64,000 nt of DNA from Phaeobacter piscinae. Its GTDB lineage: Bacteria > Pseudomonadota > Alphaproteobacteria > Rhodobacterales > Rhodobacteraceae. The position numbers and the translations under genes were made by a program. The notes below the pieces were generated by a model. The model made no database searches. It saw only the letters and a list, made by a program, of their open reading frames with translations, and was not told where the DNA came from. The stretch covers positions 3,100,001 to 3,164,000 of the forward strand of contig NZ_CP010681.1 of NCBI RefSeq assembly GCF_002407245.1, written 5' to 3'. Below, piece after piece: positions 1 through 64,000 of this stretch (the first letter of the stretch is position 1; each line of letters begins with the position of its first letter).

Positions 1-522
1 TTCGTGGCCTGTCTGACCGCTGTCGGTGGGGGCACGGTGCGGGATCTCCTGCTGGATCGGCATCCGGTGTTCTGGATCGGGGATTCCACCAATATCCTGC
101 TGGCGGCCGCCGCTGCGGTGCTGGTGTTTTTTACCGCCCATCTGGTGGAGAGCCGTTTGCGCTGGGTTGTCTGGCTTGACAGTTTTGCTCTGGCAGTGGC
201 GGTGTCTGCCGGTACCGGCGCGGCCATTCTGACAGAACAGCCGCCCGTGATCGTGGTGCTGATGGGCATGGCAACCGGCACGCTGGGTGGGCTCATGCGG
301 GATGTCGTTTGCAATGAGGTGCCGCTGGTTTTGAAGCAGGGAGAGCTTTATATTTCCTGCGCGATGGCTGGCGCGATCACCGCCGTGATCAGCATCGCCT
401 TTGGCCTGCCGACCCGCTGGGCCCTGGTGGCCTGTGCCGTGGTCTGTTGGGTCCTGCGGGCGGGTTCCATCACCTTTGGTTGGCATCTGCCGGTCTATCG
501 CTCGCGCCCGCCGCGTAGCTGA
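1..522 (+). CDS. TRIC-type (UPF0126) cation channel membrane protein, 5'-truncated
   Basis: The frame is open from the first base of the window, so the true start lies upstream; about 173 residues are present. It shows the two repeated glycine-rich/RD motifs of the YadS/YicG (UPF0126) family: GGGTVRDLLL near the start of the fragment and GGLMRDVV about 90 residues later. Several hydrophobic helices lie between and after them. Bacterial members are related to trimeric intracellular cation channels and sit in the inner membrane; their physiological ion is not settled. The fragment covers most of a roughly 200-residue family member. It is convergent with the YeaQ-like gene. Family assignment is firm; function is known only at family level. 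Confidence 0.85.
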   Translation, partial: FVACLTAVGGGTVRDLLLDRHPVFWIGDSTNILLAAAAAVLVFFTAHLVESRLRWVVWLDSFALAVAVSAGTGAAILTEQPPVIVVLMGMATGTLGGLMRDVVCNEVPLVLKQGELYISCAMAGAITAVISIAFGLPTRWALVACAVVCWVLRAGSITFGWHLPVYRSRPPRS

Positions 523-539
523 TCCCGCCTCTCAGCCCC

Positions 540-776
540 TTAGCGGCGCCAATGAAACGGCACGATAATCAACGCACCGATTGAAGCAGCGATTGCGTTC
601 CATCCCGGCGCCCGAAATCCTATTCCAAACATGATAACCGCAAAATGAAACAGAAACGCGCCGCCCACACAAATGATGATGGAAGACAGATAGCCGTTCT
701 GGGTGAAGCCAGTTTTCTCCGCAAGGTAGCCAACAATCCCAGCAATCACCACGCTGCCGAAAAGAGCTAGAAACAT
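540..776 (-). CDS. Small GlsB/YeaQ/YmgE-like inner membrane protein
   Basis: A 78-residue, strongly hydrophobic protein starting MFLALFG, with two or three membrane helices and glycine-rich segments (GIVGYLAEKTGF, GAFLFHF, GFRAPGWNAIAASIGA). This matches the general pattern of the transglycosylase-associated YeaQ/YmgE family, though the match is by pattern only. The frame extends upstream into fmt, but the ATG at 776 is preferred because a GGGGGG ribosome binding site lies about 5 bases before it and it leaves fmt intact. It follows fmt on the same strand with a 13-base gap, so it may be the last gene of the def-def-def-fmt run. No enzymatic function can be inferred. Confidence 0.65.
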   Translation of the reverse strand: MFLALFGSVVIAGIVGYLAEKTGFTQNGYLSSIIICVGGAFLFHFAVIMFGIGFRAPGWNAIAASIGALIIVPFHWRR

Positions 777-789
777 CACCTGCCCCCCC

Positions 790-1695
790 TTAAAGCTGTG
801 TGCCAGCAGTGACAGGAAAGCCGCGCAAAAAGATCTCTCGCGCCTGTGCACCCTTGCCCGCGCGCTGCAACTTCAGCAGCTCAATCGCGCCCTCACCGCA
901 GGCGACCCGCAAGGTGTCATCCAGAACTTTGCCCGCCGCCCCGGCACCATCGACAACACGTGACGCCAGAAGTTTCACGCGCTGGCCGTCAATCTCGCAC
1001 CAGGCACCGGGAAATGGGGATAGCCCGCGGATCTGCTGATCAACCTCGCTCGCCGGGCGTGTCCAATCCACCCGGGCCTCCGCCTTGTCGATCTTGTGGG
1101 CGTAGGTCACACCATCGTCCGGCTGCACCTCTGGTGTTAGCCCCGGCAATTGTGTCAACGCCCGAACGATCAGGTTCGCACCCATTTCGGACAGGCGGTC
1201 ATGTAACTCAGCCGTGGTTTCCTCTGCGCCGATATCTGTCGCCTCGCGCATCAGAACTGGCCCGGTGTCCAACCCGGCCTCCATCTGCATGATACAAACC
1301 CCGGTCTGCGCATCCCCCGCCATGATCGCACGATGGATCGGCGCCGCGCCGCGCCAGCGCGGTAAAAGGCTTGCATGGATATTGAGGCACCCATGACGTG
1401 GCGCGTCCAGCACGGCCTGCGGCAGGATCAAACCATAGGCAACCACAACCGCCACATCTGCGTTCACCGCTGCAAACTCGGCCTGCTGCTGCGCCTCCTT
1501 CAGGCTGACCGGGTGACGCACCTCAAGCCCCAGCGCCTCCGCCCGGGCGTGAACCGGTGTGGGCCGATCCTTCTTGCCGCGCCCTGCCGGGCGAGGTGGC
1601 TGACAGTAAACGGCAGCAATCTCATGGCCCGCCTCAACCAGCGCATTGAGCACCGGGACAGAGAAATCTGGTGTCCCCATAAAAACAATACGCAT
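790..1695 (-). CDS. fmt: Methionyl-tRNA formyltransferase
   Basis: This 301-residue cytosolic enzyme transfers a formyl group from 10-formyl-tetrahydrofolate to Met-tRNA(fMet). The N-terminal formyltransferase domain begins [14 protein letters not shown] and carries the catalytic-loop region [20 protein letters not shown] (Asn, His and the SLLP loop are hallmarks). The C-terminal half is the tRNA-binding barrel. The frame is open for 12 more codons, but the ATG at 1695 matches the family N-terminus and has a GAGGGGG ribosome binding site about 7 bases upstream. It lies directly downstream of three deformylase-type genes on the same strand, so the enzymes that add and remove the formyl group are clustered. 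Confidence 0.97.
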
Positions 1696-1770
1696 ATGTC
1701 GCCCCCTCACTCTGAATCTGAATTTGCCCACCCGAAACAGGCTCTAACTTGGGGAAACCCCGATTGATAT

Positions 1771-2268
1771 TCAGCCGCTCAGCTTCTTCGCCTTGCGGAT
1801 CAGCATATCGCGCTTCACCTTCGACAGCTTGTCGAAATACATCTTGCCGTTCAGGTGATCGATCTGGTGTTGCACGCTGGTGGCTTCAATCCCAACGAAA
1901 TCCCGCTCAACCGTGGCACCGGTTTCATCCATGTAGCGCACAGTGACCGCACGGGGGCGTTTGATCTTGGCCGCGACGCCGGGCAGGTTCGGACTGGCTT
2001 CCTCATGCTCACGCAGCGCGACCGAGGCATGCAGGATTTCAGGATTGGCCAGACGGACTGCCCGCCCGCGCTCGCTGGACCCATCCACCACCGCAAGCCG
2101 CTGCAACACACCGATCTGATTGGCGGCCAGACCGACGCCGGGCATCGCCTCCATTGTGTCGATCATGTCCTGCCAGAGGGCGAGCGTTTCATCGGTGATT
2201 TCGCTGACCTCCTCGGCGCGGCTGCGCAGATGTTTGTCAGGCCAAGGCAGGCAAGGGCGCACAGTCAT
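1771..2268 (-). CDS. Peptide deformylase-like protein with substituted catalytic residues
   Basis: A 165-residue deformylase-fold protein. Motif I is GVGLAANQ (residues 44-51). Motif II, normally EGCLS, reads EASPN (90-94), so the metal-binding Cys is Ser92. Motif III, normally QHExDHL, reads QHQIDHL (133-139), so the catalytic Glu is Gln135 while both His ligands remain. By family knowledge the Cys and Glu are needed for metal binding and catalysis, so this copy is probably inactive as a deformylase or has another role. It overlaps the preceding def gene by ATGA (2265-2268), implying translational coupling, and is followed by fmt. The frame is full length with normal codon use, so it does not look like a decaying pseudogene. 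Confidence 0.85.
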   Translation of the reverse strand: MTVRPCLPWPDKHLRSRAEEVSEITDETLALWQDMIDTMEAMPGVGLAANQIGVLQRLAVVDGSSERGRAVRLANPEILHASVALREHEEASPNLPGVAAKIKRPRAVTVRYMDETGATVERDFVGIEATSVQHQIDHLNGKMYFDKLSKVKRDMLIRKAKKLSG

Positions 2269-2774
2269 CGGGTTGTCTCCAGATAAGTTTCATAGGTGGC
2301 GACAGCAGCAGCACGCGCCGTGGGGGACACCCTGTCGAAGGTCACGCGCCCCTCAAGGTGATCATATTCATGTTGCACGCAGGCGGCGGCGAATCCCTCA
2401 AACCGGCGTTGATGGCGGACCCCTTGCAAATCAGTCCAGGCCAGATCGACCCAGGCCGGGCGCGTGACATCAAGGCTGACACCTTTGATCGACAAACAGC
2501 CCTCAGACATTGTGGCCATCTCCTCCGACAGCGCGACAATGTCCGGGTTGATGCAGACAAGCGGGTCGCGCGCACCTTCTTTCCAGGTGGTGTCCATCAC
2601 GAACAGCCGTGCCAATACGCCAACCTGTGGCGCAGCCAGCCCTCGCCCCGGTGCGGCATACATGGTATCGAGCATATCTCGGGCAAGCGTTTCGACGTCT
2701 CGCGGTGCGGCGACTGGGGCTGTCGGGGCGCTCAGCACCGGATCCGGCCAAGCCCTGATAGGGAGAACTGCCAT
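2265..2774 (-). CDS. def: Peptide deformylase (second paralog)
   Basis: A 169-residue protein if started at MAVLPIR; an upstream in-frame ATG at 2798 would add eight residues. All three deformylase motifs are present: GRGLAAPQ (43-50), EGCLSIKG (91-98, with the metal-ligand Cys) and QHEYDHL (134-140). The usual Pro after EGCLS(I/V) is Lys. It should remove the N-formyl group from nascent polypeptides in the cytosol. It lies between the canonical def (about 70 bases upstream) and the degenerate paralog, to which it is coupled by an ATGA overlap. Sequence divergence from the first copy suggests a different substrate preference, which is inference. Confidence 0.9.
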   Translation of the reverse strand: MAVLPIRAWPDPVLSAPTAPVAAPRDVETLARDMLDTMYAAPGRGLAAPQVGVLARLFVMDTTWKEGARDPLVCINPDIVALSEEMATMSEGCLSIKGVSLDVTRPAWVDLAWTDLQGVRHQRRFEGFAAACVQHEYDHLEGRVTFDRVSPTARAAAVATYETYLETTR

Positions 2775-2846
2775 TTCGTTCACCTTTCCCGAGAACACGC
2801 ACCAAATTTTGACCCACGCTCAGCCTCATAACGGGCCACTGCGCTG

Positions 2847-3365
2847 TCAGCCGCGGCCACGCTCACGTTTCAGTTTCTGCATCTTCCGGGTGATCATCTG
2901 CCGCTTCAGCGGTTTCAGGTAGTCAATGAACAGCTTGCCATTCAGATGGTCGATCTCATGCTGAACGCAGGTGGCCCAAAGCCCGTCGAATGTCTCCCGC
3001 TGAGCATTGCCATCGCGATCCATCCATTCGACCTCAACCACCTTGGGGCGGGTCACCTCGGCATATTGGTCGGGAATCGACAGGCACCCTTCCTCGTAGA
3101 CGTTCGCCTCGTCCGAGGATGCCACGACTTCGGGGTTGAACATGACCAGCGGGCGCGCCGGACCGTCCTCTTCCTTGACGCAATCGAGCACGATCAGCCG
3201 ATCCAGCACCCCGATCTGCGGCGCAGCAAGCCCAATACCCGGCGCAGCGTACATGGTTTCCAACATGTCATCGGCCAGCCTACGCAACGCATCGGACATA
3301 TCCGGTACGGCTGCACAAACCTTCTTGAGGCGGGGATCAGGGTGGATCAGGATCGGACGTTTCAT
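2847..3365 (-). CDS. def: Peptide deformylase (canonical copy)
   Basis: A 172-residue cytosolic metallo-hydrolase that removes the formyl group from N-terminal formyl-methionine. The protein begins MKRPILIHPDPRLKKVC, typical for this family. It has GIGLAAPQ (43-50), EGCLSIPDQ (92-100, metal ligand Cys94) and QHEIDHL (135-141) with both His ligands and the catalytic Glu, and ends in a basic tail. It is the first gene of the def-def-def-fmt run on the minus strand; the 97-base gap to the divergent patB gene probably holds its promoter. All expected catalytic residues are present, so this is the best candidate for the essential housekeeping enzyme. Confidence 0.97.
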   Translation of the reverse strand: MKRPILIHPDPRLKKVCAAVPDMSDALRRLADDMLETMYAAPGIGLAAPQIGVLDRLIVLDCVKEEDGPARPLVMFNPEVVASSDEANVYEEGCLSIPDQYAEVTRPKVVEVEWMDRDGNAQRETFDGLWATCVQHEIDHLNGKLFIDYLKPLKRQMITRKMQKLKRERGRG

Positions 3366-3462
3366 GCCGCTGATTTAGGCCATTGACGCCCGCCCTGCAA
3401 CGCCCCCCTTGCGCGTGGCTGGATTGCCGTTAGCTTCGCCCGGGAACAACGGGAGTTCAGAC

Positions 3463-4635
3463 ATGGATTTTGACAAGATCATTGACCGCCGGAACACACA
3501 TTGCATCAAGTGGGACATGATGGAGGATCTCTACAATGTCCCGCGCGACGAGGGCCTGTCGATGTGGGTTGCGGATATGGATTTCGCAGTTCCATCGGTG
3601 GTGACCGACAAGATGCGCGAGATGGCAGACCACGGCGTCTATGGATACGTAAATTGCGACCGCCCCTACAAATCCGCGATCTGCTGGTGGATGCAGAACC
3701 GCCACGGATGGTCGGTCGATCCGGAGGCGATTTTCACCACCACAGGCTTGGTGAACGGCGTCGGCATGTGCTTGGACACCTACACACAACCGGGCGACGG
3801 GATCGTTCTCTTCACGCCAGTCTATCACGCTTTTGCCAAGGTCATCCGCAACGCCGGGCGCGACGTGGTGGAATGTGAACTCGCCGTCAATGATGGACGG
3901 TATGAGATGGATTTCGCGGCTTATGACGCACAGATGACCGGCACCGAGAAAATGGTCATCCTCTGCTCGCCGCATAATCCGGTTGGCCGTGTCTGGACCG
4001 AGGAAGAGCTGCGCGGCGTTGCGGATTTTGCCAAGCGGCACGATCTGATCCTGCTGTCGGACGAAATTCATCACGATCTGGTCTTCGACGGTGCCACACA
4101 TATCCCGATGCAGAACGCAGCGCCGGACATCACTGACCGCCTGCTCATGCTGACCGCGCCGTCCAAAACCTTCAACTTTGCTGGCATGCACACCGGTCAG
4201 GTCATCATTCCGGATCCCGATCTGCGTGCGCAATTCTCTCGCCGGATGCTGGCGCTGGCCCTCTCGCCGAATTCCCCTGGCCAATGGGCAACGGCAGCAG
4301 CCTATTCTCCCGAAGGCGCCGCCTGGGTGGATGAGTTGGTGCCCTACCTTGATGGCAATCGCCAGCTCTTCGATGCTGCTGTGAATGAGATCCCGGGTCT
4401 ACGCTCCACCCGTCTGGAGGCGACCTATCTCGCTTGGGTCGATTTCTCTGGCACCGGCATGAGCCGCGAGGAATTTACGGCGCGGGTAGAACAGAGCGCC
4501 AAGATTGCCGCCAATCACGGTCCAAGTTTTGGCACTGGTGGCGACACATTCCTGCGCTTCAACCTCGGCACGCAACGCGCGCGGGTGGAAGAGGCTTGCG
4601 AACGGCTGCGCGACGCGTTCTCCGACCTGCAATAG
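3463..4635 (+). CDS. patB: PatB/MalY-type aminotransferase class I/II C-S lyase (cystathionine beta-lyase-like)
   Basis: A 390-residue pyridoxal-phosphate enzyme of fold type I. The start MDFDKIIDRRNTHCIKWD is characteristic of the MalY/PatB group, followed by MWVADMDF (34-41), HNPVGR (171-176), SDEIHHDL (199-206) and the cofactor lysine in SKTFNFAG (Lys235). Members cleave C-S bonds of cystathionine or cysteine conjugates, giving pyruvate, ammonia and a thiol. The ATG at 3463 is chosen over an upstream in-frame codon because a GGGAG ribosome binding site lies 7 bases before it and it matches the family N-terminus. It is monocistronic: divergent from def and followed by a strong terminator. 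The exact substrate cannot be told from sequence. Confidence 0.9.
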   Translation: MDFDKIIDRRNTHCIKWDMMEDLYNVPRDEGLSMWVADMDFAVPSVVTDKMREMADHGVYGYVNCDRPYKSAICWWMQNRHGWSVDPEAIFTTTGLVNGVGMCLDTYTQPGDGIVLFTPVYHAFAKVIRNAGRDVVECELAVNDGRYEMDFAAYDAQMTGTEKMVILCSPHNPVGRVWTEEELRGVADFAKRHDLILLSDEIHHDLVFDGATHIPMQNAAPDITDRLLMLTAPSKTFNFAGMHTGQVIIPDPDLRAQFSRRMLALALSPNSPGQWATAAAYSPEGAAWVDELVPYLDGNRQLFDAAVNEIPGLRSTRLEATYLAWVDFSGTGMSREEFTARVEQSAKIAANHGPSFGTGGDTFLRFNLGTQRARVEEACERLRDAFSDLQ

Positions 4636-4702
4636 CAGCGTTGCGGTTGGCAAAGGCCCGGCCCACGTCAGACCAAAACGCCGAGTAGAAACGCAAAGTA
4701 GA

Positions 4703-4732
4703 AAAGGGGATCACGTAGTCGTGGTCCCCTTT
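4703..4732. terminator. Bidirectional hairpin terminator between convergent genes
   Basis: A 13-bp stem with one G-T pair and a TAGT loop: AAAGGGGATCACG pairs with CGTGGTCCCCTTT. It lies between the 3' end of patB (plus) and the 3' end of the minus-strand gene at 4790. The A and T runs are built into the stem, so it can act on both strands. Confidence 0.8.
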
Positions 4733-4789
4733 CGAATTGATTCACTGGTTTATTTAGTTTGTCAGGTCAGCGCCAAGGCCCAGCCATGC

Positions 4790-5152
4790 TTACAGCCGCA
4801 TATCGTCCTGTGCGATCAGTGCAACAGGCGCATCTGGTGCGCGGTAGAAATCCAGTGGGGCCTGATCCGCCGCCGGCGTCGCACGCTTGAACTCATAGCG
4901 CATTTCACCCGCTTCTTCATCCGAAGCCACGATCAGACACTGCGAAAGATGGCGGGTTCCATCGTAGAGGTCGATCAGCCCGCGCAGCTGCGGGGCATCT
5001 GCCGCCTCTACCGAAAATCCATCTTTCCACATGCGCAGCACGGGAAAGACATGATCACCGGCAGCCACCCGCAGGCGGCTCTTGTTTTTCATACCATCCA
5101 GCCGCGCGGCATCCAGCGCGTCCTGTACCGATTGGGGAACAAATGTCGTCAT
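4790..5152 (-). CDS. Conserved hypothetical protein, 120 residues
   Basis: I do not recognise a named family. The protein starting MTTFVPQSVQDALDAARLDG is soluble, with no signal peptide or membrane segment. It has a predicted mixed alpha/beta order: an N-terminal helix, a basic patch (MKNKSRLRV), then hydrophobic strands ending ...ALIAQDDMRL. The segment GTRHLSQCLIVASDEEAGEMRYEFKR reads like a small beta-rich domain. The frame is open for 86 further codons upstream, but the ATG at 5152 is preferred because the upstream translation is low-complexity and unlike a protein N-terminus. It is a single gene, convergent with patB. No function is proposed. Confidence 0.6.
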   Translation of the reverse strand: MTTFVPQSVQDALDAARLDGMKNKSRLRVAAGDHVFPVLRMWKDGFSVEAADAPQLRGLIDLYDGTRHLSQCLIVASDEEAGEMRYEFKRATPAADQAPLDFYRAPDAPVALIAQDDMRL

Positions 5153-5478
5153 GGCCGTGACCTCTCGATCTGATACCACTCCGACATCGGCCGCCGCGCG
5201 ACTGACTGCCAGAGCAGGTGGGCATTTTGCCCTGTTCCTTACAAGTGTGAACGCACAAAGGATAAAATCAAGTGAACTTTTTGAGTCATTTCCACGCGTT
5301 GGCCGCAGCACCACTTTAGATACACCTGAGTAAACCGCCGATATTTCCCCGTCGCGTCGCAGGCCCGCCACCTGTGCGTTGGCGCAGGGAAGCTGCGCGC
5401 CGACGGCCATGGGCGCAGGCGTCTACGCCGCCTAGGTTACAGCGAACAGTATGTATTCACAGCGCATAGGAGTTTTCG
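5153..5478. other. Divergent intergenic region (326 bp)
   Basis: This gap separates the minus-strand hypothetical gene from the plus-strand glutathionyl-hydroquinone reductase and must hold promoters for both. I see an AT-richer stretch around 5255-5295 and the TAGGAG ribosome binding site (5468-5473) for the downstream gene. I see no RNA gene, repeat or clear operator. Confidence 0.4.
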
Positions 5479-6453
5479 ATGGGCCTCTTGATTGATGGCG
5501 TCTGGCACGACCAATGGTACGACACTGCGTCATCCGGTGGTGCGTTCAAACGCTCGCAGGCGCAGTTTCGGAACTGGGTCACCAAAGATGGACAGGCAGG
5601 ACCATCCGGCAAAGGTGGCTTTGCCGCCGAAAGCGGACGCTACCATCTCTATGTTTCGCTGGCCTGCCCTTGGGCGCATCGCACACTCATCTTCCGTCAG
5701 CTAAAAGCGCTGACCGATCACATCACCGTTTCCGTTGTGCACCCGGATATGTTGGACAAGGGCTGGAGCTTTGAAAAGGACCACCATGGCGCCACAGGGG
5801 ACCACCTGTTCGGATATGACCATGTGCACCAGATATACACCCGTGCCGATCCCCAGTACTCAGGACGGGTCACGGTTCCAATTCTTTGGGATAAAAAGGA
5901 AAATACTATCGTCTCAAACGAAAGCGCCGACATCATTCGCATGTTCAACAGCGCCTTTGACGAGATCACCGGCAACCACGACGACTATTGGCCGGAGGAA
6001 CTGCGAGAACCGATTGAGGCCGTGAACAGCCGGGTCTATTCCACCTTGAACAATGGTGTCTACAAATGCGGTTTTGCCACCACACAGGAAGCGTATGATG
6101 CCGCGATCGACCCTTTGTTTGACACATTGGACTGGCTGGAAGATATCCTGTCAGAGCACCGCTTCCTTCTGGGTGACAGGCTGACTGAGGCGGACTGGCG
6201 GTTGTTTACCACATTGGTCCGCTTCGATCCTGTCTACCATCTGCATTTTAAGTGTAACCGTCGACGTTTGATCGATTATCCACATCTCTGGGCCTACACG
6301 CGTGCGCTTTATCAATGGCCGGGAGTGTCAGACACCGTCGGGAGGGAACATATCGTGCGCCACTATCACTACAGTCACGACACCATCAATCCTCATCGGA
6401 TCATACCAACCAATCCGCGTATCGACTGGATGGCCCCACACCATCGTGACTGA
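5479..6453 (+). CDS. yqjG: Glutathionyl-hydroquinone reductase (Xi-class glutathione S-transferase, YqjG/ECM4 family)
   Basis: A 324-residue cytosolic enzyme with an N-terminal thioredoxin-like domain containing the Xi-class active-site motif CPWAHR (Cys63). The C-terminal helical GST domain includes FLLGDRLTEADWRLFTTLVRFD. Length and motifs match the YqjG/ECM4 family, which reduces glutathionyl-(hydro)quinones to hydroquinones with release of glutathione. The ATG at 5479 follows a TAGGAG ribosome binding site. It may have a link to quinone chemistry from aromatic catabolism elsewhere in this window, but there is no operon connection. A strong palindrome lies about 80 bases after its stop. 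Confidence 0.93.
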   Translation: MGLLIDGVWHDQWYDTASSGGAFKRSQAQFRNWVTKDGQAGPSGKGGFAAESGRYHLYVSLACPWAHRTLIFRQLKALTDHITVSVVHPDMLDKGWSFEKDHHGATGDHLFGYDHVHQIYTRADPQYSGRVTVPILWDKKENTIVSNESADIIRMFNSAFDEITGNHDDYWPEELREPIEAVNSRVYSTLNNGVYKCGFATTQEAYDAAIDPLFDTLDWLEDILSEHRFLLGDRLTEADWRLFTTLVRFDPVYHLHFKCNRRRLIDYPHLWAYTRALYQWPGVSDTVGREHIVRHYHYSHDTINPHRIIPTNPRIDWMAPHHRD

Positions 6454-6875
6454 AATTCGGTTGCCACCTCCAAAGAAAGTGACCGGTTGGCCATCAGGTC
6501 GTTCACGCATTCGAGGTACGCCATATCCGCAGCGACAATCCGTCGCGTCCGACGCGATTGTCGCCTGACGCGCTGTAAGTGTTGGCCTGAAGCCCCCTTG
6601 CGACCAACTCTGATAGGGAAAGCACAGGCGCTCGAATCAATAAAACTTCAGCAATTGCTCTATTCCTGAACCACATCAACTTGGGCAGAACACCCAATAC
6701 TGACTTCCTCGAATTGCATCCATAAGATGTTTCTTCAACATGAGGCTCGCGGGAATTAGCGAGTTGTTGATCACGAGGAGCTATGGTTGCTTTCTCGTGA
6801 CTGCTGTTCCATACGGCAGTACTGGGTCAGCATATGGCGTGGCCCTCGGTTCTAGTTCATTGTTTAAGGCCCAAG
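6454..6875. other. Intergenic region (422 bp) between yqjG and cobC
   Basis: Apart from the hairpin at 6532-6564 I see no gene. Short open frames here lack ribosome binding sites and protein-like composition. No cobalamin riboswitch B12-box was found ahead of cobC. Base composition is more AT-rich (6600-6850) than the flanking genes, consistent with a promoter region for the cobC-cbiB unit. Confidence 0.4.
6532..6564. repeat. Strong near-perfect palindrome (9 + 5 bp stem)
   Basis: GCGACAATC (6532-6540) pairs perfectly with GATTGTCGC (6556-6564). An inner stem CGTCG/CGACG closes a four-base loop, with one bulged C. There is no following T run, so it is a poor intrinsic terminator. It may be a stabilising 3' hairpin of yqjG or a dispersed palindromic element. 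Confidence 0.6.
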
Positions 6876-7838
6876 ATGACTGGCATGCTGGATCTGACAG
6901 AGGTCCCCCAGCGGGACCACGGCGGCAACCTCAGCGCCGCAATTTCCGAATATGGTGGTGTAGCCAGCGACTGGATCGATATCTCGACCGGGATCAATCC
7001 CGTGCCCTACCCGGTGGCTGATCTGACCGTCGCAGACTGGGGTGCTCTGCCCGATCAAGCCGCGCTGAACGGATTGATCACTGCTGCGCGCAGTTTCTGG
7101 CAAGTACCAAAAGAAGCGGCAATTCTGGCAGCGCCAGGGGCTTCGGCACTGATCGCGGCAATTCCGGCCTTGGCAGATCCGCGCTGGGTACAAATAACGC
7201 CACCGACCTACAACGAACACGCCGCCGCGTTCACTGCTCGCGGGTGGCAGACGGTCACTTCCGGCCCGGCAGAGGCCTGCGTGCTGGTTCACCCAAACAA
7301 CCCAGATGGCCGCCGCTGGGACGCCGGAGATGTGCAGGCCCCTCTGGTCGTGATCGATGAGAGCTTCTGTGACGTCTGCCCTGCAGAGAGTCTGATGCAC
7401 CTGGCCGAGCGCCCCGGCGTTGTCATCCTCAAAAGTTTTGGCAAGTTCTGGGGCCTCGCAGGGCTGAGGCTGGGATTTGCCATCGGCGATCCCTGCCTGA
7501 TAGGCGATCTTGCCGCATGGCAGGGGCCATGGGCTGTCTCCGGTCCGGCCCTGCGTATCGGCGCGCAAGCGCTACAGGATGTGGACTGGGCAAACACCAC
7601 GCGGGCGCGGTTGCAGCAGGATGCAAAACGGCTGGACAAGATGGTGACCGAAAAGGGAGCGAAACTGGTCGGCGGCACCGATCTATTCCGCCTGTATGAA
7701 GTGGACGATGCCGCTGCATGGCAGGCCCGGCTCGCCGGCGCTCAAATTTGGACTCGTATTTTCCCATACTCTAAAACCTATCTGCGGCTTGGTCTGCCGA
7801 CGGGTGAAGGTTGGGCACGGCTTGAGGCCGCTCTGTGA
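6876..7838 (+). CDS. cobC: Threonine-phosphate decarboxylase / CobC-type PLP enzyme of cobalamin synthesis
   Basis: About 320 residues of a fold-type I aminotransferase-like enzyme. Its N-terminus [29 protein letters not shown] is diagnostic of the CobC/CobD group, which makes the aminopropanol phosphate used in the nucleotide loop of B12. Further motifs are [21 protein letters not shown] and the cofactor-lysine segment [18 protein letters not shown]. The ATG at 6876 has an AAGG ribosome binding site about 6 bases upstream; ATG 6885 is possible. It overlaps cbiB through GTGA (7835-7838), so the two are translationally coupled and form a two-gene B12 unit. Confidence 0.92.
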
Positions 7839-8746
7839 CCACTGCCGCCCTGTTGATCCCGGCGCTGCTGCTGGATGCCATTTTTGGGGAGCCGCGCTGG
7901 CTCTGGTCACGGTTGCCCCATCCCGCAGTTCTGATGGGGCGTGCCGTGTCCCTCGTTGATCAGACGCTGAACACCGCAAAGCACCGCAAAGCGCGTGGCG
8001 TTCTGGCTATAACGCTTCTTGTAGTATCAGCGGGCTGGCTTGGCTGGCTGCTGACTCTGTTCGGCCCCTTGGTTCAAATCTTGGTCGCGGCCATTTTGCT
8101 GGCGCAGCGGTCGCTCTGCGATCACATAGAGGCCGTGGCCGATGGTCTGCGTCTTGATTTGACAAAAGGCCGCAAGGCGGTTGCGTTGATTGTCAGCCGA
8201 GACACCTCTGGTATGACCACGCCGCAGGTCGCACGTTCTGCCATCGAAAGCGGGGCAGAGAACTTTTCCGATGGCGTAGTCGCCCCTGCGTTCTGGTTTC
8301 TGATCGGCGGCCTCCCGGGCCTGATGATCTATAAGATCACCAATACAGCAGACAGCATGATCGGTTACAGAACGCCGCGTCACAGAGAATTTGGCTGGGC
8401 GGCTGCCAGGTTGGATGACCTGCTGAACCTAATCCCGGCGCGCCTATCCGCATTGATGATTGCCACCGTTGGCTTGGTCTTGCGTAGCTGGCCTGACATT
8501 ACCCAGGATGCCCGCCGCCACCGCTCCCCGAATGCTGGCTGGCCCGAGGCCGCAATGGCGCGCGCGATGCGGATCGCGCTCGCCGGTCCGCGATCCTACG
8601 ATGGGAAACTGCAGGACTTCGCCTGGGTCAACGCCAGTGGCTCCAAAAGCGCCAGCGCCCACAGCATCATGCGCTGCATACATCTTCTATGGGCTTCTTG
8701 GGCCTTCGGGCTTGCGCTAACGGTTGCCATTGCCGCGCTGTTGTAG
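7835..8746 (+). CDS. cbiB: Adenosylcobinamide-phosphate synthase (CbiB/CobD), inner membrane
   Basis: A 303-residue integral membrane protein with GTG start overlapping the cobC stop. Recognisable features are [26 protein letters not shown] at the N-terminus, [20 protein letters not shown] near the middle, [12 protein letters not shown], and the conserved [32 protein letters not shown] region. The family joins the aminopropanol (phosphate) arm to adenosylcobyric acid. It directly follows the gene for the enzyme that makes that arm. Together with bluB at 30.3 kb this indicates de novo or salvage B12 nucleotide-loop assembly. Confidence 0.95.
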
Positions 8747-8785
8747 CTAACAAGGGGCAGCACTCTCAAAAAGGACACGCTACCT

Positions 8786-9958
8786 GTGTTGCGCACAAGC
8801 ATTCTCGCCCTTGTCTCATTTCTGCTTCCGCTTCAGGCCCATGCGCAATGTGGTGGCGGGTTTCGCAATTTCGTTCAGCTGATGAAGGAAGAGGCGCTGA
8901 CGGGGGGCTATGACAGCGCCACGGTCAATCGTTTCTTTGAGAACGTGCGCCAAGATCCCGCAGTCCTAAAGGCCGACCGCGCGCAGGGCGTGTTCCAGAA
9001 ACCCTTCATCGAGTTTTCGCGCAGGTTGATCTCCAAGAGCCGCCTGGACCGTGGTCAAGCGATGTCGCGTAAATACGACGCCACATTCCGCAGGATAGAG
9101 ACGACCTATGGCATTGATCGCAGCGTTTTGCTCGCGTTCTGGGCCTTTGAAACCGACTACGGCGCAGTGCAGGGAAATTTCAACACGTTGAATGCGCTGG
9201 TGACCCTGGCCCATGATTGCCGTCGGCCCGAGTTGTTCCGTCCGCAGGTCTTTGCCGCACTGGAATTGTTCCGTCAGGACAATTTTGATCCGCGCCGCAC
9301 CACCGGCGCCTGGGCCGGTGAAATCGGCATGGTCCAGATGCTGCCCGGCGATATTCTGGAAAACGGTGTTGATGCCGATGGTGACGGCCATGTCAGCCTC
9401 AAGACGTCCGCCCCAGATGCATTGATGTCCGGCGCAAAGATGCTTTCTCATCTGGGATGGCGCCCGAATGAGCCTTGGTTGCAGGAGGTGACGATCCCTG
9501 CCGATCTCGACCTGAGCCTTAGCGGTGTTCACCACAAGAGAACAGTTGCTGACTGGCAAGCACTGGGCGTAAACCCTCGTGCGGGTCGGCTAGCGGAGCA
9601 TGACACAAAGGCCGCGCTGATCCTGCCGCAGGGGCATAAGGGGCCTGCCTTCCTCGCCTACCCCAATTTCGACGTCTATTTCGAATGGAACCAGAGCTTT
9701 ACCTATGTGCTGACTGCCGCATATTTTGCGACCCGGTTGTCGGGCGCTGCGAGCTACGATGCAGGCAATCCAGACACCGGCCTTGCGGCAAAACAAATGG
9801 AACAGTTGCAGCGCAAGCTTCAGGCACGCGGTCATGACGTCGGTGATGTTGATGGGATCCTGGGTGCCAAGACACGTGTTGCTGTCCAAAAAGAACAAAA
9901 ACGCCTTGGCCTCCCCGCTGACGCCTGGCCAACACCAGCGCTGTTGTCGCGTCTCTGA
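8786..9958 (+). CDS. Lytic murein transglycosylase, MltB type with C-terminal peptidoglycan-binding domain
   Basis: A 390-residue exported enzyme with GTG start at 8786 after AAAAAGGA. An N-terminal signal peptide (LALVSFLLPLQAHAQ) is followed by the SLT_2/MltB catalytic domain. The likely catalytic Glu122 is in FWAFETDYGAVQGNFNTLNAL, followed by GEIGMVQMLPGDILENGVDADGDG, where the VDADGDG loop resembles a calcium-binding loop as in other MltB-like enzymes. Residues from about 330 form a PG_binding_1 domain. It cleaves the MurNAc-GlcNAc bond to give 1,6-anhydro ends in the periplasm. No lipobox is present, so it is probably soluble or membrane-tethered by an uncleaved signal. Confidence 0.92.
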   Translation: MLRTSILALVSFLLPLQAHAQCGGGFRNFVQLMKEEALTGGYDSATVNRFFENVRQDPAVLKADRAQGVFQKPFIEFSRRLISKSRLDRGQAMSRKYDATFRRIETTYGIDRSVLLAFWAFETDYGAVQGNFNTLNALVTLAHDCRRPELFRPQVFAALELFRQDNFDPRRTTGAWAGEIGMVQMLPGDILENGVDADGDGHVSLKTSAPDALMSGAKMLSHLGWRPNEPWLQEVTIPADLDLSLSGVHHKRTVADWQALGVNPRAGRLAEHDTKAALILPQGHKGPAFLAYPNFDVYFEWNQSFTYVLTAAYFATRLSGAASYDAGNPDTGLAAKQMEQLQRKLQARGHDVGDVDGILGAKTRVAVQKEQKRLGLPADAWPTPALLSRL

Positions 9959-9967
9959 TCTATTGGA

Positions 9968-9993
9968 GGAAATCGCCCCCGGGGGCGGTTTCC
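9968..9993. terminator. GC-rich hairpin between convergent genes
   Basis: GGAAATCGCCCCC is followed immediately by GGGGGCGGTTTCC, a 13-bp inverted repeat with one G-T pair and flanking A/T steps inside the stem. It lies ten bases after the transglycosylase stop and before the 3' end of the minus-strand gene at 10007. It is probably a bidirectional terminator. Confidence 0.7.
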
Positions 9994-10006
9994 GCAGGAT
10001 TGTGTC

Positions 10007-10396
10007 TCAGGGAATTTGCGATGATCGCACCGGAAACCTCTGCCCGTCAGAGGTAATGACCACAGTGCGATCCCGGTTGGTCACATATTGATCGCAACGG
10101 GACATGCCATTGACGAAAGTCACACAGACCTGACCATCCTGCGCGACACGATAGCTGCCCCATGCAGTGCCACCGCCATTTGCCGCTGAATAAGTGTAGG
10201 AATAGGCTCCGTCCTCCCCGAACAGCGCCTCACCATCATCATAAAAAACAATTGATTGCCCCGGCAGCGCCGCAAGCGCCTCTTCGTCGTAGGGCTGATC
10301 ACCCGCCCGCATTGCCCCATCCTGCGCCAATACAATACTTGGCACTTGGATTGATCCGAGAAGTACAAAAAAGACCAGCAGCAAGTGGTGTCTCAT
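10007..10396 (-). CDS. Small secreted hypothetical protein
   Basis: A 129-residue protein with a clear signal peptide (MRHHLLLVFFVLLGSIQVPSIVLAQ; probable cleavage after VLA). The acidic mature part carries a segment of repeated aromatic and glycine residues (GAYSYTYSAANGGGTAWGSYRV) and two cysteines in VCVTFVNGMSRC, which could form a disulfide in the periplasm. I do not recognise a named family, but the general pattern (GSYRVAQDGQVCVTF...) resembles small proteobacterial periplasmic proteins of unknown role. It stands alone, convergent with the transglycosylase. Confidence 0.7.
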   Translation of the reverse strand: MRHHLLLVFFVLLGSIQVPSIVLAQDGAMRAGDQPYDEEALAALPGQSIVFYDDGEALFGEDGAYSYTYSAANGGGTAWGSYRVAQDGQVCVTFVNGMSRCDQYVTNRDRTVVITSDGQRFPVRSSQIP

Positions 10397-10460
10397 GCTG
10401 CCAGCCTAGCGAAATTCTCTCCCAGCCCCACCTCACATTTCGGTGACAGGGCAGACGCGA

Positions 10461-10928
10461 TCACCAGTTGATGAATTCCTCGAAATCCTGAACGATCCGC
10501 GACCAGTAGCCCAGCAGCTCAGCAAAATCGTCGGGATTCATGCCGGTGTCCCCCAGATACACATCCAATTCGACCCGAGCGGACCCTTCGTCCGAAATAT
10601 AGGCCCGACCAAAACGGTTTTCGGTGTTCCACTCATTGATCTTGACCACACGCACGCCGCCATCTGTCTGATAACCGGAGAAGAACTGGATCGCATCACA
10701 GTTCTTGTTGTTTTCGCAGCCGTAGAAATAGATTGAGAAATCATTGCCGTAGTAGTCGACCTTCAGCTTTGGGTCGCCGACATCATCGGTGGTGACCTCA
10801 AATTCAACGCCTTCGGTCTCGAAGAAACGCGCAAGGGTGGTCGCATCCTTGGCCAGAATGTTTTCAGCATGCCCAAGGCCCGGGAGGACAAACAGGGCAG
10901 CGGCGGTCAGTAGAGAAAGAAATTTCAT
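10461..10928 (-). CDS. YbjN-domain periplasmic protein
   Basis: A 155-residue protein with a signal peptide (MKFLSLLTAAALFVLPGLGHAE). The YbjN-type domain follows, with the pattern FFETEGVEFEVTTDDVGDPKLKV, then GCENNKNCDAIQFFSGY and NEWNTENRFGRAYISDEG. The YbjN fold resembles type III secretion chaperones; its molecular role is not established. The frame is open upstream into smc, but the ATG at 10928 starts the signal peptide and is preferred. It follows smc on the same strand with a 58-base gap, which could place it in a read-through unit, although function gives no link. Confidence 0.8.
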   Translation of the reverse strand: MKFLSLLTAAALFVLPGLGHAENILAKDATTLARFFETEGVEFEVTTDDVGDPKLKVDYYGNDFSIYFYGCENNKNCDAIQFFSGYQTDGGVRVVKINEWNTENRFGRAYISDEGSARVELDVYLGDTGMNPDDFAELLGYWSRIVQDFEEFINW

Positions 10929-10986
10929 TGTAAATCCTGTCATTGGCGCGCCGACGATAGAACCTACGCCGCATTGGAACAAGGGG

Positions 10987-13900
10987 TCAGGCGACCAGCG
11001 CCTCGGCTTTCTTGAGGTCCACGGACACCAGTTGGCTGACACCTTTTTCCTGCATCGTGACCCCGAATAGCCGGTCCATCCGCGCCATCGTCACCGCATG
11101 GTGCGTGATAATCAGAAAGCGCGTGTCGGTTTGGCGGCACATCTCGTCCAGCAAATCGCAGAAGCGAGTCACATTGGCATCGTCCAGCGGCGCGTCCACC
11201 TCGTCCAGCACACAAATTGGCGCCGGATTGGACAGAAACACCGCGAAAATCAGGGCCATGGCCGTCAATGTCTGTTCGCCTCCTGACAGCAGTGACAGCG
11301 TCGAGAGTTTCTTGCCCGGCGGCTGGCACATGATTTCAAGCCCGGCATCCAGCGGATCATCACTTTCAACCATGACCAGATTGGCCTCCCCGCCGCCGAA
11401 GAGGTGGGTGAACAGCATGGTAAAGCTCGCATTCACCTCCTCAAACGCGGTCAGCAACCGTTCGCGGCCTTCGCGGTTGAGGCTGGCGATACCCGCCCTT
11501 AGTGTCTTCACGGCCTCTTCCAGATCTGCCTTCTCGCGCACCAATTGGTCGTGCTCGTCCTGGACCGCGCGCGCATCTTCTTCTGCGCGCAGATTGACCG
11601 CTCCCAGCGCGTCGCGCTGACGCTTATGACGGTTGACCTCTGCCTCCAGCTCCTCCGCGTTCGGCATGTCTTCAGGTGTGGCATTAAGGCTGGCCAACAG
11701 ATCGTCAGGTACCGTCTGTTGTTCTTCGCGAATACGCGCCTCGGCATGACCAACGGCTTCGCGGGCTGCGTCACAACGTGCCTCTGCCCGGGCCCGTGCC
11801 TCGCGCGCCTCAGAGGCCAGTCGAGCGCATTCACGCTCGTTTTGAACGGCATCGCGCAGGACGGATTCGGCACCAATCAGTGCATCTGAGGCAACCGCTT
11901 TGCGCGCTTCTGCCTCTTCAATGGCAAGGTTCAGTTCCTCGTGGGTTTCCGCAATCTCGGCAGGCACCGCATGTGCTTCTTGCAGCTCTTCCTCGGTCGC
12001 GGCACGCCGTTCCGTCAACTCGGCAATCCGCCTGTCTGCGCTATCCAGCCGGTGGCGCCACCCGGAGAGATCCTTGGTGACCTGCTGCCCACGTGCGGTG
12101 CGGGCCTCTCCCTCACGCCGCAGCTCATCCTGCGTAGACCGATGGGTCAGCATGGTGATCCGGGCCGCTTCCACCGCCTGCTTTACATCCTCTACCTTGG
12201 CACGCGCCTCAGCGAGGTCTTCCAGCCCTTCGACAGCGGTTTCCGCTTCCGTCAACTGTGCCTGCGCTGCGGCGGCGTCCTCTTCATGTCGGGCAACCGC
12301 GATGCCAAGAGTTTCCAGCTTGCCTTCGGACAGATTGCGATGGCTTTCAGCCCGGCTCAGCGCGCGCGCCGCATCGGCAACGCGTTGATCGGCAACCCGG
12401 CGCGCCTGACGCGCTGCCTGATCGGCGGTGGTGACCTCCGCCAGCTTGCGCATCAGAACCTCATGCGCAGCCTTGGCCCCATCCGCGCGCGCGCCGACAT
12501 GCTCCATATCCTGTTTCAGCGTTTCAAGGCGGTTCATCTGCTCCAGCCGCAACGCCGCTGCACTTGGCGCATCCTCAGCCCAAGCCCGGAACCCATCCCA
12601 GCGCCACAGATCGCCTTCCAGAGTAACCAGACGCTGCCCTGGCATCAGCCGCGAATGCAGATCACGCGCGGCATCCCCATCGACAAGGCCAACCTGAGAA
12701 ATCCGACGATGCAGAGCATCAGGGCAACTGACATGCAGTGAGAGCGGCACCGCACCCGCTGGTAGCGGCGCATCTCCGTCATATGGTGGCAAAGTGACCC
12801 AACCGCTCGGCCCATCAACCTCCGCCAGGGGCGCACGCAGGTCATCGGCAAGAGCCGCGCCAAGCGCTTTCTCGTATCCCGCTGCAACGCGCATCTCGTC
12901 CAGAACATGGCCGCCCTCGGCGGTATCGCGCTCCACAAGCTTCGCAAGCGCCGTCACCTCCGCCCGCAGTGCGCCCAATTCGCCCTCCGCCTCAGAGCGG
13001 CGGGCGCGGGCCTCAGCCTCGCGCGATTGGGTATCATTGCGCGCCTCGTCGGCCGCGGCCAGCGCCTCATCCGCGAGCTCAGCAGCGGCGCGCGCTTCCT
13101 CCTCGGCCTCGACCGCGGCTTCAAACGCGGCCTCTGCCTGAGCCAGCGTATCGCGGGCCTCGGCCATCGCGTCGCGGGAGCTGCCCCCGTCCTCCTCGGC
13201 ACGAAGCAAAGCACGGCGGCAATCCTCGACCTGACGCTGCGCTGATTGATGGCGCGCCGCAAGCCGCGCCACATCCTCTGTCAGGCTTGTCAGATGTTCT
13301 TCGCGGGCCTGAAGCACCGAGACTGCTTCTCGCGACCGCTCGGCAGCCTCAGCCATACGATCATCGTGACCGATGGCGGCCCGCGCCAGTTCACGCTGTT
13401 CCCAGTCCAGCCGTTCAATCGTTTCGCCAGCATCCCGGTTCAGCCCGCTTTCGCGCTCAATATCGCGGCCAAGCTGCGCCACGCGGTTGGTCAGCGTTTC
13501 GATTGTCTGACGCGCCTGCGCTTCCTGATCACTCAGTGCATCGCGCTGCACAAACAGCCGTTGCAGCACGGCGGCAGCAATGGCCTCCTCTTCGCGCAGG
13601 GGAGGCAGTGCGCTCTCAGCCTCCAGCCGCTTGCCATCAGCAACACGGGCCAGCGCCTCTGCCTTGGCCGCCTGGGTCTCGCGGCTGCGCAGGATATCTT
13701 CAGCTTCCAGCCGCGCGTCGTCCGCCTCCCGCCAGCGGCGATAGAGCAACATGCCCTCGGCCCGTCGCAGCTGTTCACCGATATCGCGATACCGCTGTGC
13801 CTGACGCGCCTGACGGGCCAGCTGCGAGAGCTGTGCTGCGAGCTGTTCAATCACATCGTCGACGCGCAACAGGTTCTGTTCGGTGTTTTTCAGCTTCAGC

Positions 13901-14442
13901 TCGGCCTCGTGCCGCCGCTGGTAGAGGCCAGAGATACCTGCTGCCTCTTCCAGAATACGCCGCCGCGCCTTCGGTTTGGCGTTAATCAACTCGGCAATTT
14001 GCCCCTGTCGGACCAGGGCAGGAGAATGCGCGCCAGTTGAGGCATCGGCAAACAGCATCTGCACATCGCGCGCGCGCACATCTTTCCCGTTGGTCTTGTA
14101 GGCGCTGCCGACATCACGGGTAATACGGCGCAGAATTTCCAGATTGTCGCTCTCGTTGAAACCAGATGGGGCCAGCCGTTCACTGTTGTCAATCTGCAGG
14201 CTGACCTCGGCAAAATTGCGGGCTGGCCTGGAGCTGGTCCCCGCGAAGATCACGTCTTCCATACCGCCGCCACGCATTGCCTTTGGGCGGTTTTCGCCCA
14301 TCACCCAGCGCAGCGCCTCAAGAAGGTTGGATTTGCCACAGCCGTTTGGGCCGACAACCCCGGTCAGGCCATCTGCGATCAACAGATCCGTTGGGTCCAC
14401 AAAGCTCTTGAAGCCGTTCAGTCTGAGTTTCGAGAAGCGCAA
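10987..14442 (-). CDS. smc: Chromosome segregation protein SMC
   Basis: A 1151-residue ATPase. The N-terminal head has Walker A GPNGCGKSN (31-39), two long coiled coils flank a central hinge near residues 500-650, and the C-terminal head has signature LSGGEQTLTAMAL and Walker B ICVLDEVDAPLDD. With ScpA and ScpB, SMC dimers load near the origin and align chromosome arms. Length and domain order are normal for alphaproteobacteria. Alternative frames are also open over long stretches because of the alanine/glutamate/arginine-rich coiled coil; these are shadows. The 126-base gap upstream contains a DnaA-box match. Confidence 0.98.
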   Translation of the reverse strand: MRFSKLRLNGFKSFVDPTDLLIADGLTGVVGPNGCGKSNLLEALRWVMGENRPKAMRGGGMEDVIFAGTSSRPARNFAEVSLQIDNSERLAPSGFNESDNLEILRRITRDVGSAYKTNGKDVRARDVQMLFADASTGAHSPALVRQGQIAELINAKPKARRRILEEAAGISGLYQRRHEAELKLKNTEQNLLRVDDVIEQLAAQLSQLARQARQAQRYRDIGEQLRRAEGMLLYRRWREADDARLEAEDILRSRETQAAKAEALARVADGKRLEAESALPPLREEEAIAAAVLQRLFVQRDALSDQEAQARQTIETLTNRVAQLGRDIERESGLNRDAGETIERLDWEQRELARAAIGHDDRMAEAAERSREAVSVLQAREEHLTSLTEDVARLAARHQSAQRQVEDCRRALLRAEEDGGSSRDAMAEARDTLAQAEAAFEAAVEAEEEARAAAELADEALAAADEARNDTQSREAEARARRSEAEGELGALRAEVTALAKLVERDTAEGGHVLDEMRVAAGYEKALGAALADDLRAPLAEVDGPSGWVTLPPYDGDAPLPAGAVPLSLHVSCPDALHRRISQVGLVDGDAARDLHSRLMPGQRLVTLEGDLWRWDGFRAWAEDAPSAAALRLEQMNRLETLKQDMEHVGARADGAKAAHEVLMRKLAEVTTADQAARQARRVADQRVADAARALSRAESHRNLSEGKLETLGIAVARHEEDAAAAQAQLTEAETAVEGLEDLAEARAKVEDVKQAVEAARITMLTHRSTQDELRREGEARTARGQQVTKDLSGWRHRLDSADRRIAELTERRAATEEELQEAHAVPAEIAETHEELNLAIEEAEARKAVASDALIGAESVLRDAVQNERECARLASEAREARARAEARCDAAREAVGHAEARIREEQQTVPDDLLASLNATPEDMPNAEELEAEVNRHKRQRDALGAVNLRAEEDARAVQDEHDQLVREKADLEEAVKTLRAGIASLNREGRERLLTAFEEVNASFTMLFTHLFGGGEANLVMVESDDPLDAGLEIMCQPPGKKLSTLSLLSGGEQTLTAMALIFAVFLSNPAPICVLDEVDAPLDDANVTRFCDLLDEMCRQTDTRFLIITHHAVTMARMDRLFGVTMQEKGVSQLVSVDLKKAEALVA

Positions 14443-14552
14443 GCCGATATCCTGTGATTCATTGGGATGTAAGTGTCATGGGTTTGTTACACCACTGTCA
14501 ATGTGGCCGCCCCCCAAATCCGCTGGGTCAGCGTCATATCGCCACCATATAT

Positions 14553-14561
14553 TGTGGATAA
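14553..14561 (-). promoter_or_regulatory. Perfect DnaA-box 9-mer upstream of smc
   Basis: TGTGGATAA on the plus strand is the complement of the consensus DnaA box TTATCCACA. It lies in the 126-base gap between the lipoprotein gene and smc. A single 9-mer can occur by chance, so a regulatory role is only a suggestion. Confidence 0.3.
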
Positions 14562-14568
14562 CTCTTCA

Positions 14569-14904
14569 TTACGCGGCTTCGCCGCTCCCGCAGTCCAAGC
14601 GCCCGACGAGGACAGCCTGATCGCCCAGGACATCGCGCACCGGGCAGCCGCTTGCCATTTCCATAGCGCGTTGCGCGCGTTTCCGGATGGGGCCAAGGCG
14701 CGGCGCATATTGAGGATTGACGCGCACCGCCTCTGCGAGTGATCCGCGCAGGCGCACCTCAAATACGCTGCCCTCCACCGTGATCCGCTGCACCGCTTGA
14801 CCACGGAAATGCGGGCTTGCCGTATCGCAGGCTGTAAGCGGAACAGCAAGAAGGAACATAAAAATGGGGCGGAATCGAACCGCTCGCCTGAAAAAATCAC
14901 GCAT
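14569..14904 (-). CDS. Small lipoprotein of unknown function
   Basis: A 111-residue protein. An arginine-rich N-terminus (MRDFFRRAVRFRPIF) is followed by a hydrophobic core and the lipobox LTAC (Cys26), so it should be lipidated and anchored to a membrane. The mature part is short, with VEGSVFEVRLRGSLAEAVRVNPQYAPR and a central arginine-rich helix, ending GCPVRDVLGDQAVLVGRLDCGSG; the two C-terminal Cys could pair. I do not recognise a characterised family. It lies upstream of smc on the same strand and is divergent from the GntR regulator gene. A competing longer frame on the same strand lacks a protein-like N-terminus. Confidence 0.75.
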   Translation of the reverse strand: MRDFFRRAVRFRPIFMFLLAVPLTACDTASPHFRGQAVQRITVEGSVFEVRLRGSLAEAVRVNPQYAPRLGPIRKRAQRAMEMASGCPVRDVLGDQAVLVGRLDCGSGEAA

Positions 14905-15018
14905 CTGTATCCCTGCGCCGAATGAGACTGTGTCTTCGCTCGTCCCTTCGAACTAGCATGGAATAGGCGCGCTGTCTGCTGAATGGGCGCACATCCCCTT
15001 GCGATGGCCTTGGCCCCG

Positions 15019-15037
15019 TGGTCATATGTTTTGACCA
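15019..15037. promoter_or_regulatory. Inverted repeat ahead of the GntR gene, possible autoregulatory operator
   Basis: TGGTCA (15019-15024) and TGACCA (15032-15037) form a perfect inverted repeat with a 7-base spacer, ending 25 bases before the regulator start. TGGT/ACCA half-sites are usual for FadR-subfamily GntR proteins, though their spacing is commonly shorter. Assignment as operator is inference. Confidence 0.4.
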
Positions 15038-15062
15038 ATCGCGCATCCAAAAGACTGACAGC

Positions 15063-15833
15063 ATGCCCTTTCAAAAAGTACAGCCCGAAAAACTCTCTGC
15101 GTCTGTGGTGCGCCAGATTGAGCAGTTCATCCTGCGCGGCATCCTCACACCCGGCGAACGGCTCCCTGCCGAGCGGGAGTTGGCGGAGCGTCTGGGGGTC
15201 TCACGGCCCTCGTTGCGCGATGCGCTGGCCGAATTGCAAGATCGCGGTCTACTGGTCTCGCGGGCGGGCGCCGGAGTGTTTGTCGCCGATGTGCTTGGCT
15301 CTGCGTTTTCACCGGCCTTGGTTCAGTTGTTTGCAAGCCATGATGAGGCGGTTTTCGACTACCTCAGCTTTCGCCGAGATTTGGAAGGCCTGGCCGCCGA
15401 GCGCGCCGCCAAATACGGATCCAATTACGATTTGGAAGTGATCCAGACGATTTTCGACAAGATGGAGCAGGCTGGTGATCCCGCCATCTCAGAAGAGGCA
15501 GCCGCGCTCGACGCCCAGTTCCATTCCGCAATCATGGATGCGAGCCACAATGTGGTCATGCTGCATATGATGCGCTCGATGTTTGAGCTGCTGCGTGAAG
15601 GTGTTTTCTATAATCGTCGCGTTATGTTCCAACAGCACACCACGCGCGATGCCCTCTTGGCCCAGCACAGCGCCATCAACGCCGCGCTACAGGCCCGCGA
15701 CCCTTCGGCAGCACGGGCCGCTGTTGAAACCCATCTGGACTATGTGAAGCAGGCCCTGACTGACCATCAGCGCGCCCTGCGCAATGCAGAGGTGGCCAAG
15801 CAACGTCTGCAGCATGAAATCAGCAAAACCTGA
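15063..15833 (+). CDS. GntR-family transcriptional regulator, FadR/PdhR subfamily
   Basis: A 256-residue regulator. The N-terminal winged helix-turn-helix (residues about 10-75) has the textbook GntR pattern GERLPAERELAERLGVSRPSLRDALAEL. The C-terminal all-helical FCD ligand-binding domain begins around residue 90 (FDYLSFRRDLEGLAAERAA) and ends with the helix NAALQARDPSAARAAVETHLDYV. Such proteins usually sense an organic acid (pyruvate, lactate, glycolate). The ATG at 15063 matches the family N-terminus; the frame extends 15 codons upstream without support. No metabolic gene is adjacent, so the target is unknown. Closest overall look is PdhR/LldR/GlcC. Confidence 0.92.
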   Translation: MPFQKVQPEKLSASVVRQIEQFILRGILTPGERLPAERELAERLGVSRPSLRDALAELQDRGLLVSRAGAGVFVADVLGSAFSPALVQLFASHDEAVFDYLSFRRDLEGLAAERAAKYGSNYDLEVIQTIFDKMEQAGDPAISEEAAALDAQFHSAIMDASHNVVMLHMMRSMFELLREGVFYNRRVMFQQHTTRDALLAQHSAINAALQARDPSAARAAVETHLDYVKQALTDHQRALRNAEVAKQRLQHEISKT

Positions 15834-15871
15834 GAGAGCCCATCCGCAGGTTTAAACAGCCTGTACCCCCA

Positions 15872-16621
15872 TCAGGATTTGGGTAAAGACGCCATCCACT
15901 CGGCAACGACGGCCTCGGGGTATCCTCGGTGGAAATGGGATTTCCACGGATAGGCCGCCCGGTCAGTGCCATCCTTCAGGCGAACCCGGTTGGCATCTCC
16001 CCGGTCAACGGCGGGGTTGCCAACCGCGATCCGATGATCTGCAACATCTTTGGTGACGGCGCTGCACGCACCCACCAGGGCCCCCTCCCCGACAGTGACT
16101 CCCGGCAGAACAGTGGTCATCGTGGCGATCACAGCAAATGATTTGATCCGCGCGCCCAGTAAGACCTCGCTCGGCGGATGCGGATCATTGGTCAGCACGA
16201 CGTAGGGAAAGATCCAAACGTAGTCTTCAACAACGCTCTTTTGTCCGATGTGCACATTGCTGTGCAGCCGCACGTAGTCCCCAATAGTGCAATGACCCTG
16301 GATATCGCTCAGTGTGCCGATCTGAAACCCGCGCCCAGCCTGGGTGAGTTCGCGCACTGTGACCCGATGCCCGGTCACCAGGCCGTCACCGAAGCTTGAG
16401 CTTTCGTAGAAAACGCTATGGGAGCGGATCGTCGACTCTTCCCCGATGCGCAACGGAGAGCCATCCCCCAGACGGGTTGCGACGCCCAGCTCACAATTGC
16501 TTCCGATGTTGGTCCCCGCGCCAATTTCAACGTTGTCATGAACGATCGAAAAGGGGCCGATTTCGACGCTCGGGTGGATCTTGGCCTTGGGGCTGACAAT
16601 GGCCGTCGGATGGGCGCGCAT
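15872..16621 (-). CDS. Hexapeptide-repeat acyltransferase (LpxA-like left-handed beta helix)
   Basis: A 249-residue protein dominated by hexapeptide repeats from residue 8 to about 190: IVSPKAKIHPSVEIGPFSIVHDNVEIGAGTNIG and later CTIGDYVRLHSNVHIGQKSVVEDYVWIFPYVVLTND. This folds as a left-handed beta helix and trimerises. Members N- or O-acetylate nucleotide sugars for surface polysaccharide or lipopolysaccharide. The C-terminal 50 residues (after GNPAVDRGD) are a family-specific tail. A GAGGAG ribosome binding site precedes the ATG by 6 bases. No sugar-biosynthesis neighbours are present, so the acceptor is unknown. Confidence 0.85.
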   Translation of the reverse strand: MRAHPTAIVSPKAKIHPSVEIGPFSIVHDNVEIGAGTNIGSNCELGVATRLGDGSPLRIGEESTIRSHSVFYESSSFGDGLVTGHRVTVRELTQAGRGFQIGTLSDIQGHCTIGDYVRLHSNVHIGQKSVVEDYVWIFPYVVLTNDPHPPSEVLLGARIKSFAVIATMTTVLPGVTVGEGALVGACSAVTKDVADHRIAVGNPAVDRGDANRVRLKDGTDRAAYPWKSHFHRGYPEAVVAEWMASLPKS

Positions 16622-16760
16622 CTGTGACTCCTCTGGTAACCGAAAGCCCCGCCAGCAGGCAGGGTCTTGCGCTCTCTTCTATCGCTCAGCCTGCGTTCAA
16701 TCCACCATTTTAGGGAAAGTAAGGATGTGCGCGGTTATCGCAGGCAACGCATTTGAATAC

Positions 16761-16790
16761 AAAAAACCCGGCCACTTGGGCCGGGTTCTT
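16761..16790 (-). terminator. Intrinsic terminator of the F0 ATP synthase operon
   Basis: On the minus strand AACCCGGCC, a five-base loop and GGCCGGGTT form a 9-bp GC-rich stem followed directly by TTTT. It begins about 25 bases after the atpF stop and fits a classical rho-independent terminator for the atpI-B-E-X-F transcript. Confidence 0.9.
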
Positions 16791-16814
16791 TAACAGCGTC
16801 GATGCAAGAGCAAA

Positions 16815-17375
16815 TTAGTGCAGCTTGGCGTCCACGTCGGCGATAGCAGCGTCGATCAGCTTGTTGGCTTCGGTCGCTGTCATCTGTTTCGAGATCACCG
16901 CATCCGCCGCTGCAATTGCAACGGTGATTGCCTGATCGCGCACTTCTTTCACCGCGGAGTCCTGCGCCGCTGTGATCTGTTCCTCGGCAGCGGTCATGCG
17001 ACGCGCAATCGAGACTTCCAGGTCAGCCTTGGCTTGGTCAGCTGCTTTCGCAGCATCTTCACGCGCCGACGCAACGATCCGATCAGCCTGCGCCTGAACT
17101 TCCTGCTGCTTGCGTTCGTAAGAGGCCAGAATGGTCTGGGCTTCTTCACGCAGGGCACGGGCCTCTTCGAGGTCCTTTTTGATGCCTTCGGCGCGGGCGT
17201 CCAGCTGGCCACCCAGCAGACCGGGCACCTTTGCATAAAGCAGGATGCCGACGAACAGCAGGAACGCGAGCGTAACGACAAAGTCGGTGTTGCTCATCGA
17301 CAGGAACGGGCCGGACGCCGCGAATGCGGGGCTGGTGGCACCAAAGGTCAGAGCAAGAGCCAGTACAGAGCGCAT
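16815..17375 (-). CDS. atpF: ATP synthase F0 subunit b
   Basis: A 186-residue subunit. After a short hydrophobic leader (MRSVLALALTFGATSPAFAA) comes one membrane helix (FVVTLAFLLFVGILLYAKVPGLLGGQLDAR). A long charged helix to the C-terminus forms the peripheral stalk linking F0 to F1. It follows atpX with a 4-base gap and is the last gene before the terminator. The leader resembles a signal peptide, which is common in rhodobacterial b subunits. Alphaproteobacteria pair this subunit with b' rather than using a b homodimer. Confidence 0.96.
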   Translation of the reverse strand: MRSVLALALTFGATSPAFAASGPFLSMSNTDFVVTLAFLLFVGILLYAKVPGLLGGQLDARAEGIKKDLEEARALREEAQTILASYERKQQEVQAQADRIVASAREDAAKAADQAKADLEVSIARRMTAAEEQITAAQDSAVKEVRDQAITVAIAAADAVISKQMTATEANKLIDAAIADVDAKLH

Positions 17376-17379
17376 GTTC

Positions 17380-17925
17380 TTATCCTTTCATCCGGTCGGC
17401 AACCGCAGCTGCGACGGCTTTTTCGTCTGCCTTGCCACCAAAGGTGGCGACGATCTCAGCGGCGGTATCAACAGCGACGGCTTCGACGCTGGCGATGGCA
17501 CCGGCCTTGATCTCGGCGATGACGGCTTCTGATTCCACTGCCTTGGCCGCAATCTGTGCGTCTGCCTTGGCAATGGCCTCATCCAGATCTGCCTGAATTT
17601 CCGCACGGGTTTCAGCAGCGATGCGCTGAGCCTCTGCACGGGCATCTGCCAGAGCTTGGTTATAAGCGGTTTCGGCCTCTACGGCTTTGGCCTTCAGGTC
17701 TTCAGCCGCGGCGAGGTCGTTGGTAATGGTTCCCTGACGCTCGGCCAACACTGCCGCAATGCGGGGCAGCGCGATGCGCGACAGGATGAAATAGATCACG
17801 ACGAGCGTGACCACGAGCCAGAAGATCTGGTTCGCATAGGTCGAGAAGTCCAGCTGCGGCATACCGCCCGAACCGTGGGCGGCCTCTGCGGCACCGTGAC
17901 CTGCGTCCTGCGTCTGAGTTGCCAT
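17380..17925 (-). CDS. atpX: ATP synthase F0 subunit b' (AtpX)
   Basis: A 181-residue subunit. It has an Ala/His/Gly-rich cytoplasmic N-terminus, one membrane helix ([23 protein letters not shown]), then a long alanine-rich coiled helix of the peripheral stalk. Two different b-type genes side by side are typical of photosynthetic and other alphaproteobacteria. An AGGAGG ribosome binding site precedes the ATG. It pairs with AtpF to form the b-b' stator. Confidence 0.95.
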
Positions 17926-18011
17926 GTCGTCCTCCTAGGGAACTTGCCGTTACACCGGGCGGCGCGGTCATCCACACCGCCCGGCCGTAAGGAAAATGGT
18001 TCCGAAGGGTC

Positions 18012-18236
18012 TTAGACGGCGAACATCAGCAGCAGAGCGACCAGGAACGAGAAGATGCCCAGAGCTTCTGCAAATGCGATGCCGATGAAGAGGGTTGCGG
18101 TCTGGGAAGCAGCCGCGGAGGGGTTGCGCAGAGCGCCTGCCAGGAAGTTAGCAGCAACGTTGCCAACACCCAGTGCAGCAATACCAGTACCCATGCCAGC
18201 CAGGCCAGCGCCGATGTGTGCGAGTTCGCCTTCCAT
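18012..18236 (-). CDS. atpE: ATP synthase F0 subunit c (proton-conducting ring)
   Basis: A 74-residue proteolipid of two membrane helices joined by a polar loop ([11 protein letters not shown]). The proton-binding carboxylate is Glu in [15 protein letters not shown]. Glycine repeats in the first helix ([17 protein letters not shown]) allow tight ring packing. A glutamate with no sodium-ring pattern that I can see implies a proton ring. An AAGGAG ribosome binding site lies upstream; the gene sits between atpB and atpX. Confidence 0.98.
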
Positions 18237-18293
18237 TGTGTATCTCCTTACGATTGGAAGTTGAGGATCTTATTGTTCGGACCTGACCGCGTC

Positions 18294-19097
18294 TTAGTGC
18301 GACGGGTGCAGCGCGTCCTTCAGGTACACGCAGGTCAGAATGGTGAACACGTAGGCCTGAATGAAGGCCACGAGAACTTCGAGTGCGTAAACCGCGGTGA
18401 TGGCAAAGATCGGCAGGAAGCTGAACAGGCCCAATGCGCCTGCAAAACCTGCGAATACCTTCAGAACCGCGTGGCCCGCCATCACGTTACCCGCAAGACG
18501 AATGCAGTGGCTGACAGGACGCACAAAATAGGAAATCAGTTCGATGATCGCGAGCACCGGGCGCAATGCCAGCGGTGCGGAGCCAACCCAGAACAGGCCC
18601 AGAAACTTAGTCCCGTGCAGCACAAAACCAGTCACGGTCACGGTCACGAACACCAGCATGGCCAGAACTGCAGTCACGGCAAAATGCGATGTGGTCGTGA
18701 AGCTGCCCGGGATCAGGCCCAGCATGTTCGCGGTCAGGATGAACATGAACAGGGTCATGATATAGGGGAAGAACTTCAGACCGTCTTTGCCGGTCACGTC
18801 TTCGACCATCTTATAGATGAAGCCATAGGCGAGTTCAGCAACCGACTGGATGCGCGACGGGACAATCGCGCGTTTTGCAGACCCCAGAACCATCAGCGCG
18901 AAGATCGCGACAATCGCAAGACCCATCCAGAGGGTCACGTTGGTCGGAGTGTAGAAGTTCAGCTCACCTGCGCCACCCAGCGGCTTGACCAGGAACTGGT
19001 CAGTCGGATGGATCTGGAGGCCCGGAATAGCGGGGGCAAAGAACAGCCCAGACGCAAGTACCAGCAGAAAAGCTGCACCAAAGATTAGTTTGCCCAT
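18294..19097 (-). CDS. atpB: ATP synthase F0 subunit a
   Basis: A 267-residue membrane protein with at least five helices. It contains [14 protein letters not shown] near the N-terminus and the essential proton-channel arginine in [20 protein letters not shown]. The conserved final helices are [41 protein letters not shown]. It forms the proton half-channels against the c ring. It lies 27 bases after atpI and 57 bases before atpE. The N-terminal hydrophobic stretch may be a leader; a later start cannot be excluded. Confidence 0.96.
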
Positions 19098-19124
19098 TGT
19101 CCCGTTTCTCCTGTCGCCGGGGGA

Positions 19125-19469
19125 TCAGTCCCGGTCCTGCGCATCTTGTTCGGCCATTTCGGCCAGTTTCTTTTCCTGGATCTCTTGCGCGCTGCGGAGC
19201 ATTGTCTTCACCCCGGCCGCCAGACCCAGCATCGTGAACAGCACCAGAAAGATCGGTATGGTCCCAAGCAGAAGGTCCAACCCGTATCCGATACCAAAGC
19301 CGATCATCAGACCGGCCACCAACTCAATCACCATCCGCCAAGCTTGATTGGCTGTCGAATAATGCTCATCCACGCGCGGCTTGGGCTCTTGGGCCTTACG
19401 CGCCTCTGCCAACTTGGCCTCTAGCTGCGCCAAGCGCTGCTTGTCTGGCTCTTGTGACACGGTCGCCAT
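19125..19469 (-). CDS. atpI: AtpI, ATP synthase assembly/accessory protein
   Basis: A protein of about 114 residues with a charged, helical N-terminus (residues 1-40) and two membrane helices (MVIELVAGLMIGFGIGYGLDLLLG and IFLVLFTMLGLAAGVKTMLRS), ending in an acidic tail. This is the AtpI/YtxE-like gene that opens alphaproteobacterial F0 operons and assists c-ring assembly or magnesium supply. A second in-frame ATG two codons upstream (19475) is possible. Promoter elements should lie at 19476-19640, which is AT-rich. Confidence 0.9.
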   Translation of the reverse strand: MATVSQEPDKQRLAQLEAKLAEARKAQEPKPRVDEHYSTANQAWRMVIELVAGLMIGFGIGYGLDLLLGTIPIFLVLFTMLGLAAGVKTMLRSAQEIQEKKLAEMAEQDAQDRD

Positions 19470-19552
19470 CCTCACGTGAATTCTGTTGCGGTGCTAAGGA
19501 GTCCTCGCCTCAGAGTCAACAACCCTGAAAGCCCTGCGACGTCGAGCGCAAC

Positions 19553-19564
19553 TAATTGTAATTA
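19553..19564. promoter_or_regulatory. AT-rich palindrome in the probable atpI promoter region
   Basis: TAATTGTAATTA is a TAATT/AATTA inverted repeat about 85 bases upstream of atpI, inside an AT-rich stretch that is the most promoter-like part of this gap. Assignment as promoter or operator is tentative. Confidence 0.25.
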
Positions 19565-19644
19565 TTAAGTTATGCCTGGGGCCTACCGCATCACCTCCTG
19601 CACGTCTGAGGAGCAGGCGACGGTTTTTCGGTCAAAATCCATAT

Positions 19645-19664
19645 TCAACCAAAAGGTTGATTTT
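19645..19664 (-). terminator. Short hairpin after the DMT transporter gene
   Basis: TCAACC-AAAA-GGTTGA flanked by TTTT begins a few bases after the stop of the minus-strand transporter at 19666. The stem is only 6 bp and the T run is on the plus-strand side, so this is a weak terminator candidate separating it from the atp operon promoter. Confidence 0.4.
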
Positions 19665-19665
19665 A

Positions 19666-20559
19666 TCAGAGGGCCGGTCGCCGCCGAATTTTACGCAGCA
19701 GGCGACCATCGATCAGCGCCAGTCCGATCAGGATCAGGCTCATCCCTGTCAGGTGCTCCAGTTTGAGCGGCTCCTGCAAGATCCAGGCCCCCATCGCCAG
19801 GGCGGAAACCGGCGCGATCAGCGTTGGCAGGGTGATATTGGTCGGCCCAACCCGAGGCAGCACCCAATAGAACAGGATGAAAGCTGCGGACGTCAGGATG
19901 AAACCGATGATGAACAACGCGCCCCAAGTCTCCAATCGGGTGATCACCGGCAGACCTTCAGCCCAAATCGCCAGCGGCGTGATGGCCGCAGTGGCCCCGG
20001 TCAAGGCAACAGCGACAAGGACCACTGGATCGATGTCACGAAACTGGCGGGCAATATTGACCGAAAACGCGTAACACAACGGCGCACAAAGCGTAACGAG
20101 CACAGCCCAGACCTCGGACTGGCGTCCGCCATGCAGCAGCGGCCACGACAAGACTAGAATACCAAGAAAGCCGAAAACCACGCCCAGTGACTTCTGCCAG
20201 GTCGCCCGCTCTCCACCCGGCCAGAAATGCGCCACCATAACAGCAAGCGCCGGGGTAAACGCATTGAGGATCCCGGCCACGCCGCTGGCAATATGCTGCT
20301 GTCCCAGCGCGTAGAAGGCAAAGGGCGCCGCATAGCTCAGGACACCAAAACCAAAAAGCGCCAGCCAACGCCGTGGTTGGTCCGGCACCCGCTTACGCGC
20401 CGCCACGACATAGATCCAACATCCCAGCGCACCAAAGCCAACCCGCCCCATGGACACCGACAATGGTCCCAGCTCGCGCAGTAAAACAGCATTGAACATG
20501 AAGGACATGCCCCAGCCGATCCCAAGTACAAAGATCGCCGCCCAGTATTTCAATGCCAT
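19666..20559 (-). CDS. DMT/EamA-family exporter
   Basis: A 297-residue inner membrane protein of ten helices made of two EamA repeats. The first is MALKYWAAIFVLGIGWGMSFMFNAVLLRELGPLS, and the second starts near SVNIARQFRDIDPVVLVAVAL. It ends in a positively charged tail (DGRLLRKIRRRPAL). The family exports amino acids or other small metabolites; the substrate is not predictable here. It is divergent from a small ArsR regulator (95-base gap), which may control it. A second, different DMT gene lies just beyond that regulator. Confidence 0.88.
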   Translation of the reverse strand: MALKYWAAIFVLGIGWGMSFMFNAVLLRELGPLSVSMGRVGFGALGCWIYVVAARKRVPDQPRRWLALFGFGVLSYAAPFAFYALGQQHIASGVAGILNAFTPALAVMVAHFWPGGERATWQKSLGVVFGFLGILVLSWPLLHGGRQSEVWAVLVTLCAPLCYAFSVNIARQFRDIDPVVLVAVALTGATAAITPLAIWAEGLPVITRLETWGALFIIGFILTSAAFILFYWVLPRVGPTNITLPTLIAPVSALAMGAWILQEPLKLEHLTGMSLILIGLALIDGRLLRKIRRRPAL

Positions 20560-20654
20560 ATCATGTCTCTTTCGCGCTCTGTCGTCGTTGCCGGTGATAT
20601 GCAGCTAGCGGCTTGGGATTGTCGACCCGCATCTTGCGGTTTAGGTGTGTCGGC

Positions 20655-21002
20655 ATGAGCGATCCTCTTGATACCGTATTTGCCGCCCTTGCGGACCCAA
20701 CCCGGCGCAGCATTCTGACCATGCTGCTGGAGGACGACATGGCCGTCACCGATGTTGCTGAACCGTTTGACATGTCGCTCGCGGCGATCTCCAAACACCT
20801 GATGATCCTGACACGGGCAGGCCTCATTGCGCAGGAAAAACGTGGCCGCGTGAAGTGGTGCAAGCTGCAGCCGGACGCCATGCGGTCCGCCTCCGTCTGG
20901 ATGCAGGGGTTTGGTCAGTTCGAGCCCGTCAATCTGGACGCGTTTGAGCGCTTTCTGGAAACCGAACTCGGCAGCCCGACAGCAGATCCCGCCTCCGAGT
21001 GA
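20655..21002 (+). CDS. ArsR-family winged-helix regulator
   Basis: A 115-residue regulator with N-terminus MSDPLDTVFAALADPTRRSILTMLL. The recognition segment MSLAAISKHLMILTRAGLIAQEKRGRVKWCKL is typical of ArsR/HTH_20 proteins. The Cys in VKWCKL is a lone Cys rather than a metal-binding CxC, so metal sensing is not indicated; this subgroup (ADPTRRSIL) often regulates SRPBCC or transporter genes. It is divergent from one DMT exporter and convergent with another (6-base gap). The ATG at 20655 is used instead of an upstream in-frame start. Confidence 0.88.
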   Translation: MSDPLDTVFAALADPTRRSILTMLLEDDMAVTDVAEPFDMSLAAISKHLMILTRAGLIAQEKRGRVKWCKLQPDAMRSASVWMQGFGQFEPVNLDAFERFLETELGSPTADPASE

Positions 21003-21008
21003 AGCGGG

Positions 21009-21917
21009 TTAGCCTGATTGCGTATTCGGCACTGCGCTGCGCCCCTCCCGTAGCAGCAACCAAAGCGCCCAGATGGTGCAAACCACGCCCAGCGCCACGA
21101 TGCCACTAGGTGCCGGACGGCCCAGCGCAATTTCCCACAAGATGACCCAGCTTGGCGTCAGGTAGGTATAGGCCATGACCTTGGCTGAGGGCAGATGTAG
21201 CGTTGCATATTGTAGCAGAACAAATGTAGCGGCACTGGCGATCAGCGCAACATAGAGCAGGACCACCCAGACAAGCGGTGACAGCCCGGTCCAATCCGTG
21301 GCGCGAATGTCGCCCCAGCCGACCACCAACAGGATTATTGCGCCCGCGACCAACATCCCGAAGGTGAACACCACCGCGGGCTCGCCCCGGTTCAGCAAGC
21401 GTACCATCGGCGTATAGGCGGCGTGGGCCACACATCCCCAGAAATATATCATCTCTCCACGGCCAATTTCAAAGGCCCAGATGGCCGACGGGTCGCCGCG
21501 AAAAATCACCCAGATTGCCCCCACAGCACCAATCGCCAACGCCAGCGCCATCCGCCATGTCGTGATCTGGCGTAGCAGGATCCATCCGAAAACCCCACTC
21601 AGCACCGGTGTAAGTGTAAATACCGCAGCCGCACTCACTGGCGCGGCGGTTTGCAATCCGTAGAACATCAGCACGAAGTAGATGGCAAACAGCCCCCCCA
21701 GCACGAGGAAACGCCAAGGCGCCACAAAATCTTTGCGCCGCAGGCCATGGGTGAGCTGTGCCGCAATGCCGATCACCACCGCAGCAATCACAAACCGAAT
21801 GGCATTGAGGGCCATGGGAGCGATGTCATTGGCCACCATCGCGCCAAGCGAAAACGATCCGGCCACCAAGGCCGAAAACACCAGCATTGCGAGATGACCG
21901 CGATAGCTCGGTGTCAT
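21009..21917 (-). CDS. DMT/EamA-family exporter (second)
   Basis: A 302-residue membrane protein with two EamA repeats and ten predicted helices. Hallmarks include MAPMALNAIRFVIAAVVIG in the first repeat and SAATFVLLQYATLHLPSAKVMAYTYLTPSWVILWEI in the second, the latter resembling the RhaT/RarD-like conserved 'YLTP..A' region. It is coupled by an ATGA overlap (21914-21917) to the upstream LysR gene, which is transcribed first. Substrate unknown; the linked LysR regulator suggests an inducible metabolite efflux. Confidence 0.88.
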   Translation of the reverse strand: MTPSYRGHLAMLVFSALVAGSFSLGAMVANDIAPMALNAIRFVIAAVVIGIAAQLTHGLRRKDFVAPWRFLVLGGLFAIYFVLMFYGLQTAAPVSAAAVFTLTPVLSGVFGWILLRQITTWRMALALAIGAVGAIWVIFRGDPSAIWAFEIGRGEMIYFWGCVAHAAYTPMVRLLNRGEPAVVFTFGMLVAGAIILLVVGWGDIRATDWTGLSPLVWVVLLYVALIASAATFVLLQYATLHLPSAKVMAYTYLTPSWVILWEIALGRPAPSGIVALGVVCTIWALWLLLREGRSAVPNTQSG

Positions 21918-22792
21918 GCGGTCCAGGCCTTCGCTTCGGCTTTCAGGAAGCTGAGGAAACTCTGCACCTTGGTTGTGCGGTGCAGATCAACATGGGTGAC
22001 AAGCCACAATTCGCCCGCCCACTCTGGCAGGGGTTCCATCATCTGGGTCAACCCAGGATGCCGCTCCGCCTCCCAGCGGGTCAGGAAACCAATCCCCGCT
22101 CCTGCCAGCAGAGCCTCCTGCATCGAGACGGCGTTCACGCAGCGAAACGACAGCGCACTCTCGGGCGCGTGGGCACGCAGCCAGCGGGAATAAGGCGCCC
22201 GGCTATCTATGTCGTCATTGCAGATGAACCGATGGTTGGACATATCGTCCAGCCCTTTCAGCGGACCGAACCGTTCAATATATGAGGCACTGGCGTAAAG
22301 CCCGTGTTGTTGCCGCATGAAGGGCTGAACCACATTGTCGGGCTGTTCCGGCGGAGATCCGGCGCGGATCGCGACATGCGCCTCCCCGTATTCCAGTCGA
22401 AACAGGCGGCTACCGGTCAGAAAGCGGATCACCAACTCGGGGTGTTGACGCTGAAATTCCGTGAGCGCGGGCACCAGCAGTGTCGACATCGAGGACAGCG
22501 AGGTCACGACCAATTCGCCGGATACCGCATCCCCATGCCCTTTGAGCCGACCAACCAGCTGACCAAACTGATCATCCGTGGCCTGCGCCACCCGCAGCAG
22601 ATCTTGGCCGGCCTCGGTCGGGGTGTAACCACGAGCGTGGCGCTGGAACAGCTTGACGCCGAGACGCGCCTCAATTGCATCGACGTGGCGGATGACTGTC
22701 GCGTGATGGACGCCCAACACCTCGGCGGCGCCGCTCACGGTTCCCATCCGAGCCACCTGATAGGCGGTGCGTACCTCGTCCCAGTTTTCCAT
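21914..22792 (-). CDS. LysR-family regulator coupled to a DMT exporter
   Basis: A regulator of about 292 residues. N-terminal helix-turn-helix: MENWDEVRTAYQVARMGTVSGAAEVLGVHHATVIRHVDAIEARLGVKLFQRHARGY. The effector domain follows (VSGELVVTSLSSMSTLLVPALTEFQRQHPELVIRF). An ATG at 22792 with GAGAGGT upstream fits better than the in-frame GTG at 22798, whose spacing to the ribosome binding site is too short. The variant 'HHATVIRHVD' in the recognition helix is typical of a LysR subgroup related to VirG-like/AmpR-distant proteins in roseobacters, as far as I can judge. It lies directly upstream of, and overlaps, the DMT exporter it probably controls. Confidence 0.9.
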   Translation of the reverse strand: MENWDEVRTAYQVARMGTVSGAAEVLGVHHATVIRHVDAIEARLGVKLFQRHARGYTPTEAGQDLLRVAQATDDQFGQLVGRLKGHGDAVSGELVVTSLSSMSTLLVPALTEFQRQHPELVIRFLTGSRLFRLEYGEAHVAIRAGSPPEQPDNVVQPFMRQQHGLYASASYIERFGPLKGLDDMSNHRFICNDDIDSRAPYSRWLRAHAPESALSFRCVNAVSMQEALLAGAGIGFLTRWEAERHPGLTQMMEPLPEWAGELWLVTHVDLHRTTKVQSFLSFLKAEAKAWTA

Positions 22793-22898
22793 GGTCACCT
22801 CTCATCTGCGTATTACTTGCCGCAACCATGCACATTCCGCAGGCTCTAGCCAGCGAAAGGTTCAAATTTGCGCAGTGATCACACAATGCCCTGCCACT

Positions 22899-23426
22899 TC
22901 AGACCCAGGTGATTGTAACGCTCAATCGATCCATCACCTCCAGAAATGCCTGTCGCGTCAGGGCAACGGTGCGATCATTCACCAAAGGATGCATGTAGAT
23001 CACATCCGCCTGCTGCGCAGCCTTGTCCATATAGAAGTGCACATCTTGATTGACCCCGTTGACCATCGCCAGTGGAGTGACAGCGCCAGGGCGCACACCC
23101 AGGGTTTCCAGCAGGCGCTCCGCTGATCCAAATGACAGTTTTCCTAGTCCCAGATCAGCCGCCAGCGCTTTCAAATCGACATCGCGGTCCTGCTCAAGGC
23201 TGACCAGATGATTGCGTTTTATCTTGTCCCGCAGGTAGAGGTTCTTAAGCCGCAGCGCGCGCTCCCCTGCCTGCATGAAGCCCGCTTCAACCGCCTTCGC
23301 GTCCTCGACAGTGCGCAGTGGCACATGACTGTGCAGCCGGAAGCCAATGCCCCACGCATCCAGCTGCGCCAAAAGTTTGTCGGAAGAAACAGGCAAGCTG
23401 TCTTGAAACTGGGATGATGCGTCCAC
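22899..23426 (-). CDS. proX: ProX/YbaK-type prolyl-tRNA deacylase
   Basis: About 175 residues with the YbaK/EbsC fold that hydrolyses mischarged Ala-tRNA(Pro), acting as a free-standing editing factor in the cytosol. Diagnostic segments are HSHVPLRTVEDAKAVE, LKNLYLRDKIKRNHLVSLEQDRDVDLKALA, LSFGSAERLLETLGVRPGAVTPLAMVND-like (here NGVNQDVHFYMD) and MHPLVNDRTVALT. An in-frame ATG at 23492 exists. The GTG at 23426, which has GAGG five bases upstream, gives the usual family length and starts within the conserved domain context. Confidence 0.85.
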   Translation of the reverse strand: MDASSQFQDSLPVSSDKLLAQLDAWGIGFRLHSHVPLRTVEDAKAVEAGFMQAGERALRLKNLYLRDKIKRNHLVSLEQDRDVDLKALAADLGLGKLSFGSAERLLETLGVRPGAVTPLAMVNGVNQDVHFYMDKAAQQADVIYMHPLVNDRTVALTRQAFLEVMDRLSVTITWV

Positions 23427-23535
23427 TGTGGCCTCATTGATCTGCACAAATGATATCGCCCGCAGATCAATGTGAAACACGAGGGCATGCAAGGGGGAAC
23501 ATCGCTATTCTGCCTGCTTTCTTATCAGCGTTTCA

Positions 23536-25530
23536 TCAGCGCCCGCCACCTGCCGCAGATGATGTGCGGCGCGCCTCTTCGTAGTGATCGAACCCGCTTG
23601 AGAACCAGGCTGTTCCGCGAGTTGCGCTGGCAAGGCTGCTACAGAGCTGGTCCTGAACCGCCACCGGCAGCAGGGTTTCAAACACGTCCCAGCCTGCGGC
23701 CTCGGGGTGGGCTGCGAAACCAAGTATCTGCCCCTGCATCCCGCTGACCACTGGAACAAGCCCACCAGTGAAGACCGAAGGGACGTGGATCTCCACCCGC
23801 ATGATGGGTTGCAGTACCACCGACCCCGCCTCCGCCAGCGCCTCACGAACCGCAGATTTGCCCGCCGTACGAAACGCGTAGTCAGAACTGTCAACGGAGT
23901 GGTGCTTGCCATCCTTCAGGGTCACCTGCACATCGACAACAGGATGGCCGCTGGCACCCGCCTTCAACGCCTCGCGCGCACCCGCCTCCACCGACGGAAT
24001 GTAGCCCTTTGGCACCGCACCGCCTTTGACCTCATCGGTAAAATGGAAACCCGACCCGCGCGCGGCTGGCGCAAGGCTCAACACCACATCGGCAAACTGA
24101 CCAGCTCCGCCAGATTGTTTACGGTGGCGATGATGGATTGTGACTGGTCGCGTGATGGTCTCCCGCAGGGCGGGCGGAACAGGTTCATCTCCTACCTCGA
24201 TACCGAACGAGTCGCTTAGCAGCCCTAGGATACGGCGCAGATGCAGCGGCCCTTGCAGGTGCAGCAGCGCGTGCCCGCTGATCTCATCCTGTTCGACCTG
24301 CATGCCGGTATCAATCTCAGCAATGCGCTCCAGCGCTGCGGTCAGCCGGACATCATCGCGATCGTGCACGGGCGTGACGATCCGCTGATAGCTTGACGGG
24401 CGCGGTTGGGCCCACTGCGGCAATTGAGCGGCACGGTTTTCCAGATAGGCGTACCCAAGGCTCAGGTGATCCGATTTCACAACTTGCGCGATATCCCCCG
24501 GTGCAAGGTCACCAGAACCGGAGGGGGATGGGTTGCGGCCATTGCCAGCAGCGCGCCCGGTGGCAGGCGCGCTTGCGCCGGTTTTCGCAGCCGTACCCTC
24601 CCCCCTCAACTGCGTCATCGCTCCAAGGTTGCCACCTCCAACCTGCGCCCCCGCTCCCACCGGTTGGCTCAGCGCGCGGACGACGACCGTCTTGCCGAGA
24701 TGTTTAACAAGGTCTCCGATACACCCTACTGCCAGAGGCTGCCCGTCCGCTGCCAACCGCTGTGCTGCGACCTCAACCGCGGGGGCCTCATGGCGCAGGG
24801 ATTTCATCAGACGCAGGATCCCGTTGCGATGAAGCGCAGACCCCAAAAGCGCCGGGATCAAATCGTTATGCTGCAAGACGCGGGTGGCCACATCATAGAC
24901 CGCTTCTGTCAGCGGCTTGCGATCTTCGATCAGTTGCTCCAGCAGATCGTCGTCATAGTCAGCCAACGCTTCCAGCATTTCTCCCCGCGCCTGACGTTCG
25001 CGGGCATGGATGCTATCCGGAAAAGCCACCAGGGCTGAGGGCTGCCCCTCCTGATATTTCCACGCCCGTTCTGAGATCAGATCCACCGCCCCGATCACCT
25101 CCCCCCCGGTCCGCATCGGTATCTGGCGCAGGACGATATTGTGCCGACAATAGGTTTGCAGCGCGGCGACGATATCGGCCACCCGCCCGGCGGCCTGATC
25201 CATACGGTTGATAAAAAGAAAGGCGGGAATACCCGCCTCTTCGACCATCCTGAGATAAGGCGCGGCCAAAACCCCGGCAGATGGATCCGCCGACACGCAA
25301 ACAACCGCCGCATCGCTGGCTGCCAACGCCGGCCCCGCCGTCGCCAAGTTCTCAACCCCGCCGGCAATATCAATCACGCCCCAGGCCTCATCCATGAATG
25401 GAAACGCTCTCAACTCCGCAACACCTGTGGCCTGCTGCGGCTTCTGCTCTGGCTCCTGAAGTGTCGCTAGGGCTTTTGCCAGCTCAGTCTTGCCGGAATG
25501 AGAGGGGCCAATAACTGTAAACACACGCAT
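23536..25530 (-). CDS. Elongation factor G-like GTPase (EF-G2 family), divergent G domain
   Basis: A 664-residue protein with EF-G domain order: G domain (1-240), domain II, III, IV and a C-terminal domain V (FEIHVPSVFTGGLVPVVSGMQGQILGF). The P-loop is GPSHSGKT (8-15) and the guanine motif is NRMD (108-111). In G3 the usual DTPGH is DIAGG (54-58), so the catalytic His is Gly. Switch I is much shortened: only 39 residues separate the P-loop from G3. It therefore may bind GTP but hydrolyse it poorly and is unlikely to be the main translocase. The ATG at 25530 starts MRVFTVIGPS; 83 upstream in-frame codons look non-coding. Role unknown, possibly a ribosome-associated paralog. Confidence 0.85.
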   Translation of the reverse strand: MRVFTVIGPSHSGKTELAKALATLQEPEQKPQQATGVAELRAFPFMDEAWGVIDIAGGVENLATAGPALAASDAAVVCVSADPSAGVLAAPYLRMVEEAGIPAFLFINRMDQAAGRVADIVAALQTYCRHNIVLRQIPMRTGGEVIGAVDLISERAWKYQEGQPSALVAFPDSIHARERQARGEMLEALADYDDDLLEQLIEDRKPLTEAVYDVATRVLQHNDLIPALLGSALHRNGILRLMKSLRHEAPAVEVAAQRLAADGQPLAVGCIGDLVKHLGKTVVVRALSQPVGAGAQVGGGNLGAMTQLRGEGTAAKTGASAPATGRAAGNGRNPSPSGSGDLAPGDIAQVVKSDHLSLGYAYLENRAAQLPQWAQPRPSSYQRIVTPVHDRDDVRLTAALERIAEIDTGMQVEQDEISGHALLHLQGPLHLRRILGLLSDSFGIEVGDEPVPPALRETITRPVTIHHRHRKQSGGAGQFADVVLSLAPAARGSGFHFTDEVKGGAVPKGYIPSVEAGAREALKAGASGHPVVDVQVTLKDGKHHSVDSSDYAFRTAGKSAVREALAEAGSVVLQPIMRVEIHVPSVFTGGLVPVVSGMQGQILGFAAHPEAAGWDVFETLLPVAVQDQLCSSLASATRGTAWFSSGFDHYEEARRTSSAAGGGR

Positions 25531-26023
25531 CTGTCTTGATCCTTCTGTGGCTGCAAAGCCGCCCGATGAAGGAATACGACAGGAACGTCGCACCAGATGC
25601 CTTGAGAATAGCTGCCTCTGCAGTGGGGGCTTGGCTGACCCATGTTTTTGTTCATGTCTGACATCTACCAAAGAGCCATCGCATAGGCGCTGTTCACGCA
25701 CCTGCAATGCGATGGCGCTTGCACGCGTATAGACGTGCCCCGCACTCTGATACTCCCCCACCGCAGTGCCTTGCGTCAACCGTTGCGCTCAACGCATGGC
25801 AGCGGGCCATCTATTCCCGGCCTAAGCGGTCCGGGTTGACTCATTGCGGCCAAACGCGTAACGCATGGCCCAAATCCGGGAGCCGCTACAGTCTTCCGGT
25901 CCCTGCCCTTGCCAGGGATCGCCCTCCACCAGCGTGTTACGCCCGTGGGGGTGATTGCGCATGGATCCTTTGCTCCCTACATGTGGGGCGCCCACGTTGA
26001 AACCGGCATAGGAGGCCGAAGGC
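25531..26023. other. Divergent intergenic region (493 bp) between the EF-G-like gene and ffh
   Basis: Both flanking genes point away, so promoters for both are expected. I checked it for a 4.5S/SRP RNA because ffh follows, but the conserved apical tetraloop motif of that RNA is absent on both strands. Only short inverted repeats are visible, for example CCCGG/CCGGG (25816-25835) and a TCCCTG/CAGGGA hairpin near 25900-25918. The open frames here read as low-complexity shadows. Confidence 0.4.
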
Positions 26024-27565
26024 ATGTTTGAAAATTTATCCGAACGCCTATCCGGTGTCTTTGACCGGCTGACCAAACAGGGCGCGCTGTCCGAAGAGGA
26101 CGTCAAAACTGCCCTGCGCGAAGTCCGCGTTGCCCTGCTGGAGGCGGATGTCTCGCTACCGGTTGCCCGGGATTTTGTGAAACGTGTACAAGAGCAGGCC
26201 ACAGGCCAGGCGGTGACCAAATCGGTCACGCCGGGACAGCAGGTTGTCAAAATCGTCCACGACGCGCTGGTGGATGTGCTACGCGGTGACGAAGATCCAG
26301 GCCAGCTGAAAGTGGACAACCCGCCAGCCCCCATCCTGATGGTTGGCCTGCAAGGTTCTGGTAAGACCACCACCACTGGTAAGCTTGCCAAGCGTCTGAA
26401 AGATAAAGAAGGCAAGCGCGTCCTGATGGCGTCGCTTGATGTGTATCGCCCTGCTGCAATGGATCAGTTGGCGGTACTTGGCACCCAGATCGGTGTCGAC
26501 ACGCTGCCGATCGTGCCAGGTCAGAAACCTGTCGATATCGCCAAGCGCGCCAAACAGCAGGCCGCCTTGGGTGGCTACGATGTCTATATGCTCGACACTG
26601 CCGGCCGCCTGCAGATTGACGAAGTGCTCATGCAGGAGGTCGAGGACGTCCGCGATGTCGTCTCCCCCCGCGAAACGCTGCTGGTTGTTGACGGGTTGAC
26701 TGGTCAGGTCGCGGTCGAAGTGGCCGAAGAATTCGATGCCAAGATCGGTATCTCCGGCGTCGTTTTGACCCGGATGGACGGCGACGGTCGCGGTGGTGCG
26801 GCGCTGTCGATGCGCGCGGTCACCGGTAAACCCATCCGCTTTGTCGGTCTGGGCGAGAAGATGGACGCCATCGAGACCTTCGAGCCTGACCGAATCGCAG
26901 GCCGGATTCTCGGCATGGGCGATATCGTTGCTCTGGTTGAAAAAGCCCAGGAAACCATCGAGGCCGAACAGGCCGAGCGCATGATGAAGCGCATGATGAA
27001 GGGTCATTTCAATATGAATGACCTGAAGATGCAGCTTGAGCAGATGATCCAGATGGGCGGCATGCAGGGCATGATGCAGATGATGCCCGGCATGGCCAAA
27101 ATGGCAAAACAGGTCGAAGAATCCGGTTTTGATGACAAGGTACTGCGCCAGCAGATCGCCATGATCCAGTCGATGACCAAGAAAGAACGCGCCAATCCCG
27201 CCCTACTTCAGGCGTCTCGCAAGAAACGCATTGCTGCAGGGTCCGGCATGCAGGTTTCCGACCTCAACAAGCTGATGAAAATGCACCGTCAGATGGCCGA
27301 CGTCATGAAGAAGATGGGCAAGATGGGCAAAGGCAAGATGCTGAAACAAGCCATGTCTGGCATGTTCGGCAAAGGCGGCGGCATGCCCGATATGGCTGGA
27401 ATGGATCCGAGCCAGATGGATCCAAAAGCGCTGGAAGCAGCGGCCAAAGCCATGGGCGGCGGCAAGGGCCTTCCCGGTGGCATGGGCGGTATGCCCGGCG
27501 GGCTACCCGGCCTTGGCGGCATGGGCCTGCCCGGCGGTCTGAGCGGTCTGGGCAAGAAGAAGTAA
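26024..27565 (+). CDS. ffh: Signal recognition particle protein Ffh
   Basis: A 513-residue GTPase with three parts: an N-domain (1-85), a G-domain with P-loop GLQGSGKTTTTGKLAK (about 108-123), and a methionine-rich M domain from about residue 300 that binds SRP RNA and signal sequences. The G-domain also carries DTAGRLQID and GVVLTRMDGDGRGG. Its C-terminal tail is an unusually long Gly/Met/Pro-rich tract (GGMGGMPGGLPGLGG-like), common in alphaproteobacteria. AGGAGG precedes the ATG by 8 bases. It opens a plus-strand run of translation-related genes: GNAT genes begin two bases after the stop. Confidence 0.98.
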   Translation: MFENLSERLSGVFDRLTKQGALSEEDVKTALREVRVALLEADVSLPVARDFVKRVQEQATGQAVTKSVTPGQQVVKIVHDALVDVLRGDEDPGQLKVDNPPAPILMVGLQGSGKTTTTGKLAKRLKDKEGKRVLMASLDVYRPAAMDQLAVLGTQIGVDTLPIVPGQKPVDIAKRAKQQAALGGYDVYMLDTAGRLQIDEVLMQEVEDVRDVVSPRETLLVVDGLTGQVAVEVAEEFDAKIGISGVVLTRMDGDGRGGAALSMRAVTGKPIRFVGLGEKMDAIETFEPDRIAGRILGMGDIVALVEKAQETIEAEQAERMMKRMMKGHFNMNDLKMQLEQMIQMGGMQGMMQMMPGMAKMAKQVEESGFDDKVLRQQIAMIQSMTKKERANPALLQASRKKRIAAGSGMQVSDLNKLMKMHRQMADVMKKMGKMGKGKMLKQAMSGMFGKGGGMPDMAGMDPSQMDPKALEAAAKAMGGGKGLPGGMGGMPGGLPGLGGMGLPGGLSGLGKKK

Positions 27566-27566
27566 G

Positions 27567-28112
27567 ATGACCATTGCGCCCACCATATCCACTGCGCGCC
27601 TCACGCTGCGCCACCACGTGATGTCGGACTTCGCGCCGCTTCACGATGTGCTGGCCAGTGAACGCGCACGCTATATGGGCGGGCCGTTTTCACTCAAGGA
27701 CAGCTGGCAGACAATTGCCGCTGAGGTGGGCAGCTGGTCCCTTCTGGGTTTCGGCAGCTGGGCAATAGAACGCAACGAAGACGGTGCACTTGTTGGCCAA
27801 GTTGGCATCAACAAACCAGCCCATTACCCCGAAGCAGAGATCGGCTGGACACTCTGCAACGGCTTCGAGGGCAACGGTTACGTCACCGAAGCAGCATCTG
27901 CAGCGTTGGAGTGGGCGTGGTCCCAGATGGGCGCTACCACCCTTGTCAGCTACATCACGCCCGAAAACGACAAATCGGTCTCAGTGGCTGAGAGGCTAGG
28001 GGGCACCCAGGATCCTGAGGCACCTTTGCCCGAAGGCGAAACTTCTGCAGATACGCTCGTCTACCGCCATAACGCACCTGATGCGGACGGCGGGATGGAG
28101 GCCTACGCATGA
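27567..28112 (+). CDS. GNAT acetyltransferase, RimJ/RimL type (first of three)
   Basis: A 181-residue acetyl-CoA-dependent transferase. N-terminal TISTARLTLRHHVMSDFAPLHDVL is typical of the RimJ/RimL (Acetyltransf_3) group, and the acetyl-CoA loop region is WTLCNGFEGNGYVTEAASAALEWA. The usual Q/RxxGxG is represented by GFEGNGYVTEA. It starts two bases after ffh, with the ribosome binding site inside ffh, and ends in an ATGA overlap with the second GNAT gene. It is a likely N-terminal or small-molecule acetylase; the acceptor is unknown. It shares sequence and architecture with the next two genes, implying tandem duplication. Confidence 0.9.
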   Translation: MTIAPTISTARLTLRHHVMSDFAPLHDVLASERARYMGGPFSLKDSWQTIAAEVGSWSLLGFGSWAIERNEDGALVGQVGINKPAHYPEAEIGWTLCNGFEGNGYVTEAASAALEWAWSQMGATTLVSYITPENDKSVSVAERLGGTQDPEAPLPEGETSADTLVYRHNAPDADGGMEAYA

Positions 28113-28855
28113 TGGATCTCCGCTTTTCCTGCTCCACAGGCCACCGTAGCGGTGCCGCTGTGGCGACTCTGCCACGCCTGGACGGTGCTTTAACTCATTA
28201 TTTTCCGGCATCTGGCATGGTCGGACCGTCTTTGATGCATAAACAGATCGCTGCGGCCTGTGCCGCAGGGGTCGATACGGATGTGGTAATGTCAAATACG
28301 GGTTATCGTTTCCCCAGCCTCATGACGAAGAGGCTTACACTGGTGTCCCCTGCGGAAGCCGGTTTTGATGCGCATGATGCCTTCCTGCGCATTGGCGCGC
28401 CGCGGTTTATTGATGCAGCAGACGATCCGGATGCGCTGTGGTGGTCAATTGCCACCATCATCGGTCACTGGCATCTGCGCGGCTACGGGCTGTTCGCTCT
28501 GGTCGAGCGCAGCACCGGGCGCCCCGTCGGCATGATTGGCCCGTGGTTCCCCAAAGGCTGGCCAGAGCCGGAGCTCTCTTGGCACCTAACAGAGGACGCC
28601 CGCGGCAAAGGCTACGCAAGCGAGGCCGCTGAAGCCGTTCTAGACTGGATCTTTCGTGAGAAGAACTGGAGCAACATCGCCTCCTTCATTCCGGAAGACA
28701 ATGCTGCATCCATTGCTCTGGCACAGCGCATTGGCGCCCGGCCTGAGCAGTTGGTGTCGTTCCGCCTGGCCCCGGCCAACAACATGCGAACCTGGCGGCA
28801 TCAGCCGCGCCAGCGCCTGTTGGGCGAGCCTGTGATAACGGGGCGTCTCCAATGA
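28109..28855 (+). CDS. GNAT acetyltransferase with unusual N-terminal extension (second of three)
   Basis: A 248-residue frame. Residues from about 61 onward match the neighbouring GNAT proteins: FPSLMTKRLTLVSPAEAGFDAHDAFL, then the acetyl-CoA loop HLTEDARGKGYASEAAEAVLDW. The first 60 residues (MMDLRFSCSTGHRSGAAV...) have no counterpart in the two paralogs. Either the gene is translationally coupled to its neighbour via ATGA (28109-28112) and has an extra N-terminal segment, or the true start is the in-frame ATG at 28289. Codon use across the first 60 residues is less GC-biased. Substrate unknown. Confidence 0.8.
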   Translation: MMDLRFSCSTGHRSGAAVATLPRLDGALTHYFPASGMVGPSLMHKQIAAACAAGVDTDVVMSNTGYRFPSLMTKRLTLVSPAEAGFDAHDAFLRIGAPRFIDAADDPDALWWSIATIIGHWHLRGYGLFALVERSTGRPVGMIGPWFPKGWPEPELSWHLTEDARGKGYASEAAEAVLDWIFREKNWSNIASFIPEDNAASIALAQRIGARPEQLVSFRLAPANNMRTWRHQPRQRLLGEPVITGRLQ

Positions 28856-28892
28856 TCTGTCGCCGTTTTTCATGCAGCGCGGGGGGTGTCTA

Positions 28893-29495
28893 ATGCCCTC
28901 GTCCATCCCAGTGATCGAAACCAAACGCCTGGTTCTGCGGGGCCCCGAAGCCGTGGATTATCCCGACTTCAAGGCAACGTTCAGTTCTTATCGCGCGCGC
29001 TTCATGGGCGGTCCACTGAATCCATACGAAGCCTGGATGCTCTACGCCGCTGAAATTGGCCATTGGCAGGTGCGCGGGTTTGGCATGTGGATGATCCACG
29101 ACAAGATCACCGAGGAAACATATGGGATGGCCGGGGGCTGGATGCCCGCAGGCTGGCCAGAACGCGAAATCGCCTGGATCATCTGGCCTGATGCCGCTGG
29201 TAAGGGCTATGCGCTGGAAGCCACTCACGCGGCCCGCAACTACTATTACAATACCCTCGGCTGGGATGGCGCGGTCAGCTATATTGATCCGAAGAATCTG
29301 GATTCGATCCGTTTGGCAGAGCGGCTGGGCGCACAGAAGGATCACGATGCCGACACGATTGACGGCAGCGACGCTGTCTATCGCCACCCGTCCCCGAATG
29401 CGCTGAAGGACAGCCAGCTGATCCATGGGATCGAGATGGAAATCAGCCATTACGCAGATCCCCTGTTTAAACCGGAGGGCTGGGCGCTTGACTGA
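28893..29495 (+). CDS. GNAT acetyltransferase, RimJ/RimL type (third of three)
   Basis: A 200-residue protein beginning MPSSIPVIETKRLVLRGPEAVD. The acetyl-CoA loop is WPDAAGKGYALEATHAARNYY, and the conserved SYIDPKNLDSIRLAERLGAQ segment near the end is shared with the first copy. The start at 28893 has GGGGGGTG just upstream and fits the family N-terminus; seven in-frame codons upstream are disregarded. It lies 37 bases after the second GNAT gene and 57 bases before chorismate mutase. The three copies in a row, between ffh and rpsP, are a conserved-looking local arrangement, but their acceptors are unknown. Confidence 0.9.
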   Translation: MPSSIPVIETKRLVLRGPEAVDYPDFKATFSSYRARFMGGPLNPYEAWMLYAAEIGHWQVRGFGMWMIHDKITEETYGMAGGWMPAGWPEREIAWIIWPDAAGKGYALEATHAARNYYYNTLGWDGAVSYIDPKNLDSIRLAERLGAQKDHDADTIDGSDAVYRHPSPNALKDSQLIHGIEMEISHYADPLFKPEGWALD

Positions 29496-29552
29496 TCCCA
29501 TCACCCAAAGCCGCGCGATGCGCGTTCCATTCATTCCCTCGCGGAGCCAGAA

Positions 29553-29861
29553 ATGACGACAGAGACCCAAGATCCCGTCGCCCGTGCAGCGGCGCTGCTG
29601 AAAGGCCACCGCGAGAGCATTGATCGCCTTGATGCCATTCTCGTCTACACTTTGGGCGAGCGGTTCAAGCACACCCAGGCGGTGGGCCAACTCAAGGCTG
29701 AACACGACCTTCCCCCGTCCGATCCGACGCGCGAAACCGCGCAGATCGCACGGCTCGAAGACCTGGCGGAACAGGCCGACCTGGACCCCGATTTCGCCAA
29801 GGCTTTCCTGAATTTCATCATTCAGGAAGTCATCCGACACCATAAGAAACACCAGGAATAA
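29553..29861 (+). CDS. Chorismate mutase, AroQ class
   Basis: A 102-residue all-helical enzyme converting chorismate to prephenate, the first committed step to phenylalanine and tyrosine. The helix-1 pattern AAALLKGHRESIDRLDAILVYTLGERFKHTQAVGQLKAEHDLPPSDPTRE contains the Arg, Asp and Lys positions of the AroQ active site. The last helix is FAKAFLNFIIQEVIRHHKKH. A stand-alone AroQ of this size is typical. It follows the GNAT genes and precedes rpsP by 41 bases, so it is probably cotranscribed with translation genes. Confidence 0.92.
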   Translation: MTTETQDPVARAAALLKGHRESIDRLDAILVYTLGERFKHTQAVGQLKAEHDLPPSDPTRETAQIARLEDLAEQADLDPDFAKAFLNFIIQEVIRHHKKHQE

Positions 29862-29902
29862 CAGGGATATCCCTGTAAACGCCATTAAAGGAGACTGAAC
29901 CC

Positions 29903-30262
29903 ATGGCAATGAAAATTCGTCTGGCCCGCGGCGGCTCGAAAAAGCGTCCCTTCTATCGCATTGTGGCTGCTGACAGCCGCATGCCGCGCGATGGTCGCTT
30001 CATCGAAAAGCTGGGCACCTACAACCCGCTGCTGCCGAAAGACAGTGAAGAGCGCGTAAAAATGGACATGGAGCGCGTGCAGCACTGGCTGGATCAGGGC
30101 GCTCAGCCCACAGATCGTATCGCTCGGATGTTGGAAGCTGCAGGCGTTCGCGCTAAGGTGGAGCGGAACAACCCCAAGAAAGGCACCCCGGGCAAGAAAG
30201 CTCAGGAGCGCGCCGAAGAAAAAGCAGCCAAGGCTGCTGAAGCGACTGCAGACGCGGAGTAA
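29903..30262 (+). CDS. rpsP: 30S ribosomal protein S16
   Basis: A 119-residue ribosomal protein with the invariant N-terminus [42 protein letters not shown] (shown by its first and last motifs). The C-terminus is extended and Ala/Glu/Lys-rich, common in Rhodobacterales. AAAGGAG lies 6-7 bases before the ATG. It assembles early on the 30S body. Its classical partners rimM, trmD and rplS follow, but here bluB and a small ORF separate rpsP from rimM. Confidence 0.98.
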
Positions 30263-30266
30263 GTTG

Positions 30267-30908
30267 ATGAACATGCGGGACAATTCATTCTCTGAAGACT
30301 TCCGCATGCAACTTGATCTGTTGATGCGTGTCCGGCGCGATGTGCGCCGATTTCGCTCCGATCCGGTGGACGAGGCAGTGCTTACGCGCTGTCTCGACAC
30401 CATTCAGCTGGCGCCCTCGGTCGGGCTCAGCGAACCCTGGCGGGTGATCCGTGTCGAAAGTGACTCAGCTCGGGCCGCCGCACTTGAGAATTTCGAGACC
30501 GCAAATGCCTCGGCGCTGGCGGGCTTTTCCGAAGCCAAAGCTGAACGCTATGCCAAGCTGAAACTGTCCGGAATGCGCGAAGCACCGGTTCAGCTGGCGA
30601 TTTACTGCGATGATTCCACAACAAAAGGTCACAAGCTCGGCGCTGGCACCATGCCGGAGATGCGCCGCTATTCGGTTGTTACCGCTGTGACCCTGTTCTG
30701 GCTCGCCCTGCGTGCCGAAGGTTTGGGGCTGGGCTGGGTGTCGATCCTTGATCCGCAACAGCTGAACCGGGATCTGGATGTTCCGGCCGACTGGCAGTTG
30801 ATCGGATATTTCTGCGTTGGCCACCCGGAGCGGATGTCCAAAACACCGGAGCTGGAACAGCTAGGCTGGGAAACCCGCCGCAACGCATTGCCGGTCGAAA
30901 CCCGGTAA
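30267..30908 (+). CDS. bluB: 5,6-Dimethylbenzimidazole synthase BluB
   Basis: A protein of about 213 residues of the nitroreductase-like fold that converts reduced FMN and oxygen to the lower ligand of B12. It has MRVRRDVRRFRSDPVDEAVLTRCL at the N-terminus, LAPSVGLSEPWRVIRV, YCDDSTTKGHKLG, and the C-terminal GLGWVSILDPQQLNRDLDVPADWQLIGYFCVGHPE, all matching BluB. The ATG at 30267 follows the rpsP stop by four bases; the TTG at 30264 and ATG at 30273 are alternatives. Its presence with cobC and cbiB supports aerobic cobalamin synthesis in this organism. Confidence 0.93.
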   Translation: MNMRDNSFSEDFRMQLDLLMRVRRDVRRFRSDPVDEAVLTRCLDTIQLAPSVGLSEPWRVIRVESDSARAAALENFETANASALAGFSEAKAERYAKLKLSGMREAPVQLAIYCDDSTTKGHKLGAGTMPEMRRYSVVTAVTLFWLALRAEGLGLGWVSILDPQQLNRDLDVPADWQLIGYFCVGHPERMSKTPELEQLGWETRRNALPVETR

Positions 30909-30915
30909 TCCACAG

Positions 30916-31062
30916 ATGTGGCGATTGATCCGGCTTGCGGTTTTTGTTCTGATCGCCTTTACCGCAGGTGTTCTCTATGAACGCAACTACCAAACAGAAC
31001 GCTGTGGACTCGCAGGCGGCACTTGGACTGCTGCGCGGTTCTGCAAAGGATGGATTGAATGA
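30916..31062 (+). CDS. Small membrane peptide (48 residues) between bluB and rimM
   Basis: A short frame starting [18 protein letters not shown]: a basic N-terminus and one membrane helix. The extracytoplasmic part contains two Cys ([10 protein letters not shown] and RFCKGWIE), which could form a disulfide. It starts 7 bases after bluB and ends in an ATGA overlap with rimM (31059-31062), which strongly suggests that it is translated and coupled to rimM. Alphaproteobacterial genomes commonly hold unnamed small membrane proteins of this type; I cannot assign a function. It is below the usual size cutoff for automated annotation. Confidence 0.75.
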
Positions 31063-31562
31063 CTGAGCAGATTTGCGTTGGTGCCATTTCAGGCTCGTAT
31101 GGGGTGCGGGGCGAGGTACGCCTGAAGAGTTTCTGCGCCATGCCCGAGGATATTGAAGACTACTCTCCGCTCAGCACTGAAGACGGCAGCCAGACCTATA
31201 CGATCACCTTGGTCCGCGCCATCAAGAACGGGTTTACCGCCCGTATCGGCGGGATCGAGACCAAGGAGCAGGCCGATGCTTTGAAGGGGGTGCGCCTGTT
31301 TGCACCACGCGAGCGGCTGCCAAATCTTCCGGATGATGAATATTATCACACCGACCTGATGGGCCTTGAGGTTTATGACACCGGCGGGACACTGCTGGGG
31401 AGCGTAAAATCAGTCCAGAACCACGGCGCCAGCGATTTGCTGGAAATCGCCATCCCGGCGGAGAGCAAAACCGTGCTGCTACCGTTCACGCTGGCAGCTG
31501 TACCGACGGTTGATCTTGCAAGCGGGCGCATCATCGCAGACCCACCGGATGGCGTGTTCTGA
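31059..31562 (+). CDS. rimM: 16S rRNA processing protein RimM
   Basis: A 167-residue maturation factor for the 30S head. N-terminal beta barrel [22 protein letters not shown] is followed by a linker and a PRC-barrel-like C-terminal domain ([38 protein letters not shown]). It associates with S19. It overlaps the 48-residue membrane peptide gene by ATGA. Its usual neighbour trmD is not adjacent: an opposite-strand kinase-like gene lies between them. Confidence 0.96.
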
Positions 31563-31567
31563 GGCTG

Positions 31568-32608
31568 TCAGCCTTCAGCTGCCAACAGCTGCTCCAAAAC
31601 ATGTTCTGCGGCGGCAGCGACATCCTGCGTTCGCTGTCGCGGTTCCGATCGTTTTCTGCCCAGTGCTGACCACAGCTTGAACAGGCGCCAGGTAAAGAAG
31701 AACCTGAAGATAGGATCCGTCGTCAGTTCTGCACCATAACCCTCCTCAAATGCTGCCCAATCCGCTCTGGCCACCCCTCCGAAACCAGGCGTGCGCCCTT
31801 CCGCAGCAAGGTGGTCGGGGCAGTTGGACAACCAAATATCGGCAATATCGCGCTGCGGGAATATTCCGTCATGGTTTGAATAGTCTATGAATGACACCTC
31901 GCTGTCGCACATCAGGATATTCCGCAGATGCAGATCTCCATGCTCCAATGCACCGCGGAATGTCTGTTTACGTGCACGCCGTGCCTCCCGGTGAAGCAGC
32001 GCGCAGAGACCCAAATACCTCTTCGGCTTCAAGACCTGAAACTTCCCGGCTCGTACCGTCTCCGCCCGCGCTGAGATCTGTTTCAGAAAGGGTTTGGGCC
32101 AGAATTGCATATCTCCGGCATCCGAAACCCTGTGCAGCTCAGCGACCGCGTGTCCAATCCGGCGAAGAACCTCTGCTCGGTCACCAAACCCGTATTCGGT
32201 CATAGTCAGCTCGCGGTAGGCAGTCTCCCCTTGGACAAAATCCATTAAAACTACAGCGCTATCTTGATCTCGCCACAGGACGTCAGGCGATGACACGCCG
32301 CATACCGATTGCAGGTCAAGCGCCGATTGCTGATGCCGATCAAGAACCCTGATCTGCCGGGCGGCAGTGGCGCCGTCAAAAACCGCCCTCAAGACATAGC
32401 GTTGCCCAGTTGCCGTTGTCACCTCCTGAACGCTGCGAACATGCTGATACCGGCTGTTCACCAGAAGCTGACGAAACCGCGCACCTTCGGCAGCCAGACC
32501 AAGGTCCGACGCAATACGTGGCCAGAACGCTTTGGCCCGCGCCTGCACATCCTCGATTGCGGCCTGATACTCATGGTCGGTTACAATAGGGGCCATTTCC
32601 GAATTCAT
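31568..32608 (-). CDS. Aminoglycoside phosphotransferase (APH)-family kinase-like protein
   Basis: A protein of about 346 residues with the APH/choline-kinase fold. The catalytic loop is HGDLHLRNILM (His-x-Asp...Asn), followed by the metal-binding Asp in FIDYSNHDG; the N-lobe nucleotide region contains YVLRAVFDGATAARQIRVLDRHQ. Members phosphorylate small molecules or proteins; resistance to aminoglycosides is not implied. The frame extends upstream across the trmD start, but the ATG at 32608 (MNSEMAPIV) avoids this overlap. It lies on the opposite strand inside the rimM-trmD pair, five bases from the rimM 3' end, which suggests insertion by rearrangement. Confidence 0.85.
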   Translation of the reverse strand: MNSEMAPIVTDHEYQAAIEDVQARAKAFWPRIASDLGLAAEGARFRQLLVNSRYQHVRSVQEVTTATGQRYVLRAVFDGATAARQIRVLDRHQQSALDLQSVCGVSSPDVLWRDQDSAVVLMDFVQGETAYRELTMTEYGFGDRAEVLRRIGHAVAELHRVSDAGDMQFWPKPFLKQISARAETVRAGKFQVLKPKRYLGLCALLHREARRARKQTFRGALEHGDLHLRNILMCDSEVSFIDYSNHDGIFPQRDIADIWLSNCPDHLAAEGRTPGFGGVARADWAAFEEGYGAELTTDPIFRFFFTWRLFKLWSALGRKRSEPRQRTQDVAAAAEHVLEQLLAAEG

Positions 32609-32663
32609 CCAAACACCAAAGCTTTTTATTGCGTGTCGTTCTAACTGGATTAAACAGCGTCTC

Positions 32664-33464
32664 ATGAGTGCACAAAACAAATCTCACGGCCGCAAGGCTA
32701 TTCGCCCCTCGTTCAAGCCACGCGAGCTGATGACGCCGACGCCGGATCTGGTCGGCGTTTGGAAGGCGAAAATCATGACCCTGTTCCCGCATGCCTTCCC
32801 CGGCATTCTGGGGGAAAGCCTGACCGGCAAGGCCCTGCAAGAGGGGCTGTGGCAGCTGGAGACCGTCGATCTGCGCCAATTCGGCATCGGAAAGCACCGC
32901 AATGTCGATGACACCCCCGCCGGCGGTGGCGCTGGTATGGTGCTGCGGGCGGATGTGCTTGGGGATGCGATTGAGCATACGATGGCGGGCGCTGTCGGCA
33001 ATTGGCCGTTGATCTACCTGTCGCCGCGCGGGCGCCGGATGGATCAGGCCTTGATGCAGGATCTGGCGCGCTGCGATGGTGTCACACTGCTTTGTGGACG
33101 TTTTGAAGGCGTCGATGAACGGGTTCTGCAACACTACGGCATTCAGGAAGTTTCTCTGGGGGATTTTGTGATGACCGGTGGCGAGATTGCAGCGCAGGCG
33201 ATGATCGACGCCACTGTGCGCCTGATCCCCGGCGTTCTTGGCAATCAAGCCTCCACCGAAGAGGAGAGTTTTTCCTCCGGCCTGCTTGAACATCCGCAAT
33301 ATACCCGCCCAGCGGAATGGAAAGGGCAGACCATTCCTGATGTGCTGATGTCCGGCCATCACGGTAAAATTGCTGAATGGCGCCAGAAAATGAGCGAAGA
33401 CATCACCAAGGCCCGACGCCCTGATCTCTGGCAGGCACACCAAGATCGCAAGACGCCAGACTGA
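32664..33464 (+). CDS. trmD: tRNA (guanine(37)-N1)-methyltransferase TrmD
   Basis: A 266-residue SPOUT methyltransferase that adds the methyl group to G37 of tRNAs with G36, preventing +1 frameshifts. The knot region contains LSPRGRRMDQALMQDLA, LLCGRFEGVDERVLQHYGIQEVSLGDFVMTGGEIAAQAMIDATVRLIPGVLG, which are TrmD hallmarks (given as separate motifs). A longer N-terminal segment (first 37 residues) before IMTLFPHAFPG is usual in Rhodobacterales. No strong ribosome binding site is visible before the ATG at 32664, which is 55 bases from the start of the divergent APH gene. Confidence 0.97.
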   Translation: MSAQNKSHGRKAIRPSFKPRELMTPTPDLVGVWKAKIMTLFPHAFPGILGESLTGKALQEGLWQLETVDLRQFGIGKHRNVDDTPAGGGAGMVLRADVLGDAIEHTMAGAVGNWPLIYLSPRGRRMDQALMQDLARCDGVTLLCGRFEGVDERVLQHYGIQEVSLGDFVMTGGEIAAQAMIDATVRLIPGVLGNQASTEEESFSSGLLEHPQYTRPAEWKGQTIPDVLMSGHHGKIAEWRQKMSEDITKARRPDLWQAHQDRKTPD

Positions 33465-33765
33465 ACGATTCGAAGGCGGGATTTGCGGTTCTTAAACGCG
33501 ACCTCTCCCCTTGATCCGCTGACCAAACAGGCATAAAAGGCCCCTGTCTGGATTCGCTGTTGCGTCTGTGGACCTGTGTTCTGTTGCATTTTGAAATCCC
33601 TGACCCGCCTTCTTCGGCAATTTGGGGGGCGCACGGTACACGCTTAGGAAAGAACGGAGTGATCTCTGGCGGGCTGCTATCTGCGGGACCCGGTGAAGAC
33701 CAAGAGCTCTCGCAACCGCGCAAAACTTCGTGGGCAAAACCACGAGCAACTATAGGAGACCTGCG
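33465..33765 (+). other. Intergenic leader region (301 bp) ahead of rplS
   Basis: This gap separates trmD from rplS in a cluster where genes are otherwise close, so it probably holds a promoter and 5' leader. A 6-bp hairpin TCGTGG-GCAAAA-CCACGA (33728-33745) lies nine bases before the AGGAG of rplS and could affect ribosome access. I see no coding frame with support here. Confidence 0.4.
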
Positions 33766-34137
33766 ATGGACCTGATCGCACAGTTGGAGGCGGAACAAGT
33801 TGCCGCCCTGGGGAAAGAGATCCCCGATTTCAAAGCCGGTGACACCATCCGCGTCGGCTACAAAGTGACCGAAGGCAGCCGTTCGCGCGTGCAGAACTAC
33901 GAAGGCGTCTGCATCAGCCGCAAAAACGGCTCCGGCATCGCCGGTTCGTTCACCGTTCGCAAAATTTCGTTTGGCGAAGGCGTGGAACGTGTGTTCCCGC
34001 TGCACTCGACCAACATCGACAGCATCACTGTCGTTCGCCGCGGCCGTGTGCGTCGCGCGAAACTGTACTATCTGCGCGCCCGTCGCGGTAAATCCGCACG
34101 GATTGCAGAAGATACAAACTACAAAGCCAAAGCGTAA
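33766..34137 (+). CDS. rplS: 50S ribosomal protein L19
   Basis: A 123-residue ribosomal protein at the 30S-50S interface. Conserved segments: [57 protein letters not shown] and [27 protein letters not shown] precedes the ATG at 33766 by about 7 bases; an upstream in-frame ATG at 33730 is excluded by the strong ribosome binding site. rpmE follows after 11 bases. Confidence 0.98.
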
Positions 34138-34148
34138 GGAGTGGTATC

Positions 34149-34370
34149 ATGAAAGCAGACACCCATCCCGAATACCACTTCATCGACGTCAAAATGACCG
34201 ATGGCACCATCCTCAAGATGCGCTCCACCTGGGGCAAAGAGGGTGACACTCTGGCGCTGGACATCGACCCCACCGTGCATCCCGCATGGACCGGTGGCTC
34301 CACCCGTCTGATGGACGCCGGTGGCCGCGTGTCCAAGTTCAAAAAGAAATACGAAGGTCTGGGCTTCTAA
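34149..34370 (+). CDS. rpmE: 50S ribosomal protein L31 (zinc-free form)
   Basis: A 73-residue ribosomal protein beginning [20 protein letters not shown]. No CxxC zinc-ribbon cysteines are present (the sequence has no Cys), so this is the Cys-minus form as usual in Rhodobacterales. It ends [16 protein letters not shown] lies upstream. It is cotranscribed with rplS, and a strong intrinsic terminator follows. Confidence 0.97.
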
Positions 34371-34393
34371 GCCAACCTGTCTTGTTTTTTCGG

Positions 34394-34424
34394 AAAACGC
34401 CGCTCTTTTGAGCGGCGTTTTTTG
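34394..34424 (+). terminator. Intrinsic terminator after rpmE
   Basis: AACGCCGCTC and GAGCGGCGTT form a 10-bp stem with a TTTT loop, followed by a run of T (to 34423). It lies 24 bases after the rpmE stop and closes the rplS-rpmE transcript. Confidence 0.95.
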
Positions 34425-34589
34425 TTGCAACTCCGGCGACCATGTTCATTGCGCAAGTTCACCCTGAGGAAACTACAGAGCCTAAATCAGGCCCTAACCT
34501 GCGGATATCGCGCTTCCCATCGATTCGACCGGACAGTATAGTCAGCCCAAGATGCGCAGTATTTTGCGCAGTGATTGGGGGAAGTGAAC

Positions 34590-35399
34590 GTGGCGCATAT
34601 TATTGTCGTCGGCAACGAAAAAGGTGGGGCGGGCAAGTCCACCGTCTCCATGCATGTGGCAACCACGCTGGCCCGGCTGGGGTACAAAATTGCCGCCTTG
34701 GACCTTGATCTGCGGCAGCGGTCGCTCGGGCGCTATCTGGAGAACCGCAAGGCGTTCATGGAGAAAGCCGCGCTGGAGCTGCCGCTGGTTGCCCTGCACG
34801 AGCTCCCTGAAATCGACGCCGATAGCCTGCAACCCGGCGAGAATGTCTACGATCACCGACTGTCTGCTGCGGTCTCCGAACTGGAACCCAGCAATGATTT
34901 CATCCTGATCGACTGCCCCGGATCGCACACCCGTCTAAGCCAGGTCGCCCATTCGCTGGCAGACACGCTGATCACGCCGCTGAACGACAGTTTTGTCGAT
35001 TTTGACCTCCTCGCTCACACCGATCAGAAAGGTGAGAAAATCACCGGCCCGTCCGTCTATTCCGAAATGGTCTGGAATGCGCGGCAGCTGCGGGCCCAGG
35101 CCGGGTTGAAGCCGATTGATTGGATCGTGATCCGCAATCGTGTTGGCACCCAGCGCATGGTCAACAAGGAGAAGATGGAACGCGCCATTTCCATGCTGTC
35201 CAAACGGATCGGGTTTCGCGTGGCGCCCGGCTTTTCCGAGCGCGTGGTCTTTCGGGAGTTGTTCCCGCGTGGGCTGACGTTGCTGGACCTGAAGGATATT
35301 GGCGTCAAACAGCTGAATATCTCCAATATCGCCGCACGTCAGGAACTGCGGGACATGATGAAATCGTTGAACCTGCCAGGCGTGGATGTCGATATCTGA
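34590..35399 (+). CDS. mipZ: Division-plane positioning ATPase MipZ
   Basis: A 269-residue ParA/MinD-type ATPase. The deviant Walker A is NEKGGAGKSTVSMHVATTLA near the N-terminus. LALDLDLRQRSLGRYLENR-type text follows (AALDLDLRQRSLGRYLENRK), and Walker B is FILIDCPGSHTRLS. In alphaproteobacteria MipZ forms a pole-to-midcell gradient with ParB and blocks FtsZ assembly near the origins. The GTG at 34590 gives the family N-terminus MAHIIVVGNEKGG and has GGGGAAG five bases upstream; further in-frame TTG and GTG codons upstream are less likely. Its last 14 bases overlap the exosortase gene. Confidence 0.95.
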   Translation: MAHIIVVGNEKGGAGKSTVSMHVATTLARLGYKIAALDLDLRQRSLGRYLENRKAFMEKAALELPLVALHELPEIDADSLQPGENVYDHRLSAAVSELEPSNDFILIDCPGSHTRLSQVAHSLADTLITPLNDSFVDFDLLAHTDQKGEKITGPSVYSEMVWNARQLRAQAGLKPIDWIVIRNRVGTQRMVNKEKMERAISMLSKRIGFRVAPGFSERVVFRELFPRGLTLLDLKDIGVKQLNISNIAARQELRDMMKSLNLPGVDVDI

Positions 35400-37014
35400 C
35401 CAGCCCCCCATCACCGGCGAGACCGGTCCGATCGCTCAGCGCGGCGGGCGTCGGCTGGTCCTGATCCTTGGGCTGGCAGTTGCTGAACTGTTTGTCATCA
35501 TGGTGGCCTATCAGCTGCTGGCCAATGTGCATTGCAAATTCACCGGCGCAGATCTGGCGTGCACAACTGTGCGCTCGATCGCCGGGCGCTTGTTGGCCGT
35601 TCTAACCGTGCTTGGGCTTTATCTGATCCTGATGCGCAGCGCATATCACGCATTGACGTCTGCCATCGGACAGGCCCCAAGACGCCCCTCGGCGCTGGTG
35701 CTCAACCTTGCGGGCCTAATGATCGCGCTTGTCCCGTTGGCACTGTTTGGCCCTACCGGGATCAACGCATGGATATCGCCGACGCTCATTCTAATCTGCC
35801 TCGGCGGCGCTATTGCCGGACTGGGTGGGGTGCTGTCCCTGATGCCACTGCGTGCATGGCTGATCTGGTTGCGCGGCTGCGGGCTCTCTTTGACGCTGGC
35901 GCTGATGGTGGCGCTGGTCATGCCGGACATCACCCGCATGATGGAGCCGATCTGGAACATTGAGGCACTGACCTCGGTGACCTTCGTTCTGGTGACATGG
36001 GTACTGGAAGTCTCGGGCGCGACGGTCTGGTCTGATGCGGCGCTGCATCTGATCCGCGTTGACGGGTTTCTGGTGGAGATCGGCGAACCATGCTCCGGCG
36101 TGGAGGGCTTTGCGCTCGTCACCACCTTTATGGGGCTATATGCGTTACTGATGGGACGGGATATTCGTCAGACACGGTACTGGCTGGTCTTGTTCCCTGC
36201 GGCGCTGCTGCTCAGCTGGGCATTCAACATCGTGCGTATCGCCATCCTGATCCTGATCGGTGCATGGATCGCACCGGAGCATGCCGTTAACGGCTTCCAC
36301 AGTTACGCCGGCTGGCTGATGTTTACACTATTGGCGCTGCTGGTGCTGGCCATTGCGCATCGCTCTCGCTGGTTGCAGACCAATCCAGAGGCGCTGGCCG
36401 CAGCTGCGGCTGAACTGCCGCCGATGCGCGCTGATATGCTGCTTGCCTCCATCGTCCCATTCATCGTGATGATGTTAAGCGGTGTGCTGGTGTCCGCGAT
36501 TTGGGCAGATCCTGCGCAAGGGTACCCGCTGCGCGCCGCGATGATGGCCGCCGCTTTGCTCGTATTCTGGCCTGCCCTGCGCCAGTTGGCATATCGACCA
36601 AGGCCAATTGACATCGCGGCCGGCGCCGCGATCGCCGCTGTCTGGATTGTGATGTCCACACCGGACATCAGCCGGGGTGGCACCGATGAACGCGATATGC
36701 TCTGGGTTGGCACACGTCTTCTCGGCACCGTCGTTCTGATCCCGATTATCGAAGAGTTGTTCTTTCGCGGATATTTGCTGCGCCGCATGGCAGGACAAGG
36801 TCAGATTCTACGGGCCGTTGTCGCACTTCTCATCACGAGCGCCCTCTTTGGCCTGATGCACGACCGTTTTGCCTTGGGAATGGCGGCTGGCGCCATCTTT
36901 GGTGCGCTATATTTGCGCGGCGGCGGTCTGGCTGCGGCGATACTGGCCCATATGGTGGCCAATGCGCTGATCGCCTATGTCGCCTTTGCCACAGCAAACT
37001 GGGCCCTGATCTAG
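35386..37014 (+). CDS. xrtE: Exosortase E / CAAX-type (CPBP) protease fusion, VPEID-CTERM system
   Basis: A 542-residue polytopic membrane protein made of two enzymes. Residues 1-330 are an exosortase: the catalytic triad is visible as Cys236 in EPCSGVEGF, Arg284 in NIVRIAILI and His305 in HSYAGWLMF. Residues 350-542 are a CPBP/Abi-type intramembrane protease with EELFFRGYLLRR (Glu456, Glu457, Arg461), LFGLMHDRF (His492) and AHMVANALIAY (His522, Asn526). This matches the exosortase E/protease family linked to VPEID-CTERM proteins. The ATG at 35386 lies inside the 3' end of mipZ (14-base overlap). A VPEID protein gene converges from the right 36 bases away, which is the predicted substrate. 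Confidence 0.93.
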   Translation: MSISDQPPITGETGPIAQRGGRRLVLILGLAVAELFVIMVAYQLLANVHCKFTGADLACTTVRSIAGRLLAVLTVLGLYLILMRSAYHALTSAIGQAPRRPSALVLNLAGLMIALVPLALFGPTGINAWISPTLILICLGGAIAGLGGVLSLMPLRAWLIWLRGCGLSLTLALMVALVMPDITRMMEPIWNIEALTSVTFVLVTWVLEVSGATVWSDAALHLIRVDGFLVEIGEPCSGVEGFALVTTFMGLYALLMGRDIRQTRYWLVLFPAALLLSWAFNIVRIAILILIGAWIAPEHAVNGFHSYAGWLMFTLLALLVLAIAHRSRWLQTNPEALAAAAAELPPMRADMLLASIVPFIVMMLSGVLVSAIWADPAQGYPLRAAMMAAALLVFWPALRQLAYRPRPIDIAAGAAIAAVWIVMSTPDISRGGTDERDMLWVGTRLLGTVVLIPIIEELFFRGYLLRRMAGQGQILRAVVALLITSALFGLMHDRFALGMAAGAIFGALYLRGGGLAAAILAHMVANALIAYVAFATANWALI

Positions 37015-37050
37015 ACCCGGTTTCCTCTGTCGTCATACGCCATCACAGCA

Positions 37051-37362
37051 TCAGTTCTGTATGGATCGGCGGCGGCGCAGTTCCCAAGTCAGCAGAAGCG
37101 CTGCCGCAACCGCAGCGACGGCGAGCAGACCGGCACTGACATCAATTTCCGGAACCGTCTGGCCCCCACCGTTGCCATTGCCATTTCCGTTACCTCCGCC
37201 GTTGCCCCAGCCGTTGCCCCAGCCATTGCCCCAGCCGTTGCCGTTGCCGTTCCCAGGGCCACCCGCATCCGGCCACTCACCCGCTGCAAAGGCATTCGGA
37301 CCAGTTGCAAACCACACAGCCGCTGCGGCTGTCAGATGGGTCATGCGCAGTGTCAGTTTCAT
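37051..37362 (-). CDS. VPEID-CTERM sorting-domain protein, Gly/Asn-rich
   Basis: A 103-residue exported protein. It has a signal peptide (residues 1-27, ending NAFAA), a low-complexity Gly/Asn/Trp-rich mature region with GNGWGN repeats (about 36-67), and the sorting motif VPEID (70-74). A membrane helix (75-92) and a basic cluster RRRR near the C-terminus follow. This is the standard CTERM tripartite signal, with the signature of the VPEID variety handled by exosortase E. By analogy with PEP-CTERM systems, the exosortase should cut near VPEID and move the protein to the cell surface. The convergent exosortase gene 36 bases away makes the pairing very likely. The mature function is unknown. 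Confidence 0.9.
   Translation of the reverse strand: MKLTLRMTHLTAAAAVWFATGPNAFAAGEWPDAGGPGNGNGNGWGNGWGNGWGNGGGNGNGNGNGGGQTVPEIDVSAGLLAVAAVAAALLLTWELRRRRSIQN
37171..37254 (-). repeat. Short tandem repeats encoding the GNGWGN tract
   Basis: Three consecutive 12-bp units (GTTGCCCCAGCC on the plus strand, 37201-37236) are flanked by degenerate 6-bp units (GTTGCC/ATTGCC). They encode the Gly-Asn-(Gly-Trp) repeats. Copy-number change by slippage would keep the reading frame, so length polymorphism between strains is expected. Confidence 0.85.
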
Positions 37363-37475
37363 TGCATCTTATCCTTGCTGCTCTGTCGCTGTCCGGGGTG
37401 ACGCGTTGCGAGGTTTCGACGAATCTCACTGACCACACCCTTTTCCTGCTTTCAGCACTAAGGGAGAAAAATGCG

Positions 37476-37493
37476 AAAATTATGGCAAATTTT
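37476..37493. promoter_or_regulatory. AT-rich inverted repeat upstream of the VPEID gene
   Basis: AAAATT (37476-37481) and AATTTT (37488-37493) form a perfect 6-bp inverted repeat with a 6-base spacer, 114 bases upstream of the VPEID-CTERM start and 39 bases after the cyclase 3' end. It is the most obvious candidate operator in the VPEID promoter region, but AT-rich palindromes arise by chance. Confidence 0.3.
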
Positions 37494-37531
37494 ACCTTTC
37501 GCTGAATTCCAGCCCCAACAGGTCGCGGAAA

Positions 37532-38746
37532 TTACCCCTCGTAGATCGTGAACAACTCCACCGGCTCTGCGACACCGCGCAGCATATAGCGACCCAACGA
37601 GACCAGATCATGGTTGGTCGGTTGAGCTGCTTTTTGCACCTGCTCAGATACGATGATGCTGCGCCCAACGGAGGTATGCATACCGGATATCCGCGCCGTC
37701 AGATTGACGGTTGGCCCGATAACTGTGAAATCCAGCCGGTTCTCAGAGCCGATATTTCCGTAGAGGATTTCGCCCGCGTGCAGCGCCAGAGTGAAATCCG
37801 CAGTTGGCACGCCTTGCGCTGCGCGCTCCTTATTGCGCTTGCGAATTTTCCCCTGCAGTGCGCTGGCGGCAGCGAGGGCAGCAGTCGCGTCCTCACCAAT
37901 GCTGCCAAGATCGAACATGGACAATATGCCATCACCCATGAATTTCAGGATATTCCCGCCGTGAGACTGGATTGTCTCAACAGCCAGACCAAAGTAATCG
38001 TTGAGCATATCAATCAGCTCGGCACCCGGAATTTGCTCTGCCAGCTGGGTGAACCCTTTCAGATCGAAGTAACAGATCACCGCATCAATCTGGCGGGAAG
38101 ATCCGCGTTGAATTTCGCCCGACAAAACCCGCTGCCCGGCGTCGCGCCCCAGATAGACCTGTAACAGATCTTTGGCCATCTGCTGTGCAGATGCCGCGCG
38201 CAGCGCCAATGCCAGATGCGAGTAAATCTGGCGGATCAGGGCCAAGTCTGTATCTGTAAATCCCTCGGGATGATCGGTCGACCAGGACGACAAAATCCCC
38301 TCACCCGGGCGGCGCGGATCAAAGGGTGCGTCAGCGAAATCGCCGAACCGCTTTGCCAAGGCAAAGTAATCCGTTGCTCCGCGCTGCTTGAACTGCGCCA
38401 ACGCTGGAAACCTCTCCAGAACATGGCCTGTCAGCTTACTGCGGAACTCAGGCACATCGCGTTCCAACATGTAGTAGAAGGTGCTGTAGAGCCATTCATC
38501 TCGTGGGGTATCGCTGTGTTCATAGAACTCATGCGACAGCCCGTCGGCCCGCGTCCAGCTGAACCCAATACCACCATATTTCGGATGATAGGCGCGCTGT
38601 GCCAGATGGAAGCGTAGCAGGGGTACCCCGGTATCGGCGAGCCTCTGGCAGAATCCCTGCAACATCTCCTGACGGCTGGCCCCCCGTAGCCCTTCAGCAG
38701 TGAGCCAGTCGATTATCGGCGTGGCGCGTGAAGCGGCATCCGTCAT
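37532..38746 (-). CDS. Class III adenylate/guanylate cyclase with N-terminal sensory-like domain
   Basis: A 404-residue protein. The C-terminal cyclase domain (from about 205) starts with IDAVICYFDLKGFTQLAEQIPG, where the FDLKGFT motif holds the first metal Asp, and continues with GGNILKFMGDGILSMF and FTLALHAGEILYGNIGSENRLDFTVIGPTVNLTARIS. The N-terminal 190 residues are soluble, with no membrane helices; the part RRPGEGILSSWSTDHPEGFTDTDLALIRQIYSHLALALRA resembles the end of a GAF/PAS-type helix connector. The ATG at 38746 is chosen among three in-frame ATGs because of the GAGG upstream. It lies downstream of a MarR gene on the same strand but with its own gap. Confidence 0.9.
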   Translation of the reverse strand: MTDAASRATPIIDWLTAEGLRGASRQEMLQGFCQRLADTGVPLLRFHLAQRAYHPKYGGIGFSWTRADGLSHEFYEHSDTPRDEWLYSTFYYMLERDVPEFRSKLTGHVLERFPALAQFKQRGATDYFALAKRFGDFADAPFDPRRPGEGILSSWSTDHPEGFTDTDLALIRQIYSHLALALRAASAQQMAKDLLQVYLGRDAGQRVLSGEIQRGSSRQIDAVICYFDLKGFTQLAEQIPGAELIDMLNDYFGLAVETIQSHGGNILKFMGDGILSMFDLGSIGEDATAALAAASALQGKIRKRNKERAAQGVPTADFTLALHAGEILYGNIGSENRLDFTVIGPTVNLTARISGMHTSVGRSIIVSEQVQKAAQPTNHDLVSLGRYMLRGVAEPVELFTIYEG

Positions 38747-38803
38747 TATGCACGGCCTCATATTGTGGTCCCGGTCCAATCTGAGGCCTCAACCCGGCGA
38801 TGT

Positions 38804-39244
38804 CTATGGCTCAATTCCTGCAAGTTTGCGCAACATGTCGCGCAGCGCCGCACTTTCCCCGTCGCTAAGCCGCCCCGCGAGTTGACGATCATAGATCGCA
38901 GCCTGCGTACTCAGGTCCCGGTAAGCGGCCTCACCTTGCGACGTAAGTTCCAGGTGCTCGGCACGACGATCTTTCTCGTCGCGATGACGTAGCACAAAAC
39001 GACGTTCCGCCAGTTTCGCAACCGCCCGACTGATCTTCGTCTTGTGTATCTTGGCACGCTGGCCGATCTCGGTTGCTGTCATGCGGCCGTAATTGCCCAA
39101 GTGAAACAGCACACGCCATTCATTGCGCAGCATTCCATAGCGGTTCTTGTAGTGCTTTTGAAACTCAAGCGAGGATTCCTCCGCCGCCCGGTTGAGCAGA
39201 TACGGCAAGAAATCCTGTAACGCGAAGTCATCTTTTTCATCCAT
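38804..39244 (-). CDS. MarR-family regulator, probable repressor of the homogentisate operon
   Basis: A 146-residue winged-helix regulator. The DNA-binding part is [63 protein letters not shown], typical MarR with the wing DEKDRRAEH (given by its ends). It is divergent from hmgA across 72 bases that contain an 18-bp inverted repeat (39265-39282), the natural operator for both genes. In Pseudomonas the hmg repressor is IclR-type, so a MarR protein would be an alternative solution in this lineage. Effector unknown; homogentisate or a related aromatic acid is the obvious guess. Confidence 0.88.
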
Positions 39245-39264
39245 AGGGCAGAGCTATCCCTTGT

Positions 39265-39282
39265 TAGTTACAAAATCAACTA
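39265..39282. promoter_or_regulatory. Candidate MarR operator between marR and hmgA
   Basis: TAGTT (39265-39269) and AACTA (39278-39282) form an inverted repeat spanning 18 bp, the usual span of MarR-family sites. It lies about 21 bases from the regulator start and 35 bases before hmgA, in a 72-base divergent gap. Binding is inference from position and symmetry. Confidence 0.55.
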
Positions 39283-39316
39283 TTACCGAAACAGAGAACA
39301 CCAAAAGGAGCGCCTC

Positions 39317-40678
39317 ATGAATCACAAAGTCGATGCCCATGAAATGATCCAGGCCCCGTCTCTTGCCGGGCCTCACGCGGGCTATATGCCCGGATTTGGC
39401 AATGACTTTGAGACAGAAGCGTTGCCCGGCGCCCTGCCGCAAGGCATGAACAGCCCGCAGAAATGCAACTACGGTCTCTATGGTGAACAGCTGAGTGGCA
39501 CCGCCTTTACCGCCCCAAGCCACCAGAATGAGCGCACCTGGTGCTATCGCATTCGCCCCTCGGTAAAACACTCTCATCGCTACACCAAGATTGATCTGCC
39601 CTATTGGAAGTCCGCCCCGAACGTGGATCCGGATGTGATCAGCCTCGGTCAGTACCGCTGGGATCCGGTGCCGCATGGCACCGAGGGACTGACCTGGCTC
39701 ACGGGCATGCGCACCATGACCACGGCAGGTGATGTGAACACCCAGGTCGGCATGGCGAGCCATGTCTATCTGGTCACCGACTCGATGGTGGACAGCTATT
39801 TCTATTCCGCTGATTCCGAATTGCTGGTGGTTCCACAGGAAGGGCGCCTGCGGTTTGCGACTGAGCTGGGCATCATTGATCTCGAGCCCCAGGAAATCGC
39901 CATCATCCCACGCGGGCTGGTCTACCGGGTCGAAGTGCTGGACGGCCCCTGTCGTGGCTTTGTCTGCGAAAACTACGGGCAGAAGTTTGAATTGCCTGGC
40001 CGTGGCCCGATCGGTGCCAACTGCATGGCCAATCCGCGCGATTTCAAGGCGCCGGTGGCGGCGTTTGAGGACCGCGAGACGCCATCCACCGTCACCATCA
40101 AGTGGTGTGGCCAGTTTCACGAGACCAGGATCGGTCACTCACCGCTGGATGTGGTGGCCTGGCACGGCAACTACGCGCCAATGAAATATGACCTGCGGAC
40201 CTATTGCCCGGTTGGCGCCATCCTGTTTGACCACCCGGATCCGTCGATCTTTACTGTGCTGACGGCCCCATCGGGCCAGCCCGGCACCGCAAATATCGAT
40301 TTCGTGTTGTTCCGGGAACGCTGGATGGTGGCAGAAGATACCTTCCGCCCGCCGTGGTATCACAAGAACATCATGTCCGAGCTGATGGGCAATATCTATG
40401 GCCAGTATGACGCCAAGCCACAGGGCTTTGTCCCCGGTGGTGTCAGCCTGCACAATATGATGCTGCCGCATGGCCCGGACAGAAACGCATTTGAGGGCGC
40501 ATCCAACGCAAACTTGGGTCCGGAAAAGTTGGACAATACCATGTCCTTCATGTTCGAGACGCGTTTCCCGCAGCATCTGACGCCATTTGCCGCCAATGAG
40601 GCACCGCTGCAGGATGACTACATCGATTGCTGGGCTGACATCGAAAAGAAATTCGACGGCACCCCGGGCAAAAAATAA
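39317..40678 (+). CDS. hmgA: Homogentisate 1,2-dioxygenase
   Basis: A 453-residue non-haem iron enzyme that opens the ring of homogentisate to maleylacetoacetate. Recognisable motifs: [25 protein letters not shown] near the N-terminus, [47 protein letters not shown] in the cupin region, and the metal-binding [27 protein letters not shown] with [14 protein letters not shown] after it (His-Glu-His ligands). It opens the seven-gene aromatic operon. AAAAGGAG lies before the ATG. Length and motifs are fully normal. Confidence 0.98.
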
Positions 40679-40683
40679 GCAAA

Positions 40684-40719
40684 GGGGGGCGCTGCCCCCT
40701 CTGCGGCCCTGAGGGCCGC
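40684..40719. repeat. Two hairpins between hmgA and fahA
   Basis: GGGG-N6-CCCC near 40686-40699 and the perfect GCGGCCCT-G-AGGGCCGC (40703-40719) lie just after the hmgA stop. There is no T run, so full termination is unlikely; they may stabilise the hmgA 3' end or attenuate. A conserved-looking CCCCCGGAGTATTT stretch follows (40725-40738). Confidence 0.6.
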
Positions 40720-40784
40720 ATTCACCCCCGGAGTATTTCGGGAAAGATGACGAGAGCAGCGGCTCTCAAACAAAAGGATCACGC

Positions 40785-42041
40785 ATGCCTTTGAAAAAAT
40801 CCTGGGTCTCCTCTGCCAATAGTGCGACCCACCCCTTCCCGCTGAACAACCTGCCCTATGGGGTGTTCTCTGTCGACGGTGATGATCCCCGCTGCGGTGT
40901 TGCGATCGGAGACATGATCCTGGATATGCAGGCCGCCGAGGAGGCCGGACTGATCCAGCTGGGCGATGCGCCGCTGTTTGACGTGCCTTATTGGAATGAT
41001 CTGATGGAGGAAGGCCCGGCCGTCTGGGCCGCGCTGCGCGAACGGTTGACTGCGCTGTTGTCCGACGGCGCTGCCGAGCAGGAACAGCTGGAACCCCTGC
41101 TGGTTCCGGCAGCCGGTGCGGAGTTGCACATGCCGTTTGCAGTCAGCGAATACACTGACTTCTATGCAGGTAAGAACCACGCCTTCAATGTCGGTACCAT
41201 GTTCCGCGGCCCCGAAAACGCCCTGCCGCCGAACTGGCTGCACATCCCCATCGGCTATAACGGTCGCGCATCCTCTGTCGTGGTGTCCGGCACCGATGTG
41301 CGCCGCCCTTGGGGCCAGCTGAAGGGACCGAACGATGCCGCACCCCGCTGGGCGCCTTGCGCGCGGTTCGACATCGAGCTGGAGATGGGTGCGATTGTCG
41401 GCACCCCTTCCGATGGCCCGATCACCGTTCAGGAAGCCGATGATCATATCTTTGGCTACGTGTTGCTGAACGACTGGTCTGCACGTGACATTCAAGCCTG
41501 GGAATATCAGCCACTGGGTCCGTTTCAGGCCAAGGCAACGGCCAACACAATCAGCCCCTGGATCGTGACCAAACCGGCGCTGGAACCGTTCCGCTGCAAC
41601 ACACCAGAGCGCGAGGTGGAATTGCTGGATCACCTGAAGGACTGCGGGCCGATGCTTTATGACATCGACCTAGAAGTCACCATGGCGCCACAGGGCAAGG
41701 ACGCGACCACCATCGCGCGGACCAACTACAAGGAAATGTACTACTCCGCCGCGCAGCAGCTGGCACATCACGCCACCTCCGGCTGCCCGATGAACGCGGG
41801 CGATCTTTTGGGATCTGGTACCATTTCCGGCCCAACCAAAGACAGCCGCGGCTCACTTCTGGAACTCAGCTGGGGCGGCAAGGAGCCGCTGACGCTGGAC
41901 ACCGGCGAGGAGCGGTCCTTCATCGCAGATGGCGATACGCTGACCCTGAAGGGCGCGGCCAAGGGCGATGGCTATACCATTGGCTTTGGCGACTGTACCG
42001 GCACTGTTCTGGCCGCACTTGAAGACCCCTACGCAAGATAA
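40785..42041 (+). CDS. fahA: Fumarylacetoacetase
   Basis: A 418-residue hydrolase that splits fumarylacetoacetate to fumarate and acetoacetate. N-terminal SH3-like domain (to about 118) is followed by the catalytic domain with SEYTDFYAGKNHAFNVGTMFRG. Later segments YNGRASSVVVSGTDVRRPWGQ and FDIELEMGAIVG include the metal-binding acidic residues, and ATSGCPMNAGDLLGSGTISGPTKDSRGSLLEL is near the C-terminus. AAAAGGA lies before the ATG. It is the second gene of the operon, 106 bases after hmgA. Confidence 0.97.
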   Translation: MPLKKSWVSSANSATHPFPLNNLPYGVFSVDGDDPRCGVAIGDMILDMQAAEEAGLIQLGDAPLFDVPYWNDLMEEGPAVWAALRERLTALLSDGAAEQEQLEPLLVPAAGAELHMPFAVSEYTDFYAGKNHAFNVGTMFRGPENALPPNWLHIPIGYNGRASSVVVSGTDVRRPWGQLKGPNDAAPRWAPCARFDIELEMGAIVGTPSDGPITVQEADDHIFGYVLLNDWSARDIQAWEYQPLGPFQAKATANTISPWIVTKPALEPFRCNTPEREVELLDHLKDCGPMLYDIDLEVTMAPQGKDATTIARTNYKEMYYSAAQQLAHHATSGCPMNAGDLLGSGTISGPTKDSRGSLLELSWGGKEPLTLDTGEERSFIADGDTLTLKGAAKGDGYTIGFGDCTGTVLAALEDPYAR

Positions 42042-42052
42042 GGAAGACCACC

Positions 42053-43003
42053 ATGGCAAAGGCTTTTGCGTCCCAAGGGGACATGAGCGAAAAGAAGATC
42101 ACCTTCGATGAAATCGGCGAAGGCCTCTATGCCTTCACCGCCGAAGGCGACCCGAACTCCGGCGTCATCATCGGCGATGACTCCGTGATGATTGTCGAGG
42201 CGCAGGCCACCCCGCGGCTGGCAAATAAGGTGATCGAATGCGTGCGGTCCGTGACCGACAAGCCGATCACTCATGTGGTGCTGACGCATTATCATGCTGT
42301 CCGCGTGCTGGGCGCATCGGCCTTTGGCGCGCGGAACATCATCATGTCGGATAAGGCACGTTCGATGGTGGTCGAACGCGGGCAGGAGGACTGGGACAGT
42401 GAGTTCCAGCGCTTTCCGCGTCTGTTCGAAGGCCATGAGAGCATCCCCGGCCTGACCTGGCCGACCACCACCTTCAGCGATTCCATGACTGTCTACCTCG
42501 GCAACCGCCGCGTTGATATCAAACATTTGGGCCGCGCTCATACCGCGGGTGATGCTGTGATCCATGTGCCGGACCAGAACGTCATGTTCACCGGCGACAT
42601 CGTTGAATACCACTCCGCTTGCTACTGCGGTGACGGGCATTTCAGCGATTGGGGCGACACGCTCGACAATATCAAAGCCTACGACGTGGATGCCATCGCA
42701 CCCGGCCGCGGTGATGCGCTGGTTGGCAAGGAGATGGTCAACGCTGCCATTGAGAATACCCGCGATTTCGTTGAGAGCACCTACCGCCCCGCCGCCAAAG
42801 TGGCGGCCAGAAACGGCACCTTGAAAGAGGCCTGGGATGCCGTGCGGGCCGAATGTGATCCGAAGTTCGCGGACTACGCGATCTATGAGCATTGCCTGCC
42901 CTTCAATGTGGCGCGCGCCTATGATGAGGCCCGCGGCGTTGATACCCCGCGCATCTGGACCGCCCAGCGCGATCTGGAGATGTGGGACGCGCTTCAGGAC
43001 TAA
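42053..43003 (+). CDS. MBL-fold protein of the homogentisate operon with incomplete metal-site motif
   Basis: A 316-residue protein with the metallo-beta-lactamase fold order. The metal motif HxHxDH reads HYHAVR (His79, His81; Asp and the third His replaced by Val83 and Arg84). A later His (GRAHTAGD, His163) and Asp (FTGDIVEYH, Asp182) remain, and the final His position reads APGRGD. Three to four ligands are thus present, so it may bind a single metal or none. It is translated after fahA with an 11-base gap and AAGGAAG upstream. A thioesterase or lactonase-like role on an aromatic intermediate is possible, but no function can be claimed. Confidence 0.85.
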   Translation: MAKAFASQGDMSEKKITFDEIGEGLYAFTAEGDPNSGVIIGDDSVMIVEAQATPRLANKVIECVRSVTDKPITHVVLTHYHAVRVLGASAFGARNIIMSDKARSMVVERGQEDWDSEFQRFPRLFEGHESIPGLTWPTTTFSDSMTVYLGNRRVDIKHLGRAHTAGDAVIHVPDQNVMFTGDIVEYHSACYCGDGHFSDWGDTLDNIKAYDVDAIAPGRGDALVGKEMVNAAIENTRDFVESTYRPAAKVAARNGTLKEAWDAVRAECDPKFADYAIYEHCLPFNVARAYDEARGVDTPRIWTAQRDLEMWDALQD

Positions 43004-43011
43004 GATCCACA

Positions 43012-43111
43012 CCCCGGCAGAGACATCATCTGGGGGAATTTGATCCAGATCGTGTCCTGCCGGGGCAACCTATGACAGGCTCTTATGCGATACCGGCAGC
43101 CTTTGCCGGTA
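43012..43111 (+). ncRNA. Structured intercistronic RNA element (candidate)
   Basis: The 155-base gap between the MBL-fold gene and the hydroxylase gene holds an outer 9-bp stem CCCCGGCAG/CTGCCGGGG (43012-43020 with 43057-43065) enclosing an inner stem ATCTGG/CCAGAT (43028-43033 with 43045-43050). A second perfect 8-bp hairpin TACCGGCA-N5-TGCCGGTA follows (43091-43111). The ribosome binding site of the next gene lies 34 bases on. The nested stems read as a folded RNA: a riboswitch-like leader, processing site or attenuator. No known class was recognised. Confidence 0.5.
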
Positions 43112-43158
43112 CATGGGAGAGCTTTGCCCTACGGCATGTATTTTTGGGAGGAAACCAG

Positions 43159-44778
43159 ATGAACAAGATCTTTGAAGTTCCCATGTACCCCTATCAGCGC
43201 AGCGAAGATCAGGACACAGGCGCCCCGGTGCGCCACCCGGTCATCGTGATTGGCGCCGGCCCTGTGGGTCTGGCCGCAGCAATTGATCTCGCCCAACAGG
43301 GGATTGGCGTCGTGGTTCTCGACGAGAATGACAAGGTCAGCTTCGGTAGTCGGGCCATCTGTTTTTCCAAACGCAGTCTTGAAATCGCGGACCGTCTCGG
43401 CTTCTGCGACCCGCTCGTGAACAAAGGCGTGCAGTGGAATCTGGGCAAGGTGTTTTTCGATGACCGTAAGGTCTATGAATTCAATCTGCTGCCGGAGAGC
43501 GGCCACGCGCAGCCTGCCTTTATCAATCTGCAGCAATATTACTTTGAGGAGTATCTGGTTCAGCGGGCGAATGCGCTTCAGGCTGCCGGGGCCCCGATTG
43601 AAATTCGCGGGCGCAACAAGGTCTCTGCCATCGGCACCCACGCGGATCACGTCACGCTGGAGATCGACACGCCAGAAGGGTCTTACAATCTTGAGGCTGA
43701 TTGGCTGATTGCCTGCGATGGCGCGGGCTCACCAACCCGGCAGATGCTGGGTCTCGATTTTGTTGGCCGGGTGTTTGAGGACAACTTCCTGATTGCCGAT
43801 GTGATCATGGATGCGGATTTCCCGACAGAGCGCTGGTTCTGGTTTGATCCGCCCTTCAACAAGGGGCAATCGGCACTTCTGCACAAGCAGCCTGACGGTG
43901 TCTGGCGGATCGACCTGCAACTGGGCTGGGACATCGACAAGGAGCGTGAGAAGCGCCCGGAGAACGTGATCCCAAGACTTAAGGAAATGCTGGGCGAGGA
44001 TGTGCAATTCGAGCTGGAGTGGGTCTCGATCTACACCTTCCAGTGCCGCCGGATGGAGAAATTCCGTCACGGTCGCGTGCTCTTTGCCGGCGATGCTGCA
44101 CATCAGGTGTCACCATTCGGCGCGCGGGGGGCCAATTCCGGTTTGCAGGACACCGACAACCTGTGCTGGAAACTGAAACTGGTGCTGGAGGGAAAGGCGC
44201 CCGAGAGCCTGCTGGACAGTTATGACAGCGAGCGCGTCCATGGTGCGGATGAAAATATCCTCAACTCCTCCCGTTCCACCGATTTCATCACGCCGAAATC
44301 GGAAATGAGCCGGATTATGCGGGACGCAGTTCTGGACCTGTCCGAACATCACGCCTTTGCCCGGCCGTTGGTGAATTCGGGGCGCCTGTCCCTGCCCTGC
44401 ACCTATGAGAGGTCGGCGCTGAATTCAGCGGATGCCTTGCATGGGCCTCAGCGTACTAAGCCCGGTAGCCCCTGCCCTGATGTGTCGATAGCGGACGGAT
44501 ATCTGCTGCCCAAACTGGCAGACCGGTTTACCCTGCTGACCATCGACGCGGACGCTCCTGACAGCTTTGAGGAGGCGGGTATCCCGGTGACGCGGCTGGC
44601 CCTGTCCACCAAAGACGACCAGACCGGAACCCTGCGCGAACGTTATCTCGGTGATGCAACAAGTGCAGTCTATCTGATCCGCCCTGACCAGCATGTGGCG
44701 GCGCGGCGCCCGGCATTTGACGAAAACCAATTTCGTGCAGCCCTGCGCCGCGCGATTGGCAAGGAGGCCTCGGCATGA
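43159..44778 (+). CDS. FAD-dependent aromatic hydroxylase (MhpA/MhaA-like flavoprotein monooxygenase)
   Basis: A 540-residue flavoprotein. It has the Rossmann FAD motif VIVIGAGPVGLAAAIDLAQQG (28-48, given by its core GAGPVG), a central GSRAICFSKRSLEIADRLGF, and the second FAD motif RVLFAGDAAHQVSPFGARGANSGLQDTDNLCWKL (GD motif). The C-terminal thioredoxin-like domain is typical of large aromatic hydroxylases. In this operon it could ortho- or para-hydroxylate a phenylacetate-type substrate to homogentisate; 3-hydroxyphenylacetate is a good candidate. The ATG at 43159 follows GGGAGG by 7 bases; longer in-frame upstream text is excluded. It overlaps the DUF2783 gene by ATGA. Confidence 0.9.
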   Translation: MNKIFEVPMYPYQRSEDQDTGAPVRHPVIVIGAGPVGLAAAIDLAQQGIGVVVLDENDKVSFGSRAICFSKRSLEIADRLGFCDPLVNKGVQWNLGKVFFDDRKVYEFNLLPESGHAQPAFINLQQYYFEEYLVQRANALQAAGAPIEIRGRNKVSAIGTHADHVTLEIDTPEGSYNLEADWLIACDGAGSPTRQMLGLDFVGRVFEDNFLIADVIMDADFPTERWFWFDPPFNKGQSALLHKQPDGVWRIDLQLGWDIDKEREKRPENVIPRLKEMLGEDVQFELEWVSIYTFQCRRMEKFRHGRVLFAGDAAHQVSPFGARGANSGLQDTDNLCWKLKLVLEGKAPESLLDSYDSERVHGADENILNSSRSTDFITPKSEMSRIMRDAVLDLSEHHAFARPLVNSGRLSLPCTYERSALNSADALHGPQRTKPGSPCPDVSIADGYLLPKLADRFTLLTIDADAPDSFEEAGIPVTRLALSTKDDQTGTLRERYLGDATSAVYLIRPDQHVAARRPAFDENQFRAALRRAIGKEASA

Positions 44779-45005
44779 ACGCTCTGAATACCGATCACGA
44801 AAACCTAATTCTGGCCCCGAACATCGAAAGGGCCGATGATTTCTATGCCGATCTTCTCGCGGCCCATGAGGGGCTGGCCAAAGCCGAAAGCGATGCGCTG
44901 AACGCGCGTCTGGTTCTGGTTCTGGCGAACCATATTGGGAAACGCGCAATCCTGACACAAGCGTTGGCAGCTGCTGCGCTGCCGCAAGGGGAGACTGACA
45001 CATGA
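44775..45005 (+). CDS. DUF2783-type small protein, likely partner of the hydroxylase
   Basis: A 76-residue, mostly helical soluble protein (LNTDHENLILAPNIERADDFYADLLAAHEGLAKAESDALNARLVLVLANHIG...). It matches the DUF2783 pattern in size and in the RADDFYADLLAAHEGL region. It overlaps the flavoprotein gene upstream (44775-44778) and the VOC gene downstream (45002-45005) by ATGA, so the three are translationally coupled. Small coupling proteins are known partners of MhaA-type hydroxylases (MhaB), which is the reason to propose the same role here. That role is inference. Confidence 0.8.
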   Translation: MNALNTDHENLILAPNIERADDFYADLLAAHEGLAKAESDALNARLVLVLANHIGKRAILTQALAAAALPQGETDT

Positions 45006-45544
45006 AAATCGAGCAAATCCACCACGTCGCCTATCGCTGTAAAGACGCCAAGCAGACGGTAGAGTGGTACAACACGATGCTGAACATGGATTTTGTCTTG
45101 GCGATCGCCGAGGACCATGTACCCTCAACCCATGAACCAGACCCTTACATGCATATCTTCATGGATGCGGGCAACGGCAACGTGCTGGCCTTCTTTGAGC
45201 TGCCGACCAAGCCGGAAATGGACCGTGACCGCAACACACCGATCTGGGTGCAGCACATCGCCTTTAAGGTGAAAGACCGCGACACACTGATTGCATTCAA
45301 AGAGCATCTAGAAGCCAACGGTGTTGAGGTTCTGGGTGTGACCGACCACTCCATCTTTCACTCGATCTATTTCTTCGATCCAAACGGCCACCGGGTTGAG
45401 CTGGCCTGCCCTGACCCCGAAGAGGAGGCGCTTCTTCAGCGGCTGAACGCCGTGAAATGGGACATGCTGGAGGACTGGTCAAAGACCAAGAAGGCCCCAA
45501 AACACGCCGACTGGCTGCATGCCAAGGAGCTGAACAACGTTTAG
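45002..45544 (+). CDS. VOC-family protein (glyoxalase/dioxygenase-like fold)
   Basis: A 180-residue protein of two beta-alpha-beta-beta-beta modules: IEQIHHVAYRCKDAKQTVEWYNTMLNMDFVLAIAEDH and PIWVQHIAFKVKDRDTLIAFKEHLEANGVEVLGVTDHSIFHSIYFFDPNGHRVELACPDP. Metal ligands can be assigned to His in HHVAYR, HIAFKV and Glu in RVELAC. Much shorter than 4-hydroxyphenylpyruvate dioxygenase (about 350 residues), so it is not that enzyme. Coupling to the hydroxylase and DUF2783 genes suggests a role in the same oxidation or in isomerising or ring-cleaving its product. Confidence 0.88.
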   Translation: MKIEQIHHVAYRCKDAKQTVEWYNTMLNMDFVLAIAEDHVPSTHEPDPYMHIFMDAGNGNVLAFFELPTKPEMDRDRNTPIWVQHIAFKVKDRDTLIAFKEHLEANGVEVLGVTDHSIFHSIYFFDPNGHRVELACPDPEEEALLQRLNAVKWDMLEDWSKTKKAPKHADWLHAKELNNV

Positions 45545-45595
45545 GCCAGCGGGCTGTACTGCGGTCCGTAACAATCGCAATGTAGGGGAAGCAGA

Positions 45596-46273
45596 ATGTC
45601 TGACGTCATATTGTACGACTATTGGCGATCATCGGCCAGCTACCGGGTCCGCATTGCGCTGAACTTGGCGGGTATCGCCTATGAGGCCGTGACGGTCGAC
45701 TTGGTCAAGGGCGAGCAGGTCAGCCCCGAACACCTAGCCCGCAACCCCCAAGGCCTGGTGCCGGTGCTGGAGATCGACGGGCTGCGGCTGACACAGTCAC
45801 TGGCCATTCTGGACTATCTTGACCAGACACGGCATCTGGATTTACTGCCGCGCGCCCCGGCAGAGCGCGCCTTGGCTCAAGCCTTGGCGCACGCCATCGC
45901 CGTCGACCTGCATCCGGTCTGCAATCTGAAAGTTGCCCGCCACGCCAGTGGTCTTTGCACAGGGTCTGCTGCCGTCCCAGCCGCGCAGCCTGTCAACATG
46001 CCTGCGGACTGGATGCGACATTTCATTCGCCCGGGACTTGTTGCCTTCAACGCACTGCTGGAGGAATATCCGGTTGCCCCCTATTGCACCGGCGATCATC
46101 CGGGGCTTGCGGATCTCTGCCTCATACCGCAGCTCTACAATGCGCGCCGCTGGGGGGCAGATTTCGACGATCTGCCGCGTCTCATGATGATAGAGGCCAC
46201 ATGCGCTGAGAACCCGGCCTTTGCGATGGCGCATCCTGATGCGGTTCACACTGTAGATCCGCCGCAGACGTAA
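45596..46273 (+). CDS. maiA: Maleylacetoacetate isomerase (zeta-class GST)
   Basis: A 225-residue enzyme converting maleylacetoacetate to fumarylacetoacetate with glutathione. It has the zeta-class active-site motif SSASYRVRIALNLAGIAYE (Ser-Ser-x-Ser), VPVLEIDGLRLTQSLAILDYLDQ for glutathione binding, and a C-terminal helical domain ending ENPAFAMAHPDAVHTVDPPQT. GGGGAAG lies upstream. It closes the operon, completing the route homogentisate to maleylacetoacetate to fumarylacetoacetate to fumarate and acetoacetate (hmgA, maiA, fahA). Confidence 0.96.
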   Translation: MSDVILYDYWRSSASYRVRIALNLAGIAYEAVTVDLVKGEQVSPEHLARNPQGLVPVLEIDGLRLTQSLAILDYLDQTRHLDLLPRAPAERALAQALAHAIAVDLHPVCNLKVARHASGLCTGSAAVPAAQPVNMPADWMRHFIRPGLVAFNALLEEYPVAPYCTGDHPGLADLCLIPQLYNARRWGADFDDLPRLMMIEATCAENPAFAMAHPDAVHTVDPPQT

Positions 46274-46325
46274 ACAGATGAACCGCGCGCAGTCACACCG
46301 TATTCGCCGGGTTAGGACATTATAG

Positions 46326-47021
46326 ATGACAAACGATTGGACCGGCTTCGCCCTCGCTATGATGGTGTTCACCGTCAGTCATTTTCTGCCGCGGCTCGCC
46401 GATCTACGCGGGCGGCTGATCGCATCCCTTGGCCGCAAGATCTATTTCTCGGTCTACGGGCTCTTGTCGCTGGTACTGTTTGGCTGGGTGATCGTCGCGG
46501 CGGCACAAGCCCCCTATGTTGAACTCTGGCCGCCGCTTGATTGGGCCCGCTGGGCCCCTATGCTGGCAATGCCCGTGGTCTTTGTCCTGGCTGTCTGGGG
46601 CTTGGGGGTGGACACACCCTACACGCTGGGAGGAAAGCGTAACGCCAATCCGACACAGGGTGTTCCCGGCCGGGCCGCGCTTAGCCGTCATCCGCTCCTG
46701 TTGGCTTTGGCGCTTTGGTCGCTGTCACATCTTCTGGCAAATGGCGATCTGGCTCATGCCATCGTCTTTGGCGGTTCCTTGATTCTTGCAAGCGCTGCGA
46801 TCCTGCTCTTCGACGCCAAGGCAACAACGGCCCTCGGTCAGGCAGCGGCAGCATATTTTGCCCATACCGCCCTGTTTTCGCTCAAGCCGATAGGTGATCC
46901 GAACTGGCGGCGACACCATCTGCGCAGTCTCTTGCTGCGCACTGGCATCGGCCTGCTGCTCTGGGTCAGCGCGCTGCACCTGCATGAGCAGGTGATCGGC
47001 GTCTCGCCCCTGCCCTACTGA
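46326..47021 (+). CDS. nnrU: NnrU-family membrane protein
   Basis: A 231-residue protein of about six membrane helices. Diagnostic segments: MMVFTVSHFLPRLADLRGRLIASLGRKIYFSVYGLLSLVLFGWVI, PYTLGGKRNANPTQGVPGRAALSRHPLLLALALWSLSHLLANGDLAH (given by ends). NnrU was named from nitric-oxide-responsive regulation in Rhodobacter, but many members are general isoprenoid/haem-linked membrane proteins related to ZISO. It lies just upstream of hemN with a possible FNR/Nnr site in the gap. A direct role in denitrification is not shown here. Confidence 0.92.
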   Translation: MTNDWTGFALAMMVFTVSHFLPRLADLRGRLIASLGRKIYFSVYGLLSLVLFGWVIVAAAQAPYVELWPPLDWARWAPMLAMPVVFVLAVWGLGVDTPYTLGGKRNANPTQGVPGRAALSRHPLLLALALWSLSHLLANGDLAHAIVFGGSLILASAAILLFDAKATTALGQAAAAYFAHTALFSLKPIGDPNWRRHHLRSLLLRTGIGLLLWVSALHLHEQVIGVSPLPY

Positions 47022-47024
47022 TAT

Positions 47025-47038
47025 TTGATTTCGCGCAA
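47025..47038. promoter_or_regulatory. Candidate FNR/NnrR-type site ahead of hemN
   Basis: TTGAT-TTCG-CGCAA resembles a hybrid: the left half-site TTGAT is that of FNR and the right half-site CGCAA that of NnrR/DNR. It lies 35 bases before the hemN start, just after the nnrU stop. FNR-type sites are common upstream of oxygen-independent coproporphyrinogen oxidase genes. Two positions deviate from the FNR consensus. Confidence 0.45.
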
Positions 47039-47073
47039 AGTCACACTGCCCGGAATCGGTCATATCTGGCGGT

Positions 47074-48429
47074 ATGAAACAGATTGACCGCCTTCGCGCG
47101 CTGGGACTTTTTGACAGCCGCGTGCCCCGTTACACGTCTTATCCCACCGCACCCGTGTTCAGCACGGCGGTGGGGGCTGCCTTCCAAAAGGCCCAATTGA
47201 CGTCACTGGATCCTGCAGTGCCTGTCTCGGTCTACATCCACATCCCGTTTTGTGAGCGGTTGTGTTGGTTCTGTGCCTGCCGAACCCAGGGCACGCAAAC
47301 CCTCAGCCCCGTGGAAAGCTATATCGGCACTGTCGAAAAAGAGCTTTCCCTGATCGCTGAGATTCTTCCCGACGGGCTGCGGATGGGCCGACTGCACTGG
47401 GGTGGGGGCACACCTACAATTCTGCCTCCAGCCCTCATCCACCGGCTGGCCCAATCAATCAAATCTGCAATCCCGCCGACGGCAGATTGGGAATTCTCGG
47501 TCGAGATCGATCCCACAATGGTGGATCGCGACAAAATCGCCGCGCTTGCGAAAGAAGGTATGAACCGTGCAAGCATCGGTATTCAGGATTTTGATCCCGA
47601 AGTGCAGACCGCCATCGGGCGGATCCAGCCTTTTGACGTGACGGCCGCCTGCGTTGCGGATCTGCGTGCCGCAGGCATTCATTCATTGAATACCGATCTT
47701 GTCTACGGCCTGCCGCATCAGGATGCCACGCGCATTGCAGATACTGTAGACAAGGTGCTGACATTGGCGCCGGACCGGGTCGCTCTTTTCGGATATGCTC
47801 ATGTCCCATGGGTGGCCAAACGGCAGAAGCTGATTGATGATACCGCCCTGCCTGGTGATGAGACCCGGTATCATCTTGCAGAGCTGGCCGCCAAAAAATT
47901 CCAAACTGCGGGATTTGCGAATATCGGCATCGACCATTTTGCACGACCGCAGGATGGATTGAACTTGGCCCGCAATAGCGGACATCTGCGGCGAAACTTT
48001 CAAGGTTACACAGATGATCACTGCCCGACGCTGATCGGTGTTGGGGCCTCCTCAATCTCGCGTTTCGACGGGGGCTACGTGCAAAATGCAGCGGCCACCG
48101 CTGCATATATTCAAAGGATCGAAGCGGGCGATCTGGCTGGGACACGCGGTCATCAGCTCACTCCGATCGACAAGATGCGCGCCCGGGCCATCGAGATGCT
48201 GATGTGCGACTTCCGTTTGGACCGTAGCGAACTGCAGCACCGGTTCGGGCCACAGACCCAACAGCTGACAGCAGATCTGAAGGCCGTTACGGCGACCTAT
48301 GGCGATCTGGTCACATTGACGGATGATGCCCTAACTATTGAGCCCGAAGGCCGCGCGCTGACCCGGATTATTGCCAGCGCGTTTGACGCCCATAAACCGG
48401 AGGGCGTCCGCTATAGCCAAGCCTCCTGA
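47074..48429 (+). CDS. hemN: Oxygen-independent coproporphyrinogen III oxidase
   Basis: A 451-residue radical SAM enzyme making protoporphyrinogen IX without oxygen. The cluster motif is PFCERLCWFCACRT (Cys60, Cys64, Cys67 for the 4Fe-4S cluster, Cys69 extra), preceded by SVYIHIPF. The pattern GGGTPTILPPALIHRL and the HemN C-terminal domain (DKMRARAIEMLMCDFRLDRSELQHRF) confirm family and rule out the HemW look-alikes. The gene is preceded by an FNR-like site, which fits induction at low oxygen. A weak GCGGGA/TCCCGC hairpin follows at 48431-48456. Confidence 0.96.
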   Translation: MKQIDRLRALGLFDSRVPRYTSYPTAPVFSTAVGAAFQKAQLTSLDPAVPVSVYIHIPFCERLCWFCACRTQGTQTLSPVESYIGTVEKELSLIAEILPDGLRMGRLHWGGGTPTILPPALIHRLAQSIKSAIPPTADWEFSVEIDPTMVDRDKIAALAKEGMNRASIGIQDFDPEVQTAIGRIQPFDVTAACVADLRAAGIHSLNTDLVYGLPHQDATRIADTVDKVLTLAPDRVALFGYAHVPWVAKRQKLIDDTALPGDETRYHLAELAAKKFQTAGFANIGIDHFARPQDGLNLARNSGHLRRNFQGYTDDHCPTLIGVGASSISRFDGGYVQNAAATAAYIQRIEAGDLAGTRGHQLTPIDKMRARAIEMLMCDFRLDRSELQHRFGPQTQQLTADLKAVTATYGDLVTLTDDALTIEPEGRALTRIIASAFDAHKPEGVRYSQAS

Positions 48430-48430
48430 G

Positions 48431-48456
48431 GCGGGAGGAAGGCATCGAGATCCCGC
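48431..48456. terminator. Weak hairpin after hemN
   Basis: GCGGGA and TCCCGC form a 6-bp stem with a 14-base loop immediately after the hemN stop, with only a partial T run after it. It is a possible terminator or 3' stabiliser. Confidence 0.35.
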
Positions 48457-48577
48457 GATTTCAAAATATTAGGCTCTAGAAAGGATTATCCGCCGCGTCT
48501 CACTATGTCTCAGCCGCTCAGGCGTTGTCAGCATCCCCGGTTACGCTATCTGCTGGCAGATCAGCGGAGTATCGGAC

Positions 48578-50128
48578 ATGACCAACCTCACGACACCTCA
48601 AGACAGCCGTGAACCAGGCCGGATCATTTTGATCTTGGGTGATCAGCTGTCACATGATCTCCCCTCACTCCAGATCGGTGATCCTCAAAAAGACTGCCTG
48701 TTGATGGCCGAGGTCGCAGAGGAGGCGAGCTATGTCCCTCATCACAAGAAAAAGCTCGCTTTTGTGTTTTCTGCCATGCGGCACTTTGCGGATGAGCTGA
48801 CCGCTGCGGGCTGGAACCTGCAATATGTCCGCCTGAATGATCCAGACAATTCGGGCAGCCTTATAGGTGAATTGGACCGGGCTTTGGAGCAGTTCACCGT
48901 AACCGAAGTGCTGGTAACTGAACCCGGCGAATATCGTCTCAAAGAGGCGCTGAACACATGGTCCGGGCCAGCCAGGATAACCATGCTTGATGACAGCCGA
49001 TTTCTGGCCAGCCACGACATGTTTCGCAGCTGGGCAGAGGGGCGCAAGCAGCTGCGCATGGAATATTTCTATCGCGATATGCGACGCAAAACTGGCCTGT
49101 TGATGCAAGGTGACACCCCTGAGGGTGGTAAATGGAACTATGACTCAGAGAACCGCAAACCGGCGCAGAACGACATGTTCATGCCCAAGCCGGTGCGCTG
49201 CGATCCAGATCGTATCACGCAAGACGTGTTGGAATTGGTGGAACACAGGTTTCCCAGCAATTTCGGGCGGCTGACACCGTTTTGGTTCGCGGTCACCCGG
49301 GCAGCGGCTCTCAAGGCACTTGATCATTTTATTGATGCGGCGCTACCGCTGTTTGGGGATTATCAGGATGCGATGCTGGACGGAGAGCCGTTTCTCTATC
49401 ACTCCCTGTTGTCCCAATACATCAATATCGGCTTGCTCAATCCGCTTGAGGTCTGCCGCCGGGCCGAACGCGCTTATTATGAGGGCCATGCCCCCCTCAA
49501 CGCGGTTGAAGGCTTCATTCGCCAGATTATCGGCTGGCGCGAGTACATGCGCGGGATCTACTGGCTGAAGATGCCTGGATACACCTCCGAAAATGCCCTC
49601 GGCGCAGGGCGAGATCTGCCGGAGTTTTATTGGAGCGGAGAGACCAAGATGGCCTGCATGTCCGCCGCCGTCATCCAGACCCGGGACGAAGCCTATGCCC
49701 ATCATATTCAGCGCCTGATGGTCACCGGAAATTTCGCAATGCTGGCAGGGATAGACCCGCATCAGGTCCACGAATGGTATCTGGCTGTTTATGCCGACGC
49801 CTATGAATGGGTCGAAGCCCCAAATGTCATCGGTATGAGCCAATTCGCCGATGGCGGCCTCTTAGGCTCCAAACCCTATGCCGCCAGCGGCAATTATATC
49901 AACAAGATGTCGAACTACTGCACAACATGTACCTACGACGTGAAACAGAAAACCGGCCCCAAAGCCTGCCCGTTCAATCCGCTTTATTGGGATTTCCTGA
50001 TCCGCAACCGTGAGAAACTGTCAAAGAACCCGCGCCTGATGCAGCCCTATCGAACCTGGGACAGAATGTCCGCGGAGAAGCAACAGGAGTATCTCATAAG
50101 CGCGGAGAAGGTTCTGAACAGTCTCTAA
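48578..50128 (+). CDS. Iron-sulfur bacterial cryptochrome/photolyase (CryB/PhrB type)
   Basis: A 516-residue flavoprotein of the FeS-BCP class, which repairs (6-4) photoproducts or signals blue light. The N-terminal alpha/beta domain starts RIILILGDQLSHDLPSL. The C-terminal helical FAD domain carries QIIGWREYMRGIYWL, and the 4Fe-4S ligands are Cys360, Cys448, Cys451 and Cys464 (motifs KMACMSA and NYCTTC plus ACPFN). The spacings 88, 3 and 13 equal those known for PhrB. It lies upstream of the imuA-imuB-dnaE2 genes, so the locus is dedicated to DNA damage. GCGGAG lies before the ATG. Confidence 0.95.
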   Translation: MTNLTTPQDSREPGRIILILGDQLSHDLPSLQIGDPQKDCLLMAEVAEEASYVPHHKKKLAFVFSAMRHFADELTAAGWNLQYVRLNDPDNSGSLIGELDRALEQFTVTEVLVTEPGEYRLKEALNTWSGPARITMLDDSRFLASHDMFRSWAEGRKQLRMEYFYRDMRRKTGLLMQGDTPEGGKWNYDSENRKPAQNDMFMPKPVRCDPDRITQDVLELVEHRFPSNFGRLTPFWFAVTRAAALKALDHFIDAALPLFGDYQDAMLDGEPFLYHSLLSQYINIGLLNPLEVCRRAERAYYEGHAPLNAVEGFIRQIIGWREYMRGIYWLKMPGYTSENALGAGRDLPEFYWSGETKMACMSAAVIQTRDEAYAHHIQRLMVTGNFAMLAGIDPHQVHEWYLAVYADAYEWVEAPNVIGMSQFADGGLLGSKPYAASGNYINKMSNYCTTCTYDVKQKTGPKACPFNPLYWDFLIRNREKLSKNPRLMQPYRTWDRMSAEKQQEYLISAEKVLNSL

Positions 50129-50278
50129 TTAGGGGGTTTCACCCTATTCTGGAAGGAAGGCATTCCTGGCACAACCTGTCGTTCCGTGAAGCGAATTTTC
50201 TCCTGCGTATGGCTTCCGGCGTGACTTCCTGTCGGGCTCTGGCTTTTGCATAACTGCGGAACGCGATATAATTCGATT

Positions 50279-50833
50279 ATGACCTCTTTGGACCTTCCCT
50301 ATTTTCCTCTCAAACGCGGACGCGTTCATGAGGTGTGCGGTCCGGGCAGCTTTGGGTTTCTTGCTATTTTGATGGCACAGGTTCGCGGTCCGACATTATG
50401 GATACGCGAGAGCCATCGTCTGGAGCATATTAATCCGCTGGGTTTGGGGGAGTTTACAGACCCGTCTCAACTGTTGGTCGTAAATGTAAAGCATCAGGCC
50501 GACGGCCTCGCCAGTGCAGAAGAGGCACTACAGGAACGTGCAGTCGCTCTGGTCGTGATCGACATCAGCAAACCACTCAGCCTAACCGCCGGTCGACGGC
50601 TCCAGCTTGCAGCGAAGGCCGGAAACACCACCGGGCTTTGCCTTATTCCAGAAGGCATGGGAAGCAATGCTGCCGAAACTCGCTGGCGCAGCGATCCAAT
50701 ATTTCAGGCACAAGACTCGACTCATTTTCACTGGAGACTTATTAAGAACAAATCAGGAACAAATGGATCTTGGCATGTTCGATGGAATCGCGCGTCGCGT
50801 CGTATCGATATGGTTTCACCGGTTCGCGAGTGA
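50279..50833 (+). CDS. imuA: ImuA (RecA-like accessory protein of the mutasome)
   Basis: A 184-residue protein with the weak RecA-like ImuA fold (HEVCGPGSFGFLAILMAQVRGPTLWIRE). The family-typical ending is NGSWHVRWNRASRRIDMVSPV. ImuA recruits ImuB and the DnaE2 polymerase for translesion synthesis. The ATG at 50279 gives the family N-terminus MTSLDLPYFPLKRGRVHEV. The 3' end overlaps imuB by 71 bases, a strong overlap usual for this cassette. Expression is normally under LexA control, but I could not find a clean LexA box upstream. Confidence 0.9.
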   Translation: MTSLDLPYFPLKRGRVHEVCGPGSFGFLAILMAQVRGPTLWIRESHRLEHINPLGLGEFTDPSQLLVVNVKHQADGLASAEEALQERAVALVVIDISKPLSLTAGRRLQLAAKAGNTTGLCLIPEGMGSNAAETRWRSDPIFQAQDSTHFHWRLIKNKSGTNGSWHVRWNRASRRIDMVSPVRE

Positions 50834-52253
50834 CCGGTTTCTTCGGCAGTACCCACTGTCCGGTCCTTTTGCGCTTACGATCAAACACAGCAACACAAAC
50901 CGCCTCTATTGCCTCAATGCAGAAGCCGCGCGACAAGGTTTGCATCAGGGCATGGCCCACTCAGATGCCCGTGCCTTTTGTCCAGACCTTCAAACAGCAG
51001 AAGCGGACATTCACCGGGACCAACAGTTTTTACTGCTTCTGCGCCGCTGGGCCACCCGCTATTGCCCGTGGGTGGGCTTGGAGGGGCGCGATGGTTTAGT
51101 GCTCGATATCAGTGGGTCCTCCCATCTTTTCGGAGGGGAAACCGGTATCTTGAATGCTATACGCAGCGGTTTGATGCGGGCCGGTCTATCCGCGCAAATT
51201 GGCCTGGCTGACACACGCGGGGCAGCTTGGGCCCTGGCGCATTACGGCGAGGGGCAGGCTGCGACCGGAGATATGTTGCCCGCTCTTCAGCACCTGCCCG
51301 TTGCAGCCCTGCGTCTTGATGAGAAAACAACAACAGCGCTGGTCAGAGTGGGCCTGCGTAAGATTGGAGATCTCGCAACAACGCCTCGCGCCCCGCTTGC
51401 CCGCCGTTTTGGAGCCAATGTATTGATGAGGCTTGATCAGGCTTTGGGCCACCAAGCTGAAGAAATCACTCCATTGGCAGCTCCACCTCACTACGGGGTC
51501 CGTATGACATTGCCAGAGCCGATCGGTCTTCTCAGTGATGTCATGGCTGGTGCGGAAAGGTTGCTGACACAGCTCTGTGCCAAATTGAAAACCCATGAAA
51601 TGGGTGCGCGCATCTTTGTCATTACACTGCGGCGCGTAGATCTGGATCAGCAAGAGGTGGAATTGCGTCTGGCCCGTGCCTTGCGTGATCCCCAGAGGAT
51701 TCTGCCCCTGTTTGAAAAGGGGTTGGCTGAAATGGATGCAGGCTTTGGCATTGATCAACTGCGCCTCGAAGCAACCCAGACAGAAGCCTTGCCGACGCAA
51801 CAAATGTCTCACGTCGCAGGCGACAGCGAAGACCGGTTAGATGATCTGATCACGCGGATCGGAACACGGATCGGACTCGAGAACATTCAGCGCTTTCTAC
51901 CCGCTGACAGCCATATTCCGGAGCGTAGTTTCATCGTTTCACCGGCGGCCTATTCAGACGCAGCCAGTGGCTGGATGTGTAAGAACCCGCGTCCGCTCTG
52001 CCTATTTCCACCCGAACCGATTGCGGGCAGGGGCCCCTATCCCCCAAACCATTTCCGTTGGCGCAGGGTTTCATTGACCACAGGCCATACGATCGGCCCT
52101 GAACGCATCACCCCTGAATGGTGGCTGGAAGACGACAACTGGCGGTCCGGTATGCGCGATTATTGGAGAGTGGAGACGACCCAGGGGAGACGCCTCTGGC
52201 TGTTTTATACGCCTCAAAACCCTGGGTGGTTCATTCAGGGAGAATTCGCATGA
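50763..52253 (+). CDS. imuB: ImuB (inactive Y-family polymerase-like protein of the mutasome)
   Basis: A 496-residue DinB-related protein lacking the acidic catalytic residues, starting MDLGMFDGIARRVVSIWFHRFASDRF. In family knowledge, ImuB bridges the beta clamp to DnaE2. Visible parts: the little-finger-like region (residues about 250-340) and the C-terminal tail WLFYTPQNPGWFIQGEFA. The ATG at 50763 (or 50775) lies inside imuA (71-base overlap), suggesting translational coupling. It overlaps dnaE2 by ATGA (52250-52253). Confidence 0.9.
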   Translation: MDLGMFDGIARRVVSIWFHRFASDRFLRQYPLSGPFALTIKHSNTNRLYCLNAEAARQGLHQGMAHSDARAFCPDLQTAEADIHRDQQFLLLLRRWATRYCPWVGLEGRDGLVLDISGSSHLFGGETGILNAIRSGLMRAGLSAQIGLADTRGAAWALAHYGEGQAATGDMLPALQHLPVAALRLDEKTTTALVRVGLRKIGDLATTPRAPLARRFGANVLMRLDQALGHQAEEITPLAAPPHYGVRMTLPEPIGLLSDVMAGAERLLTQLCAKLKTHEMGARIFVITLRRVDLDQQEVELRLARALRDPQRILPLFEKGLAEMDAGFGIDQLRLEATQTEALPTQQMSHVAGDSEDRLDDLITRIGTRIGLENIQRFLPADSHIPERSFIVSPAAYSDAASGWMCKNPRPLCLFPPEPIAGRGPYPPNHFRWRRVSLTTGHTIGPERITPEWWLEDDNWRSGMRDYWRVETTQGRRLWLFYTPQNPGWFIQGEFA

Positions 52254-55200
52254 CTGAAATGGATAGAACCCACCGCCCTGTCGAAACATGCCCGCCTGAT
52301 ATATTGGCCAAACGCATCGACGCGCAGGATTATGCAGAGCTTTGTGTCACCACGAATTTCACCTTTTTAACCGGTGCCTCTCACCCCGAAGAACTCGTTT
52401 TACGGGCGGCAGAGTTGGGCCTCTCGGCACTTGCGATTACAGACCACAACTCACTTGCGGGGGTTGTTCGTGCTTGGAGTGCGCTAAAAGAACTGAAGCG
52501 CGACCCCCAGGGCGCATTGAAGATCCGATCACAGCACCAGGTCGACTCGTCGTCCCGGCAAGAGATCGGGCATACATCCGCTCTTCCCAAACCCACGACA
52601 CCCATCTTCCCAAAGCTCATCGTTGGCTGCCGTCTGATATTACAAAACTGTGCTGTGGATTGGATTGCCCTGCCCTGTGATCGTTCTGCCTACAAAAGAC
52701 TGGCACGTCTGCTCACCTTAGGAAAACGGCGTGCCGAAAAAGGGCAATGTCTTCTTTATGCTGAGGATATGATTGACGCCTGCAAAGGTATGATCCTGAT
52801 TGCCTTACCCAAAGAGACGTTAAGCAATGCTGTTTCGGATATTCAGAAGATAGGAAGGCAATTTCCGAACCATGTGTTCCTAGGCGCGGCCCCTTGCTAT
52901 GACGGCAGCGATCAGGCTTATCTGGCGGCTTGTGCAAAATTAGCGCAGACGACATGTGCTCCAATGGTTGCCGTCGGCGATGTGCTGATGCACCGGGCCA
53001 ACCGCAGGCAACTTGCAGATGTGCTGACCTGCATGCGTGAAAATATCAACATTGACGATATCGGGACACGGGCTTTACCCAACGCGGAGCGCCGCCTGAA
53101 GGCCGGTGCAGATATGGCACGCATTTTTCGCGATCATCCTGCCGCGCTACGTCGCACTGCGGAAATTGCCAACAGATGTAATTTCGATCTGAGCGAGCTG
53201 TCCTATGAGTACCCCCATGAGGAGGCAGAAGGGGAAACACCACAGGACCGTTTGGAGCGCCTCGCACAAGAAGGGCTAAAGCGGCGCTATCCGGATGGCC
53301 CGCCGGATCGCGCAATAAAGCTGATGGAAAAAGAACTGTCAGCAGTCAAAGAGCTTGAATTTCCCGCCTATTTTTTGACCGTCCATGACATCGTACAATT
53401 CGCCAAGTCCAAAGGCATACTCTGCCAGGGGCGTGGGTCTGCGGCCAATTCCATCATTTGCTATCTCTTAGGCATTACAGATGTCAGCCCCGATATGATC
53501 GCCATGGTTTTTGAGCGCTTTGTCTCAAAACACCGAGGAGAGCCACCAGACATTGATGTGGATTTCGAACATGAGCGGCGCGAAGAGGTCATCCAGTGGA
53601 TTTACCAGAAATACGGTCGCCATCGTGCGGGTCTCTGCGCGACAGTTATTCACTTTCGCACGCGGGCTGCCATTCGCGAAGTTGGGAAGGTGATGGGGCT
53701 TAGCCAAGATGTAACGGCAGGTCTGTCGGGGCAGATTTGGGGCATGAGCAATGGCAGTGTCGATCTGGAGCGCATCCGGGAATTGGGGCTCAATCTTGAA
53801 GACCGTCGCCTGATGCAGACAATTCGCCTGATCGGCGAGATCATCGGCTTTCCGCGCCATCTTTCCCAGCACGTGGGTGGTTTTGTCATAACAAGCGGAC
53901 GACTGGATGAACTGGCCCCGATTGAGAATGCCGCAATGGAAGATCGCACCGTCATCTGTTGGGACAAAGATGACATTGATGCCCTGCGCATTCTCAAGGT
54001 GGATATCCTTGCATTGGGCATGCTCACCTGTATTCGCAAGGCATTTGACTTGATGCAGCAGCATGAGAACATCACTCACAGCATCGCGACCATCCCACAG
54101 AAAGATGGCGCGACATATGATATGCTCTGTGCGGCGGATGCGGTGGGGGTGTTTCAGGTCGAAAGCCGGGCACAGATGAACTTTTTGCCCCGGATGCGCC
54201 CGCGCAAATTCTATGACCTGGTTATCGAGGTCGCCATCGTCCGCCCCGGCCCTATTCAGGGAGATATGGTCAGGCCCTACATCCGAAGGCGGAACGGTTT
54301 GGAAAAATCAGATCCCTTCGGGCCTGAACTGGAACAGGTTACCAGACGCACCGAGGGGGTGCCCCTGTTTCAAGAGCAAGCCTTGCAAATTGCGGTTGTT
54401 GGCGCGGGGTTTTCAGCGGAAGAAGCCGACCATCTGCGCAGATCTCTCGCCTCGTTTCGACGTATGGGGACGATCGGCAAATATCGCGATAAGTTCATCG
54501 CAGGTATGCTTAAGAACAACTACAGCAGAGAAATCGCAGAACGATGTTTCGGTCAAATCGAGGGATTTGCCGATTACGGTTTTCCGGAAAGCCATGCCGC
54601 AGCCTTCGCTATGCTGGCCTATGTCTCAGCTTGGTTGAAATGTCATCATCCGGCCATTTTTGCCTGTGCTCTGCTCAACTCTCAGCCCATGGGATTCTAT
54701 GCACCGGCACAGATTGTCCGTGATGTGCGTGATCATGGCATCGAGGTGCGCCCAATTTGTGTAAACCAGTCCCAATGGGACAACTCACTTGAGCGCCGCC
54801 CGGATGGTACCTTGGCTCTACGTCTGGGGTTTCGCCAGATTAAGGGCTTCAAGGAAGATGACGCAGGTTGGATCATTGCAGCGCGCGGGAATGGCTATAT
54901 TGACCCCGAGCATCTCTGGCTACGTGCAGGCCTGGCGCCCGCAGCACTGGAACGTTTGGCAGAAGCCGATGCCTTTTCGTCGATGGGCATCTCGCGGCGG
55001 GACGCACTTTGGCAGGTGAAGTCCATCACGACACCAGCACCATTACCCCTGTTCAACGATCAATTGGACGGCGAGGCCATTACCGAACCGGATGTCATGC
55101 TGCCAAGAATGCACCTAGGGGAAGAAGTCGTCGAAGACTATGTGTCCATGCGCCTGAGCTTGCGGGCACACCCAATGGAGCTGCTACGCCCAACCCTTCC

Positions 55201-55633
55201 TGGTCTGACCTGCAATAACCAACTGATAAAGGCTCCCCTGCAGCGCGTCTCGGTAGGCGGTCTTGTCATCACGAGGCAACGACCGGGAACTGCTTCTGGC
55301 GTTATATTTCTGACCCTTGAAGACGAAACAGGCGTTTGCAACGTTGTGGTTTGGAAAAAGATATACGAACGCTTTCGGCGCATTGTCATGGGTGGACGCC
55401 TCTTATGCGTAACGGGGTACCTTCAGAGAGAGGGCGCCGTCGTCCACGTCATCGCACAAAACATTGAGGATGAATCTGCCAGATTATCGGAGCTAGGCCA
55501 CCCGCTGGACGGTGCGATTCAGTCCGAGGGTCCCCGCGCCGACGACACGCCTAAACGGACCAGATATCCCGCCCGTGCGATGCATCCGAGAGATCAGGCC
55601 AAGCGTCTCTTCCCCAGCCGGGATTTTCATTAG
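52250..55633 (+). CDS. dnaE2: Error-prone DNA polymerase DnaE2
   Basis: A 1127-residue C-family polymerase with PHP domain start (YAELCVTTNFTFLTGASHPEELVLRAAELGLSALAITDHNS). The palm carries PDIDVDFEHERREEVIQWIY (about 433-452, two catalytic Asp) and KVDILALGML (about 583, third Asp). The C-terminal OB domain is VGGLVITRQRPGTASGVIFLTLEDETG. It lacks the strong beta-clamp and proofreading context of DnaE1 and acts with ImuA and ImuB in damage-induced mutagenesis. The start is the ATG of the ATGA overlap with imuB; longer upstream reading is imuB sequence. Convergent with the ureohydrolase gene 21 bases on. Confidence 0.96.
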   Translation: MTEMDRTHRPVETCPPDILAKRIDAQDYAELCVTTNFTFLTGASHPEELVLRAAELGLSALAITDHNSLAGVVRAWSALKELKRDPQGALKIRSQHQVDSSSRQEIGHTSALPKPTTPIFPKLIVGCRLILQNCAVDWIALPCDRSAYKRLARLLTLGKRRAEKGQCLLYAEDMIDACKGMILIALPKETLSNAVSDIQKIGRQFPNHVFLGAAPCYDGSDQAYLAACAKLAQTTCAPMVAVGDVLMHRANRRQLADVLTCMRENINIDDIGTRALPNAERRLKAGADMARIFRDHPAALRRTAEIANRCNFDLSELSYEYPHEEAEGETPQDRLERLAQEGLKRRYPDGPPDRAIKLMEKELSAVKELEFPAYFLTVHDIVQFAKSKGILCQGRGSAANSIICYLLGITDVSPDMIAMVFERFVSKHRGEPPDIDVDFEHERREEVIQWIYQKYGRHRAGLCATVIHFRTRAAIREVGKVMGLSQDVTAGLSGQIWGMSNGSVDLERIRELGLNLEDRRLMQTIRLIGEIIGFPRHLSQHVGGFVITSGRLDELAPIENAAMEDRTVICWDKDDIDALRILKVDILALGMLTCIRKAFDLMQQHENITHSIATIPQKDGATYDMLCAADAVGVFQVESRAQMNFLPRMRPRKFYDLVIEVAIVRPGPIQGDMVRPYIRRRNGLEKSDPFGPELEQVTRRTEGVPLFQEQALQIAVVGAGFSAEEADHLRRSLASFRRMGTIGKYRDKFIAGMLKNNYSREIAERCFGQIEGFADYGFPESHAAAFAMLAYVSAWLKCHHPAIFACALLNSQPMGFYAPAQIVRDVRDHGIEVRPICVNQSQWDNSLERRPDGTLALRLGFRQIKGFKEDDAGWIIAARGNGYIDPEHLWLRAGLAPAALERLAEADAFSSMGISRRDALWQVKSITTPAPLPLFNDQLDGEAITEPDVMLPRMHLGEEVVEDYVSMRLSLRAHPMELLRPTLPGLTCNNQLIKAPLQRVSVGGLVITRQRPGTASGVIFLTLEDETGVCNVVVWKKIYERFRRIVMGGRLLCVTGYLQREGAVVHVIAQNIEDESARLSELGHPLDGAIQSEGPRADDTPKRTRYPARAMHPRDQAKRLFPSRDFH

Positions 55634-55654
55634 AAACACCTCTTTCGTAGCAGC

Positions 55655-56629
55655 TCATCGTCGCGAAATCGCTTCAGCACTGACACAGAGCATCTCAAAT
55701 AGGATCGATGCCCCAAGCCAAGCGGTGTTTCCGTCTGTGTCAAACGGAGGGGACACTTCCACCAGATCGGCCCCTACAAGCTGAATGCCTGCGAGCTCAC
55801 GCACCACCTGCAAGGCCTGAAAGCTGTTCGGCCCGCCAACCTCAGGTGTCCCCGTGCCAGGTGCGAAAGCTGGATCAACGAAATCGATATCATATGTGCA
55901 GTAGGTCGGCTGGTCACCGACAATCTCTCGAACTTCACTCATGACGTCCGAGACGCCGCGATCGAAAAATTCCTCAATTCGAATAATTCTCACACCCTGT
56001 GCCTGCCCCCATTCGACATCTTCAATGTTGTAAGCAGTGCCTCGGATACCGATCTGCACCATCCGCTTCGGATCGACCAATCCTTCTTCGATTGCACGGC
56101 GAAAGGGGGTGCCATGAGTATATTTGTTTCCACCAAAATAGCTGTCAAAGAGGTCGGTATGACTATCAAACTGAATGAGACCCACCGGCGCGTCGCTGGC
56201 CAATCCCCGCAGGACAGGCAATGAAACGAGGTGATCACCACCGACAGTCAGCGCAAAGATGTCGCGAGATTTCAGATCCGCGTAGAAAGCGCTGATCCGC
56301 TCCATACAGTCGATGATATCAACCGGGTTGGGCGCGACATCGCCAAGGTCTGCGCAATTGATCATCGAAAAAGGATTGATGCCTGTCACCGGGTTCCCGG
56401 CCCGGATCATGGTCGAAAGGTCGCGCAGCTGTCGCGGACCATGGCGCGGACCCGGCCGGTTGGTGGTTCCAGCATCCCAAGGCACCCCAACCAAGCCCAG
56501 TTGCACCTGATCAATAATCGGATCAGCTAAGGTTACATGCGGCAGCCGCATAAAGGTTGGCAAACCGGCAAACCGGGGCATCTCCATCCCGGATACTGGA
56601 TGAAAGAAATCTGTAGGCAAGGACGCCAT
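55655..56629 (-). CDS. Ureohydrolase (agmatinase/guanidinobutyrase family), canonical active site
   Basis: A 324-residue member of the arginase/agmatinase superfamily. All binuclear metal ligands are visible: His133 in GGDH, Asp155, His157 and Asp159 in DSHTD, and Asp247 and Asp249 in YDIDFVDP. The loop APGTGTPEVGG (256-266) and Glu291 in DLVEVSPPFD also match. It would hydrolyse a guanidino compound to an amine and urea in the cytosol; agmatine, guanidinobutyrate or others cannot be separated by sequence. It is the last gene of the minus-strand transporter operon, 5 bases after the second ureohydrolase. Closest by motif to SpeB/GbuA. Confidence 0.9.
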   Translation of the reverse strand: MASLPTDFFHPVSGMEMPRFAGLPTFMRLPHVTLADPIIDQVQLGLVGVPWDAGTTNRPGPRHGPRQLRDLSTMIRAGNPVTGINPFSMINCADLGDVAPNPVDIIDCMERISAFYADLKSRDIFALTVGGDHLVSLPVLRGLASDAPVGLIQFDSHTDLFDSYFGGNKYTHGTPFRRAIEEGLVDPKRMVQIGIRGTAYNIEDVEWGQAQGVRIIRIEEFFDRGVSDVMSEVREIVGDQPTYCTYDIDFVDPAFAPGTGTPEVGGPNSFQALQVVRELAGIQLVGADLVEVSPPFDTDGNTAWLGASILFEMLCVSAEAISRR

Positions 56630-56634
56630 AAAAT

Positions 56635-57624
56635 CTAGGCCTCTCTTTGGGATGAATGATTTTCAGCTATCATTGAGATGATTTCGAACATGATGGCGCC
56701 CGCAGTCAGCGCGGTTATCTGATTGGGGCTATCTTTTGTGGGCATCATGCAAACGATGTCTCCGCCAACAATATTCATTCCACGCACCGCATGCAGCAGA
56801 CCCACGGCCTCATCAATATCGAACCCCTTCTCACCAGCCTCGATATTGGACACTCCCGGTGCAATCGTCGGGTCCAGACAGTCCAGATCGAATGTGATAT
56901 AGACAGGGCGGTCAGCCAGCACCTCGGTAATCTGTGCCACAACGTCAGCCAGACCTCGCCTTCTGAAATCTCTCATCGTCACAACATTGTAGCCGTATTC
57001 ATAGGATGGCTGCAGCCAGTCGAGCGTCCGGGCATGGCCTCTTATGCCGATCTGCATGGAATGGGCGGGATCAACCTTGCCCTGATCCGCTAGATAAGCC
57101 CCCCAATGGGCCGCAGACTTCTTTGCCCCCAGAAAGTGATCCACTTTTGTGAAGACATCGGTATGGGCATCAAGGTGCAGAAAACAAACCGGCTCACCTT
57201 TGGTGATCGTCCCGCACCCAAGCGCCTGAACGATCCCTCCAGTGATCGAATGATCCCCGCCAACGGAGACGGGCCGCGCGCCTGCCTTGTCGATCTGCTG
57301 ATAGAAATTGGTGATCTGATCAATACAGTCTTCATTATCGTTGGCCTTCGGAAATGGTACATCGCCCAGATCAACAATCTTCGCAGAATTCCAGGGATCC
57401 AGCTGAAAGCCACTGTGCATACGCCGCTGTACTGATGACACGTTGCGAAGGGCGCGCGGGCCAAGATGCTGATCACGCTCTGTGGTTCCATTGCCTGCAG
57501 AGTGAGGCACGCCGACCAATGCAATATCCTGACCATCAACGGGCAGGTTTGGACAGCGGAATAAGGTCGGGATACCCCACCAATAGAGGTTTTCCATCAT
57601 CGCATTCAGATGCGGATCCGACAT
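56635..57624 (-). CDS. Ureohydrolase paralog with altered substrate pocket
   Basis: A 329-residue arginase-superfamily protein, only distantly similar to its neighbour. Metal ligands are kept: His125 in GGDHS, Asp152, His154 and Asp156 in DAHTD, Asp246 and Asp248 in FDLDCLDP. The usual APGTGTPExGG loop is APGVSNIEAGEKG (255-267), and the substrate-binding Glu after GGDxVE is Cys292 (GGDIVCMMPTKD). Thus a different guanidino substrate, a regulatory subunit or a heteromer with the neighbour is possible. AGGAGG precedes the ATG at 57624 by 4 bases; an upstream in-frame start at 57651 is less likely. Confidence 0.85.
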   Translation of the reverse strand: MSDPHLNAMMENLYWWGIPTLFRCPNLPVDGQDIALVGVPHSAGNGTTERDQHLGPRALRNVSSVQRRMHSGFQLDPWNSAKIVDLGDVPFPKANDNEDCIDQITNFYQQIDKAGARPVSVGGDHSITGGIVQALGCGTITKGEPVCFLHLDAHTDVFTKVDHFLGAKKSAAHWGAYLADQGKVDPAHSMQIGIRGHARTLDWLQPSYEYGYNVVTMRDFRRRGLADVVAQITEVLADRPVYITFDLDCLDPTIAPGVSNIEAGEKGFDIDEAVGLLHAVRGMNIVGGDIVCMMPTKDSPNQITALTAGAIMFEIISMIAENHSSQREA

Positions 57625-57674
57625 CGGGCCTCCTTTCACAACGACTGTCATGCAATGTCAAAATGGTTCCAGAG

Positions 57675-59249
57675 TCAGTTTTCACCGACTTTCTTGCGGT
57701 AGCTGCCCTGCGCAATCCGATCGATCACCATCGCACAAAGCAAAATCGCGAGGCCGCCCAAAAGGCCCTGCCCCTTGGCTGCGTATTGCAACGATTCAAG
57801 GATAAGTGCCCCCAAACCATCAGCACCGATAAGGGACGCGATCACCACCATCGACAGCGACATCAAAATGGTCTGATTGATCCCGGTCATGATGGACGGA
57901 AGTGCAAGCGGCAACTCAACGTTGAACAGCAACTGGCGGCGGGAACATCCGAAAGCGATTGCCGCCTCCTTCGTCGCGTCGGGTACGCCGCGCATTCCTA
58001 ATGCCGTCAACCGGATCACCGGCGGCATCGCGAAGATCAGCGTAGCCAATACACCTGGCGGCTTACCAGTACCAAAAAACGCAATGATAGGAATGAGATA
58101 AACGAATGCCGGCATGGTCTGCATAAAGTCCAAAACCGGCTCTGCGACAGCGTAAGCGCGTTTTGATTTGCCGAACCAAATACCAAATGGCACCCCGATA
58201 ATGATGCACAGCATCGCCCCAGCCCCGATCAACGCTACTGTGATCATCGACAATTCCCACAGGCCCATAAACGCAAGATAGGCCAATGACGCTGCTGTAA
58301 ATATCGCGATCCGTGGACCTGCCAGACGATAAGCCATGACCACAATCACCAGCATAACGACGGGCCATGGTGTCTGTAGCAGCAGGGTTTCCAACCCGTC
58401 CAGACACCAACGGATTGCCGCTGTAATGCCATCAAAGGTATTCGAAAAATTCGCCGCAGCCCAATCGAATGCAGCATCCCCTTTCCGAGACAAGGCCGAG
58501 AAATACTCGCGCTGGATTGGGAACTCCGTTACCGGAATAGTCTCACCGACAAACCCACCCGTGAGGCTGGCCAAGATCTCATCCGGTGCCCGTACCGTGA
58601 ACCGCAACAGCGTAAGTGGCATGATTGCCAGCATCATGATCGCACCGAAAACCGTGCTGGACGTTTTTATACCGACCTGCTGACTGTCCTGATCCGCCCG
58701 CCACTTCAGGTAATGCGCCTCATAGGCAATATTGGCATAAAGCCCTTCGAGCAGCTTCACCAAGGTCAGAATCGCCACGCCAACCAACAGAATGGTGGTT
58801 GCCTCCGCTGCTGCCAAATCAGCCTGTTCTTGCGCCCTTGCGGCAACTTTCTTCAGATTTTCTGCGATCTTCAGTTTCGCGTCAGCCCCGGCTGCATCTC
58901 CCGCAGCAAGCAACTCAGCGGCCTGTGCCTCACGTTTTGCAATATTCCCTAAAGCACGCTCAAGTTTGGAAAGTTGGTCGGCACCAAGTTCCCCCCAGAG
59001 CCCTCGTCCTATCTGAACCAGCGCAAACAGCTCCAGGACAAGAAATATCCAGAAAAAACCCCAAACCCCGCGCGCCGCGCCCCAGAGCGGCCCGAACACC
59101 GCCGCCATTGTGTTCCATGACCATGCGAAACCCGTGGTATCTTGAATTTTTTTAAACGCCCCAGTGTAGTAACTGGTGTTCCGCTCGACAAAATCAGCGA
59201 CCGTCGTGCTGTTGGCATTGGGGCCACTTTCCAATCCTGTATCGGTCAT
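57675..59249 (-). CDS. ProW-type ABC permease with N-terminal DUF2628-like extension
   Basis: A 524-residue membrane protein. Residues 1-200 form an extension with the pattern SWNTMAAVFGPLWGAARGVWGFFW and YEAHYLKWRADQ, which resembles DUF2628-type domains (W-N...F-G-P-x-W...). An Ala-rich coiled stretch lies between them. The rest is the glycine-betaine/proline permease core with the EAA loop KEAAIAFGCSRRQLLFNVELPLALPSIMTGINQTILMSLSMVVIASLIG (by its motif EAA...G...P). It pairs with the ATPase just upstream (ATGA overlap at 59246-59249). Extended ProW-like permeases are known in roseobacters (for example TmoW); this one is next to ureohydrolases, not to TMAO genes. Confidence 0.88.
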   Translation of the reverse strand: MTDTGLESGPNANSTTVADFVERNTSYYTGAFKKIQDTTGFAWSWNTMAAVFGPLWGAARGVWGFFWIFLVLELFALVQIGRGLWGELGADQLSKLERALGNIAKREAQAAELLAAGDAAGADAKLKIAENLKKVAARAQEQADLAAAEATTILLVGVAILTLVKLLEGLYANIAYEAHYLKWRADQDSQQVGIKTSSTVFGAIMMLAIMPLTLLRFTVRAPDEILASLTGGFVGETIPVTEFPIQREYFSALSRKGDAAFDWAAANFSNTFDGITAAIRWCLDGLETLLLQTPWPVVMLVIVVMAYRLAGPRIAIFTAASLAYLAFMGLWELSMITVALIGAGAMLCIIIGVPFGIWFGKSKRAYAVAEPVLDFMQTMPAFVYLIPIIAFFGTGKPPGVLATLIFAMPPVIRLTALGMRGVPDATKEAAIAFGCSRRQLLFNVELPLALPSIMTGINQTILMSLSMVVIASLIGADGLGALILESLQYAAKGQGLLGGLAILLCAMVIDRIAQGSYRKKVGEN

Positions 59250-60298
59250 GCTTTGCCCCCTTGGATACCTTTAAGAAGAGTTGGCTTATCAATGACACCC
59301 ACATCCATTCCATCATCCGATGTGATGACGATTGGTTGCTCAGTGGCTGTCGAGATATCGATCAACATATCCAAATCCGTCGAGTGTGCAGCGCGCGGGC
59401 TGACCTCCAGATCTTCCCAGTCTTTTGTCTGATACTCTGCCAGCGGCACCATGATTGAATGCGCAAAAACCAACTTGAGCTTCGAAATCCCCTCAACGAA
59501 ATCTCGAACGTAATCATCAGCAGGCTCAGTTACGATTTCCTCCGGCGTGCCGATCTGAACGATACGCCCATCTTTCATAATGGCGATCCGCGTACCAATA
59601 CGGATCGCTTCGTCCAGATCATGGGTAATAAACACTGTGGTTTTTCCCAGCTCAGCAGACAGAGCCATGAACTGATCCTGCAACTGTCTGCGAATGAGTG
59701 GGTCCAAGGCCGAAAACGGCTCATCCATCAGCAAAACGTCAGGGTCAGAGGCCAACGCACGGGCCAGCCCCACCCTTTGCTGCATGCCGCCTGACAACTC
59801 ACGTGGAAAGCGATCTTCGTATCCTTGCAGGTCTACCCGTTCCAGGCAGCGCTGTGAAACCTCCCAGCGACGAGATTTGGATTCTCCTCGGATCTGCAAG
59901 GGAAACGCCACATTGTCACGCACCGTGCGGTGCGGCAGCAGCGCCATATGCTGAAAAACCATTCCCAAATTGACCGCGCGCATCTCGCGCAGTTCTTCGG
60001 CGTTGAGTGCCAGTACATCCCGGCCCAGAACCTGAATATCGCCCGCGGTGGGTTCAATCAGCCGATTGATGTGTCGCACCATGGTGGACTTGCCAGAACC
60101 TGACAGCCCCATGACACAGAAAATCTCGCCCTTCTGCACCTCGAAGGAGCAATCTGCGATGCCGATCACGCACCCAAATTCACCCAGCACTTCGGCCTTG
60201 CTCAGATTTCGGTGTTGGATCGCCTCCATTGCTTCCTCGGCGCGCTCGCCAAAAATTTTCCATACTCCGTCCAGACGTATGACTGCGTCATCGTTCAT
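59246..60298 (-). CDS. ProV-type ABC transporter ATPase with C-terminal CBS-like region
   Basis: A 350-residue ATPase of the quaternary amine uptake group. Walker A is GLSGSGKST, Q-loop FQHMALLPHRTV, signature LSGGMQQRVGLARALA, Walker B VLLMDEPFSALDP, and switch His in FITHDLDEA. Residues 270-350 (SPRAAHSTDLDMLIDISTATEQPIVITSDDGMDVGVIDKPTLLKGIQ) look like a CBS-type regulatory segment. The ATG at 60298 (MNDDAVIRLDGVWKIFGERAEEA) is preferred; the longer frame upstream reads cysteine-rich nonsense. It lies between the binding-protein gene and the permease and is coupled to the permease. Confidence 0.93.
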   Translation of the reverse strand: MNDDAVIRLDGVWKIFGERAEEAMEAIQHRNLSKAEVLGEFGCVIGIADCSFEVQKGEIFCVMGLSGSGKSTMVRHINRLIEPTAGDIQVLGRDVLALNAEELREMRAVNLGMVFQHMALLPHRTVRDNVAFPLQIRGESKSRRWEVSQRCLERVDLQGYEDRFPRELSGGMQQRVGLARALASDPDVLLMDEPFSALDPLIRRQLQDQFMALSAELGKTTVFITHDLDEAIRIGTRIAIMKDGRIVQIGTPEEIVTEPADDYVRDFVEGISKLKLVFAHSIMVPLAEYQTKDWEDLEVSPRAAHSTDLDMLIDISTATEQPIVITSDDGMDVGVIDKPTLLKGIQGGKA

Positions 60299-60412
60299 AG
60301 ATATCAACCTGTTAGATATATTGAACCATGCAGAGCATGATGAGCACCGCACAAGGGAATACCCCCGCCCGTCAAAGATCCGCGCGGGGGCGCAAGCGAC
60401 AAAGAACAAAAA

Positions 60413-61354
60413 TCAGTTCAGCCAGTTGTCCACTTGGTCCGCGTTCTCTTCAACCCATTTGCGGGCAAACACCTCCGCATCCATTTCGTCAACGATCAAG
60501 GCATAGACCATCGCTGACACTTGATCGGAGGTCAGGTTAACCTTGGACAGAACTGCGGCCGCGCTTTCGTCCATGGCAGCCTGATAGTGGATATGCAGGT
60601 AAGCCTTGTCCCAGGCCATCGCCGCAGAGGAGTTCTCCAGCCAATTCGGATCATCAGTGGGCTGCGCAACATTCCACTTTGCAGGATCATGCGGCGGCTC
60701 TTCCAACTGGACGAGATCATACAGTTGGAACATGTGATGCGGCGTATAGCAGAAGAACACCACATTGGTATTTTGATCAGTCGCGGCATCAACCTCAGCG
60801 AGTGCTAAGGTCTCATCCATTTCCTTAAGCGTCATTGTTTGATCGTACCCGTAGGATTTGGCACGGATTTTCTCGACATTGGTTGATGCCCAACCTGCGG
60901 CACCGATCCAGATTTCTCCCATACCATCGCCATCGCTGTCGAAATTGGCCGCCATATCAGGATCACTTAACTCTGACAGCGCCTTGATGCCGGTACGCTC
61001 AGCAGTTCCTTTGGTGACACACATGGCCTGATCTGCCGGTATGCCATTCGGGTTCATGGCAACAGTGCCCTTTTCCTTCACGAACGTGTTGTGAAGATTA
61101 GCCTGGTTTGGCAACCAGACTTCTGGGTGGACCTGCATGGCCCCGGAGTCCATAGCTTCAAAGACGATCGGATTGCTGCCGTTTTGCAGTTCAACATCAA
61201 GGCCAAGATTATCCTCAAGCACGATCTTGAGAACATTCGCCGTTACACGAACCGATGGCCAGTTTGGCACACCAATGACCACATCAGCGGCCAGCGCGCC
61301 AGTTCCAAGCGTAGCCAACAATCCACTGGACATCCAAGTCGCTAGTCTCTTCAT
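60413..61354 (-). CDS. ProX-like ABC substrate-binding protein
   Basis: A 313-residue periplasmic binding protein with signal peptide (MKRLATWMSSGLLATLGTGALAA). The OpuAC/ProX fold follows: VVIGVPNWPSVRVTANVLKIVLEDNLG..., SNPIVFEAMDSGAMQVHPEVWLPNQ, and aromatic residues (Trp32, Trp80, Trp149, Trp155) suited to an aromatic cage for a quaternary or guanidinium head group. A DxDxDG loop (Asp139, Asp141, Asp143) resembles a calcium-binding turn. GGAGAG precedes the ATG at 61354 by 4 bases; an upstream ATG at 61366 is possible. It opens the operon, facing a LysR gene across 195 bases with palindromes. Confidence 0.9.
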   Translation of the reverse strand: MKRLATWMSSGLLATLGTGALAADVVIGVPNWPSVRVTANVLKIVLEDNLGLDVELQNGSNPIVFEAMDSGAMQVHPEVWLPNQANLHNTFVKEKGTVAMNPNGIPADQAMCVTKGTAERTGIKALSELSDPDMAANFDSDGDGMGEIWIGAAGWASTNVEKIRAKSYGYDQTMTLKEMDETLALAEVDAATDQNTNVVFFCYTPHHMFQLYDLVQLEEPPHDPAKWNVAQPTDDPNWLENSSAAMAWDKAYLHIHYQAAMDESAAAVLSKVNLTSDQVSAMVYALIVDEMDAEVFARKWVEENADQVDNWLN

Positions 61355-61466
61355 TTCACTCTCCAAATTGCCATTGCTGCTATTGTTGAAAAACCTCTCC
61401 TAGAGCTGATCCGCTTGGTCATCACCGCAAGAACCTCCCCAAACGCTAATGTGCCCACTTTCCAAG

Positions 61467-61512
61467 TGTATTAAATTACAATAATCGGGATTGAACTTGC
61501 ATAATATTGCAA
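61467..61512. promoter_or_regulatory. Pair of AT-rich palindromes, candidate LysR binding sites
   Basis: TGTA-TTAAAT-TACA (61467-61480) and TTGCA-TAATAT-TGCAA (61497-61512) are perfect inverted repeats with the T-N11-A geometry typical of LysR proteins. Their centres are 31 bases apart, about three DNA turns. They lie in the 195-base divergent region between the binding-protein gene and the LysR gene, the second 37 bases before the LysR start. They fit a recognition site plus an activation site. Confidence 0.6.
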
Positions 61513-61549
61513 TCAAAATGACCTTAACGACGCTGTAGTCGGGGTAGCC

Positions 61550-62461
61550 ATGGTTGCAAGGCAGGTTTCAAAGGTCGATATTCATCTATTGCGCGTGTTT
61601 TGCGTCGTCGTAGATGCGGAAGGTTTTTCCAATGCCCAGGTCGTACTCAACGTGGCGACCTCCACGATCTCGAGGCAGATATCGGAATTGGAAACCCGGC
61701 TTGGGATGCGCCTGTGTGACCGGGGCAGGACTGGCTTTCGCGTTACCGAAAAGGGAAACACAGTCTACCAAGCAGCGCAGAAATTGTTCGGCGCACTCGG
61801 GGAATTTCAGGAGACCGTTGACGGATCACGCGGCCGTCTTTTCGGTCATCTCGCATTGGGCGTCATCGAAAACTGGGCCTCTAATAACTCAGCCCCAATC
61901 GTGCGCTCACTGTCTAAATTCAGCGCAATGGCACCGGATGTAAGGATTGAGCTACACTCACTCGCCCCGAATGACATTGAGTACGCCGTACTTGACGGCA
62001 AGGTTCCAATCGGGATCGGCCCCTTCCATTCTCCAAAGCCAGGATTGGTCTACAACGATATCTGCAAAGAGACCGTTTGCCTCTATTGTGGTTCTGGGCA
62101 TCCGCTGTTTGCCATTGACTGCCCGGAAGAGCAGGAAAAAGAGCTACGTAATTCACTGTTTGCTAAGCGAGCATATTTAAATGAAAATACCGTCGCACCC
62201 AAAACTCGCCACCTACCCTCAAACGCAATCGGCCATCAAATGGAAGCGATCGCGTTGCTTATACTGACGGACCGATACGTCGGGTATCTTCCCTCATACT
62301 TTGCCAAGGACTGGGTAGCGGCAGGGCGAATGAAGAATATCGCAAACGGAGGATTTGATCGCCCCGTAACGGTGCAAACCGCTATTCGCAGAGGGGCCAA
62401 GCTCAATCTTGTGGGGAGAACATTCCTTGATTTACTTTCGCAAGAAGCCAAGACGCGGTAA
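61550..62461 (+). CDS. LysR-family regulator of the transporter/ureohydrolase operon
   Basis: A 303-residue regulator. N-terminal helix-turn-helix: VDIHLLRVFCVVVDAEGFSNAQVVLNVATSTISRQISELETRLGMRLCDRGRTGFRVTEKG. The effector domain carries LALGVIENWASNNSAPIVRSL. It contains more Cys than usual in the effector part (CKETVCLYCGSGH, DCPEEQ), an oddity that may reflect redox or metal sensitivity but is not proof. It is divergent from the ProX-like gene, with two palindromes between, so it probably activates the transporter operon in response to the transported compound. Confidence 0.92.
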   Translation: MVARQVSKVDIHLLRVFCVVVDAEGFSNAQVVLNVATSTISRQISELETRLGMRLCDRGRTGFRVTEKGNTVYQAAQKLFGALGEFQETVDGSRGRLFGHLALGVIENWASNNSAPIVRSLSKFSAMAPDVRIELHSLAPNDIEYAVLDGKVPIGIGPFHSPKPGLVYNDICKETVCLYCGSGHPLFAIDCPEEQEKELRNSLFAKRAYLNENTVAPKTRHLPSNAIGHQMEAIALLILTDRYVGYLPSYFAKDWVAAGRMKNIANGGFDRPVTVQTAIRRGAKLNLVGRTFLDLLSQEAKTR

Positions 62462-62959
62462 TCTTGCTGATCGTGAATAGTCGTTTCTAGGTGTAACACG
62501 AGACGATAAGTCAATTCCGAACAAATGCACGTCCTCTATCTTCTCTCAGTTTGCGTCGTCGCGAGTGATCTGCTCCCTTGGTGTCAATTAATATGGGTGC
62601 TTCTGTTTAGGTTTTGGTATTTCTTTAGAAGGTTAACATTCTCGTTGGTATCAGCCCTGCGAGACCCGCTTACCGCTGTCGGATCCAGCCGTCTTCACCC
62701 GTTGTTCTAGCGCATGCGCCGCACAACCGATCTTCACGGAAGTCGGTGATCGTCTGCCAATGGGAATTAAGCTGGCGGTCCTCCATTGGGCTCGAACCAA
62801 TGTCGCCTCAAGGGCTCCCATGTCCAGCACCAAACGCATTGTACCTTCACGAAGCTGATGCCTGCCGGTGACGCGAAGCACCCACTTGCAACTGAAAACA
62901 GTTTCCGGTTGGATGACATCAATCAAGACGAGAATAATTCCATCAAAGGGAGAGCCTCC
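62462..62959. other. Intergenic region (498 bp) upstream of the OppA-type gene
   Basis: The largest gap in the window. I see no supported gene: a 61-codon plus frame (62525) and a 91-codon minus frame (62651-62926) lack ribosome binding sites and family features. The segment 62650-62900 is GC-richer and codon-like, so it may be a gene remnant. The 3' part carries the GGGAGAG ribosome binding site of the OppA gene (62948-62954). A promoter for the peptide transporter is expected here. Confidence 0.4.
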
Positions 62960-64000
62960 ATGAAAATTCGCACGACACTTGTCTCTTCGGCGCTTGTCTT
63001 GGGCCTAGCCCTCCAGGCACAGGCGGCAGATGTGCCCGAGGGCACCAAGCTGGCCGAGGATCAGACCTATACCTTCTGGCTTCTGGACGCGATCAAGTCG
63101 ATGGATCCGCAGATCAACACCGATGCTGAAGGGTCGGACGTGCTGCGCAATATCTTCGAGGGGCTGTACAACGAGGATGGCAACGGCGAGCTGGTGCCTG
63201 GCGTCGCACTGGATCACGAAGCCTCTGCGGACGGCATGACCTATACGTTCAACCTGCGCCAGGATGCCAAGTGGTCGAACGGAGAACCGGTGACCGCCGG
63301 TGATTTTGTCTATGCCTGGCGCCGACTGGCCGATCCCGCGACCGCGTCGGAATACGCATGGTACATGGAACTGATGCAGGTGGAGAACGCCCCTGAGGTC
63401 ATCGCGGGCGATATGCCGCCGGAAGAGCTGGGCGTGCGGGCGGTGGACGACCATACGCTTGAGGTGAAGATCACCACGCCGCTGCCCTATTTCCCGCAGA
63501 TGCTGGTCCATGCATCGACCTTCCCGGTGCCGCAAAGCCAGATAGAGCAGCATGGCGACGACTGGACCGATGCAGGCACGCTGGTGGGCAACGGCGCCTA
63601 TACGCTGACCGAGCATCAATTGGGCGAGCGGGTCGTGATGGAGAAGAGCGACACCTATTGGGATGCTGAGAATGTGGTGATGGAAACCCTCACCGCATTG
63701 ACCATCAATGACGTGAACCAGGGGCTGACGCGGTATCTTGCCGGAGAACTGGACCGGGTGGATATCCCCGCCGGGCAGTATCCGCGTCTCAAGAAAGAAT
63801 ACCCCGAACAGGCGGTCTCGACCCCCTATAACTGTTCCTACATCTATATGCTGAATGTTGGCGAAAAGGGGCCGGAAGCCCTGCGCGACGTGCGCGTCCG
63901 CAAGGCGCTGGCCTATGCCATCGACCGCGACATCATCGTGGACCGGATCCTGCAGGGCGGCCAGAAAGCCTCCTATAACTGGACCCATTGGGCGACCGCC
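62960..64000 (+). CDS. oppA: Oligopeptide ABC transporter substrate-binding protein OppA-type, 3'-truncated
   Basis: The first 347 codons run to the end of the window without a stop. A signal peptide (MKIRTTLVSSALVLGLALQAQAAD) is followed by the SBP family 5 fold: LDAIKSMDPQINTDAEGSDVLRNIFEGLYNEDGNGELVPGVA, then SADGMTYTFNLRQDAKWSNGEPVTAGDFVYAWRRLADPATASEYAWYM (by parts), and VGNGAYTLTEHQLGERVVMEKSDTYWD. It binds oligopeptides in the periplasm for uptake by OppBCDF, which should lie beyond the window. GGGAGAG lies 6 bases before the ATG at 62960. A long antisense frame here is a shadow. Confidence 0.95.
   Translation, partial: MKIRTTLVSSALVLGLALQAQAADVPEGTKLAEDQTYTFWLLDAIKSMDPQINTDAEGSDVLRNIFEGLYNEDGNGELVPGVALDHEASADGMTYTFNLRQDAKWSNGEPVTAGDFVYAWRRLADPATASEYAWYMELMQVENAPEVIAGDMPPEELGVRAVDDHTLEVKITTPLPYFPQMLVHASTFPVPQSQIEQHGDDWTDAGTLVGNGAYTLTEHQLGERVVMEKSDTYWDAENVVMETLTALTINDVNQGLTRYLAGELDRVDIPAGQYPRLKKEYPEQAVSTPYNCSYIYMLNVGEKGPEALRDVRVRKALAYAIDRDIIVDRILQGGQKASYNWTHWATA

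What the first reader, a model, noticed from the sequence alone, without database searches (positions are those of the whole stretch)
35386..37362. Self-contained exosortase E/CAAX-protease fusion facing its probable VPEID-CTERM substrate
Seen: a 542-residue protein with exosortase Cys/Arg/His residues (236, 284, 305) and a C-terminal CPBP-type protease with EE, His and His-Asn positions. A convergent gene 36 bases away encodes a signal peptide, Gly/Asn/Trp-rich repeats, VPEID, a membrane helix and a basic tail. Known: exosortase E/VPEID-CTERM is a dedicated sorting system described in roseobacters. Inference: one enzyme may cut and transfer at VPEID while the second protease domain trims the released helix, for a single surface protein. 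The exosortase gene overlaps mipZ by 14 bases, tying a surface-sorting enzyme to the cell-division gradient gene. The biological purpose is unknown.
Basis: partly seen in the sequence, partly recalled or inferred. Interest (0 to 1): 0.8.

Follow-up and report, generated by a model that had tools for sequence, protein, structure and literature searches.

The report
Exosortase E and its mini-peptide substrate
A roseobacter carries a known two-gene pair of a membrane enzyme and its tagged target; comparing relatives suggests that the target is a short peptide rather than a surface protein, and that its place beside a cell-division gene is only where the pair happened to land.

Summary
The 542-residue protein is exosortase E/protease (TIGR04162, 803 bits) and the facing gene is its VPEID-CTERM partner (TIGR04161, 57 bits). 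The genome has one exosortase and one VPEID-CTERM. This is a curated family pair, so the window holds a new member of a known kind. Of 292 genomes in the order, 31 have both genes, one only the enzyme, one only the tail. Both active sites are invariant wherever present in 85 distinct enzymes.

The mipZ link is positional: 24 of 111 loci, one clade. In 4 of 24 other genomes tested, mipZ, cyclase and marR genes are contiguous without the pair.

The surprise lies in relatives. In the 72 of 96 distinct substrates measured, cargo is 10-62 residues (heuristic). Another 16 of 96 show no signal peptide, a state needing at least four changes on the enzyme tree, against published statements on exosortase targets. 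All 16 VPEIS-type genes found follow a large adhesin-like gene. I read the system as peptide display: a short peptide cut at VPEID and probably fixed to an unknown acceptor. Nothing was shown biochemically.

The parts
35386..37014 (+). xrtE: exosortase E/protease fusion, 542 aa, multi-helix membrane protein
   Evidence: TIGR04162 803 bits over residues 27-542; AlphaFold model mean pLDDT 87.6, pTM 0.75
35611..36360 (+). exosortase domain (residues 76-325)
   Evidence: PF09721 54.5 bits (cut-off 25.7), TIGR04178 61.7 bits (cut-off 23)
36091..36093 (+). codon for Cys236, presumed nucleophile; Arg284 at 36235-36237 and His305 at 36298-36300
   Evidence: invariant in 85 of 85 distinct XrtE; catalytic role inferred from the family
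36715..36969 (+). CPBP (Rce1-like) glutamic intramembrane protease domain (residues 444-528)
   Evidence: PF02517 63.8 bits, TIGR03008 102.1 bits; EE456/457, H492, H522, N526 invariant in 84 of 84
37051..37362 (-). VPEID-CTERM mini-protein gene, 103 aa
   Evidence: TIGR04161 57.4 bits; only one in the genome
37285..37362 (-). likely signal peptide (residues 1-26)
   Evidence: hydrophobic window plus A-x-A rule; heuristic, just over the threshold
37147..37284 (-). predicted cargo, about 46 residues, Gly/Asn/Trp repeats up to VPE
   Evidence: heuristic cleavage sites
37063..37155 (-). VPEID motif, membrane helix and basic tail (residues 70-100)
   Evidence: TIGR04161 match
34575..35399 (+). context: mipZ (start codon uncertain), overlaps xrtE by 14 bases; not part of the system
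   Evidence: PF09140 385 bits; adjacency confined to one clade
37532..38779 (-). context: adenylate/guanylate cyclase-domain gene; directly follows mipZ in four relatives that have no xrtE at this place
   Evidence: PF00211 49.7 bits; L177-L180

Best explanation
This is a complete exosortase E/VPEID-CTERM system. Inferred steps: the mini-protein is inserted with its N-terminal part in the periplasm and its basic tail in the cytoplasm. The exosortase Cys/Arg/His centre recognises VPEID and cuts there, most likely passing the new C-terminus to a small acceptor such as a lipid. The fused CPBP protease makes a second cut or removes the leftover helix. The product is a short surface peptide (about 46 residues here), not a folded surface protein. 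Family membership is shown. Pairing and conservation of both active sites are shown by comparison. Cleavage, acceptor, order of cuts and final location are inference. The place next to mipZ is, by inference, where the two-gene unit landed in an ancestor of the Phaeobacter/Shimia clade.
For: Family models. One exosortase and one VPEID tail in this genome. 31 of 292 genomes have both genes, 32 have each, one copy per genome there. 103 of 111 XrtE loci hold a VPEID-type gene in the fetched stretch (the 111 include some species twice, and the profile used was partly built from these loci). Both active sites invariant wherever present in 85 distinct enzymes. Small cargo: 55 downstream-type substrates with signal peptide 12-62 residues (median 32), 17 upstream-type 10-23 (median 15). 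In 15 substrates without signal peptide the N-tail carries net charge -1 to -4 and the C-tail +3 to +5. mipZ-cyclase-marR contiguous without xrtE in L177-L180; mipZ adjacency in one clade.
Against: G178 (99% complete draft) has an intact VPEIS tail but no match to any exosortase. 8 of 111 XrtE loci show no VPEID gene nearby. G263 has enzyme and substrate on different contigs. One xrtE has an in-frame stop before the CPBP part. No biochemical evidence; no solved relative found by sequence or by whole-chain fold (inconclusive).
Confidence: 0.6

Rival explanations
1. The enzyme releases a free peptide (signal or antagonistic peptide) instead of fixing it to the surface; the CPBP domain makes the releasing cut.
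For: Cargo is short, differs between genera, and has a Cys pair in 10 of 72 measured rows or is rich in Trp; L128 has three such genes in tandem.
Against: Cargo looks alike within a genus (Shimia rows). I recognised no receptor or immunity-like family among the 40 neighbour clusters listed, but I saw only the first residues of one member each and scanned few against Pfam, so this is weak.
Confidence: 0.2
2. The mini-protein is not a substrate but a small membrane partner or regulator of XrtE (or of the adhesin), never cut.
For: Substrates without signal peptide are 52-58 aa single-helix proteins (15 rows); one VPEIS gene lives without any exosortase match (G178); the VPEIS-adhesin neighbourhood is kept in 16 of 16 even where xrtE is missing or elsewhere.
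Against: Motif, helix and basic tail match a sorting-signal model; in 31 of 33 genomes with either gene the tail goes with a processing enzyme that keeps two active sites.
Confidence: 0.15
3. One reading: XrtE is functionally coupled to MipZ and cell division through the overlapping genes.
For: 14-base overlap, same strand; all 7 genomes of the genus have xrtE.
Against: mipZ adjacency in 24 of 111 loci, one clade; 24 of 24 other genomes tested have mipZ without xrtE within 1.5 kb, six of them with xrtE elsewhere.
Confidence: 0.03

Closest known systems
Exosortase E/protease, VPEID-CTERM system (TIGR04162 / TIGR04161)
   Same: Both models match far above cut-off; one enzyme, one target, adjacent genes.
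   Different: Nothing in the window itself; position after mipZ is particular to one clade.
PEP-CTERM/exosortase (EpsH, XrtA) with the CAAX prenyl protease-related protein TIGR03008
   Same: Exosortase domain, and a CPBP domain that scores 102 bits with TIGR03008 (cut-off 81).
   Different: Here the two are one protein, and there is one mini-substrate; PEP-CTERM species often have twenty or more targets (PMC3237569, passage).
Myxosortase (MrtX)/MYXO-CTERM and MrtJ/JDVT-CTERM
   Same: CPBP protease and a motif-helix-basic tail; MrtJ is also a two-gene, single-target pair (PMC11980579, passages). The window's tail scores 16.2 bits with the MYXO-CTERM model, under its cut-off of 20.
   Different: No exosortase domain described there, and an invariant Cys in the MYXO-CTERM motif; the VPEID tail here has none.
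Rhombosortase/GlyGly-CTERM dedicated systems
   Same: In genomes with a single target, enzyme and target tend to be adjacent (PMC3237569, passages).
   Different: Unrelated rhomboid serine protease.

Membership tests
Exosortase E (TIGR04162) | score over the curated cut-off of 150 bits | tested here: met
   803 bits, residues 27-542
Exosortase E (TIGR04162) | exosortase Cys, Arg, His present | tested here: met
   C236, R284, H305 invariant in 85 of 85, inside the TIGR04178 match; PMC1569441 (passages) names absolutely conserved Cys, Arg and His in EpsH; not aligned residue by residue to EpsH here
Exosortase E (TIGR04162) | C-terminal CPBP/CAAX protease with catalytic residues | tested here: met
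   PF02517 63.8 bits; EE, H, H, N invariant in 84 of 84
VPEID-CTERM (TIGR04161) | score over the cut-off of 33 bits at the C-terminus | tested here: met
   57.4 bits, residues 70-100 of 103
VPEID-CTERM (TIGR04161) | co-occurrence with exosortase E | tested here: met
   31 of 33 genomes that have either gene have both; exceptions G178 and G273
Exosortase sorting system | C-terminal cleavage and transfer of the target | not testable with these tools
   needs protein chemistry
Exosortase sorting system | substrate has an N-terminal signal peptide | tested here: inconclusive
   window substrate just passes a home-made hydrophobicity rule (1.59 against 1.5); 16 of 96 distinct family substrates clearly fail it
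Solved fold of exosortase or Rce1 | structural match in PDB | tested here: inconclusive

The most novel reading that the evidence does not exclude
XrtE/VPEID is a peptide-display system. Its enzyme processes mini-proteins whose extracytoplasmic part is only 10-62 residues, and in several lineages these lack a signal peptide and insert N-out through the sorting helix alone. In the VPEIS branch the mini-protein serves as a separate, processed partner of a large adhesin encoded just upstream, so adhesin and sorting signal sit on two polypeptides. This would break the stated rule that exosortase targets are signal-peptide-bearing proteins.
Probability: 0.45. Interest if true: 0.7.

Novelty: new member of a known kind. 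Interest (0 to 1): 0.45.

Why it matters
As far as I know (recalled), exosortase chemistry is largely inferred. A system with one enzyme, one substrate of 103 residues here and 52-58 in some relatives, and both catalytic domains on one chain is a very simple test object: the whole substrate can be made synthetically and its product weighed. If the cargo really is a short peptide, sometimes without a signal peptide, the accepted picture of what exosortases sort has to be widened.

Tried and rejected
mipZ coupling: rejected as a functional link. Whole-chain fold search of the XrtE model against PDB: no useful match; the domains were not folded singly. Sequence search of PDB with the XrtE profile: no match at E<=0.01. 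Rfam at 33000-40000: none. Promoter/terminator scan at 34100-37700: two promoter-like sites against 1.4 expected, six terminator-like against 2.8, not used.

Literature. (exosortase E, VPEID-CTERM): 2 papers, none with VPEID-CTERM. (exosortase and roseobacter): 4 papers, by their listing on other topics, not opened; 20 of 29 listed. (VPEID, TIGR04162, TIGR04161, xrtE): 20 of 24 listed, none on this system by title; only 10 of 620 listed, none of the ten with the word exosortase, so it says little; 2 papers, not opened. The 2012 J Bacteriol paper that I recall as the first description is not held, so I could not check what it says about substrate size or signal peptides. PMC11980579, PMC3237569, PMC1569441 and PMC12188702 were read as passages only. 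PMC1569441 says PEP-CTERM proteins 'generally' have a signal peptide, which is milder than the other two statements.

Rows dropped. The tree has 85 rows, the window's included: the simple gene caller found xrtE in 97 loci, and rows identical in their last 300 residues or under 350 residues were left out. Cargo statistics cover 72 of 96 rows: left out are the 16 without signal peptide, L075, L125, L128, L169, L173 and rows between thresholds (L077, L155). My profile was built from tails that include some loci it then found, so those hits are partly circular; the independent evidence is. The tree is a quick one (SH-aLRT only).

Full report
What is there. xrtE (35386-37014, +) follows mipZ with a 14-base overlap and faces a 103-residue gene (37051-37362, -) across 36 bases. 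xrtE matches TIGR04162 at 803 bits (cut-off 150); the small gene matches TIGR04161 at 57.4 bits (cut-off 33). Pfam sees an exosortase domain and a CPBP/Rce1-like domain in one chain.

Is it the only one? The genome has one match to TIGR04161 even at E<=10, one to the VPEID codon pattern (the backwards control also occurs once) and one to the exosortase/archaeosortase domain. In 292 genomes of the order, 32 have XrtE and 32 a VPEID tail at the thresholds used, one each, and 31 have both. The exceptions are G178 (tail, no exosortase match) and G273 (enzyme, tail below threshold; a VPEID-ending gene lies upstream). In a class-wide draw 4 of 337 genomes have XrtE, one of them outside the window's family.

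Both active sites are kept. Across 85 distinct enzymes Cys236, Arg284, His305 and a Cys50/Cys59 pair are invariant; EE456/457, Arg461, His492, His522 and Asn526 are invariant in 84 of 84, the remaining row ending before them. That speaks for two working catalytic centres, not one relic.

mipZ is a neighbour by accident. tblastn finds mipZ beside xrtE in 24 of 111 loci, 4-101 bases from the aligned xrtE start. These loci, some of them species held twice, fall with the window in one 20-row clade of the enzyme tree (support 99). In 24 of 24 other genomes tested, mipZ has no xrtE within 1.5 kb; six of these carry xrtE elsewhere. Four of the six (L177-L180) have mipZ, cyclase gene and marR contiguous; in the window xrtE and the VPEID gene lie between mipZ and that cyclase gene. 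Other lineages have the pair beside an RND pump (PF00873), an adhesin-like gene (SdrD_B) or polysaccharide-type genes (YjbH checked by Pfam, the rest by eye).

The cargo is small. 96 distinct substrates were collected. With a heuristic cleavage rule, 55 of the downstream type have 12-62 residues up to VPE (median 32; 12% Trp, 30% Gly), and 17 of the upstream type have 10-23 (median 15, no Trp); ten of these 72 have a Cys pair. Among the 32 rows the longest stop-to-stop frame is 272 residues, so no large VPEID protein was seen there.

Some have no signal peptide. In 16 of 96 the stretch from the first possible start codon to VPEID has no hydrophobic segment (best 11-residue mean under 0.8). In eight, zero to six residues separate the upstream in-frame stop from the start (L160, L139, L117, L118, L083, L165, L141, L163). 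Fifteen of them are 52-58 residues long. They look like real genes: in seven of eight pairs compared, differing codons are mostly synonymous (for example 25 to 4 between L139 and L160), in one pair even (10 to 10, L119 and L167). N-tails are negative and C-tails positive, as expected for N-out insertion. On the enzyme tree (78 rows with a substrate, 16 without signal peptide) the state needs at least four changes. PMC3237569 says that LPXTG and PEP-CTERM proteins always have a signal peptide, PMC12188702 that exosortase targets contain one, and PMC1569441 only that PEP-CTERM proteins generally do (passages).

An adhesin partner in one branch. All 16 VPEIS-type genes found have a large adhesin-like gene on the same strand whose last match ends 197-289 bases before the motif; three members scanned carry SdrD_B and bacterial Ig or cadherin-like domains. 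The 16 include the genome without exosortase (L095) and the one with xrtE on another contig (L096). L094, with a VPEIDLF tail, has none. This suggests, but does not show, that the mini-protein works with the adhesin. The window's pair has no such neighbour.

How it most likely works. Insertion with tail inside; recognition and cut at VPEID by the exosortase centre, probably with transfer to a small acceptor; second cut or clean-up by the CPBP centre; a short peptide left at the surface. Release as a free peptide, or no cutting at all, remain possible. The finding in the window is ordinary for its kind; the size of the family's substrates and the missing signal peptides are what deserve a second look.

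Noticed in passing
L095 (G178), VPEIS gene 9992-10204 (-): Intact VPEIS tail gene beside an adhesin-like gene and what reads like a polysaccharide chain-length gene, in a 99% complete genome with no exosortase match.
   Followed up: partly
L128, three genes downstream of xrtE: Three VPEI-tail mini-genes in tandem behind one xrtE; at least one shows no signal peptide.
   Followed up: no
L073 / L119 (Roseovarius gaetbuli): xrtE has an in-frame stop that cuts off the CPBP part, in a species whose substrate shows no signal peptide.
   Followed up: no
L147 and L172 (Rubellimicrobium arenae); L113 and L146 (MAG HF-Dia18): Two xrtE copies in one genome; L172 has no VPEID gene nearby.
   Followed up: no
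L150 and L166 (Leisingera aquaemixtae), L113 and L146 (MAG HF-Dia18): xrtE near polysaccharide-type genes (by eye), with a GN-rich substrate 1.4-1.7 kb downstream on the same strand; its cargo resembles the window's.
   Followed up: partly
window 35533-35562, xrtE residues 50 and 59: A Cys pair is invariant in 85 of 85 enzymes; possibly a periplasmic disulfide.
   Followed up: no
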